DNA of 64,000 bases from Methanobacteriota archaeon. Its GTDB lineage: Archaea; Thermoplasmatota; Poseidoniia; Poseidoniales; Thalassarchaeaceae. Each line of letters starts with the position of its first letter. Position 1 is the stretch's first letter. The notes under the pieces are model-generated. The model searched no databases. It was given only the letters and a program-made list of their open reading frames with translations, and was not told the origin of the DNA. The position numbers were made by a program, and so were the translations under genes. Below, piece after piece: positions 1 to 64,000 of the stretch. The DNA is taken from NCBI GenBank assembly GCA_002716085.1, contig PAYZ01000009.1, positions 29,768 through 93,767 of the forward strand. Reading direction: 5' to 3'.

Positions 1-107
1 CCCGCGTAAAGCTGTCTACGAATTAGCTCCAGATCCTTGGTCAAGAAAAGAACCCTCTTTCCGGGAGAAAGACCCACATTTTCTGGCGGCCACTCCTGCT
101 CAGACAT
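1..107 (-). CDS. Truncated CDS (5' end only), unknown product
   Basis: Reverse-strand ATG at 107 opens a frame MSEQEWPPENVGLSPGKRVLFLTKDLELIRRQLYAG that runs off the window edge; too short to assign. Confidence 0.45.
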   Translation of the reverse strand, partial: MSEQEWPPENVGLSPGKRVLFLTKDLELIRRQLYA

Positions 108-210
108 CAATCTCCCCGTTTTGCCCAGTGAAGATTCATATTTCACGATTCTTAATTCCTACTCGTTGAATACATCCTCATTCTAAGAACATTTTATCTT
201 AATAATAGAC

Positions 211-218
211 TTAAATAT
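211..218 (+). promoter_or_regulatory. Putative archaeal TATA box upstream of tfb
   Basis: TTAAATAT in an AT-rich tract about 50 nt upstream of the TFB ATG; G-rich Shine-Dalgarno-like GGGGGGTG just before the ATG. Confidence 0.35.
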
Positions 219-268
219 GATGCTAATTGCGGATTTAATACCTTTTCGTTGAAAGGGGGGGTGCAGCT

Positions 269-1192
269 ATGTCATATCTGGTAGAAGATACAGTGAAGTG
301 CGATGAATGCGGAAGCCGAAATCTAAGCAAGGACGAGTCTAGGGGAGAGGTAGTCTGTGATGACTGCGGACTCGTCCTAGAAGACAAGGTGATAGACCAG
401 GGGGCAGAATGGAGAGTTTTCAGTCCCGAGCAGGGAGATCAGCGCGCTAGGACAGGAGCCCCAATGACAGTAATGCTACACGACAAAGGGCTTTCCACTG
501 ATATAGACTGGCAGAACAAGGACTACTCCGGAAAGTCAATTTCTAGCAGGTATAGGAGCCAATTCTACAGAATGAGGAAGTGGCAGAAGCGATCCAGGGT
601 CAGCAATGCCACAGAGCGAAACAAGGCAATGGCCCTTGCAGAATTAGATAGGATGGCTAGCCGTTTAGAGCTACCCAAGACAATTAGAGAAACTGCAGCT
701 GTTACCTACGGTAAGGCCGTGGATGCTAGGCTGATTAGAGGACGGTCAATCGAGGGAGTAGCTGCCGCTAGCCTATATGCTGCATGCAGAATTTGTGAGA
801 ATCCCCGAACATTGGATGAGATAGGTGAGGCCAGCAGAACGGGCCGCAAGGAGATCGGAAGAACCTACAGATTCATGGTTCGAGAGCTTAGGATGAAGAT
901 TCCGCCTACAAAGCCGGAAGACTACATCCCTCGATTCTGCTCAGGACTAGACCTCGATGCAGAGGTTCAGGCAAAGGCATATGAGTTGATTGCAGCAGCC
1001 CAAGAGAAGGAGCTTACTAGTGGTAGAGGTCCCACTGGAATTGCTGCCTCCATCATTTACATCGCCAGTGTACTCTGTGGCAAGCGTAGGACACAAAGAG
1101 AAGTCGCAGAAGTAGCAGGAGTAACCGAAGTAACAATCAGAAACCGATACAAGGAACTGATCCAGAACCTCAATATCGAACTCGAAATTTGA
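269..1192 (+). CDS. tfb: Transcription initiation factor IIB (TFB)
   Basis: N-terminal zinc ribbon CDECGSRNL...CDDCGLVLE, two cyclin-like repeats ([33 protein letters not shown]). Confidence 0.95.
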
Positions 1193-1205
1193 TCAATTGG
1201 GATAA

Positions 1206-4200
1206 TCAGGAACAACCAGTAGTGGAACCACACTCGTTGCACTTCAGGCAGGTCCCGTTCCTAACCATCTGACTACCACCACAGTCGTCACATATGTCTC
1301 CAGTGAATCCCCTCTCTTTCGCTGCCCTTCTGATAGCGCTCTCAGAGTCAACAATGGGAGCCACTGTGGCCTCGAGAGTCATTTGGACCTCTCTCTTCTC
1401 ACCTTGGTTCCTCGATAGCCCCTGATTAGTCATCTCTGGTTTACTAATCGAGAATGGGTCTAGGTCAACGGCCTCGACATGAGCCAAATCGTCTCTACCG
1501 TCGTATTTTATTCCAAGCTCTCTGAATACCCAGTCAATAATGCTGGATGACATCTTGACACGACCACTCCCGCCCTCTATCATTCCGCTTGGCTCAAACT
1601 TGGAGAAGGTGAAAGATTTGACGAATGCATCTATCGGTACTCCGTGTTGCAAACCTATGGAAACCGCGATAGCAAACTGGGATAGCAGGGCCCTCCAAGC
1701 AGCTCCTTCCTTAGAGGTCAGCAAGAATATTTCACCAAGCTTCCCATCTTCATACTCTCCAGTGATTAGCCTGACACTGTGACCACCAACCCTTGCCTTG
1801 AAGTTAGTTCCAGACTTCATATCAGGAAGGGGCCTTCTAGCCGCGATATAGTTCTGAACCAGGGCCTGCGCCACAGGCCTTGCTTCCTCTTCTGAAACTG
1901 GAATCGCACTTACAGCCTCTTCAACCATCATCTCAGCAACTTCCTGCTCCTCCTCTTCGAGCTCCATCGAGTCGACTAATTGACTCATCAGAGGCTGTGA
2001 AAGCTTGCTTCCGTCTCTGTAAACTGCACATGCTTTGTTCATTGTGGCATGACTGAGATCGTAAGCCTCCCTCACGTCTTCAATTGAGCAATCAGATGGC
2101 ATATTGATGGTCTTCGAAATAGCCCCAGAGATGAATGGTTGTGCGGCTGCCATCATCTTAACGTGCCCCGCTGGAGCAATCGACCTCACACCGGAACCCG
2201 ATGGCTGTGCACAATCGAAGATCGGAAGGTGCTTATCCTTCAGACCAGGAGCCCCCTCAATCGTTCCCCGACCTATGATCTCCGTATTGGCGGCCTCAAT
2301 CTCATCATTACTCATTCCGATTTCGCCCAAAGTATCGAACCAAGGATTGATACACTTGGCTTCCCCTTCATCATCGACGAAGAAATCATCTTCCGACATA
2401 CCAAGATTCTCAATACAGAAATCCCTTCCTAAGATATCAGGTGAGAATGCGTTCCTTACATGGAATACTTTTGGAAGTTCAGACTCAATATTACTCAATT
2501 GCTCGGAACTGAACCCGGCCTTTGTAAGCAAATCACGGGAAATTGAAGGGCTCAATCTACCAGTCCCTACTACGTACTCTTCAATCTCCTTTGCTTCAGA
2601 TTTAGAGTAACCTAGCCTTGATAGAGCACTGGGAAGGCCTTGGTTGATAATCCTAAGAGAACCTCCTCCAGCTAGTTGCTTGTATTGAACCATTGAGAAC
2701 TGTGGCTCGATGCCTGTGGTGTCCGCACCCATTACCAATCCGATTGTTCCCGTGGGAGCTATCACTGTCGTCTGTGCGTTTCGATATCCATGCTCCTCTC
2801 CCTCTATTACGGCTCTATCCCAGCAGCTCCTAGCCGCCTCAAGCAAATCCTTTGGGCACTTCTTTGAATCTATTCCCATGGGGGGGACAGTAATGCCTTC
2901 GTATTCTTCTTCAGGAGCGTCATAAGCGGCTCTTCGATGATTCCGCATTACTCGGAGCATATCCTCCGAATTTCGTTCATAATCAGGAAATGGACCCAGA
3001 TATGAGGCCATCTCGGCACTAGTAGCATAGGATTCTCCACACATTATGGAGGTAATTGCTCCACAAACCGAAAAGGCCCGCTCATCATCATACGGAATTC
3101 CCATGTGTGTCAGCAGCGATCCAATATTGCAGTAGCCCAATCCCAGAGTTCTGTAATCATAGGAGCCCTTAGCAATAGATTCAGATGGGAATTGAGCCAT
3201 CAGAACACTGATTTCCAAGGTCGTTGTCCAGATTCTCACGCTGTGCCTGAAATCGTCGATTTGGAAGGTGTGAGTGTCCAGATCATAGTAGTGCAGTAGG
3301 TTAATGCTGGCTAGGTTGCATGCTGTGTCATCTAGGAACATATACTCGGAGCAAGGATTAGACCCATTGATCCTGCCAGCTTGAGGGCATGTATGCCACT
3401 CATTTATTGTGGTGTCAAATTGCACTCCAGGGTCTGCACAAGCCCAGGCAGTATATGCGACCTTGTCCCAAAGTGCTCTGGCATCGACGGTTTTACACGG
3501 GACTGGGTCCCTTCCCTCGATAGCCGCCAACTCTCTTTCTGTTCTGAAGTATAGGCCCCACTCATCTCCTGATTCTACTGCATCCATGAAGGAATTCGGG
3601 ACTCTGACAGAATTGTTGCTATTTTGGCCCGAGACAGTCATGTAAGCCTCTCCCTGCCAATCGGTATCCAATACCTCGAACTCCAAGCCCTTCCAGCCTT
3701 GCTCTGCAAGGTCAACTATTCTTTTGATATGGGCTTGTGGCACACTGTCATTTATTGCCTTGACCATGGCCTTTCTGAGGCCTTGATTCGTTTTCTGGTT
3801 GAACCTTCCCTCATCATCTCCAAATGACCAAATCGACTCCATTATGGAGTCAGCATGCTTCTGCAGAATTGTACTACCGATAACCAGTGCAGAGACCTTT
3901 TCTTCTTCCGAGGGCTTCCAATCAATGTACTCTTCGATATCAGGATGATCCATGTCGAGGGTCACCATCTTCGCAGCCCTCCTAGTTGTCCCTCCAGACT
4001 TTATTGCCCCAGCAGCCCTATCTCCTATCTTCAAGAACGAGAGCAATCCGCTTGAGGTACCTCCTCCTGATAGTGGCTCCCCCCTACCTCTAATGTTCGA
4101 AAAATTTGAACCCGTTCCAGAGCCGTATTTGAACAGCAGCGCTTCCCTATTCCAAAGTCCCATGATCGAATCTGTACCTCCCACTAGGGAGTCCGAAACA

Positions 4201-4859
4201 GATTGAATGAAACAGGCATGTGGCTGGGGGTGCTCGTATGCATTTGTCGACTTCCCCAACTCACCTGTATCTGGGTCAACGAAACTATGGCCCTGAGCAG
4301 GCCCCTCGATTCCGTAGGCCCAGTGTAAGCCTGTGTTGAACCACTGGGGACTGTTGGGTGCGGAACGCTGACTAGCGATCAGGTAGCACATCTCATCGAA
4401 GTAGGCGCGGGCATCTGCCTCGCTTGCGAAGTAGCCGTACTTCCAGCCCCAGTAGGTCCAGGTCCCTGCAAGTCGACGGAATAATTGCCTCCCGTCAGTC
4501 TCACCACCCATTCTATCTGCGACATCAACATTCTGAAGCCGCTCGTGATCTGGCTCACTTCGCTGTAGCCAGACAGGTACCCCCTCTTCGGGAACGTTCC
4601 GAAGATATTTCGGAACACCCGCCTTGCGCAGATATTTCTGGGCGCAGACCCTTCCGGGAACTCCGGAGAAACCAGAAGGAAGAGCAACTCCTTCAATAGA
4701 TTCGGCCATCGAACCGTCAAGGTTTCTTATTTCCACGTCCATCTCTATCCATTCAAAAGAATCGAAGGGATCTTGGCCCGCGGAAGTGAATCTGCGTTCT
4801 ACCACCAATCCACTTTCTGGGTTTAATTCCCCATCGGACGACTTAATTTTTGTCTGCAT
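1206..4859 (-). CDS. nrdJ: Adenosylcobalamin-dependent (class II) ribonucleoside-diphosphate reductase
   Basis: 1217 aa; NSPQWFNTGL, GSGTGSNFSNIRG, NPCSEYMFLDDTACNLASINL, APTGTIG; C-terminal zinc-ribbon-like CDDCGG...CLKCNECG. Confidence 0.93.
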   Translation of the reverse strand: MQTKIKSSDGELNPESGLVVERRFTSAGQDPFDSFEWIEMDVEIRNLDGSMAESIEGVALPSGFSGVPGRVCAQKYLRKAGVPKYLRNVPEEGVPVWLQRSEPDHERLQNVDVADRMGGETDGRQLFRRLAGTWTYWGWKYGYFASEADARAYFDEMCYLIASQRSAPNSPQWFNTGLHWAYGIEGPAQGHSFVDPDTGELGKSTNAYEHPQPHACFIQSVSDSLVGGTDSIMGLWNREALLFKYGSGTGSNFSNIRGRGEPLSGGGTSSGLLSFLKIGDRAAGAIKSGGTTRRAAKMVTLDMDHPDIEEYIDWKPSEEEKVSALVIGSTILQKHADSIMESIWSFGDDEGRFNQKTNQGLRKAMVKAINDSVPQAHIKRIVDLAEQGWKGLEFEVLDTDWQGEAYMTVSGQNSNNSVRVPNSFMDAVESGDEWGLYFRTERELAAIEGRDPVPCKTVDARALWDKVAYTAWACADPGVQFDTTINEWHTCPQAGRINGSNPCSEYMFLDDTACNLASINLLHYYDLDTHTFQIDDFRHSVRIWTTTLEISVLMAQFPSESIAKGSYDYRTLGLGYCNIGSLLTHMGIPYDDERAFSVCGAITSIMCGESYATSAEMASYLGPFPDYERNSEDMLRVMRNHRRAAYDAPEEEYEGITVPPMGIDSKKCPKDLLEAARSCWDRAVIEGEEHGYRNAQTTVIAPTGTIGLVMGADTTGIEPQFSMVQYKQLAGGGSLRIINQGLPSALSRLGYSKSEAKEIEEYVVGTGRLSPSISRDLLTKAGFSSEQLSNIESELPKVFHVRNAFSPDILGRDFCIENLGMSEDDFFVDDEGEAKCINPWFDTLGEIGMSNDEIEAANTEIIGRGTIEGAPGLKDKHLPIFDCAQPSGSGVRSIAPAGHVKMMAAAQPFISGAISKTINMPSDCSIEDVREAYDLSHATMNKACAVYRDGSKLSQPLMSQLVDSMELEEEEQEVAEMMVEEAVSAIPVSEEEARPVAQALVQNYIAARRPLPDMKSGTNFKARVGGHSVRLITGEYEDGKLGEIFLLTSKEGAAWRALLSQFAIAVSIGLQHGVPIDAFVKSFTFSKFEPSGMIEGGSGRVKMSSSIIDWVFRELGIKYDGRDDLAHVEAVDLDPFSISKPEMTNQGLSRNQGEKREVQMTLEATVAPIVDSESAIRRAAKERGFTGDICDDCGGSQMVRNGTCLKCNECGSTTGCS

Positions 4860-5018
4860 TGTATGCTATCTCCCGTATTGTATCAGTCAGAAATGGTCCC
4901 GTCTGTGCAAGGGAGTTGCGCTTCTGAATGGGGGGTGTTTAATGATTAGTATTGAACTCGCCATTACCATCAGCATTTTGGCGAAAAAAATTACAATTCC
5001 AGAAATTAGCCAAATGAA

Positions 5019-5411
5019 TTATTCACTCATCTCTAAGGTCCAATCTAGATTGGCACCAGACCGAGAAATCATTATACCCACACTACAGTATTTCTCATGA
5101 CTGCTCTCGATTAGCCTTCTAACAAGTGCTTCAGGAACGCTACCTCTGACAATATACCTCATGGTGACAGAAGTGAATACCCTTGGTGCCTCAGCGGCTC
5201 TTTCTGCCTCAATCCGAATCCTGATCGAATCAACACTCTCAACGCGGTCTTTCAGACCCCCAATTATGTCAATAAGTGAGCAGGCAGCATGGCCATGAAG
5301 TACCATTTCCATTGGACTAGGCGAGTCTGAACCATAAATTCCGAACTTCTTACCACTGCCTGTAGTACCGACATACCCATGCTCTTCAGTCCACAACACC
5401 TCTCCGTTCAT
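5019..5411 (-). CDS. OsmC family protein
   Basis: GSDSPSPMEMVLHGHAACSLIDI motif typical of OsmC/Ohr family. Confidence 0.8.
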   Translation of the reverse strand: MNGEVLWTEEHGYVGTTGSGKKFGIYGSDSPSPMEMVLHGHAACSLIDIIGGLKDRVESVDSIRIRIEAERAAEAPRVFTSVTMRYIVRGSVPEALVRRLIESSHEKYCSVGIMISRSGANLDWTLEMSE

Positions 5412-5464
5412 GAATCTCCGACCAAAGCCACCCCCCTTGAAGGGTTGGCTTCATCTATACCTCA

Positions 5465-6718
5465 TTGTTCGGAGTCATGAGAAATATGTCTCAAGGCGAA
5501 ATGATTACTACCTCAGAAGGTAATTTGGAAGTACCAAAAAATCCAGTAATTCACTACATTGAAGGAGATGGAATAGGCATTGATATCTCTCCAGTAATGA
5601 TTGAAGTGGTAAATAGCGCAGTTGATACGGCTTATGGCGGAAATAGGGAGATAAGATGGGTTGAGGTTCTAGCAGGTCAGAAAGCCTTCGATTTGACGGG
5701 AGAGTGGCTACCCGAGGAAACCAAAAATGCAATGAAACAAGGCCTTATTTCAATAAAAGGTCCCCTAACTACTCCTGTAGGAGGAGGAATCCGAAGTCTT
5801 AACGTTGCTCTAAGACAGCAATTGGATCTATTCGCATGTGTTAGACCAGTAAGATGGTACGAAGGAACACCTAGCCCAGTAAGGGACCCGGGTGCCGTAG
5901 ATATGGTCATTTTCAGGGAGAATAGCGAAGACGTCTATGCCGGCATAGAATGGGAGGAAGGCAGCAATGAAGTTAGGAAAGTCATAGATTTCCTGAAAAA
6001 TGAGATGGGAGTGGATAAAATCCGATTCCCAGATACTTCAGGAATTGGAATAAAGCCAGTAAGTAGGGAGGGCACGGAAAGAATAGTTAGGGCAGCAATC
6101 AAGTATTGTATTGATAATGATAAGCATAGTGTAACTCTAGTTCACAAAGGAAACATAATGAAATTCACAGAAGGTGGGTTCAGAGACTGGGGTTATGAAT
6201 TAGCTAAGAAAGAATTCGGAGCTTTGGAGCTAGATGGAGGTCCTTGGTGCACATTCCAGAATCCCAATACAGGGACAACAATTACAGTCAAAGACGTAAT
6301 TGCAGATGCTATGCTTCAGCAAGTCCTTACTAGACCAAGAGAATACGAAGTTCTAGCCACTATGAACTTGAACGGGGACTACATTTCGGATGCTCTTGCT
6401 GCGCAGGTTGGGGGAATAGGCATAGCTCCTGGAGCAAACATCAACTATGATACGGGCGTGGCAATTTTCGAGGCCACCCATGGCACTGCTCCGAAGTATG
6501 CTGGGCAGGACAAGGTAAACCCAGGTAGTCTAATTCTCTCTGCAGAGATGATGCTCAGACACATTGGTTGGGATGAGGCAGCAGATCTGATTGTTAGGGG
6601 AATGGAGGGAGCAATCTCTGCTGGCACTGTGACCTACGATTTCGAGAGATTAATGGAAGATGCCACTCTGCTATCTTGTTCGGAATTTGGAAATGCCATA
6701 GTTTCGCATATGGGTTAA
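5465..6718 (+). CDS. icd: Isocitrate dehydrogenase (NADP+)
   Basis: [71 protein letters not shown]; true start may be the internal ATG at 5477. Confidence 0.93.
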
Positions 6719-6810
6719 AATCGAAAATTTTTGCACTAGGTGTAATTATCACTACGTGTAGTAAACCAGCACACTCGATGATTTAATTAAATCAAAAACT
6801 TCGAAGCCTC

Positions 6811-7947
6811 ATGGGTTCGGTAATTGCAGGATTCTCTAGGTCTCCCTTCACAAGAGCAGTAAAGGGAGATTTAGCCAAAACAAGACCAGATGACATTGCA
6901 GCAACGGTAGTCAACTCACTAATCTCGAGCCTCGAGATCGATCCGAATTTGGTTGAAGACATAATTGTAGGGACGGCCTTCCCTGAAGGAGAGCAGGGGT
7001 TCAACCTAGCTAGAATAATTTCTTTCCTATCAGATCTTCCTGAAACGGTTCCAGGAGTCACCATAAACAGATTCTGTGGCTCAAGCATGCAGGCTATTCA
7101 CGATGCAGCTGGGCGAATCGCGATGGGCTCTGGTGAAGCATTCATCGCAGGAGGGGTGGAGTCAATGTCGAGAATCCCAATGACAGGATTCAACCCAATG
7201 CCAAATCCCAAGCTAAGTGAAACTTCACCCGAGGTGTTCACATCGATGGGAATAACCGCAGAAAATCTGGCAAAGAAGTACGGTATTCCCCGTTCTATGC
7301 AAGATGAATTTGCCGTGAATAGCCACATCAAGTCATCCAAGGCGGTGGAAGAAGACTCATTTTCAAGTGAAATAGTGCCCATAGAAACCCAAAGAGGAAT
7401 TGTCGAAGAGGACGGATGTATTAGACCTGGGACAAATTTAGAGGCCCTTTCCAAACTAAGACCCTCATTCGACTCTGAAGGAACGGTTACTGCTGGGACC
7501 TCTTCTCCCCTCACGGATGGAGCCGCATTCGTTTTCGTTTGCTCCGAGTCGTTCGCATTGGAAAATGGAATCAAACCACTTGCAAAAATCCTCTCCACGG
7601 CAGTAAGTGGCTGTGCTCCAGAATTGATGGGAATAGGACCTGTAGAGGCGTCAAAAAAAGCTCTCGACAGAGCAGATCTCAAAATCGGCGATATCGATTT
7701 AATCGAACTCAATGAGGCATTTGCTGCCCAATCTCTGGCAGTAATTCAAGAACTGGGATTGGATATTTCCAGAGTTAACTTAGAAGGTGGGGCAATAGCT
7801 CTAGGCCACCCCTTGGGGGCCAGTGGGGCCCGAATCACAGGAAAAGCTGCAAAATTACTACAATTTGGCGAAAGAAAACACGCCCTTGCAACGATGTGCG
7901 CAGCAGGCGGCCAGGGAATTGCCACTGTTCTAGAGAAATTTGAATGA
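6811..7947 (+). CDS. Acetyl-CoA acyltransferase (thiolase)
   Basis: Thiolase motifs NRFCGSSMQAIHDAA, GGVESMSRIPM, NEAFAAQSLAV, GGAIALGHPLGASGARI, CAAGGQG. Confidence 0.93.
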   Translation: MGSVIAGFSRSPFTRAVKGDLAKTRPDDIAATVVNSLISSLEIDPNLVEDIIVGTAFPEGEQGFNLARIISFLSDLPETVPGVTINRFCGSSMQAIHDAAGRIAMGSGEAFIAGGVESMSRIPMTGFNPMPNPKLSETSPEVFTSMGITAENLAKKYGIPRSMQDEFAVNSHIKSSKAVEEDSFSSEIVPIETQRGIVEEDGCIRPGTNLEALSKLRPSFDSEGTVTAGTSSPLTDGAAFVFVCSESFALENGIKPLAKILSTAVSGCAPELMGIGPVEASKKALDRADLKIGDIDLIELNEAFAAQSLAVIQELGLDISRVNLEGGAIALGHPLGASGARITGKAAKLLQFGERKHALATMCAAGGQGIATVLEKFE

Positions 7948-7953
7948 GGATTT

Positions 7954-10317
7954 TTGATGACTGAGCCAATGCTGGATCCAGATGATGAAATTAGACGGGT
8001 AGCGGTAATTGGAAGCGGAGTAATGGGAGCCGGTGTCGCTGCACATTGCGCGAACGCCGGTTGCGAAGTCATACTCTTGGACATTGTTTGCGAGGGAGAA
8101 GAGGATCGCAACTCAATTCCAAGGAAAGCCATCCAGGACATGCTTAAGGCGGATCCAGAGATGCTGATGCACAAGTCATTTGCAAAGCAAATAATTCCTG
8201 GCAACTTAGAAGACGACCTTCAAAAATTGGAAGATTGTGATTGGGTAATTGAAGCAATAGTTGAGGATCTAGAAATCAAGAGGTCCCTTTACCAGAATAT
8301 CTCACAGTATATTGGCACTAACACCATCGTTTCATCAAACACATCGACCCTACCCAGGTCTTCTCTAATCCAAGGAATGCCCGAGGAAATGGAAAGCAGG
8401 TTCCTAATTACTCACTTCTTCAACCCCCCACGGTATCTCCCTCTTCTGGAGGTGGTTTCAGATTCGAAGGTCGATGGAGGCCTCCTCTCTAGATTAGTTG
8501 ATTTCGCAGATAAAAGCCTCGGGAAGCGCGTAATTCATTGTAATGATACCCCTGGATTCATAGGCAATAGATTGGGGATCTTCTTCATCCAAAGAGCGCT
8601 AAGCGCTGCGATAGAACATGACCTAACCGTTGAGCAAGCCGATGCAATGCTAGGAATCCCAATAGGGGTACCAAAGACAGCAGTTTTCGGGCTTATGGAT
8701 CTAGTAGGTATCGACTTAGTACCTCACGTCATTGGAAGCATGTTAGACCATCTTCCTGACGATGACCCTTTGCATAATTTTGCTGGTTCAGGAGAAGAAA
8801 TCATCCAACGAATGATTGCAGAAGGGTACACTGGTCGTAAAGGAAAGGGCGGGTTCTATCGTCTCAATAAGGAAGGAGGAAAGCGAGTAAAAGAGGCTAG
8901 AAACCTGAAAACTGGTGAGTATGCGCCCGCAGAAAGGAAAGCTGGGTTTCCTTCTGCAAAGATGGGAAAACAGGGCCTAGGCCAGTTAATGGACTATCCT
9001 GACGAGGGAGCCGCCTTCGTTCAAGACGTGTTACTTGACACCCTTTCCTATGCTGCATCCATTGTCCCAGAGGTAAGTGACGATATCTACTCAATTGATG
9101 GGGCAATGAGAGTAGGATATAATTGGAAGAGGGGCCCCTTCGAAATGATCGATTCCATAGGGGTCGAGAATTTTGCTAAACGTCTAGAATCTTCAGGGAG
9201 GAAGACCCCTCCTCTCGTCAACAAGGCCGCTTCTATGGGGTCATTCTATTCCTTCGAAGATGGTGAATTGATGCGCATGACTCCTGATGGTTCTAAGTCG
9301 GCCGTACCAAGGCCCGAAGAAACAATTTCCATTTCTGATTTCAAGAGAAAAGGCAGCCCAATTATTCGCAATCCATCTGCAAGCATTTGGGATATGGGTG
9401 ACGACATCCTACTTGTTGAGTATCACACAAAGATGAATGCAGTTGATCCGTTGATCATTGAAATGCTGAAAGAAGCAGTTAGAATGGCAGAGGAAAAGCC
9501 TTGGAAAGGCATAGTCATAGGCAATGATTCCAAGAACTTCTCAGCAGGAGCTAACCTAGGGCTGGTCCTCTTCGCAATCAATCTTTCAGCTTGGAATGAA
9601 GTAGAGGAATTCATTCAATCCGGTCAAGAGGCATATCAGGAACTGAAGTTCTGCAGCGTTCCGGTTGTGGGTGCATCTGCAGGATTGTGTCTCGGTGGAG
9701 GGGCCGAGGTCCTACTACACTGCGACGCTATCCAAGCACATTCAGAGTCATACATCGGCCTAGTTGAAGTCGGTGTAGGAATTATTCCTGCATGGGGGGG
9801 GTGCAAAGAGATGATAGCTCGAATTCGCGACTTTGATCTTGCTCCAGGAGGGCCAATGGGCCCAATTATGAAGGCCTTCGAGACAATTGGAACCGCGCAG
9901 GTAGCCAAGTCAGCTGATCAAGCACGATCAATGGGGTTCCTAGGTCCCGATGATGGGATTTCGATGAACAGAGACCGACTTCTCGCAGATTCTAAGATGA
10001 AAGCTCTAGAAATGTCCGAAAGCTATTCTCCACCAGAGCCTCACTCATTCAATTTACCAGGTCCAACAGCAAGAATTGCTTTAGAAATGGCGGTTTCTGA
10101 CTTAGCAAGATCTGGAAAGGCAACCCCCCACGATGTCGTTGTAACCTCCGAGTTAGCAAAGGTTCTGTCAGGGGGTGAAGCAGACCTAATAGATTCACTA
10201 GGCGAAGAGGAAATTTTGGCTCTGGAGAGAGAATCTATTGGAAGGCTGGGAAGGCTCGAAAATACAATACAAAGAATGGAGCACATGCTTCAAACAGGAA
10301 AGCCACTAAGAAACTGA
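7954..10317 (+). CDS. Fused 3-hydroxyacyl-CoA dehydrogenase / enoyl-CoA hydratase
   Basis: N-terminal Rossmann VIGSGVMGAGVAAHCANAG and HFFNPPRYLPLLEVV, GFIGNRLG; C-terminal crotonase domain AGANLGLVL, CLGGGAEVLLHCD. Confidence 0.92.
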   Translation: MMTEPMLDPDDEIRRVAVIGSGVMGAGVAAHCANAGCEVILLDIVCEGEEDRNSIPRKAIQDMLKADPEMLMHKSFAKQIIPGNLEDDLQKLEDCDWVIEAIVEDLEIKRSLYQNISQYIGTNTIVSSNTSTLPRSSLIQGMPEEMESRFLITHFFNPPRYLPLLEVVSDSKVDGGLLSRLVDFADKSLGKRVIHCNDTPGFIGNRLGIFFIQRALSAAIEHDLTVEQADAMLGIPIGVPKTAVFGLMDLVGIDLVPHVIGSMLDHLPDDDPLHNFAGSGEEIIQRMIAEGYTGRKGKGGFYRLNKEGGKRVKEARNLKTGEYAPAERKAGFPSAKMGKQGLGQLMDYPDEGAAFVQDVLLDTLSYAASIVPEVSDDIYSIDGAMRVGYNWKRGPFEMIDSIGVENFAKRLESSGRKTPPLVNKAASMGSFYSFEDGELMRMTPDGSKSAVPRPEETISISDFKRKGSPIIRNPSASIWDMGDDILLVEYHTKMNAVDPLIIEMLKEAVRMAEEKPWKGIVIGNDSKNFSAGANLGLVLFAINLSAWNEVEEFIQSGQEAYQELKFCSVPVVGASAGLCLGGGAEVLLHCDAIQAHSESYIGLVEVGVGIIPAWGGCKEMIARIRDFDLAPGGPMGPIMKAFETIGTAQVAKSADQARSMGFLGPDDGISMNRDRLLADSKMKALEMSESYSPPEPHSFNLPGPTARIALEMAVSDLARSGKATPHDVVVTSELAKVLSGGEADLIDSLGEEEILALERESIGRLGRLENTIQRMEHMLQTGKPLRN

Positions 10318-10326
10318 GGAGATAAA

Positions 10327-12132
10327 ATGGTCATTTGGAATCCCCCGGATAGAGATTATGATTTTCTATTCAACGAGGTTTTCGATGCTATCCCTTCAAT
10401 CGAGGGTCTAGGGTTCGATGAATTCGACAAAGAATCTCTTTCATTGTTGATTGAAGGCTGGGGGACCCATTCTCGAGAAGTTTGGCTTCCAATAAACAAA
10501 ATCGGGGACAACGAAGGCCTAATTTTTGAAGATGGCAAGATAACTATGCCAAGAGGATTCAAGGAAGCATACCTCAGAGGGGTTGAGGAGGGGTGGTTCG
10601 CAACATCTTGCAAACCCGAGCATGGAGGAATGGGCGCCCCTTTATTCTTCCAATCTGTGCCTTGGTCCGAATACGGCACATCTTCTTGCATGGCGCTAAG
10701 CGTATTCCCCGCTCTTTCTACAGGAGTTTATGATGTCCTCAGCAAACATGGTAGTAGGGATTTGGTAGACTACTACGCAGCAAATCTGGCTTCTGGTTTG
10801 TGGTCTGGAACGATGTGTTTGACTGAACCTCATGCTGGAACTGATTTGGGAATTATCTCCTCAAGAGCCGTCCCAGAAAATGATGGGTCTTACAGGATTT
10901 CTGGAACAAAGATATTCATTACTGCAGGAGAGCATGATATGACGGAAAACATCCTTCACTTAGTTCTGGCAAAGGCCCCCGGGGGCCCTGAAGGAACCAA
11001 GGGAATCTCCCTATTCTTGGTTCCAAAGTACCTCCCCTCAGAGTGGGATGGTGGAGCAGTATCCGGACTCAGTAAGGATCTAGACTCGGTGGAGAATGGC
11101 GTATCTTGCTCCGGCTCAGAGGAAAAGATGGGCCTACATGCAAGTCCAACGTGCGTAATGAACTTCGAGGAAAGCGTAGGTTGGTTGGTCGGCCCCCTTC
11201 ATAGGGGAATGCCTCTGATGTTCGAGATGATGAATAGAGAGAGATTAGCAACTGCAATGATGGGTCTAGGACTGGGTGAGATTTCTTATCAAAATGCTCT
11301 TTCATGGGCGAAGGAAAGGAGACAGGGGAGGGATCTAACAGGAATTCGTGACCCAAACGAATCTGCCGACCCTATACTTGTTCATCCAGATGTAAGAAGG
11401 ATGCTTCTCGAAGCCAAAGTAAACAATGAGGGCTGTCGCGCTCTAGCAACATGGACGGGAATTCTTCTCGATCAGATGAACAGTGATGATCCAGATGTCT
11501 CAGAGCCAGCAAAGGGACTAGTCGCGCTCTTCACTCCGATTGCTAAGGCCCATTTCACAGATCTGGGATGTCAGACCGCGGATACTTGCATGCAGGTAAT
11601 GGGAGGGGCAGGGTACTGTTCCGAGTATGGCGTTGAGCAGTTCTATCGTGACGTCAGAATTTCTAAGATTTGGGAGGGAACAAATGGGATCCAAGCTCTC
11701 GATTTAGCTGGTAGGAAAATCACCCAAGACTTCGGAAAGAACCTCCGCTATCTTATGTGGCCTCTTTCCGAATTTATCGAGAACAACAAAGAAGATCCTG
11801 ACATGGATGAATTCAACAAACCACTCTATCAGGGAGTGAAAGGGCTACAGCAACTCACCCTACTGATGGTTTCTCAAGGGTCCACAAACCCGCTCTTCCT
11901 AGCTTCTGGGGCTACCGATTACTGTAGGTACTTTGGGAACGTGCTACTTGCGTATATGTGGGCAAAGATGGCTAAAGTCTCCCTAGCGAGAAGGGGGGAA
12001 ACATTCTACGATTCCAAACTAGCCAGTGCCCGATTCTTCTTTTCTAGAATATTTCCCGAGACAACAAGTCTTGCTGCAAAAATTCAATCCGGCCAGGCCC
12101 CCCTAATGGAATTCACAGAGGAGATGCTTTGA
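10327..12132 (+). CDS. Acyl-CoA dehydrogenase
   Basis: CLTEPHAGTDLGIISSRA, GTKIFITAGEHD, RLATAMMGLGLGEISYQNA, QVMGGAGYCSEYGVEQFYRDVRISKIWEGTNGIQALDL. Confidence 0.93.
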   Translation: MVIWNPPDRDYDFLFNEVFDAIPSIEGLGFDEFDKESLSLLIEGWGTHSREVWLPINKIGDNEGLIFEDGKITMPRGFKEAYLRGVEEGWFATSCKPEHGGMGAPLFFQSVPWSEYGTSSCMALSVFPALSTGVYDVLSKHGSRDLVDYYAANLASGLWSGTMCLTEPHAGTDLGIISSRAVPENDGSYRISGTKIFITAGEHDMTENILHLVLAKAPGGPEGTKGISLFLVPKYLPSEWDGGAVSGLSKDLDSVENGVSCSGSEEKMGLHASPTCVMNFEESVGWLVGPLHRGMPLMFEMMNRERLATAMMGLGLGEISYQNALSWAKERRQGRDLTGIRDPNESADPILVHPDVRRMLLEAKVNNEGCRALATWTGILLDQMNSDDPDVSEPAKGLVALFTPIAKAHFTDLGCQTADTCMQVMGGAGYCSEYGVEQFYRDVRISKIWEGTNGIQALDLAGRKITQDFGKNLRYLMWPLSEFIENNKEDPDMDEFNKPLYQGVKGLQQLTLLMVSQGSTNPLFLASGATDYCRYFGNVLLAYMWAKMAKVSLARRGETFYDSKLASARFFFSRIFPETTSLAAKIQSGQAPLMEFTEEML

Positions 12133-13178
12133 TTTCCGAGAGGAATCTGGAAAATTCCAGTCTCATAAAGGGGAATTCCTCATCGTACCAATCGACTCCA
12201 TCTAGGATCACTCCCTCAATTCCGAGCTTTCTTCTCGCAGTAATTCTTTGCGAGATTCTTGCCTTCATCTTCATCCCAAAGGCTTCTTCGTATGGACTAT
12301 TTTGGCTTTTTATCGGTTTAACGGTCCCGTTCTTGGCTTGGTTCTTGGTCTATTGGAGAGTCTACCAGTCGGTTTTCGTAACAAAGAAGGCGGACCCAGT
12401 GCCACAACTAGATGCTAGATGGGCACCCTTCAAGTTCAATGGATGGGGAAACGAGCCACTTACAGCATACATGATGGAGTCAGAAGAGGAAAGTGATGAC
12501 CTTCTTCTATACCTCCACGGGTACAACTCTAGAATGTTCAAGGGCGAATCAAGAGCAATACATCTCCAAAGCCTTGGAATTAACATAGTCAGCCTTGATC
12601 AGAGGGGCTTCGGAGATCAAGGAAAAAGAAAGGATTGGACACTTCTGAAGGTTCTGACTGATATCGAGGGGCTTCTCATATCTGTCCCCGAAGTCTTTCG
12701 GTTTACCCCAAGTAGGCTTTGGATTTACGGCCATTCCATGGGCGGCCTTCTTACCATACGACTTTCCTCGCACCCATCAGGGTGGTGGGCTGAATCACTT
12801 AGAGGCATTATCCTGGAATCTCCGGTTGCATCATTTCCTAAGATAATAGACAAATTGCTTCCCGGAAGAGCAGTCATGGCAAAACCATGGGTAAGGCACA
12901 TCCTTAGAAGAGAACACGAGAGAATCCATCCTGATCTGAGCATAAGATACGCTAATGCTCAGCTTCCATATTGTGGAATTCCTAACGTCCCTACTCTGGT
13001 CATTCAGTCTGAAAACGATGAGGTTCTCGGACAAGATCACTTTGATCTGATTAGATCACACCTCTTGGAAAACTCCGAGATTCACGTGATTGATATGCCC
13101 CACTCATCACAATTCGACTTTGATGAGAGGAGAGAGGTCGTCGAGAAATGGATGAGATCGCAACTTCTCGAAGTCTGA
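12129..13178 (+). CDS. Membrane-anchored alpha/beta hydrolase
   Basis: Two N-terminal hydrophobic segments, LLYLHGYNS, nucleophile elbow YGHSMGG, catalytic-type SENDEVLG...PHSSQFDFDE; overlaps stop of upstream gene (TTGA). Confidence 0.82.
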   Translation: MISERNLENSSLIKGNSSSYQSTPSRITPSIPSFLLAVILCEILAFIFIPKASSYGLFWLFIGLTVPFLAWFLVYWRVYQSVFVTKKADPVPQLDARWAPFKFNGWGNEPLTAYMMESEEESDDLLLYLHGYNSRMFKGESRAIHLQSLGINIVSLDQRGFGDQGKRKDWTLLKVLTDIEGLLISVPEVFRFTPSRLWIYGHSMGGLLTIRLSSHPSGWWAESLRGIILESPVASFPKIIDKLLPGRAVMAKPWVRHILRREHERIHPDLSIRYANAQLPYCGIPNVPTLVIQSENDEVLGQDHFDLIRSHLLENSEIHVIDMPHSSQFDFDERREVVEKWMRSQLLEV

Positions 13179-13216
13179 AAGTATGAGGTGATGGAATAGA
13201 AGAGTCCAGAGAGAGG

Positions 13217-13852
13217 ATGATGGAGGTTTTCAATCGTTCAATGGAATTCAATGAACCTCTATTATGGTTCGAGCAACTTTACAGTGAATCAGAAAGAGAC
13301 AGAGGGATGATTCCATGGGACTGGAGGGAACCACATCCATTTGTAGTGGAATGGGCTAGGGAAAATAGGCCGGGTGGCAACGCTCTCGTTGTTGGATGCG
13401 GACTTGGCGAGGATGCAGCCTTCCTGAGCTCTTTGGGTTGGGACGTAACTGCGTTCGACATTTCTGAAACAGCAGTGGCTTGGGCCAAGCAAATCCACAA
13501 TGATTCGAAAGTAGACTGGGAGGTCGCCGATCTGCTTGATCTACGCGACTCTTGGAAAGGTAACTTTGACTTGGTTCTGGAAGTTCACATCCTCCAAGCA
13601 ATCCCGAAGGAAATTTGCGAAGCGGCCTCCAAAAGACTAGCTCCACTAGTCTCGGAATCAGGATTTCTGGTTTGCATTGGTAGAATTTCTGGATCCCAAG
13701 AAGATCCAGAGGGCCCCCCATGGCCCCTTTCAATTGAGGAAATTGAAAACATAGGGAAGGACCTTGAGAAAGTAGAGCTTCACACTTCGATTATCCCCGG
13801 CAAGGAATCAAACAGATACAGAGCAGTTTGGAAAAAAACCAGCCAAATCTAA
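13217..13852 (+). CDS. SAM-dependent methyltransferase (TPMT/class I type)
   Basis: ALVVGCGLGEDAAFLSSLGWDVTAFDISETAV motif I/II of class I methyltransferases. Confidence 0.82.
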   Translation: MMEVFNRSMEFNEPLLWFEQLYSESERDRGMIPWDWREPHPFVVEWARENRPGGNALVVGCGLGEDAAFLSSLGWDVTAFDISETAVAWAKQIHNDSKVDWEVADLLDLRDSWKGNFDLVLEVHILQAIPKEICEAASKRLAPLVSESGFLVCIGRISGSQEDPEGPPWPLSIEEIENIGKDLEKVELHTSIIPGKESNRYRAVWKKTSQI

Positions 13853-13876
13853 GTCGAGACCTTTCCTCCAGGGGCT

Positions 13877-14347
13877 GTGGAGATAGCTCGGACGATAGTA
13901 ATACTATCTCACCCAATAGCTGCAATTTACATAATTTGGCTTTTCTTTGGACAGAGGAATTGGAGGAAAGAGGCCAACAATCTCAGAGGGGAGGAAAGAC
14001 TCTCTGGAGTGAGAAACCACGAGAAAAGAGGTGATAGAATTACAATTGCAAGCATACTTGTGGTAGCTCTGGCATTCATTTCTAATGCTGCAAGGGGGAT
14101 TATGGACAATGGGGATATGACCGCATTTATTGTTCCAGGCCACTTTCACGGATGGTCCGGGGTAATCGGCATTTTTCTGATGATTTACTTATGGAGACTG
14201 GGTAGAATGACAAAAAAAGCCAGAGAATCGGGTGAGAAATTCTCCAGAATAAAGACATCCCACGGAAAGCTCAGTGACCTCATGGCGGTTCTAGTTGCAA
14301 TTCACGCCTTCTTGGGGTTCCTATATTTGTTGACAATTATCAATTAG
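13877..14347 (+). CDS. Small multi-pass membrane protein (DUF4079-like)
   Basis: Four hydrophobic helices with conserved His (LSHPIAAIYI, VPGHFHGWSGVIG, KTSHGKLSD, AIHAFLGF). Confidence 0.6.
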   Translation: MEIARTIVILSHPIAAIYIIWLFFGQRNWRKEANNLRGEERLSGVRNHEKRGDRITIASILVVALAFISNAARGIMDNGDMTAFIVPGHFHGWSGVIGIFLMIYLWRLGRMTKKARESGEKFSRIKTSHGKLSDLMAVLVAIHAFLGFLYLLTIIN

Positions 14348-15327
14348 CTTCTCTTTGACCACATTTCCTGCCAAACTTCGACATTCCGTTGGACATCCTC
14401 TTCTGAAACCTCCCTATCCTCTACACCTTTGGGGCCCAGTGGTTTTATTCTGCAACCACAAGCATTCGCATGGCCGCCCCCATCCGGGTCAAATCGCGTT
14501 GCTAGGAGTGTCAAGTCGAAGATCCCCCCTTCCAAATGAAGGAAAGAATTAGTGTAGAAGGAAGCAGATACTGGATAGCTCCCCTTATCTCCGAACGATG
14601 CGCCAATATCTCCGTGAATAATTACGCAGGCATCACACTCATCCCCTGCCATTGCAGTAACATGGTATCCATTTGATCGCATTCCAAGGCCATCAAGCCT
14701 AACTAAAGCCAACCTGTCATTCAACACCATCCTATCTCTGATCGCAGCAGTCAAGCTCTCCATGTGGATCTGCTTTTCTTGAACTAGAATTGAAATTTTA
14801 GAATCAGAAAGAATGTCTTCTATGGATGCCCCATTTTGTATAAACTCCATAACTCGCATTGCTGTGTCCTCTCCAGAATCTATCACCCGACTAAGCAACA
14901 ATGTTGGAATCTCGGAGAGGTATTCTTCCCTAGAAATCCCCCCTCCGTCTAGTTTGTCTACCCAGAAAAGGAGATCATATAGGTCCGATAGATCCACCGC
15001 CTCCGAAAAAACCTCGAATGCAATTCTAGCTGCAGACGGAGAATCCCTCCAAACAACTATGCTATCTTTGGAACCAATTCCATCGGGCTTGTTTGACTGG
15101 TGATGATCAATACTCAGGCCACATTCAGGATGCATTGGAAGGTCACATATTGCAGTTGTGCAATCTATAAACTCATCAAGAAGACCCGCTCTCAACTCCC
15201 CAGGATGACCAAAAACAACCTCTGCATCCGGCCAATATCTCCGTAGAATGGCTCCTGTAACCACTCCATCTAAGTCACTGTCAGTGACAATCCGACGGAT
15301 TTCAAGATCCAATGCGCTAGGCACCAT
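14344..15327 (-). CDS. DHH-family phosphoesterase
   Basis: TDSDLDGVVTGAIL, CDLPMHP, SIDHHQSNKP; C-terminal GGGHANACGCRI (DHHA1). Confidence 0.85.
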   Translation of the reverse strand: MVPSALDLEIRRIVTDSDLDGVVTGAILRRYWPDAEVVFGHPGELRAGLLDEFIDCTTAICDLPMHPECGLSIDHHQSNKPDGIGSKDSIVVWRDSPSAARIAFEVFSEAVDLSDLYDLLFWVDKLDGGGISREEYLSEIPTLLLSRVIDSGEDTAMRVMEFIQNGASIEDILSDSKISILVQEKQIHMESLTAAIRDRMVLNDRLALVRLDGLGMRSNGYHVTAMAGDECDACVIIHGDIGASFGDKGSYPVSASFYTNSFLHLEGGIFDLTLLATRFDPDGGGHANACGCRIKPLGPKGVEDREVSEEDVQRNVEVWQEMWSKRS

Positions 15328-15419
15328 AAACTCAGGGCACGAAACCCACCCAATGGTGGTTTCGCTTCATATAATCAGGGGCACGGAAGGTTTTCAGCCT
15401 CGCCCCATAAAGTTGGTTT

Positions 15420-15854
15420 ATGCCCCGAAAGGCGGGGGTTCTCGAGACCTCTTGCGGCTTCATTTTAATCAACTTTGACAGCGTACTTCTGCTTCAATAC
15501 CCCCAAGGACACTGGAGCTTTCCTAAAGGGCACGTCGAAGAAGGGGACTCTGATCACCACTCGACAGCAGTGAGAGAGTTGACTGAGGAAACAGGAATTT
15601 CTCAAGTGAGTATTTTCGATGGCTGGAGCAAGAGGACGGAGTACACGTTTTCGAAGAGGGGAGTAGAAACACCAAAACAGGTATATTGGTATCTTGCCGA
15701 GACTGAAGAACTGGAAGTATCTCTCTCCCATGAGCATACAAACTTTCTATGGCTCCAAGTCGACGAAGCCGAGGAACTGATTACATTCGAGCAGGAGAAG
15801 GAATTGCTAAGATTAGCTAGAAATCACCTAATATCCATTGGAAAGCTCTCCTAG
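15420..15854 (+). CDS. NUDIX hydrolase (bis(5'-nucleosyl)-tetraphosphatase-like)
   Basis: Nudix box GHVEEGDSDHHSTAVRELTEETGI. Confidence 0.87.
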   Translation: MPRKAGVLETSCGFILINFDSVLLLQYPQGHWSFPKGHVEEGDSDHHSTAVRELTEETGISQVSIFDGWSKRTEYTFSKRGVETPKQVYWYLAETEELEVSLSHEHTNFLWLQVDEAEELITFEQEKELLRLARNHLISIGKLS

Positions 15855-15855
15855 A

Positions 15856-16464
15856 TTATTTTCTCTTACCCAGAGGCGTCCATAGCGACTCTTCTTCACC
15901 AGTGTTCTTTGCTATCCATCTTGCCATCACAAATAGCCAGTCCGAGATTCTATTTAGGTAGCATATGACTTCACTCCTGACAGACCCCTCGCCTTCACTT
16001 TCTCTAAGGATGCAAGCCTCTCTCTCTGCCCTTCTTGCTACGGTTCTTGATACATGAAGGAAAGCCACCGGAGCACTTCCAGTTGGTAAAATAAAAGACT
16101 CCAAGGGATCCAATTCCTCTAACCACAGATCCATCTCTCCAATTAGCCGATCACATTCCTCCATTCCTATGAGTACCATCTGCTCCGGAAGCATTTCTGG
16201 TTCACAGGCACACTCTCCTCCTATGTCGAATAGCTCATTCTGCACCCTCTGTAACGCCTCCTCTGCATCGTCAGGTCGGTGGAATCTTGTTACTCCAGGC
16301 ATTCTTGACATCTCCATTCTCACAACTCCAATCTGTGAGTTTAGCTCGTCAATGGTTCCAAATAATCCGACTCTTATGCTTTCTTTGCCAACTCTTGAGC
16401 CATCGAGCAGAGAGGTCTCACCACCATCTCCGCCCCCAGTATGGACCCTGTTAATTCGGACCAT
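15856..16464 (-). CDS. pduO: Cob(I)yrinic acid a,c-diamide adenosyltransferase (PduO type)
   Basis: GGGDGGETSLLDGSRVGKESIRVGLFGTIDELNSQIG, FILPTGSAPVAFLHVSRTVARRAERE, YLNRISDWLFVMAR. Confidence 0.92.
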   Translation of the reverse strand: MVRINRVHTGGGDGGETSLLDGSRVGKESIRVGLFGTIDELNSQIGVVRMEMSRMPGVTRFHRPDDAEEALQRVQNELFDIGGECACEPEMLPEQMVLIGMEECDRLIGEMDLWLEELDPLESFILPTGSAPVAFLHVSRTVARRAEREACILRESEGEGSVRSEVICYLNRISDWLFVMARWIAKNTGEEESLWTPLGKRK

Positions 16465-16488
16465 GGCCTTCCGAGGGGGCTCTCGCTT

Positions 16489-17202
16489 TCAATCGTACTC
16501 AACCGAGGGGCTAGAATGCTGCAAACCTACCTCAATAGCATCTGTCCAAGAAGAGTCTACAGAACTCCATCCTCCTAACTTCTCTAGCTCTGCTAGATTC
16601 AACCTCTCCTCCTCAGAATTCCCTAGATGTTTGTGAATCAGTACAAGTGCTGCATGACTCATGGAGTTTATCCATTCCTCTTGCATATCCCATGATTTCT
16701 CGAAGTGCGATATTGCCCCTCTAGGACCAATTAGTAATCCTCTGTGAATCTGCCTCAGACCGGACTTCGACCAAGCGATTCCCGGAACACCAATCACTAG
16801 ACCACGGAATGCCAAGTACAACTCTGTGACCACCATGATACTGGCTAGAATAAATGAGCCAATTTGTTCGGTCTGTCCGGCATAATCCCACCTTGAAGAA
16901 AGCAATGAGATCCCACCTAGACAGAACAGAATTCCTCCCAAAGGAGCTACAATTACATCAGTCTTTGAGATGCTCATACTTACAATGCCCGACACAACGA
17001 ATAGACCTCCGAGGAACACCGATAAAACAGCAGGAAAATCACCTTCCACCTCCCTGGGACTTGTACTTGCAATCCAGAGAATCAGAGCAGAGAGCAGTAG
17101 TACTGAAGAGAACAACCCCCCCCTCTCAGGAAATGGTTGCAGACGGCTTAGGTAGTAGCTGAAAAAACCTAGAACCGCAAATAGAAGAACCCAGAAAATC
17201 AT
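16489..17202 (-). CDS. Predicted multi-pass membrane protein
   Basis: Several TM segments (MIFWVLLFAVLGFFSYYLSRL...); start taken at internal ATG adjacent to the upstream gene's stop. Confidence 0.6.
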   Translation of the reverse strand: MIFWVLLFAVLGFFSYYLSRLQPFPERGGLFSSVLLLSALILWIASTSPREVEGDFPAVLSVFLGGLFVVSGIVSMSISKTDVIVAPLGGILFCLGGISLLSSRWDYAGQTEQIGSFILASIMVVTELYLAFRGLVIGVPGIAWSKSGLRQIHRGLLIGPRGAISHFEKSWDMQEEWINSMSHAALVLIHKHLGNSEEERLNLAELEKLGGWSSVDSSWTDAIEVGLQHSSPSVEYD

Positions 17203-17203
17203 G

Positions 17204-17542
17204 CTATCCCTCCATCGAGCTTCCCCAGCCGGCCTTCCAGAACTCTTCATCGTCCAACGCTTTCTTCCAATCCGAGTCATCAGCATCCAACAGCAACTTT
17301 GCCCTCCTCTCTAGGCCGTTAAGCTGGGAATCATCTAACTCTCCTTCTGAATGAGATTTCCTCCAGTCGACCTGAATTCCTTTCACTCCATCCTGGCCGG
17401 CTTCTCTGTCATCGAAGTACCTCTCACATACTTCCCTAAGGTCCTGAATCCACATCTTTGTGCTCCTTACATGAGGATCGTTTTCGAAGCTATCACTCTT
17501 CCTCTTGAAGGGCCACCATCCCATGCTATCGATCAGTCGCAA
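17204..17542 (-). CDS. Hypothetical protein
   Basis: ORF abutting 16489-17202 on the same strand; no recognised motif. Confidence 0.5.
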   Translation of the reverse strand: MRLIDSMGWWPFKRKSDSFENDPHVRSTKMWIQDLREVCERYFDDREAGQDGVKGIQVDWRKSHSEGELDDSQLNGLERRAKLLLDADDSDWKKALDDEEFWKAGWGSSMEG

Positions 17543-17576
17543 TGGCCAAACGTCTTGATGGTTTGTGAACCACTAA

Positions 17577-18035
17577 GTGTTAGCATCTTCGCGAATTGAC
17601 GTGGGACGCATAGTAGTTCACCTCGACTCTAAGCCAAAGGAAAAATCCATCGCGTCAATAATTAGCGATTTTGAGGATAGAGTCCGATCTAGGGGAATCA
17701 GCATCCATACCCATGGTAACACGAAGGACTCGGGAGAATACGAATCAGAGCTCTCTAGACTATCTGGAGAAATAGTCATCTTGGACCCAGAGGGGGACTT
17801 GATGTCTAGCGAACAATTCGCATCATGGATAAAATCCACACAGCTCAGGGGGGAAACAACCCATTTTGTCGTGGGGCCACATGAGGGCTTCTCCCGTGAA
17901 TTCAAGGAATCAGCAAACTCATCTTTTTCACTATCTCGACTTACGATGACGCACGAGATGTCGGCCGCCGTTCTACTAGAGCAATTGTACAGGGCCTCTG
18001 AGATCAATCGAGGATCTCGGTACCACAGAGTATGA
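17577..18035 (+). CDS. rlmH: RlmH-family SPOUT 23S rRNA (pseudouridine1915-N3)-methyltransferase
   Basis: FVVGPHEGFS...SLSRLTMTHEMSAAVLLEQLYRASEINRGSRYHRV matches RlmH C-terminal signature. Confidence 0.82.
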   Translation: MLASSRIDVGRIVVHLDSKPKEKSIASIISDFEDRVRSRGISIHTHGNTKDSGEYESELSRLSGEIVILDPEGDLMSSEQFASWIKSTQLRGETTHFVVGPHEGFSREFKESANSSFSLSRLTMTHEMSAAVLLEQLYRASEINRGSRYHRV

Positions 18036-18044
18036 CATTCAGAA

Positions 18045-21000
18045 ATGATACATCAGAGTCTCAGTGATACCAATCAAACTTTGATAGGCATTCCATTCAT
18101 AAGCGAGAAGAATCGTCGACAGCACTCAGGCAGAGGAGATGATAATGTGGAACGTATAGAACAAATCAAGAGAAACAGGAAAATTCTGTCTGCAGTTTCA
18201 ATGATTTCTATTATGATTCTCAGCACCCAACTAATGACAATCCAGGATTCAGATGAAGAGGTGGAGAAGCAGGCTCCTTCCGAGCTACCAATGAGGACTG
18301 AAATCCACCAGCAGCCACTCACATCCGGACCAATTCAAGGAGAGAATCAAAACCAACCAGCTTCTACTAGTATCTTCCAAGAGGCAGCATTCTGGGACCC
18401 TTTCTATAATGACCCTGCAGCTATCTACGGTAAGGTTTCAGATAGATCCGCACTAGCACTAGATCCAAGTTACGGGTTTTTCCTCGAGGAGACAAATACT
18501 GATGACCACGACAACGACGGAATTGACGATCTAAACGATCTCGACGACGACAACGACGGTATTAACGACCTGATTGAGATGTTCGATGGGTGCTACGGCA
18601 CCGATCCATTTGACCATGACAACGACGGAATATCCGATGAGTTCGACTGGGACGACGACAACGATGGAATTCTAGAAGGCCCCATCGACTACACCCAAGG
18701 AACAGATCCCTGGAACGTTTCTTCAGACCGACATGTTGATCCATCGACTATCCATCCTTGGACTGGACAGGCAGTCGGTTTCAATTACATTGTAGATCAG
18801 AATCCAATGGACCACGATAACGATGGAATTCCAGATGAGGATATTGACGGCTCTGGAAGGGGGTCTTACGATGAGGATGACGATAATGACGGCAGAATCG
18901 ACCAGTTCACCTGGCCGTGCGACTTCGACTCGGACGGCATCCAGGACTACTTTGACTGGGACGATGACAACGACCTTGTCTGGGACATCTTGGACATCCA
19001 CCCCTGGGATCCCGACCAGTCATTACTGATATGCTTCGACCCAGACATTCTCTGTGACGGTTGGCAGATCTGGGAACCACAGGACTACGCAGTGTACGTT
19101 GATGGCCTCGACTACGTTGCCCTCCATGCACTTGAGCACCCAAGGGAGCAGGCATTCACGGAAATCGTCGACGGCGACCTTGACGGTGACGGAATCCCGA
19201 ACTTCCTAGACCCAGACAACGACAACGATGGGTCACCGGACTCTGCTGACACGGATGACGACAACGATGGCTTGGCAGACATGTACGACGTCGACGACGA
19301 TAATGACGGAATTCCCGACGAATGCATGCAGCTAGATACCAATGGCGATGGCCAGGGCGACTACCCCCTATCTGTATTCAATGGTACAGTGGTCGCCATT
19401 CAGACCCCGGGCAGGGACTGTGAAATCGACTACGATGGGGACTTGGATGACGATCGCTTCAGGGCGATAGATCAGGATTACGACCTTGTCTGGGACTGGC
19501 TGGACCCTGACATGGGAGGAGTTCCCTTCCCAGATAACCCATCATCTTGGACCACCCAGGGATTTGACGAGCCTTGGGATCTGGACAACGACGGCCTGCC
19601 GAACGAGGAAGACCCATTCCCCCTTAACAGCACCCTAGAAGTGTCTTCCTGGGACTGTGCTACTCTCGAAAACCCGAACCCACAGAACCCGAGCGACAAT
19701 TGTCTACTTTGGAGGAAATCTTACACAGGATTCAACGATTGGGACGGGGACGGAGTTAACAATTGGGTCGACGTCGACGACGACAACGATGGAATTCTTG
19801 ATTGGATGGACATAGATCCAGACTGCGACCTTGACAATGACGGATACCTCCATGAGCTGAATGGGTCGATGTTCAGGGATGACGGGCCAAACGACATAGA
19901 CACAGATGTGGATGGAGACGGGCTTCCAAACGACCAGGACTGGGACGACGACAACGACGGCATTAGCGACTTCTACGATCCAGATGATGGAAACTGCGGG
20001 GTTGTGGACATCGACAATACAGATGGCTTCTGGGGTAATAGCTGGCCTCAGAGTGACGGTGATGCCATAGACGGAAGCGAAGACAGCGATGTCTATGCTG
20101 GATTCGACCATTACTATTGGAACATAACCTGGGGATTCAACCCACTGAATTCCGATAACGGATTCATGCTTGATTACAACGGATACGACGAAACCCCAAT
20201 CATCCCTGTCTCGGGGATGGTTCCGGAGATGTACTGGTTCCTCATGATGAAGTGGAGCCCATACAATGGAGACAACTTCTTCGACATAGATGCTGATGGA
20301 GACTCCCTGGTCAACGGCATCGACGTGGACCAGGACGGTGACGGACTTCCCGATTGGTGGGACCAGGACGAGGGTAACGACGGGGTATTGGACGTCAACG
20401 ACGTAAGAATGGGCGGTTCTTTGGACCGCAACTCGTGCGGCACCATCCTCTTCTCACCAACTCAAGAGCGGTTTTGCGGCCTCCAGTATGCCGTTCTCTT
20501 CAAGGTCCCTCTTCTGACGCCAACTCAATCCGGCGGAGCCACTTTCTCGGTCCCATACAGCACTCGCCCGGACCAAGAATGGCATGATGGAGCGTACGAC
20601 GGAAACAATCACCCCCAGGGCCAATATAGCTGTGAAAACAACTGCTTCTGGTTCACTTTCGACCCACAAAGCAATCCATCTCCATCCGTGGCGGTTACCT
20701 ACAATCAGATGAGGAACAATAGGGACCTCTGGATTGCTTATGTAGGAATTGGCCACAACGGAACCGGACTCTTCCCATGGACTGCCGATCCCAACAACAA
20801 CTTCTTCCCGGATGAGATTGGAGACCTTCTGCAGAACGATGTTGACCCGGACATAGACTGCGGCCAGCCATTACTAGACGCTACAGGCTCGCCGATATGG
20901 ACTCCGGATTGCATGTACAACAACACCAATGACTTGGATGACGACTGGGACATAGTTTACGACCACTTCGACGTAGACGACGACAACGACGGAGTCTGGG

Positions 21001-24000
21001 ACTTTTTTGAGGTGGACTCTAACGACGACCTCGACGATGACTCAAATGTCGATGAGCCATACTACTTCACCGGAAGCAATTGCGCCGACAATGACGATGA
21101 TGGCTTAGACACTGACCCGGACTTGGACGGGATATACCAGGCAGTCTGGGACAAGGGAGTTCTCGGGCAAGCTCTACTATTCCCCGAATACTATGACGTT
21201 GACAACGACAACGACGGAGTTCCCGATGGAGAGGACCCAGACGATGACAACAATGGGTTGCTCGACGGTCCCCAGTCAGAATTCCCCGGTTGCTTCACTG
21301 GAGAGGAACAGAGCACATGGGACCACGACAACGATGGAATCGTGAACTGGGCCGATGACGACTGGGACGGCGACGGGATCCCCAACTCTCTGGAGCTCCA
21401 GAACTTCGTAGACCAGAATGGAACAGCAGACCCGTTCGACGACTCATGCTGCCTAAACTTCCCCATAGCCCCTTGGGACCACGACAATGATGGAATCAGG
21501 GACGATATCGACGAAGACGATGACTATGACGGAATGAAGGACGAGGACGAAGTCATGCTTTGGCCATCTCGATTTGGTTTGCAATCGACCAACCCATGGG
21601 ATCATGACGACTTCGGTGGCGGTGTTGGTTTGGCCGATCCAACGAACAACACAACTGGGCCAGACTACTACGACATAGATGACGACAACGATGGAAGGGC
21701 CGATACTGACTGGAACTCTCCTTCAGTAGGAAACTGGTCCACTCCGTCAAACAAGACCGAGGAATCTTCGGGTTGGAGCTCTGACTGGGACTCCAACAAC
21801 GACGGGGTTCTGGACAACGACGACAAGCTCCCAACAAAGATTACCCTGTCTACGGAATCGGTTCTATGGTTGGACGATACAAGGCCCGCCATCTTCAATG
21901 GGACGGTTTTCTGGCTTGGAGATACGGGATTCGTCCCTGCCCCAGAACTTCCCGTACAGGTCCATATCAGATACATAGAAAACGAGACTTCGGTAATTGA
22001 AACAATAGACGTACTTACCGATGCCGACGGAGAATACGTAGTAGGGCAGTTCCTCTTCCCAGAGGACATTCAAGTCGGGCCCAACACAACATACGAAGTA
22101 TACGCGGAGGTCACAGAGATGTTCGTCCACGACTATAGCTCTACCCTCGAGGATAAAGACGGAGACGGCATAGAGGAATCTGGAGTTCCAGTCGAGGTCA
22201 GAGCGAACACCACCATTGGATATGTCTCGGGGGAGAGGTTCAGAGCCGATGAGCAGCCGCTAAAGCTCGACTTCAAGGTCCACTATTCTGCCGATTACAA
22301 TCGTGGGATATTCGACAACAGACTCGCCCACGCCCCTGTGTCATTCACCGTAAGTGACCCCGGGACTCTATTCGGCAACATCACACACCCAACCGTCTAC
22401 GACGGATACGGAAACCAGGGCTACAGAGCAGACTCGGGTGGATGGGTTTCCTTGGCCTATAACCAGACCCTTGACCGTTGGGAACAGGTTCAGTGGAACT
22501 CTCTTCTCGACAATGGCCTTGGATTGCCAAAGGGCGGCTACGAGGAGATTGTCTGGAATCCATGCCACATCGGCAATGGCGAACCGAAGGGATCCCACTC
22601 GTCCCAGGGCGCCTACGAGTACAAGAACACGTCTCTGCCGGCCGACGACTATAGCTTCGTGGGCTTCTCTAGGCCTGATCTGGGTGGCTGCAACGATGAC
22701 CCTTATGAGTGGCCTTGGGCCCATCTGGAGGGTTCCAAGACGGACACCTTCTACATCCGCTCAATGCATAGAATGTACATCGAGGCAGACCTGTTCGTGT
22801 CCTCTTTCAGGCCAGTATACTTCTGGGACGGAACCCAATTCACCGGCTCTTCGTTCGGTGCGTGGAGGGCTCTGTTCCATGAGCCGTCTCTTGACAATGC
22901 AGGGATTTCCTTCCCCGATGCAAGCATCGGGAAGCCTTACCCAATACTTTGGGATGGAACCCCTTCCGGTCTTGACGAGATTGCAGGTGGGGCCCTCTCT
23001 CCTTTCCTGTCCTCTAATGGCACGCACTGGACAGTCAAATTGCAGAACGGGGCAGACTTCGACTCGCCCCCATGCGGTCCCGTGGATCCCTTGCTCCCGG
23101 ACAGCGAAATCAGGTGCGAGATCGTACCTGAGATGTTCACTGGAGAGGAGCTAAGGGTGGTGGGTAACGTTTGGAACAGGACATTCACTCCTTGGACCCA
23201 GAACTCAGTGGTCCTTCAGCTGGATTTCGACCGTAACGGGATGTTCGTCGGCTCAACCGAGACCCAGCACAGCAAGCCTCCTGAGATGAAGGACGGCCTA
23301 GCTAGGTTCGACTACAACTTCTCTTGGTACTCTAGGTACTCAGCAGGAACTTATGGATTGAGGGCAGACTTCAGCCAGACGGACTACTACTTCACTGGCC
23401 AGCAAGAGCAGATTCTAGCAGCAACCGGAGCATATGGGAACGTCACTGTGATTGGTACTACGGAATTCGAGCTCACCCAACTGCCACGCCTCCACAGGGG
23501 CCAGAACACATCAATAGAGCCCAGGCTGGTAGATAACGCAGGCCTGCCAATCCGAGAGGCACCGGTAAACTGGACATGGTCAGAAGACCTGTCTAGCGGA
23601 GTTTCGATCACGGACAACAACGGATACTTCAGAGTCAACCTAACGGAAATCGATACCTTGGGCAACTTCACACTCGGCTTCACATACCTCGGCGACAGCC
23701 TCAGACAGGGCAACACCGCAGACATGAGCCTGTGGGTCGTTTCCAGGACGTTCGTAAACGTCCAGAGCACCAGCCCAAACGTCAGGTCAAACGGCGACCT
23801 TTGGGAATTCACCGCCGTGGTTACGGACGATAACAAGACCCCATTCGAGAAGGACGGTGGGCAGGTCCTGAATAGCTGCGCCGGAGATATGCAGAACCCC
23901 GACGGGTATGACTTGGGAGGGAACGTCACCGTCATTTTCGAAGGAATAGACTTCGAGGATAGGACACACCGTCAGATCGTTTCTGTGGAATGTCCTGCTT

Positions 24001-26096
24001 CAGGGTCGATTAGCTATGGCAGGATCCTCGATCCCCAGCTACTAAAGGACGACCCGTTTTCATTCCTACCGGATGGATTCGGGCCCGTTAACGTAATTCT
24101 CAGATTCGAAGAGAACCTCCCTCACGAGGGATGCGAGCCTCTCGATGCCGGAATGCTGTCGACCTCAGGTGCATGGGACCCCTGCGTCACGATCCAGAAC
24201 AGCGACCACTTCCGAAAGGTCCTGCAGTACCAGGTCGATGGATTCAGCCTAATCGGAAACACGGATCTAGACGTCGACCAGCAGATCGTCTACACGTCCG
24301 AGATCGATCCAAACACCGGGAAGGTACTGGAGAAACCTATGATCGTAACCGGCCAACTCACCGACGAATTAGGCGGCAACCTCGCTGATAGACTAATTCG
24401 CGTTAGCTTCGAGATGGGGTCGATGATTTTCGATCCAGCCGACAACAGGATGAAATTCAGAGCAGGAGAAAATGGAATCGAGGCATGCATACCCGGCTCC
24501 ACTAACGAGAGCGGCTTCTTCGAAATCAACTGCCCCCTAACTGGGGTGGATGCGGGTACGGCCAAGGTAACAGTGGAGTACAACGCTTGGGACCCATTGA
24601 ACAACGACAGATACAGGTACAAGAACAAAACCCAACCGATGTTCTTCCCTGTATTCTCAAACTCAACCATAGAAGTCTCGGAGGTCGGCCCATACAGGTC
24701 AGACTACCTCACATACGCATTCCCAAACGGCTCCGTTTTCGACATCCTGTACCTGAAGGAATCATTCCACATCAATGCCAAGCTTTCCCAAGCAAATGGC
24801 AAGCCGGTAGGAGGAAAATGCGTGAATATCTACTTGGACCCAGAGATCAACACCAGGCCAATAGCAACAGCGTTCACCACAGACGGTACGGGGGAGTTCC
24901 AGTGGTACTCGGCAGACCCCGAAGACAACCCTAGCAGGAGGGGGGTCGAGCCAAGCGGAAACAACCTAGAGGGCTTCAGGACCATCAGGGTTTCCTACGA
25001 GCCCGACAAATACATCCCAGGGGGATGCGACTATGAGCAACTGGAGCCCAATCCAGTGCTCAACAGCTCCCACATGGACGTCGAAGTCCTAGTAAGGAGC
25101 AAGGTCGACATTCTGCTGAAGGAGCACTGGTCTAGGCCATCAGGTTACCTGACCAAGGAGATGTCAGACGACCCGGAGGAGTACATGATCGTCGGAGAGG
25201 TCGCTATACTGAGGGACAGGCTGGCCCTAACAGTCGAGGGCCAGAGGGTAGAATTCCACAGGCAGTTCTGGAATGGGTCCGGATGGCAAACAGAGAGGGT
25301 TGAGATACTGATCACAAACGAGAGGGGGTCGGCTAACTTCTCCTTCGAATACACGGGCGAGGAAGTTCCCGGCCATCCAGAGTGGTCTGCGGTTGATGGA
25401 AAATGGAGGGTCCTGGTGCACTTTGAGTCGGCCGACGAGAACTCCCCATACTTCGTCGAGCAGTGGCTAAACAGCACTCCTGTTATTGAAATGGCGACAG
25501 ACTTGGAGGGATCGAAGTCCGGACTTTGGTCTACCCAGGTGATCCTTCTAGTCGGCATATCGCTATCTTCAGTGGTTCTGGTAGGTGCGGTGATGTACAA
25601 CAGCTACAGAGAAAGGAGAAAGATACAGGTGCTAAGGGGAATCCTAACCGACGCACTCCTCTCTCTCAGAGCCTCTAACAACTACATTGAAGCCATATTC
25701 TCATGCTACAAGGACCTCATCAAGTACTTCAGGATGAGAGGGGCCATGAAGAAGGTCTTCGAGACAACCAGGGAGTTCGAGGGCGTAATCAACAACATGC
25801 TAGGGGGGGTGGTGCCGCCCGAGGAGCTTGACATGTTCTTCTCGATTTTCGAGGAGGCTAGGTACTCGGATCACGAGATCGGATCGGAGGAGAGGGACAG
25901 GGCCATCCAGATTTTCCAGTCTATGATTGGGAGGATGAACAGGTCCCTTGGTGACAGCATGCTGACAAGGACCTCAGCAAGCGAGTCTTCCCTATACGGG
26001 CCGTCCGTAAAGGCAGGCCAGTTCGTTGATGCAGATGGCAACGTCAGGTTCGCCGGCGTCGACGACTCCGTAGAGGACGAGGGCTTCAGGATCTGA
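18045..26096 (+). CDS. Giant membrane-anchored exoprotein with Asp-rich TSP3/EF-hand-like calcium-binding repeats, Ig/CarbopepD-like domains, C-terminal TM and DUF4129-like cytoplasmic domain
   Basis: 2683 aa; N-terminal hydrophobic anchor (ILSAVSMISIMILSTQL); dozens of DxDNDGI(P/L)D units; beta-rich middle; C-terminal TM VILLVGISLSSVVLVGAVMY then SLRASNNYIEAIFSCYKDLIKYFRMRG...FFSIFEEARYSDHEI. Confidence 0.85.
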   Translation: MIHQSLSDTNQTLIGIPFISEKNRRQHSGRGDDNVERIEQIKRNRKILSAVSMISIMILSTQLMTIQDSDEEVEKQAPSELPMRTEIHQQPLTSGPIQGENQNQPASTSIFQEAAFWDPFYNDPAAIYGKVSDRSALALDPSYGFFLEETNTDDHDNDGIDDLNDLDDDNDGINDLIEMFDGCYGTDPFDHDNDGISDEFDWDDDNDGILEGPIDYTQGTDPWNVSSDRHVDPSTIHPWTGQAVGFNYIVDQNPMDHDNDGIPDEDIDGSGRGSYDEDDDNDGRIDQFTWPCDFDSDGIQDYFDWDDDNDLVWDILDIHPWDPDQSLLICFDPDILCDGWQIWEPQDYAVYVDGLDYVALHALEHPREQAFTEIVDGDLDGDGIPNFLDPDNDNDGSPDSADTDDDNDGLADMYDVDDDNDGIPDECMQLDTNGDGQGDYPLSVFNGTVVAIQTPGRDCEIDYDGDLDDDRFRAIDQDYDLVWDWLDPDMGGVPFPDNPSSWTTQGFDEPWDLDNDGLPNEEDPFPLNSTLEVSSWDCATLENPNPQNPSDNCLLWRKSYTGFNDWDGDGVNNWVDVDDDNDGILDWMDIDPDCDLDNDGYLHELNGSMFRDDGPNDIDTDVDGDGLPNDQDWDDDNDGISDFYDPDDGNCGVVDIDNTDGFWGNSWPQSDGDAIDGSEDSDVYAGFDHYYWNITWGFNPLNSDNGFMLDYNGYDETPIIPVSGMVPEMYWFLMMKWSPYNGDNFFDIDADGDSLVNGIDVDQDGDGLPDWWDQDEGNDGVLDVNDVRMGGSLDRNSCGTILFSPTQERFCGLQYAVLFKVPLLTPTQSGGATFSVPYSTRPDQEWHDGAYDGNNHPQGQYSCENNCFWFTFDPQSNPSPSVAVTYNQMRNNRDLWIAYVGIGHNGTGLFPWTADPNNNFFPDEIGDLLQNDVDPDIDCGQPLLDATGSPIWTPDCMYNNTNDLDDDWDIVYDHFDVDDDNDGVWDFFEVDSNDDLDDDSNVDEPYYFTGSNCADNDDDGLDTDPDLDGIYQAVWDKGVLGQALLFPEYYDVDNDNDGVPDGEDPDDDNNGLLDGPQSEFPGCFTGEEQSTWDHDNDGIVNWADDDWDGDGIPNSLELQNFVDQNGTADPFDDSCCLNFPIAPWDHDNDGIRDDIDEDDDYDGMKDEDEVMLWPSRFGLQSTNPWDHDDFGGGVGLADPTNNTTGPDYYDIDDDNDGRADTDWNSPSVGNWSTPSNKTEESSGWSSDWDSNNDGVLDNDDKLPTKITLSTESVLWLDDTRPAIFNGTVFWLGDTGFVPAPELPVQVHIRYIENETSVIETIDVLTDADGEYVVGQFLFPEDIQVGPNTTYEVYAEVTEMFVHDYSSTLEDKDGDGIEESGVPVEVRANTTIGYVSGERFRADEQPLKLDFKVHYSADYNRGIFDNRLAHAPVSFTVSDPGTLFGNITHPTVYDGYGNQGYRADSGGWVSLAYNQTLDRWEQVQWNSLLDNGLGLPKGGYEEIVWNPCHIGNGEPKGSHSSQGAYEYKNTSLPADDYSFVGFSRPDLGGCNDDPYEWPWAHLEGSKTDTFYIRSMHRMYIEADLFVSSFRPVYFWDGTQFTGSSFGAWRALFHEPSLDNAGISFPDASIGKPYPILWDGTPSGLDEIAGGALSPFLSSNGTHWTVKLQNGADFDSPPCGPVDPLLPDSEIRCEIVPEMFTGEELRVVGNVWNRTFTPWTQNSVVLQLDFDRNGMFVGSTETQHSKPPEMKDGLARFDYNFSWYSRYSAGTYGLRADFSQTDYYFTGQQEQILAATGAYGNVTVIGTTEFELTQLPRLHRGQNTSIEPRLVDNAGLPIREAPVNWTWSEDLSSGVSITDNNGYFRVNLTEIDTLGNFTLGFTYLGDSLRQGNTADMSLWVVSRTFVNVQSTSPNVRSNGDLWEFTAVVTDDNKTPFEKDGGQVLNSCAGDMQNPDGYDLGGNVTVIFEGIDFEDRTHRQIVSVECPASGSISYGRILDPQLLKDDPFSFLPDGFGPVNVILRFEENLPHEGCEPLDAGMLSTSGAWDPCVTIQNSDHFRKVLQYQVDGFSLIGNTDLDVDQQIVYTSEIDPNTGKVLEKPMIVTGQLTDELGGNLADRLIRVSFEMGSMIFDPADNRMKFRAGENGIEACIPGSTNESGFFEINCPLTGVDAGTAKVTVEYNAWDPLNNDRYRYKNKTQPMFFPVFSNSTIEVSEVGPYRSDYLTYAFPNGSVFDILYLKESFHINAKLSQANGKPVGGKCVNIYLDPEINTRPIATAFTTDGTGEFQWYSADPEDNPSRRGVEPSGNNLEGFRTIRVSYEPDKYIPGGCDYEQLEPNPVLNSSHMDVEVLVRSKVDILLKEHWSRPSGYLTKEMSDDPEEYMIVGEVAILRDRLALTVEGQRVEFHRQFWNGSGWQTERVEILITNERGSANFSFEYTGEEVPGHPEWSAVDGKWRVLVHFESADENSPYFVEQWLNSTPVIEMATDLEGSKSGLWSTQVILLVGISLSSVVLVGAVMYNSYRERRKIQVLRGILTDALLSLRASNNYIEAIFSCYKDLIKYFRMRGAMKKVFETTREFEGVINNMLGGVVPPEELDMFFSIFEEARYSDHEIGSEERDRAIQIFQSMIGRMNRSLGDSMLTRTSASESSLYGPSVKAGQFVDADGNVRFAGVDDSVEDEGFRI
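18500..21835 (+). repeat. Imperfect coding repeats of GAC-GAC-GAC-AAC-GAC-GGN units (DDDNDG)
   Basis: Recurring gacgacgacaacgacgg-like units directly visible throughout the first third of the giant gene. Confidence 0.85.
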
Positions 26097-26107
26097 GACA
26101 GCTACCA

Positions 26108-26150
26108 AATCCTGCCCCTTCGAGCGCCCCTACGGGGCGCCCGCAGGATT
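26108..26150. promoter_or_regulatory. Two-tier stem-loop between giant gene and ribosomal operon (terminator or leader element)
   Basis: AATCCTGC (26108-26115) pairs with GCAGGATT (26143-26150); inner GCGCCCC (26124-26130)/GGGGCGC (26134-26140) with TAC loop. Confidence 0.65.
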
Positions 26151-26185
26151 CATAACACGGACTTGGGTGGCCGCGCTACCTAGCC

Positions 26186-26566
26186 ATGGGGGCGCAAGCA
26201 ATGAGTAGGCCAGCAAGAAAGACCAATGCCGCCCTAGTCTCGCTTATCGGGGACCTGAAGGACCACAGCCGATCGACCGGCTCGGCAATTTGGAGGGACA
26301 CCGCTTTCAGGCTAGAGACAAGCAGGAAGAACTGGGCAGAGCCGAACCTTAGCCACATATCAAGGAACTCCGGCAAGAAGGAGACCGTACTTGTGCCAGG
26401 GAAGGTCCTGGGGAGCGGCCAGATAACCGGAGGGCAGACAGTAGCAGCCTTCAGCTTCAGCGACGGAGCCAGGACAAAGATCGAGGAATCAGGTGGCAGA
26501 ACACTCAGCATTAGGGAGCTAATGGAGGAGAATCCAAACGGGAAGGGGGTGAGAATCCTTGTCTGA
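26186..26566 (+). CDS. rpl18e: Ribosomal protein L18e
   Basis: VLVPGKVLGSGQITGGQTVAAFSFSDGARTKIEESGGRTLSIRELMEENPNGKGVRIL; operon position before L13; start may be ATG 26201. Confidence 0.92.
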   Translation: MGAQAMSRPARKTNAALVSLIGDLKDHSRSTGSAIWRDTAFRLETSRKNWAEPNLSHISRNSGKKETVLVPGKVLGSGQITGGQTVAAFSFSDGARTKIEESGGRTLSIRELMEENPNGKGVRILV

Positions 26567-27041
26567 AACAACAATGGTGTACGATGCAACTGACAAGATC
26601 CTAGGACGTCTCGCTAGCCAGGTAGCTAAGGAGATGATCTCAGCAAGGAAGTCTGGGAGGCAGCAGAGAGTGATCATTATCAACGCCGAGGGCGCAATTG
26701 TGTCTGGCCCCAGATCGAAGGTGTTCAGCGACTACAGGGCAAAGTACAAACTAAACCACGCTAGGAAGGGCCCTTTCTTCCCCAGAATGCCTGACAAGAT
26801 TATCAAGAGAACCGTCAGAGGCATGCTTCCGTACCAGAAGAACAGCAGTGGCAGGGAGGCCCTCAGGGACCTGAGGGTAATGATCGGCTCTCCATCCAAC
26901 CTATCGGGGGAAGATCTGCCAGAGGGGCACCAGTGGGGTGAGACGGGTGGTATCGAGCGCGATACACCTAACAAGTTCGTAAGGTTGGGGGACATCAGCT
27001 CCCACCTAGGTGTGGATGCTTCGAGATGGAGAGGTGAGTGA
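26559..27041 (+). CDS. rpl13: Ribosomal protein L13
   Basis: YDATDKILGRLASQVAKE, RMPDKIIKRTVRGMLPYQ. Confidence 0.94.
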   Translation: MSETTMVYDATDKILGRLASQVAKEMISARKSGRQQRVIIINAEGAIVSGPRSKVFSDYRAKYKLNHARKGPFFPRMPDKIIKRTVRGMLPYQKNSSGREALRDLRVMIGSPSNLSGEDLPEGHQWGETGGIERDTPNKFVRLGDISSHLGVDASRWRGE

Positions 27042-27480
27042 CTTGGCCAAGAAGAAGGGTCCTAAGATCGTGAACACGAGCGGAAAGAGGAAGACCGCAG
27101 TAGCAAGGGCCACACTCAAGCCAGGAAAGGGCAGGGTTAGGGTCAATGGAAGGCCAATCCACATCATGGAACCCGAGCTGGCACGAAGGAAGGCATTGGA
27201 GCCAATCAGGATAGCAGAGGCCATGAACAGAATCGATAGAGTGGACATCTCAGTAGACGTAAGGGGGGGAGGCCAGATGGGACAGGTCGATGCAATCAGG
27301 ACGGCAATCGCCCGAGGGCTGGTGAAGTTCAATGATGGCGCCGAGGGAGACGATGAGGAACTGAGGGACGAGTTCGTAAGGTTCCAGAGGAAGATTCTCG
27401 TCAACGACCCAAGAAGGAAGGAGCCCAAGCATCAAATGGGAAGAGGCGCTCGAAAGAAGTGGCAGAAGTCGTACAGGTAG
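27034..27480 (+). CDS. rps9: Ribosomal protein S9
   Basis: TSGKRKTAVARATLKPGKGRVRVNG, VRGGGQMGQVDAIRTAIARGLV, C-terminal GARKKWQKSYR; GTG start overlapping L13 stop proposed. Confidence 0.94.
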   Translation: MSDLAKKKGPKIVNTSGKRKTAVARATLKPGKGRVRVNGRPIHIMEPELARRKALEPIRIAEAMNRIDRVDISVDVRGGGQMGQVDAIRTAIARGLVKFNDGAEGDDEELRDEFVRFQRKILVNDPRRKEPKHQMGRGARKKWQKSYR

Positions 27481-27488
27481 GTGAGAGA

Positions 27489-27695
27489 GTGCTGATCCCA
27501 GTTAGGTGTTGGAGTTGCGGGAAGGTCATTGCTCACAGGTACGAGCAGTACAAGGAAGCCGTGGACGAGGGAAAGGACCCGGGAGAGGTTCTGTACGAGC
27601 TCGGATTCAAGAGGTACTGCTGCAGAAGGATGTTTATAGGGCATATTGACCTAATCGACGAGGTCGCCCCGTTCAGCATTGACAGGCAGCAGTGA
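27489..27695 (+). CDS. rpoN: DNA-directed RNA polymerase subunit N
   Basis: IPVRCWSCGKVIAHRYEQY...LGFKRYCCRRMFIGHIDLIDE; GTG start proposed (LIPVRC) although the ORF opens at 27459. Confidence 0.92.
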   Translation: MLIPVRCWSCGKVIAHRYEQYKEAVDEGKDPGEVLYELGFKRYCCRRMFIGHIDLIDEVAPFSIDRQQ

Positions 27696-27742
27696 GCTCC
27701 GTCAGGGCTTTGACCGATAACTCGCTCGCAGGCAGGCCCATG

Positions 27743-27820
27743 GGGCCTGTAGGTTAGCTTGGCCTATACTTCGCGGCTGGGGGTCGCGCGACCCAGGTTC
27801 AAATCCTGGCAGGCCCACCA
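27743..27820 (+). tRNA. tRNA-Pro (anticodon GGG), CCA encoded
   Basis: Acceptor GGGCCTG/CAGGCCC, T arm CCAGG-TTCAAAT-CCTGG, anticodon stem CGCGG/TCGCG with loop CTGGGGG, discriminator A + CCA. Confidence 0.92.
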
Positions 27821-27857
27821 CGGTCAGTTTGAAGGACGCCGGCCCCTTTGCACCGAC

Positions 27858-29969
27858 ATGGAGGCCGATGCTCCGAGCGAGGCAGACCCAGAGGGGCGAA
27901 TAGAGTGGCTTGCAGACCAGTTGGAATTGCACTCCGACCTCTACTACAACATGGCCGATCCGCAGATTTCAGATGCGGATTTCGACTCATTGAGGGACGA
28001 GCTCAAGAGGCTGTCCCCGGACCACCCACAGCTCTCCAGGGTCGGATCAGATCCCCCGCCCGGCTCGCAAAAGGTCGATCACCTGTTCAGGATGATGAGC
28101 CTGGACAAGGCGACCACGGACGAGGAGGTAGCCCACTTTGTTTCACAGACTACCGCCAATGGGCGGAGGTTCGTCTGCCAGCCCAAGCTAGACGGCTCAG
28201 CGCTTTCGCTGGAGTACCGTTTGGGGCGTCTCGTAAGGGCTGCCACCAGGGGGAACGGGCGCAGGGGGGAGGACGTTACCGCAAACGCACGCCGGATGAT
28301 GAACGTCCCAGAGAGCATTCCTTGGAAGGGCGACTGTCACGTCAGGGGGGAGGTCGTAATGCCTCTGAGTCTGTTCAAACAGAAGTATTCCGAAGTCGCC
28401 CCCAACCCAAGAAACCTAGCGGCCGGCGCACTCAGACAGAAGCACGCGGACGCAGGAAAGGGCAGCCCGCATGACCTGAAGTTCCTTGCTTACGGCGTTG
28501 AGTTCCCCGAAAACCCACATCGTCACCCCGAGAGCTCCGATCCTCCGGGAATGAAGCTAGACTCGGAGCTAATCTCCTGGCTTGTCGAGATGGGCATCGA
28601 GGTCGCTGGCAACACTGTTGTTTCGGGCGAAGACGACCTATCCACAGCGGAGTCAATACTTGTTGTAACTAGGAAATGGTTCGAATCGAGGGACTCGGCA
28701 GAATGGGAGATTGACGGCGTAGTCATCAAGCTAGATCGCCTCGACAAGAGGGAACTCCTAGGCGTCACAGCGCATCACCCCAGATGGGCCCTCGCGTGGA
28801 AGTTCCCACCCGAAGAAGCCGTTACTGTACTTATGGAGGTGTTCTGGCAGACAGGTAGAACCGGGAATGTTACCCCCGTCTCTAGAGTGGCCCCGGTTGT
28901 GGTCTCCGGGGTCACCGTGGAGAACACCACTCTTCACAACAGGGGGGAGGTAGAGAGACTAGGAATCAAGGTCGGCGACAAAGTCAGGGTAGTTCGGAGG
29001 GGCGACGTGATCCCGAAGATCACAGAGGTCCTTGGTCCAGCTACGGAACAGGATCTCCGAGGGAGGGCCCATGCGGACGGAACGAGCTTCTCCGAGACAC
29101 TCCCGGATAGCATCGAGATCCCCATCCCGGAGACTTGCCCCCGTTGCTCGAAAGAGCTCATCGAGGACGGAGCTTTCATCAGATGCACAAACATAGACTG
29201 CCCTTCAAGATTGGAGAGGTCGATACTGTACTGGTGTAGGAAGCTGGGCATGGATGGGATAGGAGAGAAACTAGCCGAGCAGCTCTGCTCATCAGGCCTT
29301 GTAACAAGTCTGGCTGACCTCTACAGGCTAGGGGAAAATAAGGCTCAGCTGCTATCCCTAGAGCGCATGGCGGAGAAGTCGGCAAGAAACGTTCTCGAGG
29401 AGCTGGAATCAACGAGAAAGATGACCCTGAGCACCTTCATCTCGGCACTAGGCCTCCCCAGGATAGGCCCGGAGATTGCAACCCTGGTATGCACTGAAGT
29501 GAAGTCCCTAGAGGAACTGATCGAAATGGCTGATAACAGGGAGGCCTCGATCAAGAGGCTGGTTGCCATAGACAGAGTCGGCGAGACCGTCGCGGCTCTG
29601 CTTCTGGATGGGATCTCGGATCGCAGGGAGGCAGTCCTGGACCTATTCGATCAGATTGAGATAGTCCAAGAGGAGCAGAAATCCTTCGATGGCCCCCTCT
29701 CGGGGCTCACTTTTTGCATCACTGGATCCCTAAGTCGCCCTAGGAAGGAAATCTCGCTCTCGATTAAGTCTGAGGGGGGCAAGGTGGCATCATCGGTCTC
29801 CGGGAATCTGGACTACCTAGTAGCCGGCGAGTCTGCCGGATCCAAAATGGACAAGGCCAACAGACTCGGGATCAGGGTGATATCAGAGTCAGAGCTGGAC
29901 GAAATACTCGGGGGGTCAATCCTAGAGGAACTGCCTCAGGAGAGGCAATCGACCCTGGGCGAGTTCTGA
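27858..29969 (+). CDS. ligA: NAD+-dependent DNA ligase
   Basis: Adenylation motif CQPKLDGSALSLEYR, Zn finger CPRCSKE...CTNIDCPS, HhH GLPRIGPEIA, C-terminal BRCT LSGLTFCITGSL; ORF extension into tRNA trimmed to ATG 27858. Confidence 0.93.
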   Translation: MEADAPSEADPEGRIEWLADQLELHSDLYYNMADPQISDADFDSLRDELKRLSPDHPQLSRVGSDPPPGSQKVDHLFRMMSLDKATTDEEVAHFVSQTTANGRRFVCQPKLDGSALSLEYRLGRLVRAATRGNGRRGEDVTANARRMMNVPESIPWKGDCHVRGEVVMPLSLFKQKYSEVAPNPRNLAAGALRQKHADAGKGSPHDLKFLAYGVEFPENPHRHPESSDPPGMKLDSELISWLVEMGIEVAGNTVVSGEDDLSTAESILVVTRKWFESRDSAEWEIDGVVIKLDRLDKRELLGVTAHHPRWALAWKFPPEEAVTVLMEVFWQTGRTGNVTPVSRVAPVVVSGVTVENTTLHNRGEVERLGIKVGDKVRVVRRGDVIPKITEVLGPATEQDLRGRAHADGTSFSETLPDSIEIPIPETCPRCSKELIEDGAFIRCTNIDCPSRLERSILYWCRKLGMDGIGEKLAEQLCSSGLVTSLADLYRLGENKAQLLSLERMAEKSARNVLEELESTRKMTLSTFISALGLPRIGPEIATLVCTEVKSLEELIEMADNREASIKRLVAIDRVGETVAALLLDGISDRREAVLDLFDQIEIVQEEQKSFDGPLSGLTFCITGSLSRPRKEISLSIKSEGGKVASSVSGNLDYLVAGESAGSKMDKANRLGIRVISESELDEILGGSILEELPQERQSTLGEF

Positions 29970-30773
29970 TTAGCCATACATTCCAGTAGGGGCAGAGCCG
30001 CCCTCCTGTGGAGGATTTAGGCTCACTGCCATCATTTCCCTAATCTGCCCCTCGATCCTCTGGGCCTCCTCCATAAGGGGCACAGGGTCAAGGTGAACGG
30101 CCGGAAGAAGGCTGTCCATGCATCCTATGATCCTAGCCGCTGCCCCTGCGTCGGGAATCACCCCTTGCCCGATCTCACCGTCTGACTCGGCCAGAATTGC
30201 AAGCCCATCGATCCCCCTCCTTCTGAACTCCCCCATCATCACACCGGTTATCCCCCCCACGACTCCATGCTTCAGAAGTGGGACCCCGATACCTCTCAGA
30301 AGATCGTGGCTGGAGTCTGTCGACCCTATCCCCAGCATCGAGTCCATGCCCTCGTCGTCATCGAATATGCTATGGCTGCTGTCTATTCCATGAGCGAAGG
30401 AATCAACCATGATCGTAGAACTCACCCCCGACTCAACAATCCAGTCTATTAGGCCCGAGGAGAGAGGTAGTGAGAGCTCCGGGGGGATCTGGATCTCTGA
30501 TGCAATCAGAACCACCTTGTCGCATTGGTCCATATTGCAAATCGGCTCACCTGCATAGAATCGTATAGGGGGGAGGGGCTTACCTTCCTGGACCAGACAC
30601 ATTGGGGGGAGCTTTGGATGCCTAACGCCACCCACAAGCTCCAGATCCAGTTTTTCTACAAGGAAGTGGGCGACAATGCTACTTACGAATCCCACAGATG
30701 GGAAGCAGCTTACTAGTAGGGCCCCAGACGAGTTCACCCCCTCGTCCACCTCCACCAGGGGCCCTTCCGTCAT
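29970..30773 (-). CDS. PAC2-family protein (proteasome assembly chaperone-like)
   Basis: FPSVGFVSSIVAHFLVEKLDLELVG, GVVGGITGVMMGEFRRRGIDGLAILAES. Confidence 0.82.
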   Translation of the reverse strand: MTEGPLVEVDEGVNSSGALLVSCFPSVGFVSSIVAHFLVEKLDLELVGGVRHPKLPPMCLVQEGKPLPPIRFYAGEPICNMDQCDKVVLIASEIQIPPELSLPLSSGLIDWIVESGVSSTIMVDSFAHGIDSSHSIFDDDEGMDSMLGIGSTDSSHDLLRGIGVPLLKHGVVGGITGVMMGEFRRRGIDGLAILAESDGEIGQGVIPDAGAAARIIGCMDSLLPAVHLDPVPLMEEAQRIEGQIREMMAVSLNPPQEGGSAPTGMYG

Positions 30774-30842
30774 GTGCCTAGTAGCTACTCAATGGTGTTA
30801 ATCGTTGCCACTCCCCCGCTTCGCTCGCAGGGGCCCTGATCG

Positions 30843-32018
30843 ATGGAAAATTCTTCGGCAAACCCAACACACCGGCTTTCCCCCTCCTCCTGGAATACAT
30901 TCGAAGAGTGCCCGAGGAAGTACTGGCTTTCTCGTCAGGGCCTACCCAAGAAGGCAAGCATGCCCGCATCGATGGGAACCGCCATCCACAACTCAGTAGA
31001 AGACCTCTGCAACCTAGATCTAGTCGGTATGAGGGACGCTGAGTCGGGTTGGCTGGACATCGCCTCAAAGGAAGCCCTGGACAGGCATTGGGAGATAGAG
31101 AGGCAGATTTTCCAAGACACACCCAGACATCCCAGATGGAAGCCAGAGCTGATCACAAAGGCCAATGAAGGGCTAAGGGGGGCTCTAGGGATCCTACTAG
31201 TAAGAGCTCGAAAACCCCAGAGAAACCTGTCAGACGTGACAGTAAGGTGCTGGAAGGAGGTTCAGAGCATGGTTCTGGCCAATGAGGGGTATTTGGAGTC
31301 CATCTGCGGCAGGGTTATGGGCAGGCTCGACCTTTGGATCGCTGAATACAAGGACGGCGAAGTCGCAGAGTGGATCGTAGCCGACCTGAAAACAGGAAGG
31401 CCCCCGAAGGAGGACCTAGATTTGAAGGTCAATCGTCAGCTGAGGCTCTACAGGGACCTCCTGAAGCAGAACAACCCAGACCACCCACCAGTCCATGCGG
31501 AGGGATGGTATTCTGCAAACCAGACTGTTCACAGAGCCGATGGCCCCCCAATACTTGACGAAGCACTGGAAGCCTGGGAGAAGATGGCCCCAACAGAACT
31601 CCCCCTGGATGCTACCCCTAGCGATGTTTCTTGTGCGTTTTGCGAGTGGAAGGCTTGGTGCCCAAGCTGGTGGGTCGCTCGGAAAGAGGGAGAGCTTTCA
31701 CCGGGCTCGATGTTCAGAGACGAAGTCGTCCGACTAGTCAGGTTCGACCAAGAGTCCGGCGCAGCTCTCTTCGAGAGGTCACCACCCGTAGGTGATGATG
31801 GCGAGCTAGCCCCGTCCGACCATCGATTTGGGGCCATCCTGAAGGACAAAGCGCTTCAACAGATGATCGAAAACCAGTCTTCTGCAGACGACCACCATCT
31901 GTTTCTCGGAAGCGCCCGCTTAGATGGCAAGGTCATGCATCTGGGGGATTGGTCAGAGATTCTTCCTTGGTCACCGATGCTTATGTCATCTTCCCAGAAA
32001 TTCAAGAAAATCGAGTAA
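30843..32018 (+). CDS. PD-(D/E)XK (RecB/Cas4-type) nuclease with probable Fe-S cysteines
   Basis: LSPSSWNTFEECPRKYWL, GTAIHNSVEDL, GRLDLWIAEY..VADLKTG, CAFCEWKAWCPSWW. Confidence 0.82.
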   Translation: MENSSANPTHRLSPSSWNTFEECPRKYWLSRQGLPKKASMPASMGTAIHNSVEDLCNLDLVGMRDAESGWLDIASKEALDRHWEIERQIFQDTPRHPRWKPELITKANEGLRGALGILLVRARKPQRNLSDVTVRCWKEVQSMVLANEGYLESICGRVMGRLDLWIAEYKDGEVAEWIVADLKTGRPPKEDLDLKVNRQLRLYRDLLKQNNPDHPPVHAEGWYSANQTVHRADGPPILDEALEAWEKMAPTELPLDATPSDVSCAFCEWKAWCPSWWVARKEGELSPGSMFRDEVVRLVRFDQESGAALFERSPPVGDDGELAPSDHRFGAILKDKALQQMIENQSSADDHHLFLGSARLDGKVMHLGDWSEILPWSPMLMSSSQKFKKIE

Positions 32019-32552
32019 CGAGCCGGAGAACTTTCGAGGATAACGAACCATCATTTTCCAAAGCAGAAGCAGAGTTGCCCCAGCATCAGCATCTGCGCTG
32101 TGCGACCTCTCCAAGCTAATCCCGAACCTCTCGCAAAGGGAGCCGAGCTTGTGGGGGCGAGGAACGCCTAGAGCCCTAGCAATCACCAGGGTATCCAGAA
32201 TTGCGTGAGGATGGGGGACATCCGCACCGGATCTAGCACATTCCAGCTCTATGAACCTCCAATCGAACTCGATTACGTTGTGTCCGACAATAACCGCTCC
32301 TTCTACAGTATCCGAGAACACCGCCACCTGGTCCGAGAACCCTTTCTCCCCTGCGACATCTTCGTCGAAAATACCGTGGACCATTGACGACTCTCTTGGA
32401 ATCCCCCTACCCGGGTTTACGAGAGATTGAACGTTAATGTGAGACCCGTCGGCGTCACTTCCAACCAAAGCGTACTGCACGATCCTGTCTGAGCGGGGGT
32501 TGAAACCCGTGGTTTCGAGATCGAAACCAAGAACCCTGAATCCGTCCAACAT
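31986..32552 (-). CDS. DEDDh 3'-5' exonuclease (DnaQ/PolIII epsilon-like)
   Basis: GFDLETTGFNPRSDRIVQ, VGHNVIEFDWRFIE, HSADADAGATLLL; convergent 33-nt overlap with the nuclease gene. Confidence 0.88.
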   Translation of the reverse strand: MLDGFRVLGFDLETTGFNPRSDRIVQYALVGSDADGSHINVQSLVNPGRGIPRESSMVHGIFDEDVAGEKGFSDQVAVFSDTVEGAVIVGHNVIEFDWRFIELECARSGADVPHPHAILDTLVIARALGVPRPHKLGSLCERFGISLERSHSADADAGATLLLLWKMMVRYPRKFSGSLLDFLEFLGR

Positions 32553-32662
32553 GCCCGACGTCACACACAACCCCTCCCGACAACGTCCATGAACTATCCC
32601 AAAGCTCGCCTAGGCATTCTATCACCCAACACCCCTATGAGTGGCATTACCCTACTGGGTCC

Positions 32663-33832
32663 ATGCCACCAAGACGGGGAAGGCAAACCTACCTGATTTT
32701 TCTTATCCTATCATCCTCAATTCTAGCAGGTTGCGGGGGCATAGGCCCAGGTAGCCCTAACGCAAGCCTCTCATCAGACCGAGACACCATCAATGCCGGA
32801 GAGTCAGTCAACTTCGATGCAAGGTCCTCAACCTCTCCGAGTCCAACCATTATTGACGAGTACCGCTGGTCCTTCGGAGACGGAGAGACGAAGACGACCA
32901 AGCAAGGCGTGGCAAACCACGTTTTCTCAAAGGCAGGAAACTATGACGTCACGGTGGAAGTCTTCAATGACGAGGGGGAATCGGACACAGCTAGCTTGGT
33001 GATTTTCGTCAATGCCCTACCTGAGATAGTACTGAACCTCCCAGACTTCATCAAGACGGGGGAGGAGGGGCTTCTTGACGCAAGCGACTCATTCGACCCC
33101 GAGGGCGGTGAGGTGGAAGTTTTCTGGGACTTCGATACCAGCACAGACTCGAATGGCGACACGGATCCGCTAAACGACGCGGACGACTCCGGGCCCCTAG
33201 TAAGGCTCGCTGTCTCTGAGGCCAAGAACGTAACAGGGGCAGTAACAGTAGTGGATGATAGCGGAGGGTCGAATACCACCCTCTGGTCTCTGAGGGTAAT
33301 ATCTAGATCGTTCAGAGTTGTTTGGGAGGAGGCTCACGTCGATTACGAATGGTCAGGGTACCTGGAGCAAGGATCCACTCATGAGATTCGATTCCAGCCA
33401 GGGGAAGGAGCCAGGCTAATTGACGTCAACGCAACAATCACCCTAGCTAGGGACTTGATACCAATCACCTGGCCAGAGGACAACTTCACGATGGGAATCG
33501 ACGTACCGGCTTCCGGGTGGTCCTACGACGTCATCACCACGCAGGGGAACATTACCCAGAACTCATCGGCTAGCATCGAGAAGCTCGGGATGAACCCGGC
33601 ACCAGGCTCCGACTACACGGTCTATGCAAACTCAAAGGATGAGCTTGAGCAGAATCTCCTGAATGACCCGGACGGAAGATTCGGCCAGGGAGAGTGGATC
33701 ATCGAGGTCACGGCGCTGGAGTGCGACCCAGATACGCCGATTGATGGGGTCGATCCCGATCAGGGTAACGACTGGCACGTTGAGGCCAGATTCGTGGTCC
33801 TGATTCTGAGGATTAGCGAGGTCAGCGTCTGA
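32663..33832 (+). CDS. PKD-domain lipoprotein
   Basis: Lipobox SSSILAGCGG; PKD-type DEYRWSFGDGETKTTKQGVANHVFSKAGNYDVTVEVFNDEGESD. Confidence 0.8.
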   Translation: MPPRRGRQTYLIFLILSSSILAGCGGIGPGSPNASLSSDRDTINAGESVNFDARSSTSPSPTIIDEYRWSFGDGETKTTKQGVANHVFSKAGNYDVTVEVFNDEGESDTASLVIFVNALPEIVLNLPDFIKTGEEGLLDASDSFDPEGGEVEVFWDFDTSTDSNGDTDPLNDADDSGPLVRLAVSEAKNVTGAVTVVDDSGGSNTTLWSLRVISRSFRVVWEEAHVDYEWSGYLEQGSTHEIRFQPGEGARLIDVNATITLARDLIPITWPEDNFTMGIDVPASGWSYDVITTQGNITQNSSASIEKLGMNPAPGSDYTVYANSKDELEQNLLNDPDGRFGQGEWIIEVTALECDPDTPIDGVDPDQGNDWHVEARFVVLILRISEVSV

Positions 33833-34234
33833 TTGGGGCCTCCTCTAGCGAAGGCCTTTCAACCACCAGTCACTGGGACCTTCATGGTCAAGTCGATGGA
33901 GATCACCAAGGCGTCGGTTCGTGATCGTCTGGTGATAGACGTGAACGTGGTAATGCTGGATCCGCAGGACTTCGACTTCTCCCCACGTGCGAGCATCGAA
34001 GGAAGTACCCTGAGCCTATGCAACAACGAGGAGCCAACCTCCTCTTCTTTCGAGCTGGACTCCGAGCAGATGACAGCTGCCGAGAGGGACAGGATGCTCG
34101 AGCTCAGGGTCAAGTTCAGCGTTGAGGGGATGCACGGGGCCCTTACACACAAGACACCCAAGCCCATGACCGGTCCAAACTCAAAGAAGCTAGCAGAGCC
34201 CAGATGGAAGACCCTGCTCCCGCTCTCCATGTGA
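33833..34234 (+). CDS. Hypothetical protein
   Basis: ORF immediately after the PKD lipoprotein stop (TTG start); ATG near 33883 is an alternative. Confidence 0.45.
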   Translation: MGPPLAKAFQPPVTGTFMVKSMEITKASVRDRLVIDVNVVMLDPQDFDFSPRASIEGSTLSLCNNEEPTSSSFELDSEQMTAAERDRMLELRVKFSVEGMHGALTHKTPKPMTGPNSKKLAEPRWKTLLPLSM

Positions 34235-34283
34235 CCATCCCCACCGTCGGGATTAAGCCCAGCCCTTCCGTCCTAGTGTCGCT

Positions 34284-34359
34284 GGACCCATAGTGTAGTT
34301 GGATATCACATGAGCTTGCGGAGCTCGTAACCCGTGTTCGAATCGCGGTGGGTCCGCCA
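34284..34359 (+). tRNA. tRNA-Arg (anticodon GCG), CCA encoded
   Basis: GGACCCA/TGGGTCC acceptor, T arm CCGTG-TTCGAAT-CGCGG, anticodon stem TGAGC/GCTCG with loop TTGCGGA. Confidence 0.9.
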
Positions 34360-34410
34360 AAACCTTGCCCTGCGACCGGTTCAATTAGTGCCGTTCGCTG
34401 GGGGTCCCCT

Positions 34411-34487
34411 GGACCCATAGTGTAGCCCGGATATCACCCTAGCCTCCGGAGCTGGAAACCCGTGTTCGAATCGCGGTGGGTCCGCCA
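34411..34487 (+). tRNA. tRNA-Arg (anticodon CCG), CCA encoded
   Basis: Same acceptor and T arm as the upstream tRNA-Arg; anticodon stem CTAGC/GCTGG, loop CTCCGGA. Confidence 0.9.
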
Positions 34488-34528
34488 TAAACAATCAACA
34501 TCATCTACCTCCTCCCTTTTTTGTCGCC

Positions 34529-36022
34529 ATGAATAGAGCATCCGCAGTTCTTTTGGCCCTAATGATGACTTCCGTGACCCTTGCGGGTTGCACGGGGGAT
34601 GACACCACAATCCAGGAACTCGAGGCCTCGGCTCTGCAGGACCAGCAGAAGATCGAGCAGCTCAACTCGTCAATAGCAAACTCGAGCTTCCAGATCGTAG
34701 ACCTACAGAGCCAGATTTCGGCCCTGAACTCACTGATCGTGAACTTGAATATGCAGATCTTCTCTCTGGACGAGAACCTAACCTCCGAAGAGGAGGCCAG
34801 CGAATCCCTGCAGCAGCAGGTCGACTCCCTTCAAGCCACGAAGGAAGAACTCCTAAGCGAGAAGGCAGCATTGGAGGCTCAGCTAGCGGAGGAATTCCAG
34901 ATGGGTTACGCCCAAGGCGTTGCAGACGCGTCTTCAGATGGGTCCGCAATCAGCACTCTCGATTTAATTCACCAGAGGGGGACCCTAAAGTGCGGCGTGA
35001 AGGAGTCTCAGTGGGGAATGGGCTATCTGGATTGGGAAACTGGAGTCAGATCGGGCTTGGACATAGAGTACTGCAGAGCATTAGCAGCAGCAATAGGCCT
35101 GAACCCGGACACGGATGTCGAGTACATCCTGGCTTCAGGGTCTAACAGGTTCGACCTATTGTCCGGCGGCGATATAGACGTACTGATCAGGACAACGACA
35201 TGGACGGGGTCTAGGGATGCCGAACTCGATGCAGACTTTGCAGCGGTGAACTTCTACGACGGTCAGGGAATGCTGATCCGCGGAGACATGGTCCCAGACG
35301 ATGGGGACTACTCCCCAGCTGACCTAGATGGACTATCGGTATGCGTCGGAGTGGGGACTACCTCTGAAGGAAACCTCGCTGGCTGGGCCGAAACCAATGG
35401 CGTGACCATCACCTCCGTAAGCGTCCAAGATTCTTGGGAGGCCGTAATCAGCCTGTTGGATGGGCATTGCTCCGCAATGACTGGTGACACCTCCGCATTG
35501 GTTGCCAGGAAGTACATCCTGGAGAGCGATGGGTCTTGCGGCCCTGTTGCCGACTCAACCGACGATGACTGCGATGGCCTTTGGATAGCCCCCGAGACGC
35601 TGTCGAAGGAGCCACTGGCAGCCGTGACGAGGGACTACGACTCCGAGTGGAACGAGGTAGTATCTTGGACGTGGTACGGTATGGTCACCGCAGAGGAGCT
35701 GGGAGTCCACTCAGGGAACTTCGCCTCATTTGCCGACTCATGCGTTTGGGGAGGAGCAGACTACAATTACCAGATCTGCACGCTCCTCGAGGAAAGCCTT
35801 GGCCTAGGGACCCCATCAAACCCGCTATCGGATAACTGGATGAAGGACGTTCTCGCTGCAGTGGGCAATTACGGGGAGGCCTACGACCAGTCGTTCTGCG
35901 ACGGCACGTACGATGGGGTTAGTGGGTCAGATGCCATGACGGGATGCTTCTTCCCGAGGTCCGGGACGCTCAACGCCCTAGTGTCCGAGGGAGGGATACA
36001 GTACGCCCCTTCATGGAGATGA
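34529..36022 (+). CDS. Family-3 (polar amino acid) solute-binding lipoprotein with coiled-coil stalk
   Basis: Lipobox VTLAGCTGD, about 100-aa heptad-like region (QQKIEQLNSSIANSSFQIVDLQSQI...), then SBP_bac_3 (GTLKCGVKESQWGMGYLDWETGVRSGLDIEYCRALAAAIG). Confidence 0.85.
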   Translation: MNRASAVLLALMMTSVTLAGCTGDDTTIQELEASALQDQQKIEQLNSSIANSSFQIVDLQSQISALNSLIVNLNMQIFSLDENLTSEEEASESLQQQVDSLQATKEELLSEKAALEAQLAEEFQMGYAQGVADASSDGSAISTLDLIHQRGTLKCGVKESQWGMGYLDWETGVRSGLDIEYCRALAAAIGLNPDTDVEYILASGSNRFDLLSGGDIDVLIRTTTWTGSRDAELDADFAAVNFYDGQGMLIRGDMVPDDGDYSPADLDGLSVCVGVGTTSEGNLAGWAETNGVTITSVSVQDSWEAVISLLDGHCSAMTGDTSALVARKYILESDGSCGPVADSTDDDCDGLWIAPETLSKEPLAAVTRDYDSEWNEVVSWTWYGMVTAEELGVHSGNFASFADSCVWGGADYNYQICTLLEESLGLGTPSNPLSDNWMKDVLAAVGNYGEAYDQSFCDGTYDGVSGSDAMTGCFFPRSGTLNALVSEGGIQYAPSWR

Positions 36023-36089
36023 GCCCCAAGTCGCTTGACACGTTTTCCCGCAGGTTAGGTTCAAGCCGAATCGCGCTCACGCGCGAGGC

Positions 36090-36509
36090 ATGCCCTTCGT
36101 CTCCGAGAGGAGGGTCGACTTCGCCTTGGTCGACCTAGCAAAGATAGTCTACTACCCGAGGTTCTGGGACCTGGCTCACAGGTTCTACGAGGAGTCATGG
36201 GAGTTCTCCTGCGGCTTGCACTACAACGACATCCTGATGGAGAGGGGAATCGCCTTCCCGCTGGTCCACAGCGAGGCCAGTTTCCACCACCCAATAGCGT
36301 ACGGGGAGTCCGTGCAGTGCACGATCACCGTACCCAGAATCGGCAACACATCGATAGAGTGGCATTACGAGTTCAGGAACCAGGATGGGACGGTATGCTG
36401 GACTGCGGACCAGGTGACGGTATGCACATCCATGGACAGCGTGAGGGAAAAAATCCCAGTCCCAGATTGGATGAGGGAGGGCCTACAGAAGATGGCTCCC
36501 GAGGGCTAG
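36090..36509 (+). CDS. 4-hydroxybenzoyl-CoA thioesterase-like (hotdog fold) protein
   Basis: VDFALVDLAKIVYYPRFWDLAHRFYEE, FPLVHSEASFHHPIAYGESVQC. Confidence 0.78.
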   Translation: MPFVSERRVDFALVDLAKIVYYPRFWDLAHRFYEESWEFSCGLHYNDILMERGIAFPLVHSEASFHHPIAYGESVQCTITVPRIGNTSIEWHYEFRNQDGTVCWTADQVTVCTSMDSVREKIPVPDWMREGLQKMAPEG

Positions 36510-36892
36510 TCCCGTGGCCACTTCTTGGAGAGGGACCTGGTCAGGGACTCATCCATCTCCGCATCCCACCAATTGGCGTCCTTCCATACTGCGTACTTCC
36601 CCCTGATGCCCCTCATGTCCGCACCGTCGAGCCTTGCCCCTTGCAGGTTCGATAGCCCGAGACGGGCCTTCACCATCCTAGCGCCCCTTAGATCCGCCCC
36701 GTCGAGAGCTGCCTTCATCAGATTCGCCCCCTTCAGGGAGGAGTTCCTCAGGTCTGCCCCCGACAGGTCTGCACCCTCGAGGTCAGCCTTGTCCAGAATA
36801 GCCCTCCTCATGTTGGCACCAGATAGGTCCACGCCCCTGAGGTCCTCCCCAACATGGGATGTGAACGACCAGTCCTTTGGCGCCCCAGTCAA
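36506..36892 (-). CDS. Pentapeptide repeat protein
   Basis: A(D/N)LxxAxL repeats: VDLSGANMRRAILDKADLEGADLSGADLRNSSLKGANLMKAALDGADLRGA. Confidence 0.88.
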   Translation of the reverse strand: MTGAPKDWSFTSHVGEDLRGVDLSGANMRRAILDKADLEGADLSGADLRNSSLKGANLMKAALDGADLRGARMVKARLGLSNLQGARLDGADMRGIRGKYAVWKDANWWDAEMDESLTRSLSKKWPRD

Positions 36893-36896
36893 CCTC

Positions 36897-37460
36897 TCAC
36901 CTATCCAGGGAAAGCTTGTCCAAGTGGTCCCTTCCAGCCTCAGTCAGGACCACGAAGCCATTCTTTCTCGGCCTCCTCCTAGGGAACTCTAGGAACGGCC
37001 CCGCTCCCCCTGGGCCCCCCTCGAGCATCCTTGAGATGTATAGTGAGAGGTTCCATTTCTTTACGGATTTCTTTGGCCACCTCTTCGTTTCCTCGATCAG
37101 CCTCCTGAGCTCCCTCGGTTGCGTGTGACCCTCCTTCTCTACTGACCTCATGTACTGAATAGCCGCGAGAACTACATCTGACTTATTCTCAATTCCGCAT
37201 GTTCCCAGAAGCCTCGCGAAAGATGAACCCCTGTCTGGGAACCCACTGGTCCGAATAGACTCCAGAGTGCTCTCCAGAGCCTCCTGTCTGGCAATCCTAA
37301 CTCGAGAAAGAGTAGACGACCAAGTGTCCTGGGGGGTGACTTTCAGCCATCTGTCACTAGCCTCTTTCGTATAGTCGGCCAGGCTAATCTCTTGAGACCC
37401 CAGCCTTAGGTAGAGCCCACCAAGATCTCTCGGAGCACCCCCAGCCATGAGATCCCCCAA
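36897..37460 (-). CDS. Hypothetical protein
   Basis: 187 aa basic protein adjacent to the pentapeptide gene; no confident family. Confidence 0.5.
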   Translation of the reverse strand: MGDLMAGGAPRDLGGLYLRLGSQEISLADYTKEASDRWLKVTPQDTWSSTLSRVRIARQEALESTLESIRTSGFPDRGSSFARLLGTCGIENKSDVVLAAIQYMRSVEKEGHTQPRELRRLIEETKRWPKKSVKKWNLSLYISRMLEGGPGGAGPFLEFPRRRPRKNGFVVLTEAGRDHLDKLSLDR

Positions 37461-37554
37461 CCGTCGATATTTATCAGGTTAATTTTCTCCTACTTTCCTT
37501 AACAATTTGGGATAATCCATTATCCGTGAGATTCAAAGAGCGTCGGCTAAACGA

Positions 37555-38331
37555 ATGGCCATGAGCGAGGAAAACGCCAGCGGATACCCCTTGGTTCTTC
37601 ACTCCGAGGCAGACCCCTCTCGTCTGGGAGGAACGGCTGTTTGCGGATTCTCAACAGTGGGTTCCGTAGGGGTGATAGCGACCTCTCACCTGATAGGATC
37701 TCTGGAACTGAATCCAATGGGCACAGTGCTGCACCCGAAATTCCCAGCCGTCGCTCTGATACACGACTCTGTGCCAAAGCATCCAGTCAGGGTCTACCAG
37801 GGAGAAGGGATAGGAGTATTCACTTCCGAGATACAATTCCCTAGTGAGCATGACGTTTTCTTCGCAAACACCGTTCTGGAGTGGTTCACTAAGGGAGGGT
37901 TCGACAGGCTAGTAGTGATTGATGGAGTTGTTAGCAACGACCTTGGAATCAAAGAGGATAGCGAGTTGTGGGGGGTCTCATCTACATCCGCCGGCAGGTT
38001 GCAGCTGGATAACTCCAGCATCCAGAGAATCCAGCAAGGGGTGGTCACTGGAATCGCGGGCTACCTAATAGCGGAGGGGGAGAGGAGGGGCCTAGACGTC
38101 ACAGCCCTGTTGGCTGAGTGCAACCCCATGTACCCTGATGCTAGAGCCGCACTAATTGCGGTTGAGGGACTAAGCGAGCTCATCGGGATCGAGGTTCCGG
38201 TTGGAGGCCTTCTTGAGGACGCAAAGAACATCGAAGAGAGGGTCAGGGAGGCTTTCGAGAGGGCCCAGTCTACTGCACTGCCTGCACCGGGGCCTGAAGA
38301 AGACGATGACGATGTACCCATGGTTTACTGA
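37555..38331 (+). CDS. PAC2-family protein (proteasome assembly chaperone-like), second paralogue
   Basis: FSTVGSVGVIATSHLIGSLELNPMGTVLHPKFPAVALIHD; GVVTGIAGYLIAEGERRGLDVTALLAECNPMYPDARAALIAVEGL. Confidence 0.87.
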   Translation: MAMSEENASGYPLVLHSEADPSRLGGTAVCGFSTVGSVGVIATSHLIGSLELNPMGTVLHPKFPAVALIHDSVPKHPVRVYQGEGIGVFTSEIQFPSEHDVFFANTVLEWFTKGGFDRLVVIDGVVSNDLGIKEDSELWGVSSTSAGRLQLDNSSIQRIQQGVVTGIAGYLIAEGERRGLDVTALLAECNPMYPDARAALIAVEGLSELIGIEVPVGGLLEDAKNIEERVREAFERAQSTALPAPGPEEDDDDVPMVY

Positions 38332-38949
38332 TCAGTAGAACGGGTTGGTTCCTGCCGCATGGTCAGTCATGTCTACTACCTCTGAGATCTGGGGTACTCC
38401 TTCCGTGATCATCACCTCGATCCCCTCCTTTAGGGTGACGTCCACCATTCCGCAACCTTGGCATCCTCCGCCGAAAGCAATCATCGCCTTCCCTTCGTCG
38501 ACCCCAATAAGGTCCACGTGACCACCATGGGTCGCTACCACAGGGTTTACCTGATCAGCGATCACCTCTGCAACGGCCTTTGATACGTCGTCAATCCACA
38601 TTGGATTGGGGTTCTCAAAGCTGAATCCCCCGCCCATCAACGTCTCCTTGTAGTCTAGAATGGTCCCTTCCAAGTATGGGACGCTCCTCGACCCAACCAA
38701 TACGGCCAGTCCCCCTATCTCTAGCTCCAAATCGTCCTCAAGGGCCTCCCCCCTGCTGACCAGCTGCAAGTCGTACTGGAACCCCTTTGGCCCCCTCCCC
38801 ACAATCTCGATCTTCAGGAGCATGTCCTCGTCGCTTTCTGCCTTCTCCAGGAAGGTGTCCAGCATCTCCCTGGCCTTGTCGGTAATCTCGAGCACATTAT
38901 GTGCAGCAATCGCCTGTTCTTCAACCTGTTCTCTATCAGACAAGCTCAT
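38332..38949 (-). CDS. Fe-S cluster biogenesis protein, NfuA-like (HesB-like + NifU C-terminal domain)
   Basis: C-terminal VATHGGHVDLIGVDEGKAMIAFGGGCQGCGMVDVTLKEGIE; N-terminal A-type-like ITDKAREMLDTFLEKAE; ATG 38949 chosen over longer ORF. Confidence 0.87.
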   Translation of the reverse strand: MSLSDREQVEEQAIAAHNVLEITDKAREMLDTFLEKAESDEDMLLKIEIVGRGPKGFQYDLQLVSRGEALEDDLELEIGGLAVLVGSRSVPYLEGTILDYKETLMGGGFSFENPNPMWIDDVSKAVAEVIADQVNPVVATHGGHVDLIGVDEGKAMIAFGGGCQGCGMVDVTLKEGIEVMITEGVPQISEVVDMTDHAAGTNPFY

Positions 38950-38975
38950 GACTGCAAGCCCCACGGATTGAATCT

Positions 38976-39974
38976 GTGACGAAAGACAGGCTGGGGAGGC
39001 CATTGAGGGACCTACGGATCTCCGTTACGGACAGGTGCAATTTCCGTTGTAGGTATTGCATGCCGCGAGAGAGGTTCGGAGATGGACACACATTCCTGCC
39101 AAAGAGGGCATTACTGACATTCAAGGAGATCGAGAAGTTTGTCAAGTCCTGCATCCCGATTGGCCTCCGGAAGGTTAGGATAACAGGGGGGGAACCTCTC
39201 CTGAGGCCAAACCTACCAGACCTCGTTTCCCTACTCTCACGAACTGGCGTCGAGGTCGCACTGACCACCAACGCTTCGCTTCTGAAGGCACACGCCGAGA
39301 AATTGGCCGAAGCCGGACTCGACAGGGTAACAGTAAGCCTTGATGCACTAGATCCAACAATCCACTCAAGAATGGCTGATTGCACCACCCCAGTAGAAAC
39401 TGTTCTGGAGGGAATCCAATCTGCTTTGGACCACGGACTGTCTCCTGTAAAGGTAAACTGCGTGGTGCAACGAGGGGTAAACGAGACCGAGGCACCCGAA
39501 TTAGTAAGGCACTTCAAGGGGTCTGGAGTCACTGTCCGATTCATAGAATACATGGACGTTGGGAGGACCAATGGATGGGTGCGCGGACAAGTGGTCCCTT
39601 CAGGGGAGATCCTGGAGAGGCTGATGCAGGAATTCGAACTTATCCCAGTTGAGCCAGAAAGTCCCAGCGACGTTGCCACTAGGTGGGCTCATTCAGATGA
39701 CTCAGGAGAGGTTGGCTTCATCTCGTCCGTGACTAGCCCTTTCTGCGGCGACTGTGTGAGAGCCAGGCTCTCAGCTGACGGGCATCTATTCACCTGCCTC
39801 TTTGCGTCCGGAGGGCACGACCTCAGGGCCATAATCCATGGAGACGGAGGCGTCAATGAGCTAACTGAGGCCGTGTCCGCTGTATGGGAGCGCCGTTCGG
39901 ACAGGTACAGCGAGGCCCGTTCTTCCGAGACGTCCTCCCTGCCAAGGATAGAGATGTCCTACATCGGCGGGTGA
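38976..39974 (+). CDS. moaA: GTP 3',8-cyclase (molybdopterin biosynthesis)
   Basis: DLRISVTDRCNFRCRYCMP, KVRITGGEPLLR, C-terminal CGDCVRARLSADGHLFTCLF; GTG start. Confidence 0.93.
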   Translation: MTKDRLGRPLRDLRISVTDRCNFRCRYCMPRERFGDGHTFLPKRALLTFKEIEKFVKSCIPIGLRKVRITGGEPLLRPNLPDLVSLLSRTGVEVALTTNASLLKAHAEKLAEAGLDRVTVSLDALDPTIHSRMADCTTPVETVLEGIQSALDHGLSPVKVNCVVQRGVNETEAPELVRHFKGSGVTVRFIEYMDVGRTNGWVRGQVVPSGEILERLMQEFELIPVEPESPSDVATRWAHSDDSGEVGFISSVTSPFCGDCVRARLSADGHLFTCLFASGGHDLRAIIHGDGGVNELTEAVSAVWERRSDRYSEARSSETSSLPRIEMSYIGG

Positions 39975-41290
39975 ATCGACCTAGCTGCTTCCACTATGTC
40001 CTCCCAGGGGGAGTCAGTTCTGAAAGAGGGCCTACCGTAGCTCGAGACTCCTGCTTTATGGCCTTCCTCCTTTAGCAACTCAACGATTCTAGTTGGACTG
40101 GGCGGAGCACCGGTTCCAAGCCACGAAGATAGGTCGTCAACAACTATGAGGTGTCTAGCATCAATCACTCCAGACTCCTCTGAGATGTTTCGCACGCTTC
40201 TGGACACCACTCTCCTCTCCCTCTCGAACCTCTTCTCATCCCATCCAGACGGGTCATCTTCAACAAAATCCGGACCACAACTTTCCAATGCCGACCCCAC
40301 AGTCATAGACGACATAGCTCCCATTTCTCCTGTAGCATTAATCCACAAGGGCCCAGAAACTCTCGGGTCAAGCCTGTCTACAGGAAAATTCAGAGGTAGC
40401 ATACAATGTATCGGGAGACCATTCAAGGAACCCCTTGGAAGCAATCCAGAATCCATCGAAGCTGACACTTCCTCCTCCATTGGAGAAAAAACCCTCCAAC
40501 CAATGTTTTCTTCGAAATCATTTGCGGCAGAAATGCTCTTCTCAACACGGAAGGAAACTCTGAGGTGATGGGAGTCCCAAACAGACAATAACGGGGAAAT
40601 CGATCGATCATGCCTCGCCGCAATCCTTGACATCACCGCCAGCATGACCCTCATTCCGGAATCATGCGAGAGGCTATCATTCCTGACCCTAGCGCCGTAC
40701 CTTCTCATCAGGGAAGTCTTGGACGATCCAGTTAGGGCAGCGGTATCCGTAGCACTTACCTCCATCACCCCACTCCTCGCCATCGACTGCATAGAAGAGT
40801 CGACGAACTTTACAGGAGACCCGTAAGGATCGATGTCCACCCAGTGCCTGCCACTGCTAAGAACTTCAACTCTAAGATCTCCAAGAACCGACTCCAAGAC
40901 CCCCTTCCCGTGATTTGGAGGAAAACGGACATGAGACTTCTCAGCCCAATTCAAAGCCTCGATGTCTAGGTCAACCATTGAGGCCGAAATCCTCCCAGCT
41001 ATCTCTTTTGGCAGCTCATTCAACCATCTTCTCGCTCTTAGTCCAGAGGCAGTGAGGCCATCCAACGCATAGATTTCACCATCTCCAAGCAAACCCTCTT
41101 CAGTAGCATGCTTGAACAATAGGACGCTTCTCGTCCTACTGCTAGCCATTGCTGGATTGTAGAAGACCTCCCCAGAACCCTTGGTCCCAGGGCCTAGAAC
41201 CCCCGACTCTGGTGGACTCGGTAGGAGAAGAAGAGTCCTACCCTCTCGGTAGCAGAAGCCTCCGCTAGAGCTTCGCCCGCCGCTACCCAT
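39959..41290 (-). CDS. trm1: tRNA (guanine26-N2)-dimethyltransferase
   Basis: EVFYNPAMASSRTRSVLLF, DIDPYGSPVKFVDSSMQSMARSGVMEVSATDTAALTGS. Confidence 0.9.
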   Translation of the reverse strand: MGSGGRSSSGGFCYREGRTLLLLPSPPESGVLGPGTKGSGEVFYNPAMASSRTRSVLLFKHATEEGLLGDGEIYALDGLTASGLRARRWLNELPKEIAGRISASMVDLDIEALNWAEKSHVRFPPNHGKGVLESVLGDLRVEVLSSGRHWVDIDPYGSPVKFVDSSMQSMARSGVMEVSATDTAALTGSSKTSLMRRYGARVRNDSLSHDSGMRVMLAVMSRIAARHDRSISPLLSVWDSHHLRVSFRVEKSISAANDFEENIGWRVFSPMEEEVSASMDSGLLPRGSLNGLPIHCMLPLNFPVDRLDPRVSGPLWINATGEMGAMSSMTVGSALESCGPDFVEDDPSGWDEKRFERERRVVSRSVRNISEESGVIDARHLIVVDDLSSWLGTGAPPSPTRIVELLKEEGHKAGVSSYGRPSFRTDSPWEDIVEAARSIHPPM

Positions 41291-41331
41291 GAATGCGCGG
41301 AAGAGTTAGGCACAAAAGGCATTGACCAAAT

Positions 41332-42465
41332 TCAATAGTGAGAAAATACCACTTCTGGGTCGGAGTGGGTCACCACCCTAGCGTTTGAGTTAACCTCCCC
41401 CACTAACCTACTTCCCGGAAGTCGCTCGTTCAGCCACTCACATACAGGTTGAGCAGACTCAGCAGAAACGGCGATCACCATCCCCATCCCCATATTGAAT
41501 GTCCTATGCATCTCCAAATTGCTAATTGAACCCACTTCCCTGAGCCAATCAAACTCGGGTTGAGGTTCGAGGGGGTCACCAATGTGCCAACCAAGAGAGT
41601 CATGGAGCCTAATGAGATTAGATAGCCCCCCTCCGGTGATATGCGCAATTGCCTTGATGGATTCTGCTTCACACACGCCGCCTCCTTCCCTAGACCCAAG
41701 GACCAGATCTACTACAGGGTCCACGTAAATCCTAGTGGGATTAAGCAGCACCTCTGCCAGAGAAGGCTCCTCGCCAGCATCCGAGAAAACCTCTATGGCT
41801 CTAGAGCTATGATTGGGATCGAACGGGCAACTATCTCCCAATCCGAGCCCCGATCTCTCCAATACTGCCCTAACAAGAGAGTAACCGTTAGAGTGGATGC
41901 CACTGCTTGGAAGACCTATCAGCAAATCTCCCTCTTCTAGCGTTCTTCCAGTTATGTCGCACCCTCTGGGGAACCATCCAAGTGCAGTTCCCGAGAGATC
42001 TAGCTCTTTCACTATTCCAGGAAGGGTTGCAGTCTCGCCCCCTGCTAGAGTAACTCTAGCTATCTGGCAAGCTCTAGAAAGTGACTTACCTAGCTCAGAA
42101 TGAACTGATGGATCCGCTTTTGGAACTGCAATGTAATCTACGAATGCGATTGGCTCTGCTCCGACGCAAATCAAATCGTTCACATTCATTGCAACGCAGT
42201 CTATCCCTACTCCCGATAGGTGTCCAACCTCGCTAGCAATCTGGAGCTTTGAGCCTACACCGTCTGTAGCCAATGCCAGACACGACTGCCCGAACTCAAC
42301 AACTCCCCCGAAGCCCCCTGGAAGACTCAATGGAGCCCCAAGGCTCCCACTAGGCCTCGAAGAAGGGGCAATGGAACGAATTAGGCTTGATACGGCATCC
42401 CCTTCAAGATCGATATCCACACCACTAGAGGAGTAATCAAGAGGCTCTACCACGGCCATGCGCAT
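41332..42465 (-). CDS. purM: Phosphoribosylformylglycinamidine cyclo-ligase
   Basis: DYSSSGVDIDLEGDAVSSLI, CLALATDGVGSKLQIA, GIDCVAMNVNDLICVGAEPIAFVDYIA, GLPSSGIHSNGYSLVR, HITGGGLSNLIRL; start trimmed to ATG 42465. Confidence 0.93.
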   Translation of the reverse strand: MRMAVVEPLDYSSSGVDIDLEGDAVSSLIRSIAPSSRPSGSLGAPLSLPGGFGGVVEFGQSCLALATDGVGSKLQIASEVGHLSGVGIDCVAMNVNDLICVGAEPIAFVDYIAVPKADPSVHSELGKSLSRACQIARVTLAGGETATLPGIVKELDLSGTALGWFPRGCDITGRTLEEGDLLIGLPSSGIHSNGYSLVRAVLERSGLGLGDSCPFDPNHSSRAIEVFSDAGEEPSLAEVLLNPTRIYVDPVVDLVLGSREGGGVCEAESIKAIAHITGGGLSNLIRLHDSLGWHIGDPLEPQPEFDWLREVGSISNLEMHRTFNMGMGMVIAVSAESAQPVCEWLNERLPGSRLVGEVNSNARVVTHSDPEVVFSHY

Positions 42466-42563
42466 GGCTCGAATGACTTCATCCTCTCGGAGCAGAATCC
42501 TCAAAATTTCCCATTCCAGAAATGCCCTTAGAACCATCAAAACGTCGTTTTTTGGTATTTTAC

Positions 42564-42570
42564 TTATAAA
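42564..42570 (+). promoter_or_regulatory. Putative TATA box for the solute-binding protein gene
   Basis: TTATAAA in AT-rich divergent intergenic region about 65 nt upstream of ATG 42635. Confidence 0.45.
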
Positions 42571-42634
42571 GAGAAACTCAACAATCTCTATAACGCAAAG
42601 TTCGCCCGCGAGGCCCACGGATAGTGTGAATGCT

Positions 42635-45600
42635 ATGTATAACAAGAAAATGATTGCAATGATGCTTACCCTGAGCATGCTGGCGGCTAGCCTCGCCGGA
42701 TGCGCAGGGGACGAGGACCTAGAGGAGTACGACCCGGCAGCAGACTTGACTGCTGACATCGTCACTTCTGATTGGGATCCAATCCTCGCGAACCTGAACG
42801 ACGGAGAGATGTGTGACGCCATCATATCGGCAATGACCAAGACCGATGAGAGGGACCAGATCGTCGACTTCACCGTTGGCTACTATACCAGCAGCCAAGG
42901 AGTGATCGGCGGAACTGGAGTCGCTACGATTTCCGACGTCTCAGAACTGAATGCCGCTGGGGTGACAATAGGTGTCCAGTCAGGGACAACCTCTGACCTA
43001 TACGCCGATAGCGACCTGTCGATGGCAACAAAGACAGCTTACGCTGACTTCCCATCGGTGATCGCTGCTCTGGACAATGGCGACGTCATGTACGCCATGG
43101 GTGACTCGCCAGTGCTGGCCCTAGAGGGCACACTGATGACCACCTTCTCAGACGAGGTTTTCGGCCTCGCAGTTAGAGAGGATTCGGGAGAGCTCCTGGA
43201 CGCATTGAACGTGGCTATCGCAGCTATCGTAGACTCTGGGGAGTGGGACAACATCGCCATGGAGTGGGACCTCAAGGCCCCTCTGACTGACGACTCCACT
43301 GCTGATACCGCTACTGCATATCCAACGCCTAGCGATGGCAGCACCCTGACCAAGGTCCTGAACGCGGGATCCTTGAAGTTCTGCTCTGACACGTCATACC
43401 CGCCGTTCGAGAACCTCGACTCTGCTGGCGTCGCTGTCGGCTTCGATGTCGACATCGCCAACGCGCTAGTTGACGAGATCGCTGCTCACTACATGGGCAC
43501 AGCGAACCCGATGTTCGAGTATGTGGCTCCAGTGGTTGAGCCCGATGAGCCAGCAGGCCCGACTACAATCAAGCTCGGGTTCCTAAACGACGCTACGGGC
43601 CCGATCTCCGCCTTCGCGGGGGCCTTCACCTACTCGTGGGGGGCTGCTGTGGCAGACCTCAACGCAATGGGCGACGACTACGTCTTCGAGGTAGTAGAGG
43701 CAGATTCCGGCTGCGATGGAACAACCGCAGCCGCCGCCGCTCAGACCCTGGTCGACGCAGGCGTGATCGCTGTAGCAGGAGCAGCATGCTCCGGAGCAAC
43801 CATCGGTGCAAACGCAGTCCTCTCGGCTGCAGGCATCCCAATGCTCTCCTACGCGAGCACATCACCTGCTCTGTCCAATGACACGAACTACCCTCACTTC
43901 TTCAGGATAGTTCCAAGCGACAGCTACCAGTCCAACGTAATGTCCCAGATGGTCGCAGCAGACGGTCACACCAACCCTGCTGTTATCCACATGGTAAACG
44001 CATACGGATCCGGTCTGGCAGAAGCCTTCATCGGATACTGGAGCGGCGACATATGCCTACAGGCTGGATACGACGAGGCCGTTCAGCTAGACTTCTCCGC
44101 CCAGGTGCAAGCAGTAATTGACGCAGGCTGCGACTCAGTAGTCCTCGCTTCTTACTCCGCTGACGGTGCACTGATCGTAGAAACAATGGCTGGAATGGGA
44201 GCAACCCTCCCAACTTACAGCGCAGACGGAATGGCCGGTGACAACTCCCTGGACGACTACACTGCGCCCGCTGCAGCAAACGGACTACAGGTCACCAAGC
44301 CAGGAGCAGCTCCCGGAGCTAGCACTGGAGGTGCCTTCGCAGCCGCTTGTGCAGCTACAGATGCCTGCTCTGGTGGAATATACCAGAATGAGGCATACGA
44401 CGCCGTGATGATGCTCGGCCACGCTGCAATGCACGAAGCCGGGGCCAACATGTCCAACCACATCCAGATGACTGGTAACGCATACGCTGGAGAGAGCGGA
44501 ACTCACACCTTCCAGGCCAATGGAGAGGTTCCAGGACTCTACTACGACGTTTGCACCTACCACCACGTGCCTACTTACGACACGTACTTCAACTGCGACA
44601 GGGGATGGGACGCCACTCAGGGCATCCACACCGTAGCATGGGCAGGAACCACTGTAAAGATCGGATTCCTGAACGACGCATCCGGACCTATCTCGGTCTA
44701 CGCAGACGGATTCAGGGCCGCTTACACGATTGGAATGAATCTGGCTAACACCATCGGATACAGCAACGGAGTCCAGTTCGAGATTGTCGAGGCCGACTCT
44801 GGTTGCGACGGTACAGCCGGAGCCACTGCAGCACAGACACTTGTCGATGCAGGAGTTTGGGCAGTGGTCGGAGCAGCATGCTCCGGCGCTTCCATAGGCG
44901 CCAATGCTGTCCTCGCAGCCGCAGGGATCCCACAGATCTCCTACGCTAGCACTAGCCCAGCTCTGGAGAACGACACGAACTACCCAGGCTTCTACCGAGT
45001 GGTGCCCAGCGACGCCTACCAGGGCGCAGTGATGGCAGACATCGTTGCAGCTGACGGATACAGCAACGTCGCAGTGATCCACATGGTCAACGCCTACGGT
45101 TCGGGTCTGGCAGACACCTTCGTCTCCACGATAGGCTCCGCCAACATATGCACGCAGGTTGGGTACGACGAGACGACCACGACTGACTACAGCAGCATCG
45201 CTCAGGCAGTGATCGACAACGGTTGCGACTCGGTGATGATGGTCTCCTACGCAGCAGATGGCGGAATGATCATCGACGAGCTGGTGGGGAACATGCAATT
45301 CACCGGCCAGATCTACGGAGGAGACGGAATCGCAGAGGAAGGCCTAGGAGCAGACATGGCCGACAACTCCACTGTGGCTGGGATAATCGCATCCAAGCCC
45401 CACAACCCAAACCCAATGGGAGAAGTAGGCTACGTCTTCGCTGCACTCTGTGGCGCTAACCCGGCATGCGCAGGCGGTATCTACACCGCTGAGGCCTTCG
45501 ATGCGGTAACCATAGCTGCCTTCGCAGCCTTCACCTATCTAGCCAACAATGGCACCATATCATCAGAATTGGTGGTTGCCGGAACTGGCCAGGGATGGAA

Positions 45601-45769
45601 CGGAGCAAGCGGCGGAATCAACTTCCTTGCCAACGGAGACATAATCCCCGCAGGATTCTGCATAGGGGAGTTCACCGTCACCACAGCTGATGGAGTCAAC
45701 ACCCTCAGCTACGACTGTGCAAGGTACTGGGACCCAACGAACGGCGTTACTTCAGCAGTAACGGTCTGA
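42635..45769 (+). CDS. Multi-headed solute-binding lipoprotein: permuted SBP family-3 domain + two tandem LivK-like (Peripla_BP_6) domains
   Basis: Lipobox SLAGCAGDE; SBP_bac_3 C-part (DWDPILANLNDGEMCDAIISAMTKT...VGVQ-like IGVQSGTTSDLY...) precedes its N-part (GSLKFCSDTSYPPFENLDSAGVAVGFDVDIANAL); then TTIKLGFLNDATGPIS... and TTVKIGFLNDASGPIS... repeats. Confidence 0.85.
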   Translation: MYNKKMIAMMLTLSMLAASLAGCAGDEDLEEYDPAADLTADIVTSDWDPILANLNDGEMCDAIISAMTKTDERDQIVDFTVGYYTSSQGVIGGTGVATISDVSELNAAGVTIGVQSGTTSDLYADSDLSMATKTAYADFPSVIAALDNGDVMYAMGDSPVLALEGTLMTTFSDEVFGLAVREDSGELLDALNVAIAAIVDSGEWDNIAMEWDLKAPLTDDSTADTATAYPTPSDGSTLTKVLNAGSLKFCSDTSYPPFENLDSAGVAVGFDVDIANALVDEIAAHYMGTANPMFEYVAPVVEPDEPAGPTTIKLGFLNDATGPISAFAGAFTYSWGAAVADLNAMGDDYVFEVVEADSGCDGTTAAAAAQTLVDAGVIAVAGAACSGATIGANAVLSAAGIPMLSYASTSPALSNDTNYPHFFRIVPSDSYQSNVMSQMVAADGHTNPAVIHMVNAYGSGLAEAFIGYWSGDICLQAGYDEAVQLDFSAQVQAVIDAGCDSVVLASYSADGALIVETMAGMGATLPTYSADGMAGDNSLDDYTAPAAANGLQVTKPGAAPGASTGGAFAAACAATDACSGGIYQNEAYDAVMMLGHAAMHEAGANMSNHIQMTGNAYAGESGTHTFQANGEVPGLYYDVCTYHHVPTYDTYFNCDRGWDATQGIHTVAWAGTTVKIGFLNDASGPISVYADGFRAAYTIGMNLANTIGYSNGVQFEIVEADSGCDGTAGATAAQTLVDAGVWAVVGAACSGASIGANAVLAAAGIPQISYASTSPALENDTNYPGFYRVVPSDAYQGAVMADIVAADGYSNVAVIHMVNAYGSGLADTFVSTIGSANICTQVGYDETTTTDYSSIAQAVIDNGCDSVMMVSYAADGGMIIDELVGNMQFTGQIYGGDGIAEEGLGADMADNSTVAGIIASKPHNPNPMGEVGYVFAALCGANPACAGGIYTAEAFDAVTIAAFAAFTYLANNGTISSELVVAGTGQGWNGASGGINFLANGDIIPAGFCIGEFTVTTADGVNTLSYDCARYWDPTNGVTSAVTV
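43561..45769 (+). repeat. Internal duplication: two LivK-like domains within one gene
   Basis: EADSGCDGTTAAAAAQTLVDAGVIAVAGAACSGATIGANAVLSAAGIP vs EADSGCDGTAGATAAQTLVDAGVWAVVGAACSGASIGANAVLAAAGIP. Confidence 0.9.
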
Positions 45770-45783
45770 TTTGGTCACGTAAA

Positions 45784-45816
45784 GCAGTGCGGCGGGCAAC
45801 CTGCCCGCCGCACTGC
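45784..45816 (+). terminator. Perfect 15-bp GC-rich hairpin between the SBP and permease genes (terminator/attenuator/mRNA-processing element)
   Basis: GCAGTGCGGCGGGCA - ACC - TGCCCGCCGCACTGC. Confidence 0.7.
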
Positions 45817-45860
45817 CCCAACAATTATCTCTGCCTTCTGGCAACGCGGCATGTAGCAAC

Positions 45861-48800
45861 ATGCTAGATGGGCCACGACAAAAGTTCTCCAGCCTGCCTA
45901 GGGGCTATAGAAGACTGATCATAGCAGCTCTCCTGTTCGCAGACTCCAACTTCCTGGGAACTCTAAACGGAGCAGGGGCGCTGAACCTCATCGACTGGGC
46001 AGTCAGGGACAAGCTCCCCAATGACATGGTCTGGCTACTACAATTGGTGGAGTCGATAATCTCGGCATTCATAGTAGTCAAGGTCGTCTTCGATGACTTG
46101 CCTAGCAGCTTCTACAGGACTACAGCAATACTCCTCTCTCCCTTCTTCATGGTCGCAACAACCTTCCTATCACTGGATTTCCTTCTACAGGGACAAGAAG
46201 CAAGCGCCTCGTTCACTCTGGATCTCGTATCAATCTCCACTGGGACCCTAATCTGGTCGTCTACCTACTTGGCAATCGCCATCGGCCTTACTCTCACTTA
46301 CAAGGTGCAGAGGTACGGAAACTTCGCACAATCCGAGCTATTCATGATTGGCATGTTCCTTGCTATGATCATGATTTGGAGCGATTTCCTGTTTCCTATG
46401 GCGAACCTGCAATCCTCCAAGGACGGGGTGTTAACTTGGTCAGTCCTCATTTTCACCATGATTTCCGCATTCATCCTCACTGGAATAGCAGGCGTCATCA
46501 TAGATAGACTAGTATTCCGTGGCTTCAGGGAGAAGAAGTCTAACCCCCAGGTTATGATGATCGCATCATTGGGAGTGGCTTTGATTCTCCGCTCACTGTT
46601 TTTCCTGAGATTCGGCAATGACAGGAACATCTTCGAACCAGAGGGCGACTGGAGGATGCCAACTCAGAGGTGGGAGCTCCCAACGACCAAGCTCAGGCTA
46701 AACCTCGGGGAACGCTCTTTGGAGGAAGGGAGAACTTACTCCCACTTCAACTGCGAGCAGACAGGCACAGACGAAGTCACGAGCGAGCCGATACTAGCCA
46801 GGATAGTTAGCGAATCGTCAAAACCGGTCTACGAGATCTACGACACAACAACCGACTGCATCACCCAGGCGACTACGAATTACCCATATCACAAGGGAGC
46901 AGTCCCATTCGTAATCTTCTCCTCCGTGCTGCTGCTATTGCTCCTCCTAAACAAGACCAGGTTAGGTAGGAGGATGAGGGCGGTTGCCGACAACCCCGAG
47001 CTAGCAGCAAGCAGCGGCATCAACGTGGAGGGGGTTCAGCTGACAAGCGCATTCCTCTCAGCTGGGATTTCAGGGATGGGCGGGGCAGTATTCGCCATGA
47101 CCCTGCGGTACAACCCAGAGACAGCTTTCGCACTCCTTCTTCCTTCATTCGCAATCATCGTCCTAGGGACAATCGGCTCAATACCCGGGGCGATCGTGGG
47201 CTCACTAGTCGTCGGATTCGTCAGGGCACTATCGTCACCAGTACTGATTGGGATCGGCCTCCCCCTCGGTAGATCGAACTACACTGCAATGGACGGCGTG
47301 ATGCCCTACATCTTCCTAGTGGCAATCCTCATGATAATGCCCCAAGGGATTGGTGATGCCTACGAGAAATGGAAGATTGACAGGCTGAGAAGAAGGAAGG
47401 CGCCAGTTCCCCAGGAGGAGGACGGCGTAGCCAAGGCTCTAGCAATTCTCCCTACCGGGGCCTTGGGCCTACACCATTGGTGGAGGAACAGGGGTCACAG
47501 GACCCAGACATTCTCCGCCATCGCAATCTCCTCCTACGTCATTCACAGGCTAGGGGCATTCGTCGGGAGGAACTCTTTCGCTGACGGAGCGTGCTCAGAA
47601 GCATGCGAATCAGACCCATTCGCGGAGACCAACCTCGCGGTCCTTACAGGGAGGAATGATGGAACTCTTCTCCTGGAGGACTCGCCCTTGGATCAGTCAA
47701 GCCTTCTGAGCCAGAAGAGCCCACCCAGCGACATCCCATTCGAAACCGAGCAGTGGCTATCGAATTCCATCTCGGAGATGCACGAGTCCTGGCTTAGCAT
47801 GATGAAATTCGAGATAGAGCTGGTTAACTTCATCGCCAACGTGGGTGAGCTGGTCTGGCCCCTAGTTCCTATCCTCCTCTGGGCGTACGCAATATTCGAA
47901 GTATTCGGGCCGTCAAGGAAAGCACACTCCATTCCGTTTTTTGCCCGATATCAAGAGTGGGCAAGCAGAGCCTCGGAGACCCTCTCAGCTAGAATCGGGG
48001 GGCTTAGAGTCCGTTGGGATGAATTCGGTAGAAAGCATCAAGACGCCATAGATGACATTGCTAAGAGGATTAGGAAACCTCTGACTTCCACTATGCAGGG
48101 TGCGTCGGATTGGGCTAGTAGGGCCTCCGAAAAGGCACTCGATACCCTCACCATGGGTTCAGAACGGCACAAGAGGGGCATCCAGATGTACGGTAGGGAG
48201 AGCAGCATCGGGTCTTGGATCCTGTTCTCGGTCCTGTTGCTGACTCTGATCATGTTCCTGGTTTGGCTTCCTATCGCAGAGTCGGACGACTTCAGATTCA
48301 AGAAGGTCCTACAAGTCTCGAACGTCCTACTTACCCTCTCAATATTCATTCTGATGGCCTTCTCTCTAAACCTCCATACCGGGTACACGGGAATGGTAAA
48401 CTTCGGTATTATCTTCTTCGTCTCAATAGGGGCCATCACGGTGGGCATTCTTACTGCCCCAGAGGATCTGCACGGCTATGGCTGGGGGATCCTTCCAGCC
48501 ACAATTGTCGGAATCGTTCTTGCCGGGATTTTCGGATGGGCCCTAGCATATCCGACTGCTAGGCTGAGGACTGATTACTTCGCAATAGTGACAATCTCCC
48601 TAGGTGAGATAGTAAGGGTCCTCCTAGGCGGCGAGCCTCTTCTCAGGGTCGGGTCAATTGGCCTTGGAATAGGTATTGCCGCATACCCCTTGCCATTGGA
48701 GAACTGGTGGTTCTGCGGGCCAAATGAGATTGGCCCTGGCACGCAATGGGCAGATCCCGCCGACTGCCGGGACGACGCTCTTCTGGTAGACTCACCGGCC

Positions 48801-49601
48801 TACCAAATGGGGGAAATCCTAAGCCTAGGTCAGCCAGCTCCTTACATGTTCATTCTTATGGTAATCTCGATAATCTCCGTGATTGTTGTATGGAAGATGC
48901 TGTCAACCCTGATTTCTTCTCCTTGGGGCAGGGTCCTGAAAGCGATAAGAGAGGACGAGGAGGTCGCTCAGCACCACGGTCATGACATCCTAACCCACAA
49001 GGCATCGAGCCTCGCGCTAGGCGCATCAATAGCTGGACTAGCAGGAGCGCTATGGGCTTGGAAGCTAACCGGTTTCGAACCCACATTCATGTCTCCAGCC
49101 AAATCCACATTCTTGGTCTGGGCCGCATTCATTATTGGAGGTGCGTCGAACAACAGAGGCATGATCGTGGGGGCATTCATCATCGTCCTAATGGAGTTCG
49201 TATTCAACGTCCTAGTTGCGGGCCAAAGCTCCCCAGACCTGCCTCTGCACTCTACCGCGCAGAGGATAGACGGCCTCTTCGAGTGGTTAGTCTCCAGTCA
49301 GTGGGAGGCATTCCAGGTATTCCTCCTAATGGCACTGGTGGGCTTCGCTATTAGATCCCAGAGAATCCTCGAGATAGGGGCCTCAGGTTGCGCAATCTTC
49401 GCCTTCACAGCTGTGGTTCTTGGAGAGAGGTCAATCAGAGAGTCCTTCCTTTTCGGTGAAATATCCGCGGACATGGTTTACGTCAAACTCCTGCTTGTAG
49501 GTTGTCTGATGCTTTTCTCCCTCAAGTTCAATCCCAAGGGACTCTTGCCAGAGGTTCCGAATAGGCCCCAGCGCCCAATAGGTGGTGATTGCTCTGAGTA
49601 G
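45861..49601 (+). CDS. Fused LivH-LivM branched-chain amino acid-type ABC permease
   Basis: N-half LivH-like (STYLAIAIGLTLTYKVQRYGNFAQSELFMIG; GTIGSIPGAIVGSLVVG), C-half LivM-like (LNLHTGYTGMVNFGIIFFVSIGA; YPTARLRTDYFAIVTISLGEIVR; LIRED-like AIREDEEVAQHHGHD). Confidence 0.9.
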   Translation: MLDGPRQKFSSLPRGYRRLIIAALLFADSNFLGTLNGAGALNLIDWAVRDKLPNDMVWLLQLVESIISAFIVVKVVFDDLPSSFYRTTAILLSPFFMVATTFLSLDFLLQGQEASASFTLDLVSISTGTLIWSSTYLAIAIGLTLTYKVQRYGNFAQSELFMIGMFLAMIMIWSDFLFPMANLQSSKDGVLTWSVLIFTMISAFILTGIAGVIIDRLVFRGFREKKSNPQVMMIASLGVALILRSLFFLRFGNDRNIFEPEGDWRMPTQRWELPTTKLRLNLGERSLEEGRTYSHFNCEQTGTDEVTSEPILARIVSESSKPVYEIYDTTTDCITQATTNYPYHKGAVPFVIFSSVLLLLLLLNKTRLGRRMRAVADNPELAASSGINVEGVQLTSAFLSAGISGMGGAVFAMTLRYNPETAFALLLPSFAIIVLGTIGSIPGAIVGSLVVGFVRALSSPVLIGIGLPLGRSNYTAMDGVMPYIFLVAILMIMPQGIGDAYEKWKIDRLRRRKAPVPQEEDGVAKALAILPTGALGLHHWWRNRGHRTQTFSAIAISSYVIHRLGAFVGRNSFADGACSEACESDPFAETNLAVLTGRNDGTLLLEDSPLDQSSLLSQKSPPSDIPFETEQWLSNSISEMHESWLSMMKFEIELVNFIANVGELVWPLVPILLWAYAIFEVFGPSRKAHSIPFFARYQEWASRASETLSARIGGLRVRWDEFGRKHQDAIDDIAKRIRKPLTSTMQGASDWASRASEKALDTLTMGSERHKRGIQMYGRESSIGSWILFSVLLLTLIMFLVWLPIAESDDFRFKKVLQVSNVLLTLSIFILMAFSLNLHTGYTGMVNFGIIFFVSIGAITVGILTAPEDLHGYGWGILPATIVGIVLAGIFGWALAYPTARLRTDYFAIVTISLGEIVRVLLGGEPLLRVGSIGLGIGIAAYPLPLENWWFCGPNEIGPGTQWADPADCRDDALLVDSPAYQMGEILSLGQPAPYMFILMVISIISVIVVWKMLSTLISSPWGRVLKAIREDEEVAQHHGHDILTHKASSLALGASIAGLAGALWAWKLTGFEPTFMSPAKSTFLVWAAFIIGGASNNRGMIVGAFIIVLMEFVFNVLVAGQSSPDLPLHSTAQRIDGLFEWLVSSQWEAFQVFLLMALVGFAIRSQRILEIGASGCAIFAFTAVVLGERSIRESFLFGEISADMVYVKLLLVGCLMLFSLKFNPKGLLPEVPNRPQRPIGGDCSE

Positions 49602-50391
49602 CATAGCGCTGAAGGTGGATAGCCTCCGAAAGGAATTCGGAGGCCTAGTAGCTGTGAGGAACGTCACCTTCGAAGTAGAAGAGGGAGAGTTCGTCGGCCT
49701 CATAGGTCCAAACGGCTGCGGAAAATCCACCACATTCAACTGCATCAGCGGTCTACTTGACCAGACAAGTGGCAGCGTCGAGATGTTCGGCCAAGACGTA
49801 TCTGGACTCAGGCCAGACCAGATTCAGAACCTGGGAATGACTCGAACATTCCAGCACACCAATCTCTGGAGGCAGATGACAGTCATCGAGAACCTACTAG
49901 TGCCACCCCGCAATCAGTTCGGGACATCATTCAGAGAACTCCTCCAGTCCCTATTCATCCCCTATGGGAAGTCCGAGGAGGACCGACTAACCAGAGCATT
50001 CGAGGTTCTAGACCAGCTCGAGGTCCCTCACATGGCGAACAATCTCACCAGCGAGCTCTCAGGCGGCCAGAGCAAGCTAGTCGACATTGGCAGATCAATG
50101 ATGGGCGACCCCCGACTACTGCTCCTGGACGAGCCAGTAGCAGGGGTGGCAGGACCTCTAGCGATGAAGATCTTCAACAACCTTAGGAGGATCGTCGACG
50201 AGACAGGGATATCCATCCTAATCATCGAGCATAACATGGACTTCATCCTCAGGCAAGGTGTGGACCGAATCATCGTGATGAACGAGGGTCAGGTCCTCAT
50301 GCAGGGATCACCAGACGAAGTAAGATCGAACAGAGAGGTCATAGAGGCATACCTCGGAGCAGCTGGGGATCACCGGGGGGAAGAGGAATGA
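49582..50391 (+). CDS. livG: Branched-chain amino acid-type ABC transporter ATP-binding protein
   Basis: GLIGPNGCGKSTTFNCISG, ELSGGQSKLVDIGRSMMGDPRLLLLDEPVAG. Confidence 0.93.
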   Translation: MVIALSSIALKVDSLRKEFGGLVAVRNVTFEVEEGEFVGLIGPNGCGKSTTFNCISGLLDQTSGSVEMFGQDVSGLRPDQIQNLGMTRTFQHTNLWRQMTVIENLLVPPRNQFGTSFRELLQSLFIPYGKSEEDRLTRAFEVLDQLEVPHMANNLTSELSGGQSKLVDIGRSMMGDPRLLLLDEPVAGVAGPLAMKIFNNLRRIVDETGISILIIEHNMDFILRQGVDRIIVMNEGQVLMQGSPDEVRSNREVIEAYLGAAGDHRGEEE

Positions 50392-51107
50392 CCAGGGTTC
50401 TTGAGGTAACAGGCCTCGAAGGTGGGTACGGGGCAGTCCAGATACTATACGGCATAGATATGCACGTCGATGAGGGCGAGTTTGTCACCATCATCGGGCC
50501 AAACGGATGCGGTAAGTCCACATTCATCAAAACCATATTCGGAATAGCCTCTTACTACAGTGGGGGTATTGAATACAGGGGTCAAGACGTTTCTGGATGG
50601 AGGACGGATCAACTAGTAAACAGAGGGATCGCTTATGTCCCCCAGGTTGACAACGTATTCCCATCACTCTCAGTGAAGGAGAACCTGCAGATGGGGGGCA
50701 ACAGCCTCTCACAGGGAGAACTTAACGAAAGGATCGAGAGATCGTTGGAGATGTTCCCAGACTTGAGAAACAGGGAACATGACCTAGCAGCATCTCTTTC
50801 CGGGGGTGAAAGGCAGATGCTCGCGATATCACGAGCGCTGATCTCTGACCCTAGGTTCCTCCTTCTGGACGAACCCACAGCCGCCCTCTCCCCTCTCTAC
50901 CAACAGCAGATCATCGAGAGCATAGACTCGCTTAGAGGACAGGGAATCACCATTCTGATAGTGGAGCAGAACGCAAGGCTGTCTCTAGCTAGGTCCGATA
51001 GAGGATACATAATGGCGAACGGGCAGATAGTCCACACTGGAGATGCAAAGCACATCCTCAGCGACCCAGAGATTGGAGAGTATTTCCTCGGCAACAAGGA
51101 CGATTGA
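50388..51107 (+). CDS. livF: Branched-chain amino acid-type ABC transporter ATP-binding protein
   Basis: TIIGPNGCGKSTFIKTIFG, SLSGGERQMLAISRALISDPRFLLLDEPTAAL; overlaps livG stop. Confidence 0.93.
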   Translation: MTRVLEVTGLEGGYGAVQILYGIDMHVDEGEFVTIIGPNGCGKSTFIKTIFGIASYYSGGIEYRGQDVSGWRTDQLVNRGIAYVPQVDNVFPSLSVKENLQMGGNSLSQGELNERIERSLEMFPDLRNREHDLAASLSGGERQMLAISRALISDPRFLLLDEPTAALSPLYQQQIIESIDSLRGQGITILIVEQNARLSLARSDRGYIMANGQIVHTGDAKHILSDPEIGEYFLGNKDD

Positions 51108-51128
51108 TCTAGAAAACTAGGAAACCAC

Positions 51129-52937
51129 TCAGGAATCTCTCAGAGACAATGCCTGCTGGGCCCATAGCATCTTGGAGACCCTGTCAGGCATCAGTCCCAG
51201 TGCCTCGTTCACCGCGTCTTCAGTGTCTTTGTCCATCTTTGAAATCTGATCGAAAGTGCGAATACCTAGGACCTTCAGCTTCTTCTCTATCTTTACATCG
51301 ACACCCTTGATCTTCGTGAGGTTATCCGACTTCCTATCTCCAGCCTCCCCTATCTGGGCCCAGTTTATTTTCACCATCTTGGCCCCTTCCATTTCAGACT
51401 CATCCGAAATAAGGACCGGCCTCTCAGACCCAGAGTCAACGCCTTCAAGCCTGATAATTGTCTTAGCCTGCTGAGTCCATGACATCTCTTCCACCCTTCC
51501 TGGGACAAACTCCAAGGAATCGTTCACAATGTCCGTGGTCTCCGAATCAAAATTGGAGATCTGCATATAGGTTAGTATTCCCAATGCATTGAGCTTCTTC
51601 TCTGTGAACTGGTCAATACCCTTTATGCTAGTCAGATCGTCCCGTTCACTATCTTCAGCAATCCCGATCTGGGCCCAATCTATCTGATCCTGCCTTTCTG
51701 CGACTCTGTGTAGAATCATCTCTTCTCTCTTGTCCCTTTCTAGCTCTTCAGATAGATGATCAATGTCCTTCCCAGCATGCTCTGCCTTCCGAACTGCATC
51801 TTCCACCCTCTTCTCTGCAGCATCAGCCTCTGCCCGGGCCTCTTCCGCCTCAGCCTCCTCGATTTCTGCTAGCAAACGCGCCTCTTCCGCCTCAGTCTCT
51901 TCTACATCCGCCCTCTTCCTAGCCGCCTCAGCCTCCGCCTTGGCTTCGATAATCTCCTCTTTCGCCTTCTTTAGGGCCTCTTCAACCTCAACCGATCTTT
52001 CCTCCTTCTGGGCCTTCTCTTGCTCCCTTTCCAGAGCCTTCTTTTCGGTCTTAATCTCTTCTTTAGAAGACTCAAGGACCTCTTTCTTTAGAGCCATTTC
52101 AGCTTCAAGCCTCTTCATTTCAGCCTGAATTTGCTCTATGTCTTTTTCAGCTTCGTCAGATTTTTTCTCTGCATCGCTTATCAGGTCTGGATTCTGTCCA
52201 TTGTTCTCTTCCAATGAGGCAACCTGATCCGAATCGTCCTTCACCTCATTCGATACAAGCCTAGGTACCTCAAGTTTATCCTTCTCATCCGTAGAATCAT
52301 ACTCTCCGATTTCAGTAATATCGAAAGAAGAGATCTCGGTTCCATGCATTAGGTTTGAGACCACTTCTTGGATGAATCTCATGGAATTCTTCATTCGGTG
52401 TGTGTCATCAATCTCGTGAAGTAAAACATTCTCACATTCTTCCGCGACCTTCCTTGAGAGGCTGATTGGCACTACTTCGTCGAACTTCCCGTGCATTATC
52501 GCTGTAGGGTGGGCCGGGATTGGCCACGACATCTTCTCCGCCGATTCCATGAACTCCCATGGGAGGACTATGTCAAGATCGTAGCCAGTGTAGCGCCTTT
52601 CTCCAGTGGCCTTCCATGCGTTCCGGCCAGCTTCCTCCATTCCCTCCCAGTTCTCAGCAAGACCAAAGGCGGGGGCGATGAGAAGCAACCTCGTCTCTGC
52701 CTGAGGCCTCAAGGAGGACGCGTTCGCTGCAGCTAGCCCTCCCATAGAGGAGCCAACAACTAGATCGAATCGCTCCTCGTCTAGATGACGAACTAGAACC
52801 TCTGTCTGACTAGCAATGCTCCAACCAAGTTCAGACATTATTGGTGCAGTGACATCCCATCCCAATGCATCCTTCATGTATGTCGGCTTGGATCCTTCAG
52901 GACTGCCTTCGAAACCGTGTGCGAATAGGACCTTCAG
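51129..52937 (-). CDS. Esterase-like alpha/beta hydrolase fused to charged coiled coil and two C-terminal helix-hairpin-helix-like modules
   Basis: LKVLFAHGFEGSPEGSKPTYMKDALGW...VVGSSMGGLAAANAS; coiled coil; two copies of NWAQIG/DWAQIG...LT(S/K)IKG(I/V)D...LGI.T(Y/F).QIS; 5' end extended upstream of the ORF-track ATG (52877) because the HGFEGSP motif precedes it. Confidence 0.75.
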   Translation of the reverse strand: MKVLFAHGFEGSPEGSKPTYMKDALGWDVTAPIMSELGWSIASQTEVLVRHLDEERFDLVVGSSMGGLAAANASSLRPQAETRLLLIAPAFGLAENWEGMEEAGRNAWKATGERRYTGYDLDIVLPWEFMESAEKMSWPIPAHPTAIMHGKFDEVVPISLSRKVAEECENVLLHEIDDTHRMKNSMRFIQEVVSNLMHGTEISSFDITEIGEYDSTDEKDKLEVPRLVSNEVKDDSDQVASLEENNGQNPDLISDAEKKSDEAEKDIEQIQAEMKRLEAEMALKKEVLESSKEEIKTEKKALEREQEKAQKEERSVEVEEALKKAKEEIIEAKAEAEAARKRADVEETEAEEARLLAEIEEAEAEEARAEADAAEKRVEDAVRKAEHAGKDIDHLSEELERDKREEMILHRVAERQDQIDWAQIGIAEDSERDDLTSIKGIDQFTEKKLNALGILTYMQISNFDSETTDIVNDSLEFVPGRVEEMSWTQQAKTIIRLEGVDSGSERPVLISDESEMEGAKMVKINWAQIGEAGDRKSDNLTKIKGVDVKIEKKLKVLGIRTFDQISKMDKDTEDAVNEALGLMPDRVSKMLWAQQALSLRDS

Positions 52938-52939
52938 AG

Positions 52940-53377
52940 CTATCCCTCCAAATCGCAGAACGAGATTCTTAGGAACTCGGTATCAGTGACCTCCCTCTCC
53001 ATCGGTGAGCCTTCATCCCCTAGAACTCTCAAGTGAATCTCAGCAGTTACCTCAACTGTTGCTTCGAAAAGATGGCCCCCCCTTACAACATGGTCATCTT
53101 CAGAGGCAACTATGTGAATATGTGTGAATGGCCCATCTGGACCCGGCACGAGGTTTCCTTGCATGGATAGAAGCTCCATGGGCTCTTGTACGGTAATCTT
53201 CTGGTAAACCCCCTCGGAATCAAGGAATCCTATCACGGTATCCCTTACTCTTCCAATCCCGCTAGTTAGTGCTGCCGCAGAAATACCTTGTTCACTAAGC
53301 GCTCTAATCGACTCATGAATCTCCTCCCCCTTGTCGAGTCGGACGAAGAGGTCTCGCCCTATCCGGGTATGTTCCAT
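52940..53377 (-). CDS. PPC/DUF296 domain protein
   Basis: FVRLDKGEEIHESIRALSEQGISAAALTSGIGRVRDTVIGFLD, PFTHIHIVASEDDHVVRGGHLFEATV. Confidence 0.88.
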   Translation of the reverse strand: MEHTRIGRDLFVRLDKGEEIHESIRALSEQGISAAALTSGIGRVRDTVIGFLDSEGVYQKITVQEPMELLSMQGNLVPGPDGPFTHIHIVASEDDHVVRGGHLFEATVEVTAEIHLRVLGDEGSPMEREVTDTEFLRISFCDLEG

Positions 53378-53585
53378 GCCACCCCATCCACTGGCAGAAC
53401 TTCAAACTCTCCATCAATCAAACACTCTCGGAGAACTAGAAGATATATTCCACTAGAAGAATTATATTTCCATCAGCGTGTCTTGAAAGAACTACTAATC
53501 TCCAGTGGAAGCAAAGGGGTTGGACTGTCCTACCACACTGTTCATAGGCCGTGTCTACGGAGCTGCAAAGCCGAGCAGTGGAAAA

Positions 53586-55748
53586 ATGACGATGGCAGCA
53601 CATGATGCATCCTCAAGATGGAGGACTTTCCTAGAAGAGGCCAAGGAGTCTGAGGTGCTGACCCTACTTTCTCGTCAGTCGAACTTCCCATTCTTATCCG
53701 TACCTTTCCACGAGCTCCAGATGTTCGATCCAGACTTTGCAGAGGACATCTTGGAATACCCAAAATCGATTCTCTCAGCTGGTTCTAAGACATTAATGGA
53801 GATTTGCAGAGAGAGGGGGGAGGAAATCGACGCCCTACTTCGAGTAGGCGAGCTTCCCAGTGACACAAGGAAACCTCTGAGGGAGATTGGAAGCTCCGAC
53901 ATTGACAAACTCAGAAGCGTCGACGTTATTATCACGAAGATTTCCGAAATAAAGCCCAGGATCCACAGGGCAGTGTTCAAGTGCGAGTCTTGCGGTCATG
54001 ACATAGAAATCGATCAAGAGAACGAGAGGGAGTTGAAGGAGCCACTGAATTGCCCTCAGGCGTTGGGGGGCTGTGGAAGCAGCAGGCCTGCAACTAGGTT
54101 CGACTTGGTCCTGATTAGCTCAAGAATGGTGAACAACCAGTGGATTGAGATCCAGGAGCAGCCAGAAAATGTACCTAGTGGGGCACAACCAAGTAGGGGG
54201 ATGGTATTGATCGAGGGCGACCAAGTGAACAAGCACCTTCCCGGTGAAAGGGTTACTGCAAACGTCATCCCAATAGTAAGGACTCACGTAAAGAACAGGA
54301 AGAAGACACCCATGTTCGACGTAATTTTCCACCTAATTAGCTCTGAACACGAGAGTACCCCCTTTACTGAAATTACCATTGATGAGGAGGATAGCGCGAG
54401 GATTATCGAGATCTCAAAGAGGGAAGACCTGATGTCACTTGTCCAGAAGTCAATCGCACCTTCTGTTTTCGCTACAGGGATTCTCGGGCACGTCAAGCGC
54501 TCTCTGGCTCTGCAGCTTTTTGGAGGAGTATCCAGACGACTGAATGATAAAACTAGATCGAGAGGGGACATCCATATCTTACTGATGGGAGATCCTGGTG
54601 TAGCTAAATCTCACCTATTGACGTTCATCTCCGAACTATCCCCAAGGGGAAGGTTCGCTACAGGCGGGGGCGTCTCGGGAGCAGGACTTACAGCAGCTGC
54701 AGTTAGAGATGCCTTCGGAGATGGGAGATTTGCCCTGGAGGCAGGCGTACTACCTCTTTCCGACAGGGGTTTGGCAGCTATAGATGAGTTCGACAAGATC
54801 TCCGACGATGACAGAAGGATGATGCATCCTGCTATGGAGCAGCAACAGGTCCACGTTGCCAAGGGGGGGATTACTGCCACCTTGCATTCTAGGTGTTCAA
54901 TTCTTGCAGCTGCGAATCCAAAGGATGGCCGCTTTAGCAAGAGGGGCCCAAATCAGAGCGTCATGAGATCATTTCAGGAGACAGGGCTACCACCTCCTCT
55001 CGCATCCAGATTCGATATTATTTGGATGATTAGGGATGAAATTAGGATCCACGACGACGAGAGAATTGCTAGGCACATCTTGGACAACCGAACCTCTGGA
55101 AAGAGTGAGGCTGTCTTAGAGGGGAGCATCGAATTGGCCCAATCTGACTCCTCGGAAGAAACCGTAATTACGAAATCAAAGGAGGGTGAGGAGCATCTTA
55201 CCCAGGAATTCCTAAGGAAGTACATTGCATTTGCGAAGAGAACAATACACCCACAACTGGACGAGGATGCAAAGGCCGAGATTCTAAAGTACTACACGGA
55301 GGAGAGGCAGTCCTTCGGCAGAGAAGATCAGTTCCAGTCCGATCAGTCAGATAGGGAATCTGTGATACCAATCACGGCGAGAGCTCTAGAGGCCCTGATC
55401 AGACTCACAGAAGCCCATGCAAGAATGCACCTCAATGAAGTGGCTACTTCACACGATGCAAGGGTCGCACTTGCGGTGTTCAAGCATTGGAGGGAGGAGT
55501 CCGGGATAGAAGACGAATCAGAGCTTCATTCCGGAGTCTCGGTTAGGGTGAGATCAAACAACTCCACAATTAGGCAGATGATTCGAGAAATTTGTTCAGA
55601 GCGTGGAGGGATAGCAGAGAGAACTCAGATTTACAACTCGGCAATATCCAGAGGAATTACAGAGTCAGAGGTGGACAATGTCATCTCCAGGATGCTAACT
55701 AGCGGAGAACTTTTCAGCCCCAGAATGGATCACTTCTCTTTCGCCTAA
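53586..55748 (+). CDS. mcm: Replicative DNA helicase MCM
   Basis: Zn motif CESCGHD...CPQALGGCG; Walker A GDPGVAKSHLL; ISELSPRGRFATGGGVSGAGLTAAAVRD; IDEFDKISDDDRRMMHPAMEQQQVHVAKGGI. Confidence 0.95.
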   Translation: MTMAAHDASSRWRTFLEEAKESEVLTLLSRQSNFPFLSVPFHELQMFDPDFAEDILEYPKSILSAGSKTLMEICRERGEEIDALLRVGELPSDTRKPLREIGSSDIDKLRSVDVIITKISEIKPRIHRAVFKCESCGHDIEIDQENERELKEPLNCPQALGGCGSSRPATRFDLVLISSRMVNNQWIEIQEQPENVPSGAQPSRGMVLIEGDQVNKHLPGERVTANVIPIVRTHVKNRKKTPMFDVIFHLISSEHESTPFTEITIDEEDSARIIEISKREDLMSLVQKSIAPSVFATGILGHVKRSLALQLFGGVSRRLNDKTRSRGDIHILLMGDPGVAKSHLLTFISELSPRGRFATGGGVSGAGLTAAAVRDAFGDGRFALEAGVLPLSDRGLAAIDEFDKISDDDRRMMHPAMEQQQVHVAKGGITATLHSRCSILAAANPKDGRFSKRGPNQSVMRSFQETGLPPPLASRFDIIWMIRDEIRIHDDERIARHILDNRTSGKSEAVLEGSIELAQSDSSEETVITKSKEGEEHLTQEFLRKYIAFAKRTIHPQLDEDAKAEILKYYTEERQSFGREDQFQSDQSDRESVIPITARALEALIRLTEAHARMHLNEVATSHDARVALAVFKHWREESGIEDESELHSGVSVRVRSNNSTIRQMIREICSERGGIAERTQIYNSAISRGITESEVDNVISRMLTSGELFSPRMDHFSFA

Positions 55749-55766
55749 TTCCGTTTAGCCTATGAG

Positions 55767-57818
55767 ATGGGACCCTCTCTGAACACCATAATGGAGCCCA
55801 TTGGCGACATCGTGGATCCCGCTTCACTTGACCCAGTTGCCCTGGGCTTCATGTGCGGATTAGAGATTCATCAACAGCTGGCAACTGACAAGCTTCATTC
55901 CAGGATGCCCAGTAAGCTATATGATTACAAGGCCGAGGAAATACCTTCTGAGTGGAATAGGTCCACAAGGAGGCTCCGAGCCTCTAGAGGAGAGGCAGGA
56001 GAAACAGATATTGCAGCAAGGTTCGAGCAGCGCAGGAACAGAAAGTTCGAGTACGTTCAACCTCCAAATGCTGGGCTAATAGAACTGGACGAGGCTCCCC
56101 CAAGGAATCACGATTCCAATGCCGTGGATGTGGCTCTCACAATTTCAGCTATGATGGGAGCAAAGCCAATCCCTCATCTCCAGGCAATGAGGAAGACAGT
56201 AGTTGATGGATCAAATACTAGCGGTTTCCAGAGGACTACCATTGTTGCAACGAGTGGAGCGATCAAAGCAGGACCGGCACGGGTGGGTATAGATCTAATA
56301 TCTCTCGAAGAGGACTCTGCAAGGAAGTTGGAGGCGCGCTCATCAGAATCTGGCGAGACTGTGGTTTACAATCTTGACAGGCTGGGAACGCCTCTCGTCG
56401 AGGTGGCAACTGCCCCTGATATACGATCACCAGAGCATGCGAAAGAGACAGCAATGGCCCTGGGCAGGATGCTAAGGGACACTAGGAGAGTTAGAAGGGG
56501 ACTGGGGTCGATCAGGCAGGATCTCAACGTTAGCATTGATTGTGGAGACAGAGTTGAAATCAAGGGTTGCCAAGACTTGGGATGGATTCCCCAAATAATC
56601 AGGCTGGAGATGGCAAGGCAGCTTCATTTCTATCGTCTCGCTAACGAATTACGTAGTGAGGCCAATCTCCCTCCACTGCCCCCTGACAGGAGGGAAGACT
56701 CCATTCCAGTCGAGAACAGGGTCTCCTTAGCAGTCTCAAACAGGATTCAGCTTGACCTTCATGACATAACCGAATTGTTCTCTTCCTCTCAATCTGAGTT
56801 GGTTTCTTCTTCGTTGGGGACGGGCCATTCTGTTCTAGCTACATCTCTCCCCGGTTTCTCCGGACGTCTCGGTAAGAAGGAAGACGGAGATGGCCCCCAA
56901 CTACCCAGGCTAGGGAGAGAATTGGCTAGTGCTGCTAAGCTTGCCGGGGTCGCAGGGATTTTCCAATCTGACGAACTTCCTGCATACGGGATATCACAAT
57001 CAGAAGTAGATTCAGTGAGATCAGCACTTTCTCTGAAGGATCAGGACGCCTTCGTAATATGCGTCGCTCCTAGGTGGCAGGGGGAATTAGCACTGGAATC
57101 AGTTGTTTTCAGGGCTAGGATGTCATTCCACAGAATTCCCCAGGAGGTCAGAAACGTGGTTATTAGGAAGGGGAAGCCAGAGGACGGGACGACCACCGCA
57201 TTGCGCCCACTACCCGGAGGTGCCAGAATGTATCCCGAGACCGACATCCCGGTCTTGGAGATCTCTCCCGAAAGGTGGAGTTCGATATGCGAAAACCTCC
57301 CATTGACAGCCCAAGAGAGGAAGGAGCGGCTAAACGGTCTGGACCTGTCCTCAAACCAAGTAGAGGCACTACTAAACGGCGAGATTGACGACCTTCTTTT
57401 CAAGGGCATCGAGGGGCCTCTCGAGCTCCCTCCGAAGGCCTGGGCAAGTGCTCTGCTGGAAAACGGCACCGACAAGCCAAACGCGCTGGCGGCATCGGTC
57501 CATCTCCGAGAAAGTGGTTCGTTGACCAGGGAGGGGGCCGAGACGCTACTCGAAGAATCGGTGGAAGCACCCGTAGAAGAATTGATTTCTTGGATGTCAT
57601 CAGAATCTGAGTCTCGGGGCTTCCTCCCCGCTGACACATCCTCAATCGAGCAGGCAGTAGATGCTGTAATCAGAGAGCGGCAAGACTTCATCGAAGAGAG
57701 AGGAGTGGGCGCGATCGGTCCTCTCATGGGCATGGTGATGCAGAAGCTAGGGGGTTCCGCTGACGGGAAGGCAGTCAGCAAAATCCTGAGGGATAGGATT
57801 AATCAGAAAATCGATTGA
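55767..57818 (+). CDS. gatE: Glutamyl-tRNA(Gln) amidotransferase subunit E
   Basis: GLEIHQQLATDKLHSRMPS, DEAPPRNHDSNAVDVAL, DLNVSIDCGDRVEIKGCQDLGWI, LPGGARMYPETDIPVLEI. Confidence 0.94.
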   Translation: MGPSLNTIMEPIGDIVDPASLDPVALGFMCGLEIHQQLATDKLHSRMPSKLYDYKAEEIPSEWNRSTRRLRASRGEAGETDIAARFEQRRNRKFEYVQPPNAGLIELDEAPPRNHDSNAVDVALTISAMMGAKPIPHLQAMRKTVVDGSNTSGFQRTTIVATSGAIKAGPARVGIDLISLEEDSARKLEARSSESGETVVYNLDRLGTPLVEVATAPDIRSPEHAKETAMALGRMLRDTRRVRRGLGSIRQDLNVSIDCGDRVEIKGCQDLGWIPQIIRLEMARQLHFYRLANELRSEANLPPLPPDRREDSIPVENRVSLAVSNRIQLDLHDITELFSSSQSELVSSSLGTGHSVLATSLPGFSGRLGKKEDGDGPQLPRLGRELASAAKLAGVAGIFQSDELPAYGISQSEVDSVRSALSLKDQDAFVICVAPRWQGELALESVVFRARMSFHRIPQEVRNVVIRKGKPEDGTTTALRPLPGGARMYPETDIPVLEISPERWSSICENLPLTAQERKERLNGLDLSSNQVEALLNGEIDDLLFKGIEGPLELPPKAWASALLENGTDKPNALAASVHLRESGSLTREGAETLLEESVEAPVEELISWMSSESESRGFLPADTSSIEQAVDAVIRERQDFIEERGVGAIGPLMGMVMQKLGGSADGKAVSKILRDRINQKID

Positions 57819-57890
57819 CACGCGATCAAGAATTGATAACTGATATCCTCAAAATTAACAACTATATTCATAGACCTATTTTTTCAAACA

Positions 57891-58451
57891 TTGAAATCTA
57901 TGTCTGATATGTTGAAAACGACATCTGTATTGGCACTAGTTGCTCTGATTCTAATCTCCCCCTGGATCCAGGAAAGGCTTTCAGAAGAGGCGACCAAATT
58001 CATAGAAGACAATGAATCTGCACACGACGGCCTCCCAACCGAGTGGGAGGGCAAGCAGGTAATCTGCATCCACTTCCCAGCATCCTCTCCGCATGACGAG
58101 TTTTCACACGGCGTCACCATGATTGGGGCCGATGGTTCTGATCTGGGGGTGAACGAAGACCTCAACAGGACAGGAGCTTGCGTTGGTGGATTCGATGGGT
58201 ACTCCAATGGATTGGATTTCATGATGGACTCCACAAGAATGGCAAGCGGGGCCCTTTCCGTAGGTTACGAAGTAGGTCAATGGGGAGTTTTCGTCCATAC
58301 TATCGGAGGCCTGAATGTAGATTCTTTGACGGGGGATTTCAATGGGGCGTATTGGCAACTAGATCACAATGGGGAGTATTCAATGGTAGGGATTGGTGAC
58401 TTAGAGATGTCCGAGGGCGATATAATCACATGGAGCATCGGTACTTGGTGA
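57891..58451 (+). CDS. Membrane-anchored DUF4430-like protein
   Basis: N-terminal TM, then GYSNGLDFMMDSTRMA...VHTIGGLNVD...AYWQLDHNGEYSMVGIGDLEMSEGDIITWSIG, resembling DUF4430. Confidence 0.68.
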   Translation: MKSMSDMLKTTSVLALVALILISPWIQERLSEEATKFIEDNESAHDGLPTEWEGKQVICIHFPASSPHDEFSHGVTMIGADGSDLGVNEDLNRTGACVGGFDGYSNGLDFMMDSTRMASGALSVGYEVGQWGVFVHTIGGLNVDSLTGDFNGAYWQLDHNGEYSMVGIGDLEMSEGDIITWSIGTW

Positions 58452-58501
58452 ATTCGCAAGTATGAAGTGATGGGGGCCTTCCAGAGGAACGGGGTGAATG
58501 A

Positions 58502-59155
58502 TTGTACGACTTTCATAATGTTTCATTGTCCCCAATCCAGTCGCTTTTCCTGAATATCGCAATTCTATCGATTATCGTCCTATCCCTGATTAGGAGCGAG
58601 CGATCTTTGAGGGACCAGAGCCAGTGGGGACTGCTGTTCCTGCTCGCAGTCTTCGGAGTGTCGGGAAGGATCCTTCTAGACCCGATACCAAATGTTCAGC
58701 CGGTAACGGTCCTAGTCCTATTTGCAGGTGCGTACTTTGGAGCCCCTCGCGCTATTGCACTTGCAGCGACCATTGCGCTGGCATCGAACGTCATACTTCT
58801 CGGACACGGACCTTGGACGCTATTTCAGGCTCTGGGATGGGGGCTTGTAGGTATTGTTGGCTCCCAACTGTCGGATAGCTTGCTCGTTAATGGAGAGATT
58901 AGAGTTAATCGGATGGCTTTTTTGGCGGCCATCTTGGGCTTCGTCTTCAATTGGATTGTATCACTTAGCATCCTCATTGAAACAGGGTCATCCATGATGA
59001 TCCCGTATTTGCTGAATGGTCTGGTCTTCGATCTTTATCACGCAGCTGGAAATGTGGTATTCGTCGCTTGGATGGCAGTTCCCCTTGGAGATATGATGGC
59101 TCGTCACAGGACAACTAGAAACCCAGATGCGGTGAGAGAAGTTGCCTCGATATGA
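58502..59155 (+). CDS. ECF transporter S component-like membrane protein
   Basis: FGVSGRILLDPIPNVQPVTVLVLFAGAYFGAPRAIALAATIALASNVILLGHGPWTLFQALGWGLVGIVG, multi-pass; TTG start. Confidence 0.75.
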   Translation: MYDFHNVSLSPIQSLFLNIAILSIIVLSLIRSERSLRDQSQWGLLFLLAVFGVSGRILLDPIPNVQPVTVLVLFAGAYFGAPRAIALAATIALASNVILLGHGPWTLFQALGWGLVGIVGSQLSDSLLVNGEIRVNRMAFLAAILGFVFNWIVSLSILIETGSSMMIPYLLNGLVFDLYHAAGNVVFVAWMAVPLGDMMARHRTTRNPDAVREVASI

Positions 59156-59165
59156 AGAGCTAACC

Positions 59166-59510
59166 ATGGTCCTTGTGACTAGGGAGGATCTCCGACTGTC
59201 GAAAGGGAAGCTAGCAGCTCAGTGCTCACATGCCGCTGCAGAGTGTGTTTTGAAAGCAAAAAGAAGCGACCCCAGGTCCTTGGACAATTACATCAGGAGG
59301 GGGGCAAGAAAAATAGTCTGCAAGGTTTCAGATCTAGTGGCTCTAAAGAAGGCCTTCTCAAGAGCAAAGAAATCAGGCCTAGTCTGTCACCTAGTAAAGG
59401 ATGCTGGGCACACAGAAATTCCCCCCGGAACAGAAACCGTAGTCGGCATAGGGCCAGGTCCAAGGAATGAGATTGACAAGATCACAGGTGACCTTCCTCT
59501 TGTAAGTTAG
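59166..59510 (+). CDS. pth2: Peptidyl-tRNA hydrolase 2
   Basis: MVLVTREDLRLSKGKLAAQCSHAA...LVKDAGHTEIPPGTETVVGIGP; ATG 59166 preferred. Confidence 0.93.
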   Translation: MVLVTREDLRLSKGKLAAQCSHAAAECVLKAKRSDPRSLDNYIRRGARKIVCKVSDLVALKKAFSRAKKSGLVCHLVKDAGHTEIPPGTETVVGIGPGPRNEIDKITGDLPLVS

Positions 59511-59576
59511 AAGCACTAAGAAAAACCCCGTTTCATTTTCCAGAAGAGTCTTGAGCTTGCTCTTGTTGGGACCATT

Positions 59577-60101
59577 GTGGTTACCCAAGCCCCGTTGTCG
59601 GAAGAGATCAGGTCGGCACTTCTTGAACAATGTGATGGGATTAGCGGTTTGACAAGATGGTTAGACGGAATCGACAGGAGACCGGGTCTGGAAGAGCTCG
59701 ACTCACGACTATCCAATTTGGAGATTAATATCGAGGCTCTGGAAGAATGCATCGGATACTCGGAAGACGGGTACCAGAGGAACGTGATAAAGAAGAATGA
59801 GCATTACGAACTAGTGGCGATATGCTGGACACCCGGTCAGGACACCCCGATCCATGACCACGTAGGAAGCGATTGCGCATTCCTAATCGTGTCAGGAGTC
59901 TCAACAGAGACAACTTACAGAACCAGAGATGACGGCTCCGCCTTCCCAGTTTCAACCAGGAGGTACATGCCGGGTGAGGTCTGCGCCGCAAAAGAGCCAG
60001 ACATCCACAGGGTTTCGAATGACGAGGGTTCCAATCTAATCAATTTGCACGTTTATACTCCGCCACTGAGTGGATTCAAAATCTACTCGGAAGCTAGTTG
60101 A
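59577..60101 (+). CDS. Cysteine dioxygenase-like cupin
   Basis: YELVAICWTPGQDTPIHDHVGSDCAFLIVSG, PDIHRVSNDEGSNLINLHVYTPPLSGFKIY; GTG start. Confidence 0.83.
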   Translation: MVTQAPLSEEIRSALLEQCDGISGLTRWLDGIDRRPGLEELDSRLSNLEINIEALEECIGYSEDGYQRNVIKKNEHYELVAICWTPGQDTPIHDHVGSDCAFLIVSGVSTETTYRTRDDGSAFPVSTRRYMPGEVCAAKEPDIHRVSNDEGSNLINLHVYTPPLSGFKIYSEAS

Positions 60102-61643
<1,542 letters not shown>

Positions 61644-61702
61644 TTAAGGATTTGACCAAAATATCTAGCAATCTAATTTTCTAGGATTCTCTCCAAAAAC
61701 CC

Positions 61703-63001
61703 TCAACTGCTCCCCAGCGTATCACTCTTGTATTCCTCTAGAACCTCTCTGAATAGTTCGATATCAGACTCAAAAGTCTCCGGTAGCAGCGGTCCGAAAG
61801 AAAATCGGAAAAATCGGGAATATGGAGAAACATACGAAGGATCCTTCGAATGAGGTCGTGCCATGTCGCAATCTGATGCGCATAGTATTGCCGCTCCCTT
61901 CTTGAATAGACGTCTATTCAGCTCCGCGCTAGTCAGGCCCTGAGGCAGCTCTAACCAGTGGTAGAAACCCCCGTTGCCTGTGTAGACGCCAAGACCCATC
62001 TCCTCAAACGCCCTTCCATACCTCTCCCGTTGCCAGTTGTAGTGCTTCTCGACGGCTAGTCGCGCCTTTTTTACACGACTTTGCTCAAGGAGCTTGACAG
62101 CGTATAGCTGCGATGGGTGACTAACACCGCCCATGCCGAAGCTCGAGAAATTTGCCAGAGTCTCGATATTCCTCTTGCTGGAAACGATCCACCCCACCCT
62201 GATCCCTGGAGACTGGAGCCCCTTGGTACAGGCACAAGCAATGAACACATTGCTGTCGTCCAAATCCTCAACGTACTGTATCCCGCTAACTGAGGGAGTA
62301 TGGAACATCTCGTAGGCCTCATCCAGCAAAATCCCGTTACCTGGTTGCTCAGCCATCTGAATAAGCTCCCTCAATTCTTCTCCATAACGAGTCTGTCCTG
62401 ATGGATTCTGCGGATTAGAAATCACGGGCATTATGAAGGCCTCCGGATCGAGCCCCGATCTATCGAAATATAGCGAATTATCTGGATGGAAGTTGTTTTC
62501 CTTAGTGAATGGAACTACTTCGTAATCGGTATTGCTCTGTTCCAAGATGTCCAGATATGCCGGCCACTCAATGTTTCCTATCCTTACCTTTACATGCTCC
62601 TTTAGGAAAGCCATCACGGTGTAGATTCCAGGCCTCCCTCCAGCGAAAATCATCACGTTGTCTGCTGTGATGCTGGATCCGTATTGCGAGTTGTAGTAAT
62701 CCACGATAGAATCGCGCAATTCCGGATGCCCCCATGCTTTGGGATAGAAACGATCCTCCGAAGAGACACCAATGCTGTCTGGCAACGGGGGGCCATCGAA
62801 CTTCTCAAGCTGAGTAGTTAGTGGGAATCCTTGGGACCAGGGATGAGTTCCCTCTGAGCCCATGAAGCTTCCAAAGGAGTCCCTGAAGGCGTAAAGAGTC
62901 TCATAGATTCCCATTGGGGGGCAATTGTCAGACAGGAAAGACTCCACACCGGGCCCCTCGGATTCATTTGTGATCCCATTTCCGTTCCCTTGCTCACCCA
63001 T
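61703..63001 (-). CDS. PLP-dependent class I/II aminotransferase
   Basis: GHPELRDSIVDYYNSQYG, NPQNPSGQTRYGEELRELI, LLDEAYEMFH, ACTKGLQSPGIRVGWIVSSKR. Confidence 0.88.
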   Translation of the reverse strand: MGEQGNGNGITNESEGPGVESFLSDNCPPMGIYETLYAFRDSFGSFMGSEGTHPWSQGFPLTTQLEKFDGPPLPDSIGVSSEDRFYPKAWGHPELRDSIVDYYNSQYGSSITADNVMIFAGGRPGIYTVMAFLKEHVKVRIGNIEWPAYLDILEQSNTDYEVVPFTKENNFHPDNSLYFDRSGLDPEAFIMPVISNPQNPSGQTRYGEELRELIQMAEQPGNGILLDEAYEMFHTPSVSGIQYVEDLDDSNVFIACACTKGLQSPGIRVGWIVSSKRNIETLANFSSFGMGGVSHPSQLYAVKLLEQSRVKKARLAVEKHYNWQRERYGRAFEEMGLGVYTGNGGFYHWLELPQGLTSAELNRRLFKKGAAILCASDCDMARPHSKDPSYVSPYSRFFRFSFGPLLPETFESDIELFREVLEEYKSDTLGSS

Positions 63002-63106
63002 GCTTCCCCGGGGGGTAGCATACAAATTAGCTTGACCATCGCGACTTCACAGATACATGAGGTCACCGAAAAGAACTGTTAATACGAAAAATCCCTGTCA
63101 GGGGTC

Positions 63107-64000
63107 ATGAGCGATCCACGCACTTCAGAGAGAATAATTCCAGTCGCAATATGTTTGCTAATTCTAGGAATGTCGGCATCTACATTCCAGATGGAAATAG
63201 AATCGGGGGAATTGAGGGAAAGAACGGAAAGGTCAGAAACTCATGAATCAGTAAATTTCCAGGGCTTCACGCCAGGATCAATTTACTCAGATGCGACCAT
63301 ATCCAATGCTAGAGGGACTGTTTGCTATGTCAGGCACGATGGCACCATAGGGTGCTGGGGAGGTAACGATAACGGCCAGCTCGCAACAGGGTACAGTGGT
63401 TGGGGAATGGAAAGTACATACTCGACAGAAGACATAATCGGAGTCGGGGGACTCCAGTTCAGGGAGGTAGCAGTAGGTCACATGAGCGCCTGCGCAATCA
63501 CTGAGGGCGACGAATTATACTGCTGGGGGGGAGGCCAATATGGTCAGCTCGGCCGCCCAGTCTGCGTCGAGAACACCACAGGTGGTGGATATTTTCATTG
63601 CAGGCACGCAATGAACAAGCCCCCCCAGAAAGTCAACTTCACTAACAACGAAACTGTCCTCACCATTTCCGGTACCGGGGGTTCGGGTCACTTCTGTGCA
63701 ATCATGGAAACTGGAGAGGTAATGTGCTGGGGACAGAATTTGTACGGCCAGGTCGATGGTAGCGATTTCTGCTCCAAGATGACTTCCTACGCGATACCCG
63801 CCGTTGGGGATGACTGCAATTGGAATTATGGGAAAACAAGGCCCCAGCTGGTCCCCTTCCCAGATAACAGGAGCGCCATAGCGGTAACCACCGGCGACCA
63901 ATTCTCATGCGCTGTCCTGGATAACAATAGCGTGTACTGCTGGGGATCTACCCTAGCCGGTAGAATGGGCCTGGGGGAAGACCACTTCACGACAGTCACC
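63107..64000 (+). CDS. RCC1-repeat protein, secreted/anchored, truncated at window edge
   Basis: Open frame from ATG 63107 to window end (not in the ORF track): N-terminal hydrophobic segment then CYVRHDGTIGCWGGNDNGQLATG, CAITEGDELYCWGGGQYGQLG, CAIMETGEVMCWGQNLYGQV, CAVLDNNSVYCWGS. Confidence 0.88.
   Translation, partial: MSDPRTSERIIPVAICLLILGMSASTFQMEIESGELRERTERSETHESVNFQGFTPGSIYSDATISNARGTVCYVRHDGTIGCWGGNDNGQLATGYSGWGMESTYSTEDIIGVGGLQFREVAVGHMSACAITEGDELYCWGGGQYGQLGRPVCVENTTGGGYFHCRHAMNKPPQKVNFTNNETVLTISGTGGSGHFCAIMETGEVMCWGQNLYGQVDGSDFCSKMTSYAIPAVGDDCNWNYGKTRPQLVPFPDNRSAIAVTTGDQFSCAVLDNNSVYCWGSTLAGRMGLGEDHFTTVT

Follow-up and report, generated by a model that had tools for sequence, protein, structure and literature searches.

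Residues ~40-292 of a 1044-aa protein from a Thalassarchaeaceae (marine group IIb) genome very probably represent a genuine circular permutant, conserved among relatives, of a family-3 (SBP_bac_3) amino-acid-binding domain. The protein is encoded by one gene with an ATG start at 42635-45769 (+) of the window, that is, of the whole 64,000-nucleotide stretch analysed, which is part of contig 10 in a genome of 1.58 Mb. The rearrangement is unusual in evolution and is real rather than a sequencing error, and a related domain of the same class carries a different cut.

Architecture of the gene and its operon

The features of the locus, with the evidence for each, are as follows.

42635-42703 (+), signal peptide with lipobox LAGC and Cys23 (sequence; kept in homologues matching from residue 1)
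42752-43273 (+), SBP_bac_3 segment 1, residues 40-213 (PF00497 model 37-129, PDB sequence matches, AF2 secondary structure)
43274-43336 (+), linker that connects the former C-terminus with the former N-terminus, about KAPLTDDSTADTATAYPTPSD (homology to the hinge-cut linker in sequence and length)
43337 to ~43510 (+), SBP_bac_3 segment 2, residues 235-292 (PF00497 model 1-36, 50% identity to the L078 start, AF2 elements)
43562-44647 (+), LivK-type domain 1, Peripla_BP_6/ANF_receptor (Pfam; limits by motif)
44648-45766 (+), LivK-type domain 2, Peripla_BP_6/ANF_receptor (Pfam; limits by motif)
45861-49601 (+), LivH-LivM fused permease (Pfam BPD_transp_2, two stretches)
49582-50391 (+), LivG-type ATPase (Pfam ABC_tran, BCA_ABC_TP_C)
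50388-51107 (+), LivF-type ATPase (Pfam ABC_tran)

Segment 1 comprises beta2-alpha2-beta3 of lobe I, the whole of lobe II and the C-terminal helices. After the linker of about 20 residues, segment 2 brings the leader helix, beta1, the ligand loop SDTSYPPF and alpha1, whose canonical place is the start of the domain. The lipobox cysteine would give the protein an N-terminal lipid anchor. A PurM-like gene, named by eye, lies upstream and is divergent. With its Peripla_BP_6 domains and LivHMGF operon, the gene has the makings of a HAAT (LivK) receptor; the HisM/GlnP-type permease that usually neighbours SBP_bac_3 is absent, and LivHM is found instead.

A rotated segment order

The whole protein matches SBP_bac_3 (PF00497) with 78.2 bits against a cut-off of 26.4, in two pieces. 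Positions 37-129 of the model fall at 42743-43267 and positions 1-36 only afterwards, at 43373-43480, both pieces being in a single frame uninterrupted by stops. The domain therefore lacks the canonical order of the family, in which the start of lobe I comes first. The original prediction of one circularly permuted SBP_bac_3 domain is borne out by this order, by the single frame and by a full-length alignment after rotation. Both segments also lie where it had placed them, at residues ~40-213 (42752-43273) and 235-~292 (43337-~43510). Its range of 42740-43500 was right in location and slightly short in extent, the domain being best given as 42743-~43510.

Further evidence comes from L078 (G022:C19), a relative with canonical order encoded as a single gene, an 894-aa frame, on a 9.9-kb contig. 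Among the canonical proteins compared, L078 was the nearest to both pieces (187 versus 75 bits and 62 versus 43 bits). Residues 43-211 are 57% identical to its second part over 169 aa and residues 235-286 are 50% identical to its first part over 52 aa. When the pieces were joined after rotation, they gave a single alignment with L078 at 53% identity over 234 columns (230 bits). Since each piece matches the same protein and the two align as one once rotated, chance is excluded, and the rotated order stands against clear homologues of common ancestry, as in natural permutants generally. A PDB sequence search gave the same picture: the native sequence returned split matches and the rotated sequence single end-to-end matches, with slight gains in score (104.5 to 110.5 bits for 6h30 and 72.1 to 77.1 bits for 4zv1).

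Predicted structure and ligand site

AF2 run with 35 close homologues gave a pLDDT of 71.6, with lobe I poorly predicted. Once the alignment also included a handful of distant family-3 pieces, the pLDDT rose to 83.0 (pTM 0.75), the five models ranging from 78 to 83. In the numbering of the model, which is the protein residue minus 29, the first part contains beta2 (10-15), alpha2 (18-27), beta3 (33-38), lobe II and the final helices (157-181), and the second part a leader helix (208-215), beta1 (217-222) and alpha1 (241-258). Beta2 of the model is thus contributed by the N-terminal segment, and the predicted order of elements is that expected of a permutant. Sequential Foldseek alignments matched AncCDT-1, GlnPQ and LAO structures with E values of 1e-8 to 1e-10, the best being AncCDT-1 and the GlnPQ domains at about 1e-10; these alignments cover the sequential part only, about 175 residues, with TM scores of 0.5-0.6. 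From the sequence and the model, beta1-alpha1 at the end of the chain would complete lobe I. The chain would then run from beta2 through the rest of lobe I, lobe II and the linker to beta1-alpha1.

The ligand site was assessed by alignment to LAO, whose sequence was verified against 1laf, using 13 positions that we take, as in LAO/HisJ generally, to be its ligand contacts. Eleven of the 13 are strictly invariant in 36 permuted homologues, and both segments are represented: in LAO numbering, D11, Y14, F52(W), S69, S72(T), R77, L117(Q), S120(T), T121, Q122(S) and D161. In the numbering of the window protein, segment 1 supplies W47, S65, T68, R73, Q115, T118, T119, S120 and D157, and segment 2 supplies D252 and Y255. 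Of the remaining contacts, A66 is the same in 34 of the 36 homologues and N260 varies among S, N and A. The aligned positions hold the ingredients of an amino-acid site, namely the carboxylate-binding Arg, the amine-binding Asp, the aromatic residue and the Ser/Thr contacts. In both pieces dN is 0.13-0.28, and dS is near or beyond saturation.

Cysteines C60 and C250 co-occur perfectly: window-type domains, f1 hinge-cut proteins and L078 have both, and family f3 and the outgroups have neither. A disulfide between them had been proposed from the sequence. Because alignment to LAO puts them at opposite ends of parallel neighbouring strands, we do not endorse that bond and regard it as doubtful.

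Conservation among relatives

A search for homologues with the same segment order, suggested as a check of the permutation, found the rotated domain, with its segments collinear, in 53 of the 100 genomes compared within the family (the window's own and 52 of 99 further genomes), which span eight genera. The order was seen in 43 named public contigs, two of them cut at a contig end and three from single-cell genomes (L038, L044, L061). LivHM lies downstream in all 30 loci with enough flanking sequence, and PurM is present at 40 of the 43 loci, the remaining ones ending too early. In a survey of 243 genomes of the phylum, the reversed PF00497 pattern of the window type occurred in the window's family only, a count that leaves aside hinge-cut proteins (see below), which PF00497 reports as canonical. 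The permuted alignment was also used to scan viral_contigs, where no relative turned up.

Relatives with a single LivK domain and no SBP_3 match occur in g10 and in families f2 and f3, so the SBP_3 domain was probably inserted between the signal peptide and LivK. The passages on marine group IIb (MGIIb) receptors in PMC6336850 (Nat Commun 2019) place branched-chain and L-amino-acid ABC-transporter receptors in most MGIIb subclades and, within those passages, make no mention of segment order.

A second rotation in the same class

The window's family also contains a second rotation, as a separate gene in 12 genomes (g8, g9 and g11) with frames of 331-348 aa. Here the chain is cut at the inter-lobe hinge and runs from lobe II through a linker to the whole of lobe I and a C-terminal hydrophobic tail. 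The ligand residues of these proteins are degenerate. The loci examined adjoin a propeller-like/HisM-type permease fusion and a GlnQ-like ATPase, with an apparent glutamate dehydrogenase (by eye) farther out. The hinge-cut order recurs in a further family of the class, f3 (probably the MGIII order), where it was seen in six genomes and the ligand motifs are intact. In the two f3 loci examined, a propeller-like/HisM-type permease fusion and an ATPase again adjoin the gene, with no other receptor seen beside them. The permeases fused to an N-terminal propeller-like region (L136, L137, L139, L199 and L200; HisM/GlnP type, 613-800 aa) adjoin permuted SBP_3 genes in both Thalassarchaeaceae and f3.

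The linkers of the two rotations are nearly identical and align without gaps, as illustrated by VVLTDDTNANTATEYP of an f3 hinge-cut protein (L168) and VVLTDDRDADTATSYP of a window-type protein (L037). The match continues through the expected junction (VVLTDDxxAxTATxYP), and window-type and f3 proteins match continuously through lobe II, the linker and beta1-alpha1 at about 50%.

A candidate third rotation was seen outside the archaea. A contig with a viral classification (IMGVR_UViG_3300028326_000340) encodes, at L124:1501-2448, an SBP_3 lipoprotein of bacterial (Clostridia-like) character in a 315-aa frame. The C-terminal strand and helices of this protein come first and the rest follows, with a stop codon just past the expected cut; aligned with a canonical receptor from Monoglobus, it matches in two pieces whose order is swapped. 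As the stop is the contig's last codon, this may be an end artefact.

Origin of the rotations

In the IQ-TREE phylogeny, f1 hinge-cut, f3 hinge-cut and window-type domains form one clade together with L078 (UFBoot 92), within which f3, the window type and L078 group at 100, as do the window type and L078. FastTree makes L078 the sister of the window type. The tail and leader of L078 resemble the two halves of the window linker. That the rotated forms make one clade with L078 inside it suggests one fusion followed by re-cutting.

We accordingly favour, with some reserve, a rotation that began with a head-to-tail fusion of the domain ends in the class ancestor, through a tandem pair or its equivalent. 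Thalassarchaeaceae would then have gained an opening of the chain between alpha1 and beta2; the related binding proteins that adjoin HisM-type permeases would have gained theirs at the inter-lobe hinge. Origin by duplication and truncation, as envisaged in the original prediction, is consistent with the evidence; no tandem SBP_3 form was seen in Poseidoniia among the PF00497 matches. The simplest reading is one ancestral fusion of the ends with different later openings, on which L078 would either have returned to canonical order or have survived from a tandem. Because L078 is one gene on a short contig, our claim about origin stays moderate. The fuller scheme is tentative, falling just short of an even chance: a single linker closure, at least two re-openings (alpha1/beta2 and hinge) and, in L078, one cut within the linker that restored the canonical order. 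Changes of membrane anchor may have driven it, the window type having an N-terminal lipid and the hinge-cut types a C-terminal hydrophobic tail.

The window type and the hinge-cut type might instead have been permuted independently, their linkers being alike because the leader and tail of their canonical ancestors were alike. The likeness of the L078 tail and leader to the linker halves fits this, as does the place of L078 beside the window type in the trees. Against it, the window and f3 linkers align ungapped through the junction, and a placement of L078 outside the rotated clade is rejected by the AU test (p 0.034 and 0.040), although not by KH and SH; these tests do not fix the position of L078 relative to the window type. 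We consider independent permutation the less likely reading.

Function and alternative readings

Family-3 receptors normally serve PAAT permeases and not the LivHM type. Site conservation and gene order point to a permuted domain whose cleft likely binds an L-amino acid in the customary way. Anchored by lipid, it would be the first of three receptor modules in the protein, joined to two LivK-type receptors feeding LivHMGF. Its fusion to a HAAT-type receptor, and the existence of relatives with LivK only, could also mean that the domain no longer binds solute and acts as a structural spacer or docking module for the LivK domains. This is improbable given that the ligand residues are invariant and that in f3 the hinge-cut domain is the only receptor seen near its own permease and ATPase.

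The remaining readings deny that there is one rotated fold. The linker between the pieces and the two partial Pfam matches would suit a pair of independent, degenerate partial domains such as tandem relics, the alternative named in the original prediction. Each model position is nevertheless represented about once across the two pieces, both pieces come from the same canonical lineage with a shared nearest relative, both have low dN with saturated dS, and the AF2 model orders elements in both, in permuted succession. Above all, ligand positions are invariant on both pieces (12 of the 13 being kept overall), and we rejected this very improbable reading on that ground. That a gene of canonical or tandem form was collapsed or misjoined in assembly, or frameshifted, might be suspected in so fragmented a genome (27 contigs, 81.6% completeness, 5.85% contamination). 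The frame is uninterrupted, however, and order and neighbours are alike in dozens of independent assemblies, including the three single-cell genomes. Since the rotated order recurs with PurM and LivHM as neighbours, assembly error was rejected as well, and we give it practically no weight.

Relation to known systems

The window protein resembles SBP_bac_3 receptors (LAO, HisJ, GlnH, ArtJ, the GlnPQ SBDs) in sequence family, ligand residues, predicted elements and export signal, and differs from them in its rotated order, its LivK fusion and its LivHM rather than HisM-type neighbour. With LivJ/LivK (HAAT) it shares two Peripla_BP_6 domains and a LivHMGF operon, to which it adds the N-terminal permuted family-3 domain. 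Tandem family-3 domains in one chain are known from GlnPQ (6h30) and were also seen in another Thermoplasmatota family, where three SBP_3 copies are fused to a HisM-type permease (L164 in G302, L165 in G264). Such tandems are the kind of intermediate that a duplication model needs; unlike the window domain, each of their copies is canonical in order.

Natural circular permutation usually comes to light in retrospect, when remote structures are compared. In this one archaeal class, near relatives (about 50-57% identity between pieces) have the domain in canonical, lobe-I-cut and hinge-cut order, with a shared linker, so that the route of permutation can be reconstructed and tested. The case bears on how binding proteins gain new anchor points and fusion partners, and the natural cut sites could be used in biosensor engineering. 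As automatic annotation calls such genes partial or ordinary SBP_3, more may be hidden.

Natural permutation in ABC receptors as such is already established (PMC4990184; PMC2395249). TpMglB-2 (Tp0684, a 'Type Ic/Cluster Bc' glucose receptor) is likewise a tethered ABC receptor with a natural permutation inside one lobe: strands of its N-lobe are shifted to the C-terminus and ligand binding is retained (PMC4990184). It differs in being a sugar receptor of Type I, found in treponemes and Gram-positives, from an unrelated family and with one cut site reported; the window domain is no Type I/Cluster B sugar-binding fold, its sequence and structure matches being all family-3, type II. The authors of that study suggested that permutation lessens the strain that arises when a receptor is tethered close to its ligand residues (PMC4990184), an idea that the window protein would fit, since its lipid anchor no longer lies ahead of beta1 and the ligand loop. 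The glycine-betaine receptors (2B4L, 1R9L, 1SW1; PMC2395249) are a case of permutation among type II binding proteins. Those forms are <24% identical and known from structures, whereas here the orders differ among near relatives of one class. For family-3 (SBP_bac_3) itself we found no report of permutation in the open-licence papers searched. What appears to be new is that permutation occurs in family-3, that it has become fixed in much of an archaeal family, that two cut sites go with the same linker, and that the clade includes a form with canonical order.

Some further receptors were noted along the way. The canonical SBP_3 domain of L078 is embedded between LDL-receptor class A-like repeats (xCDNGEEIPASWxNDGExDCxDGSDE). 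LivK-type proteins that carry numerous Asp-rich repeats of TSP3-like type and are anchored at the C-terminus are encoded at L153 (G000:C7) and L163 (G000:C3); the first ~170 residues are exactly alike on the two contigs and then diverge, which may reflect strain variants or a mis-join. The window itself encodes a second SBP_3 lipoprotein at 34529-36022 (+), of canonical order and with a coiled-coil-like N-terminal insert, and a paralogue of it lies on contig C18 (L003).
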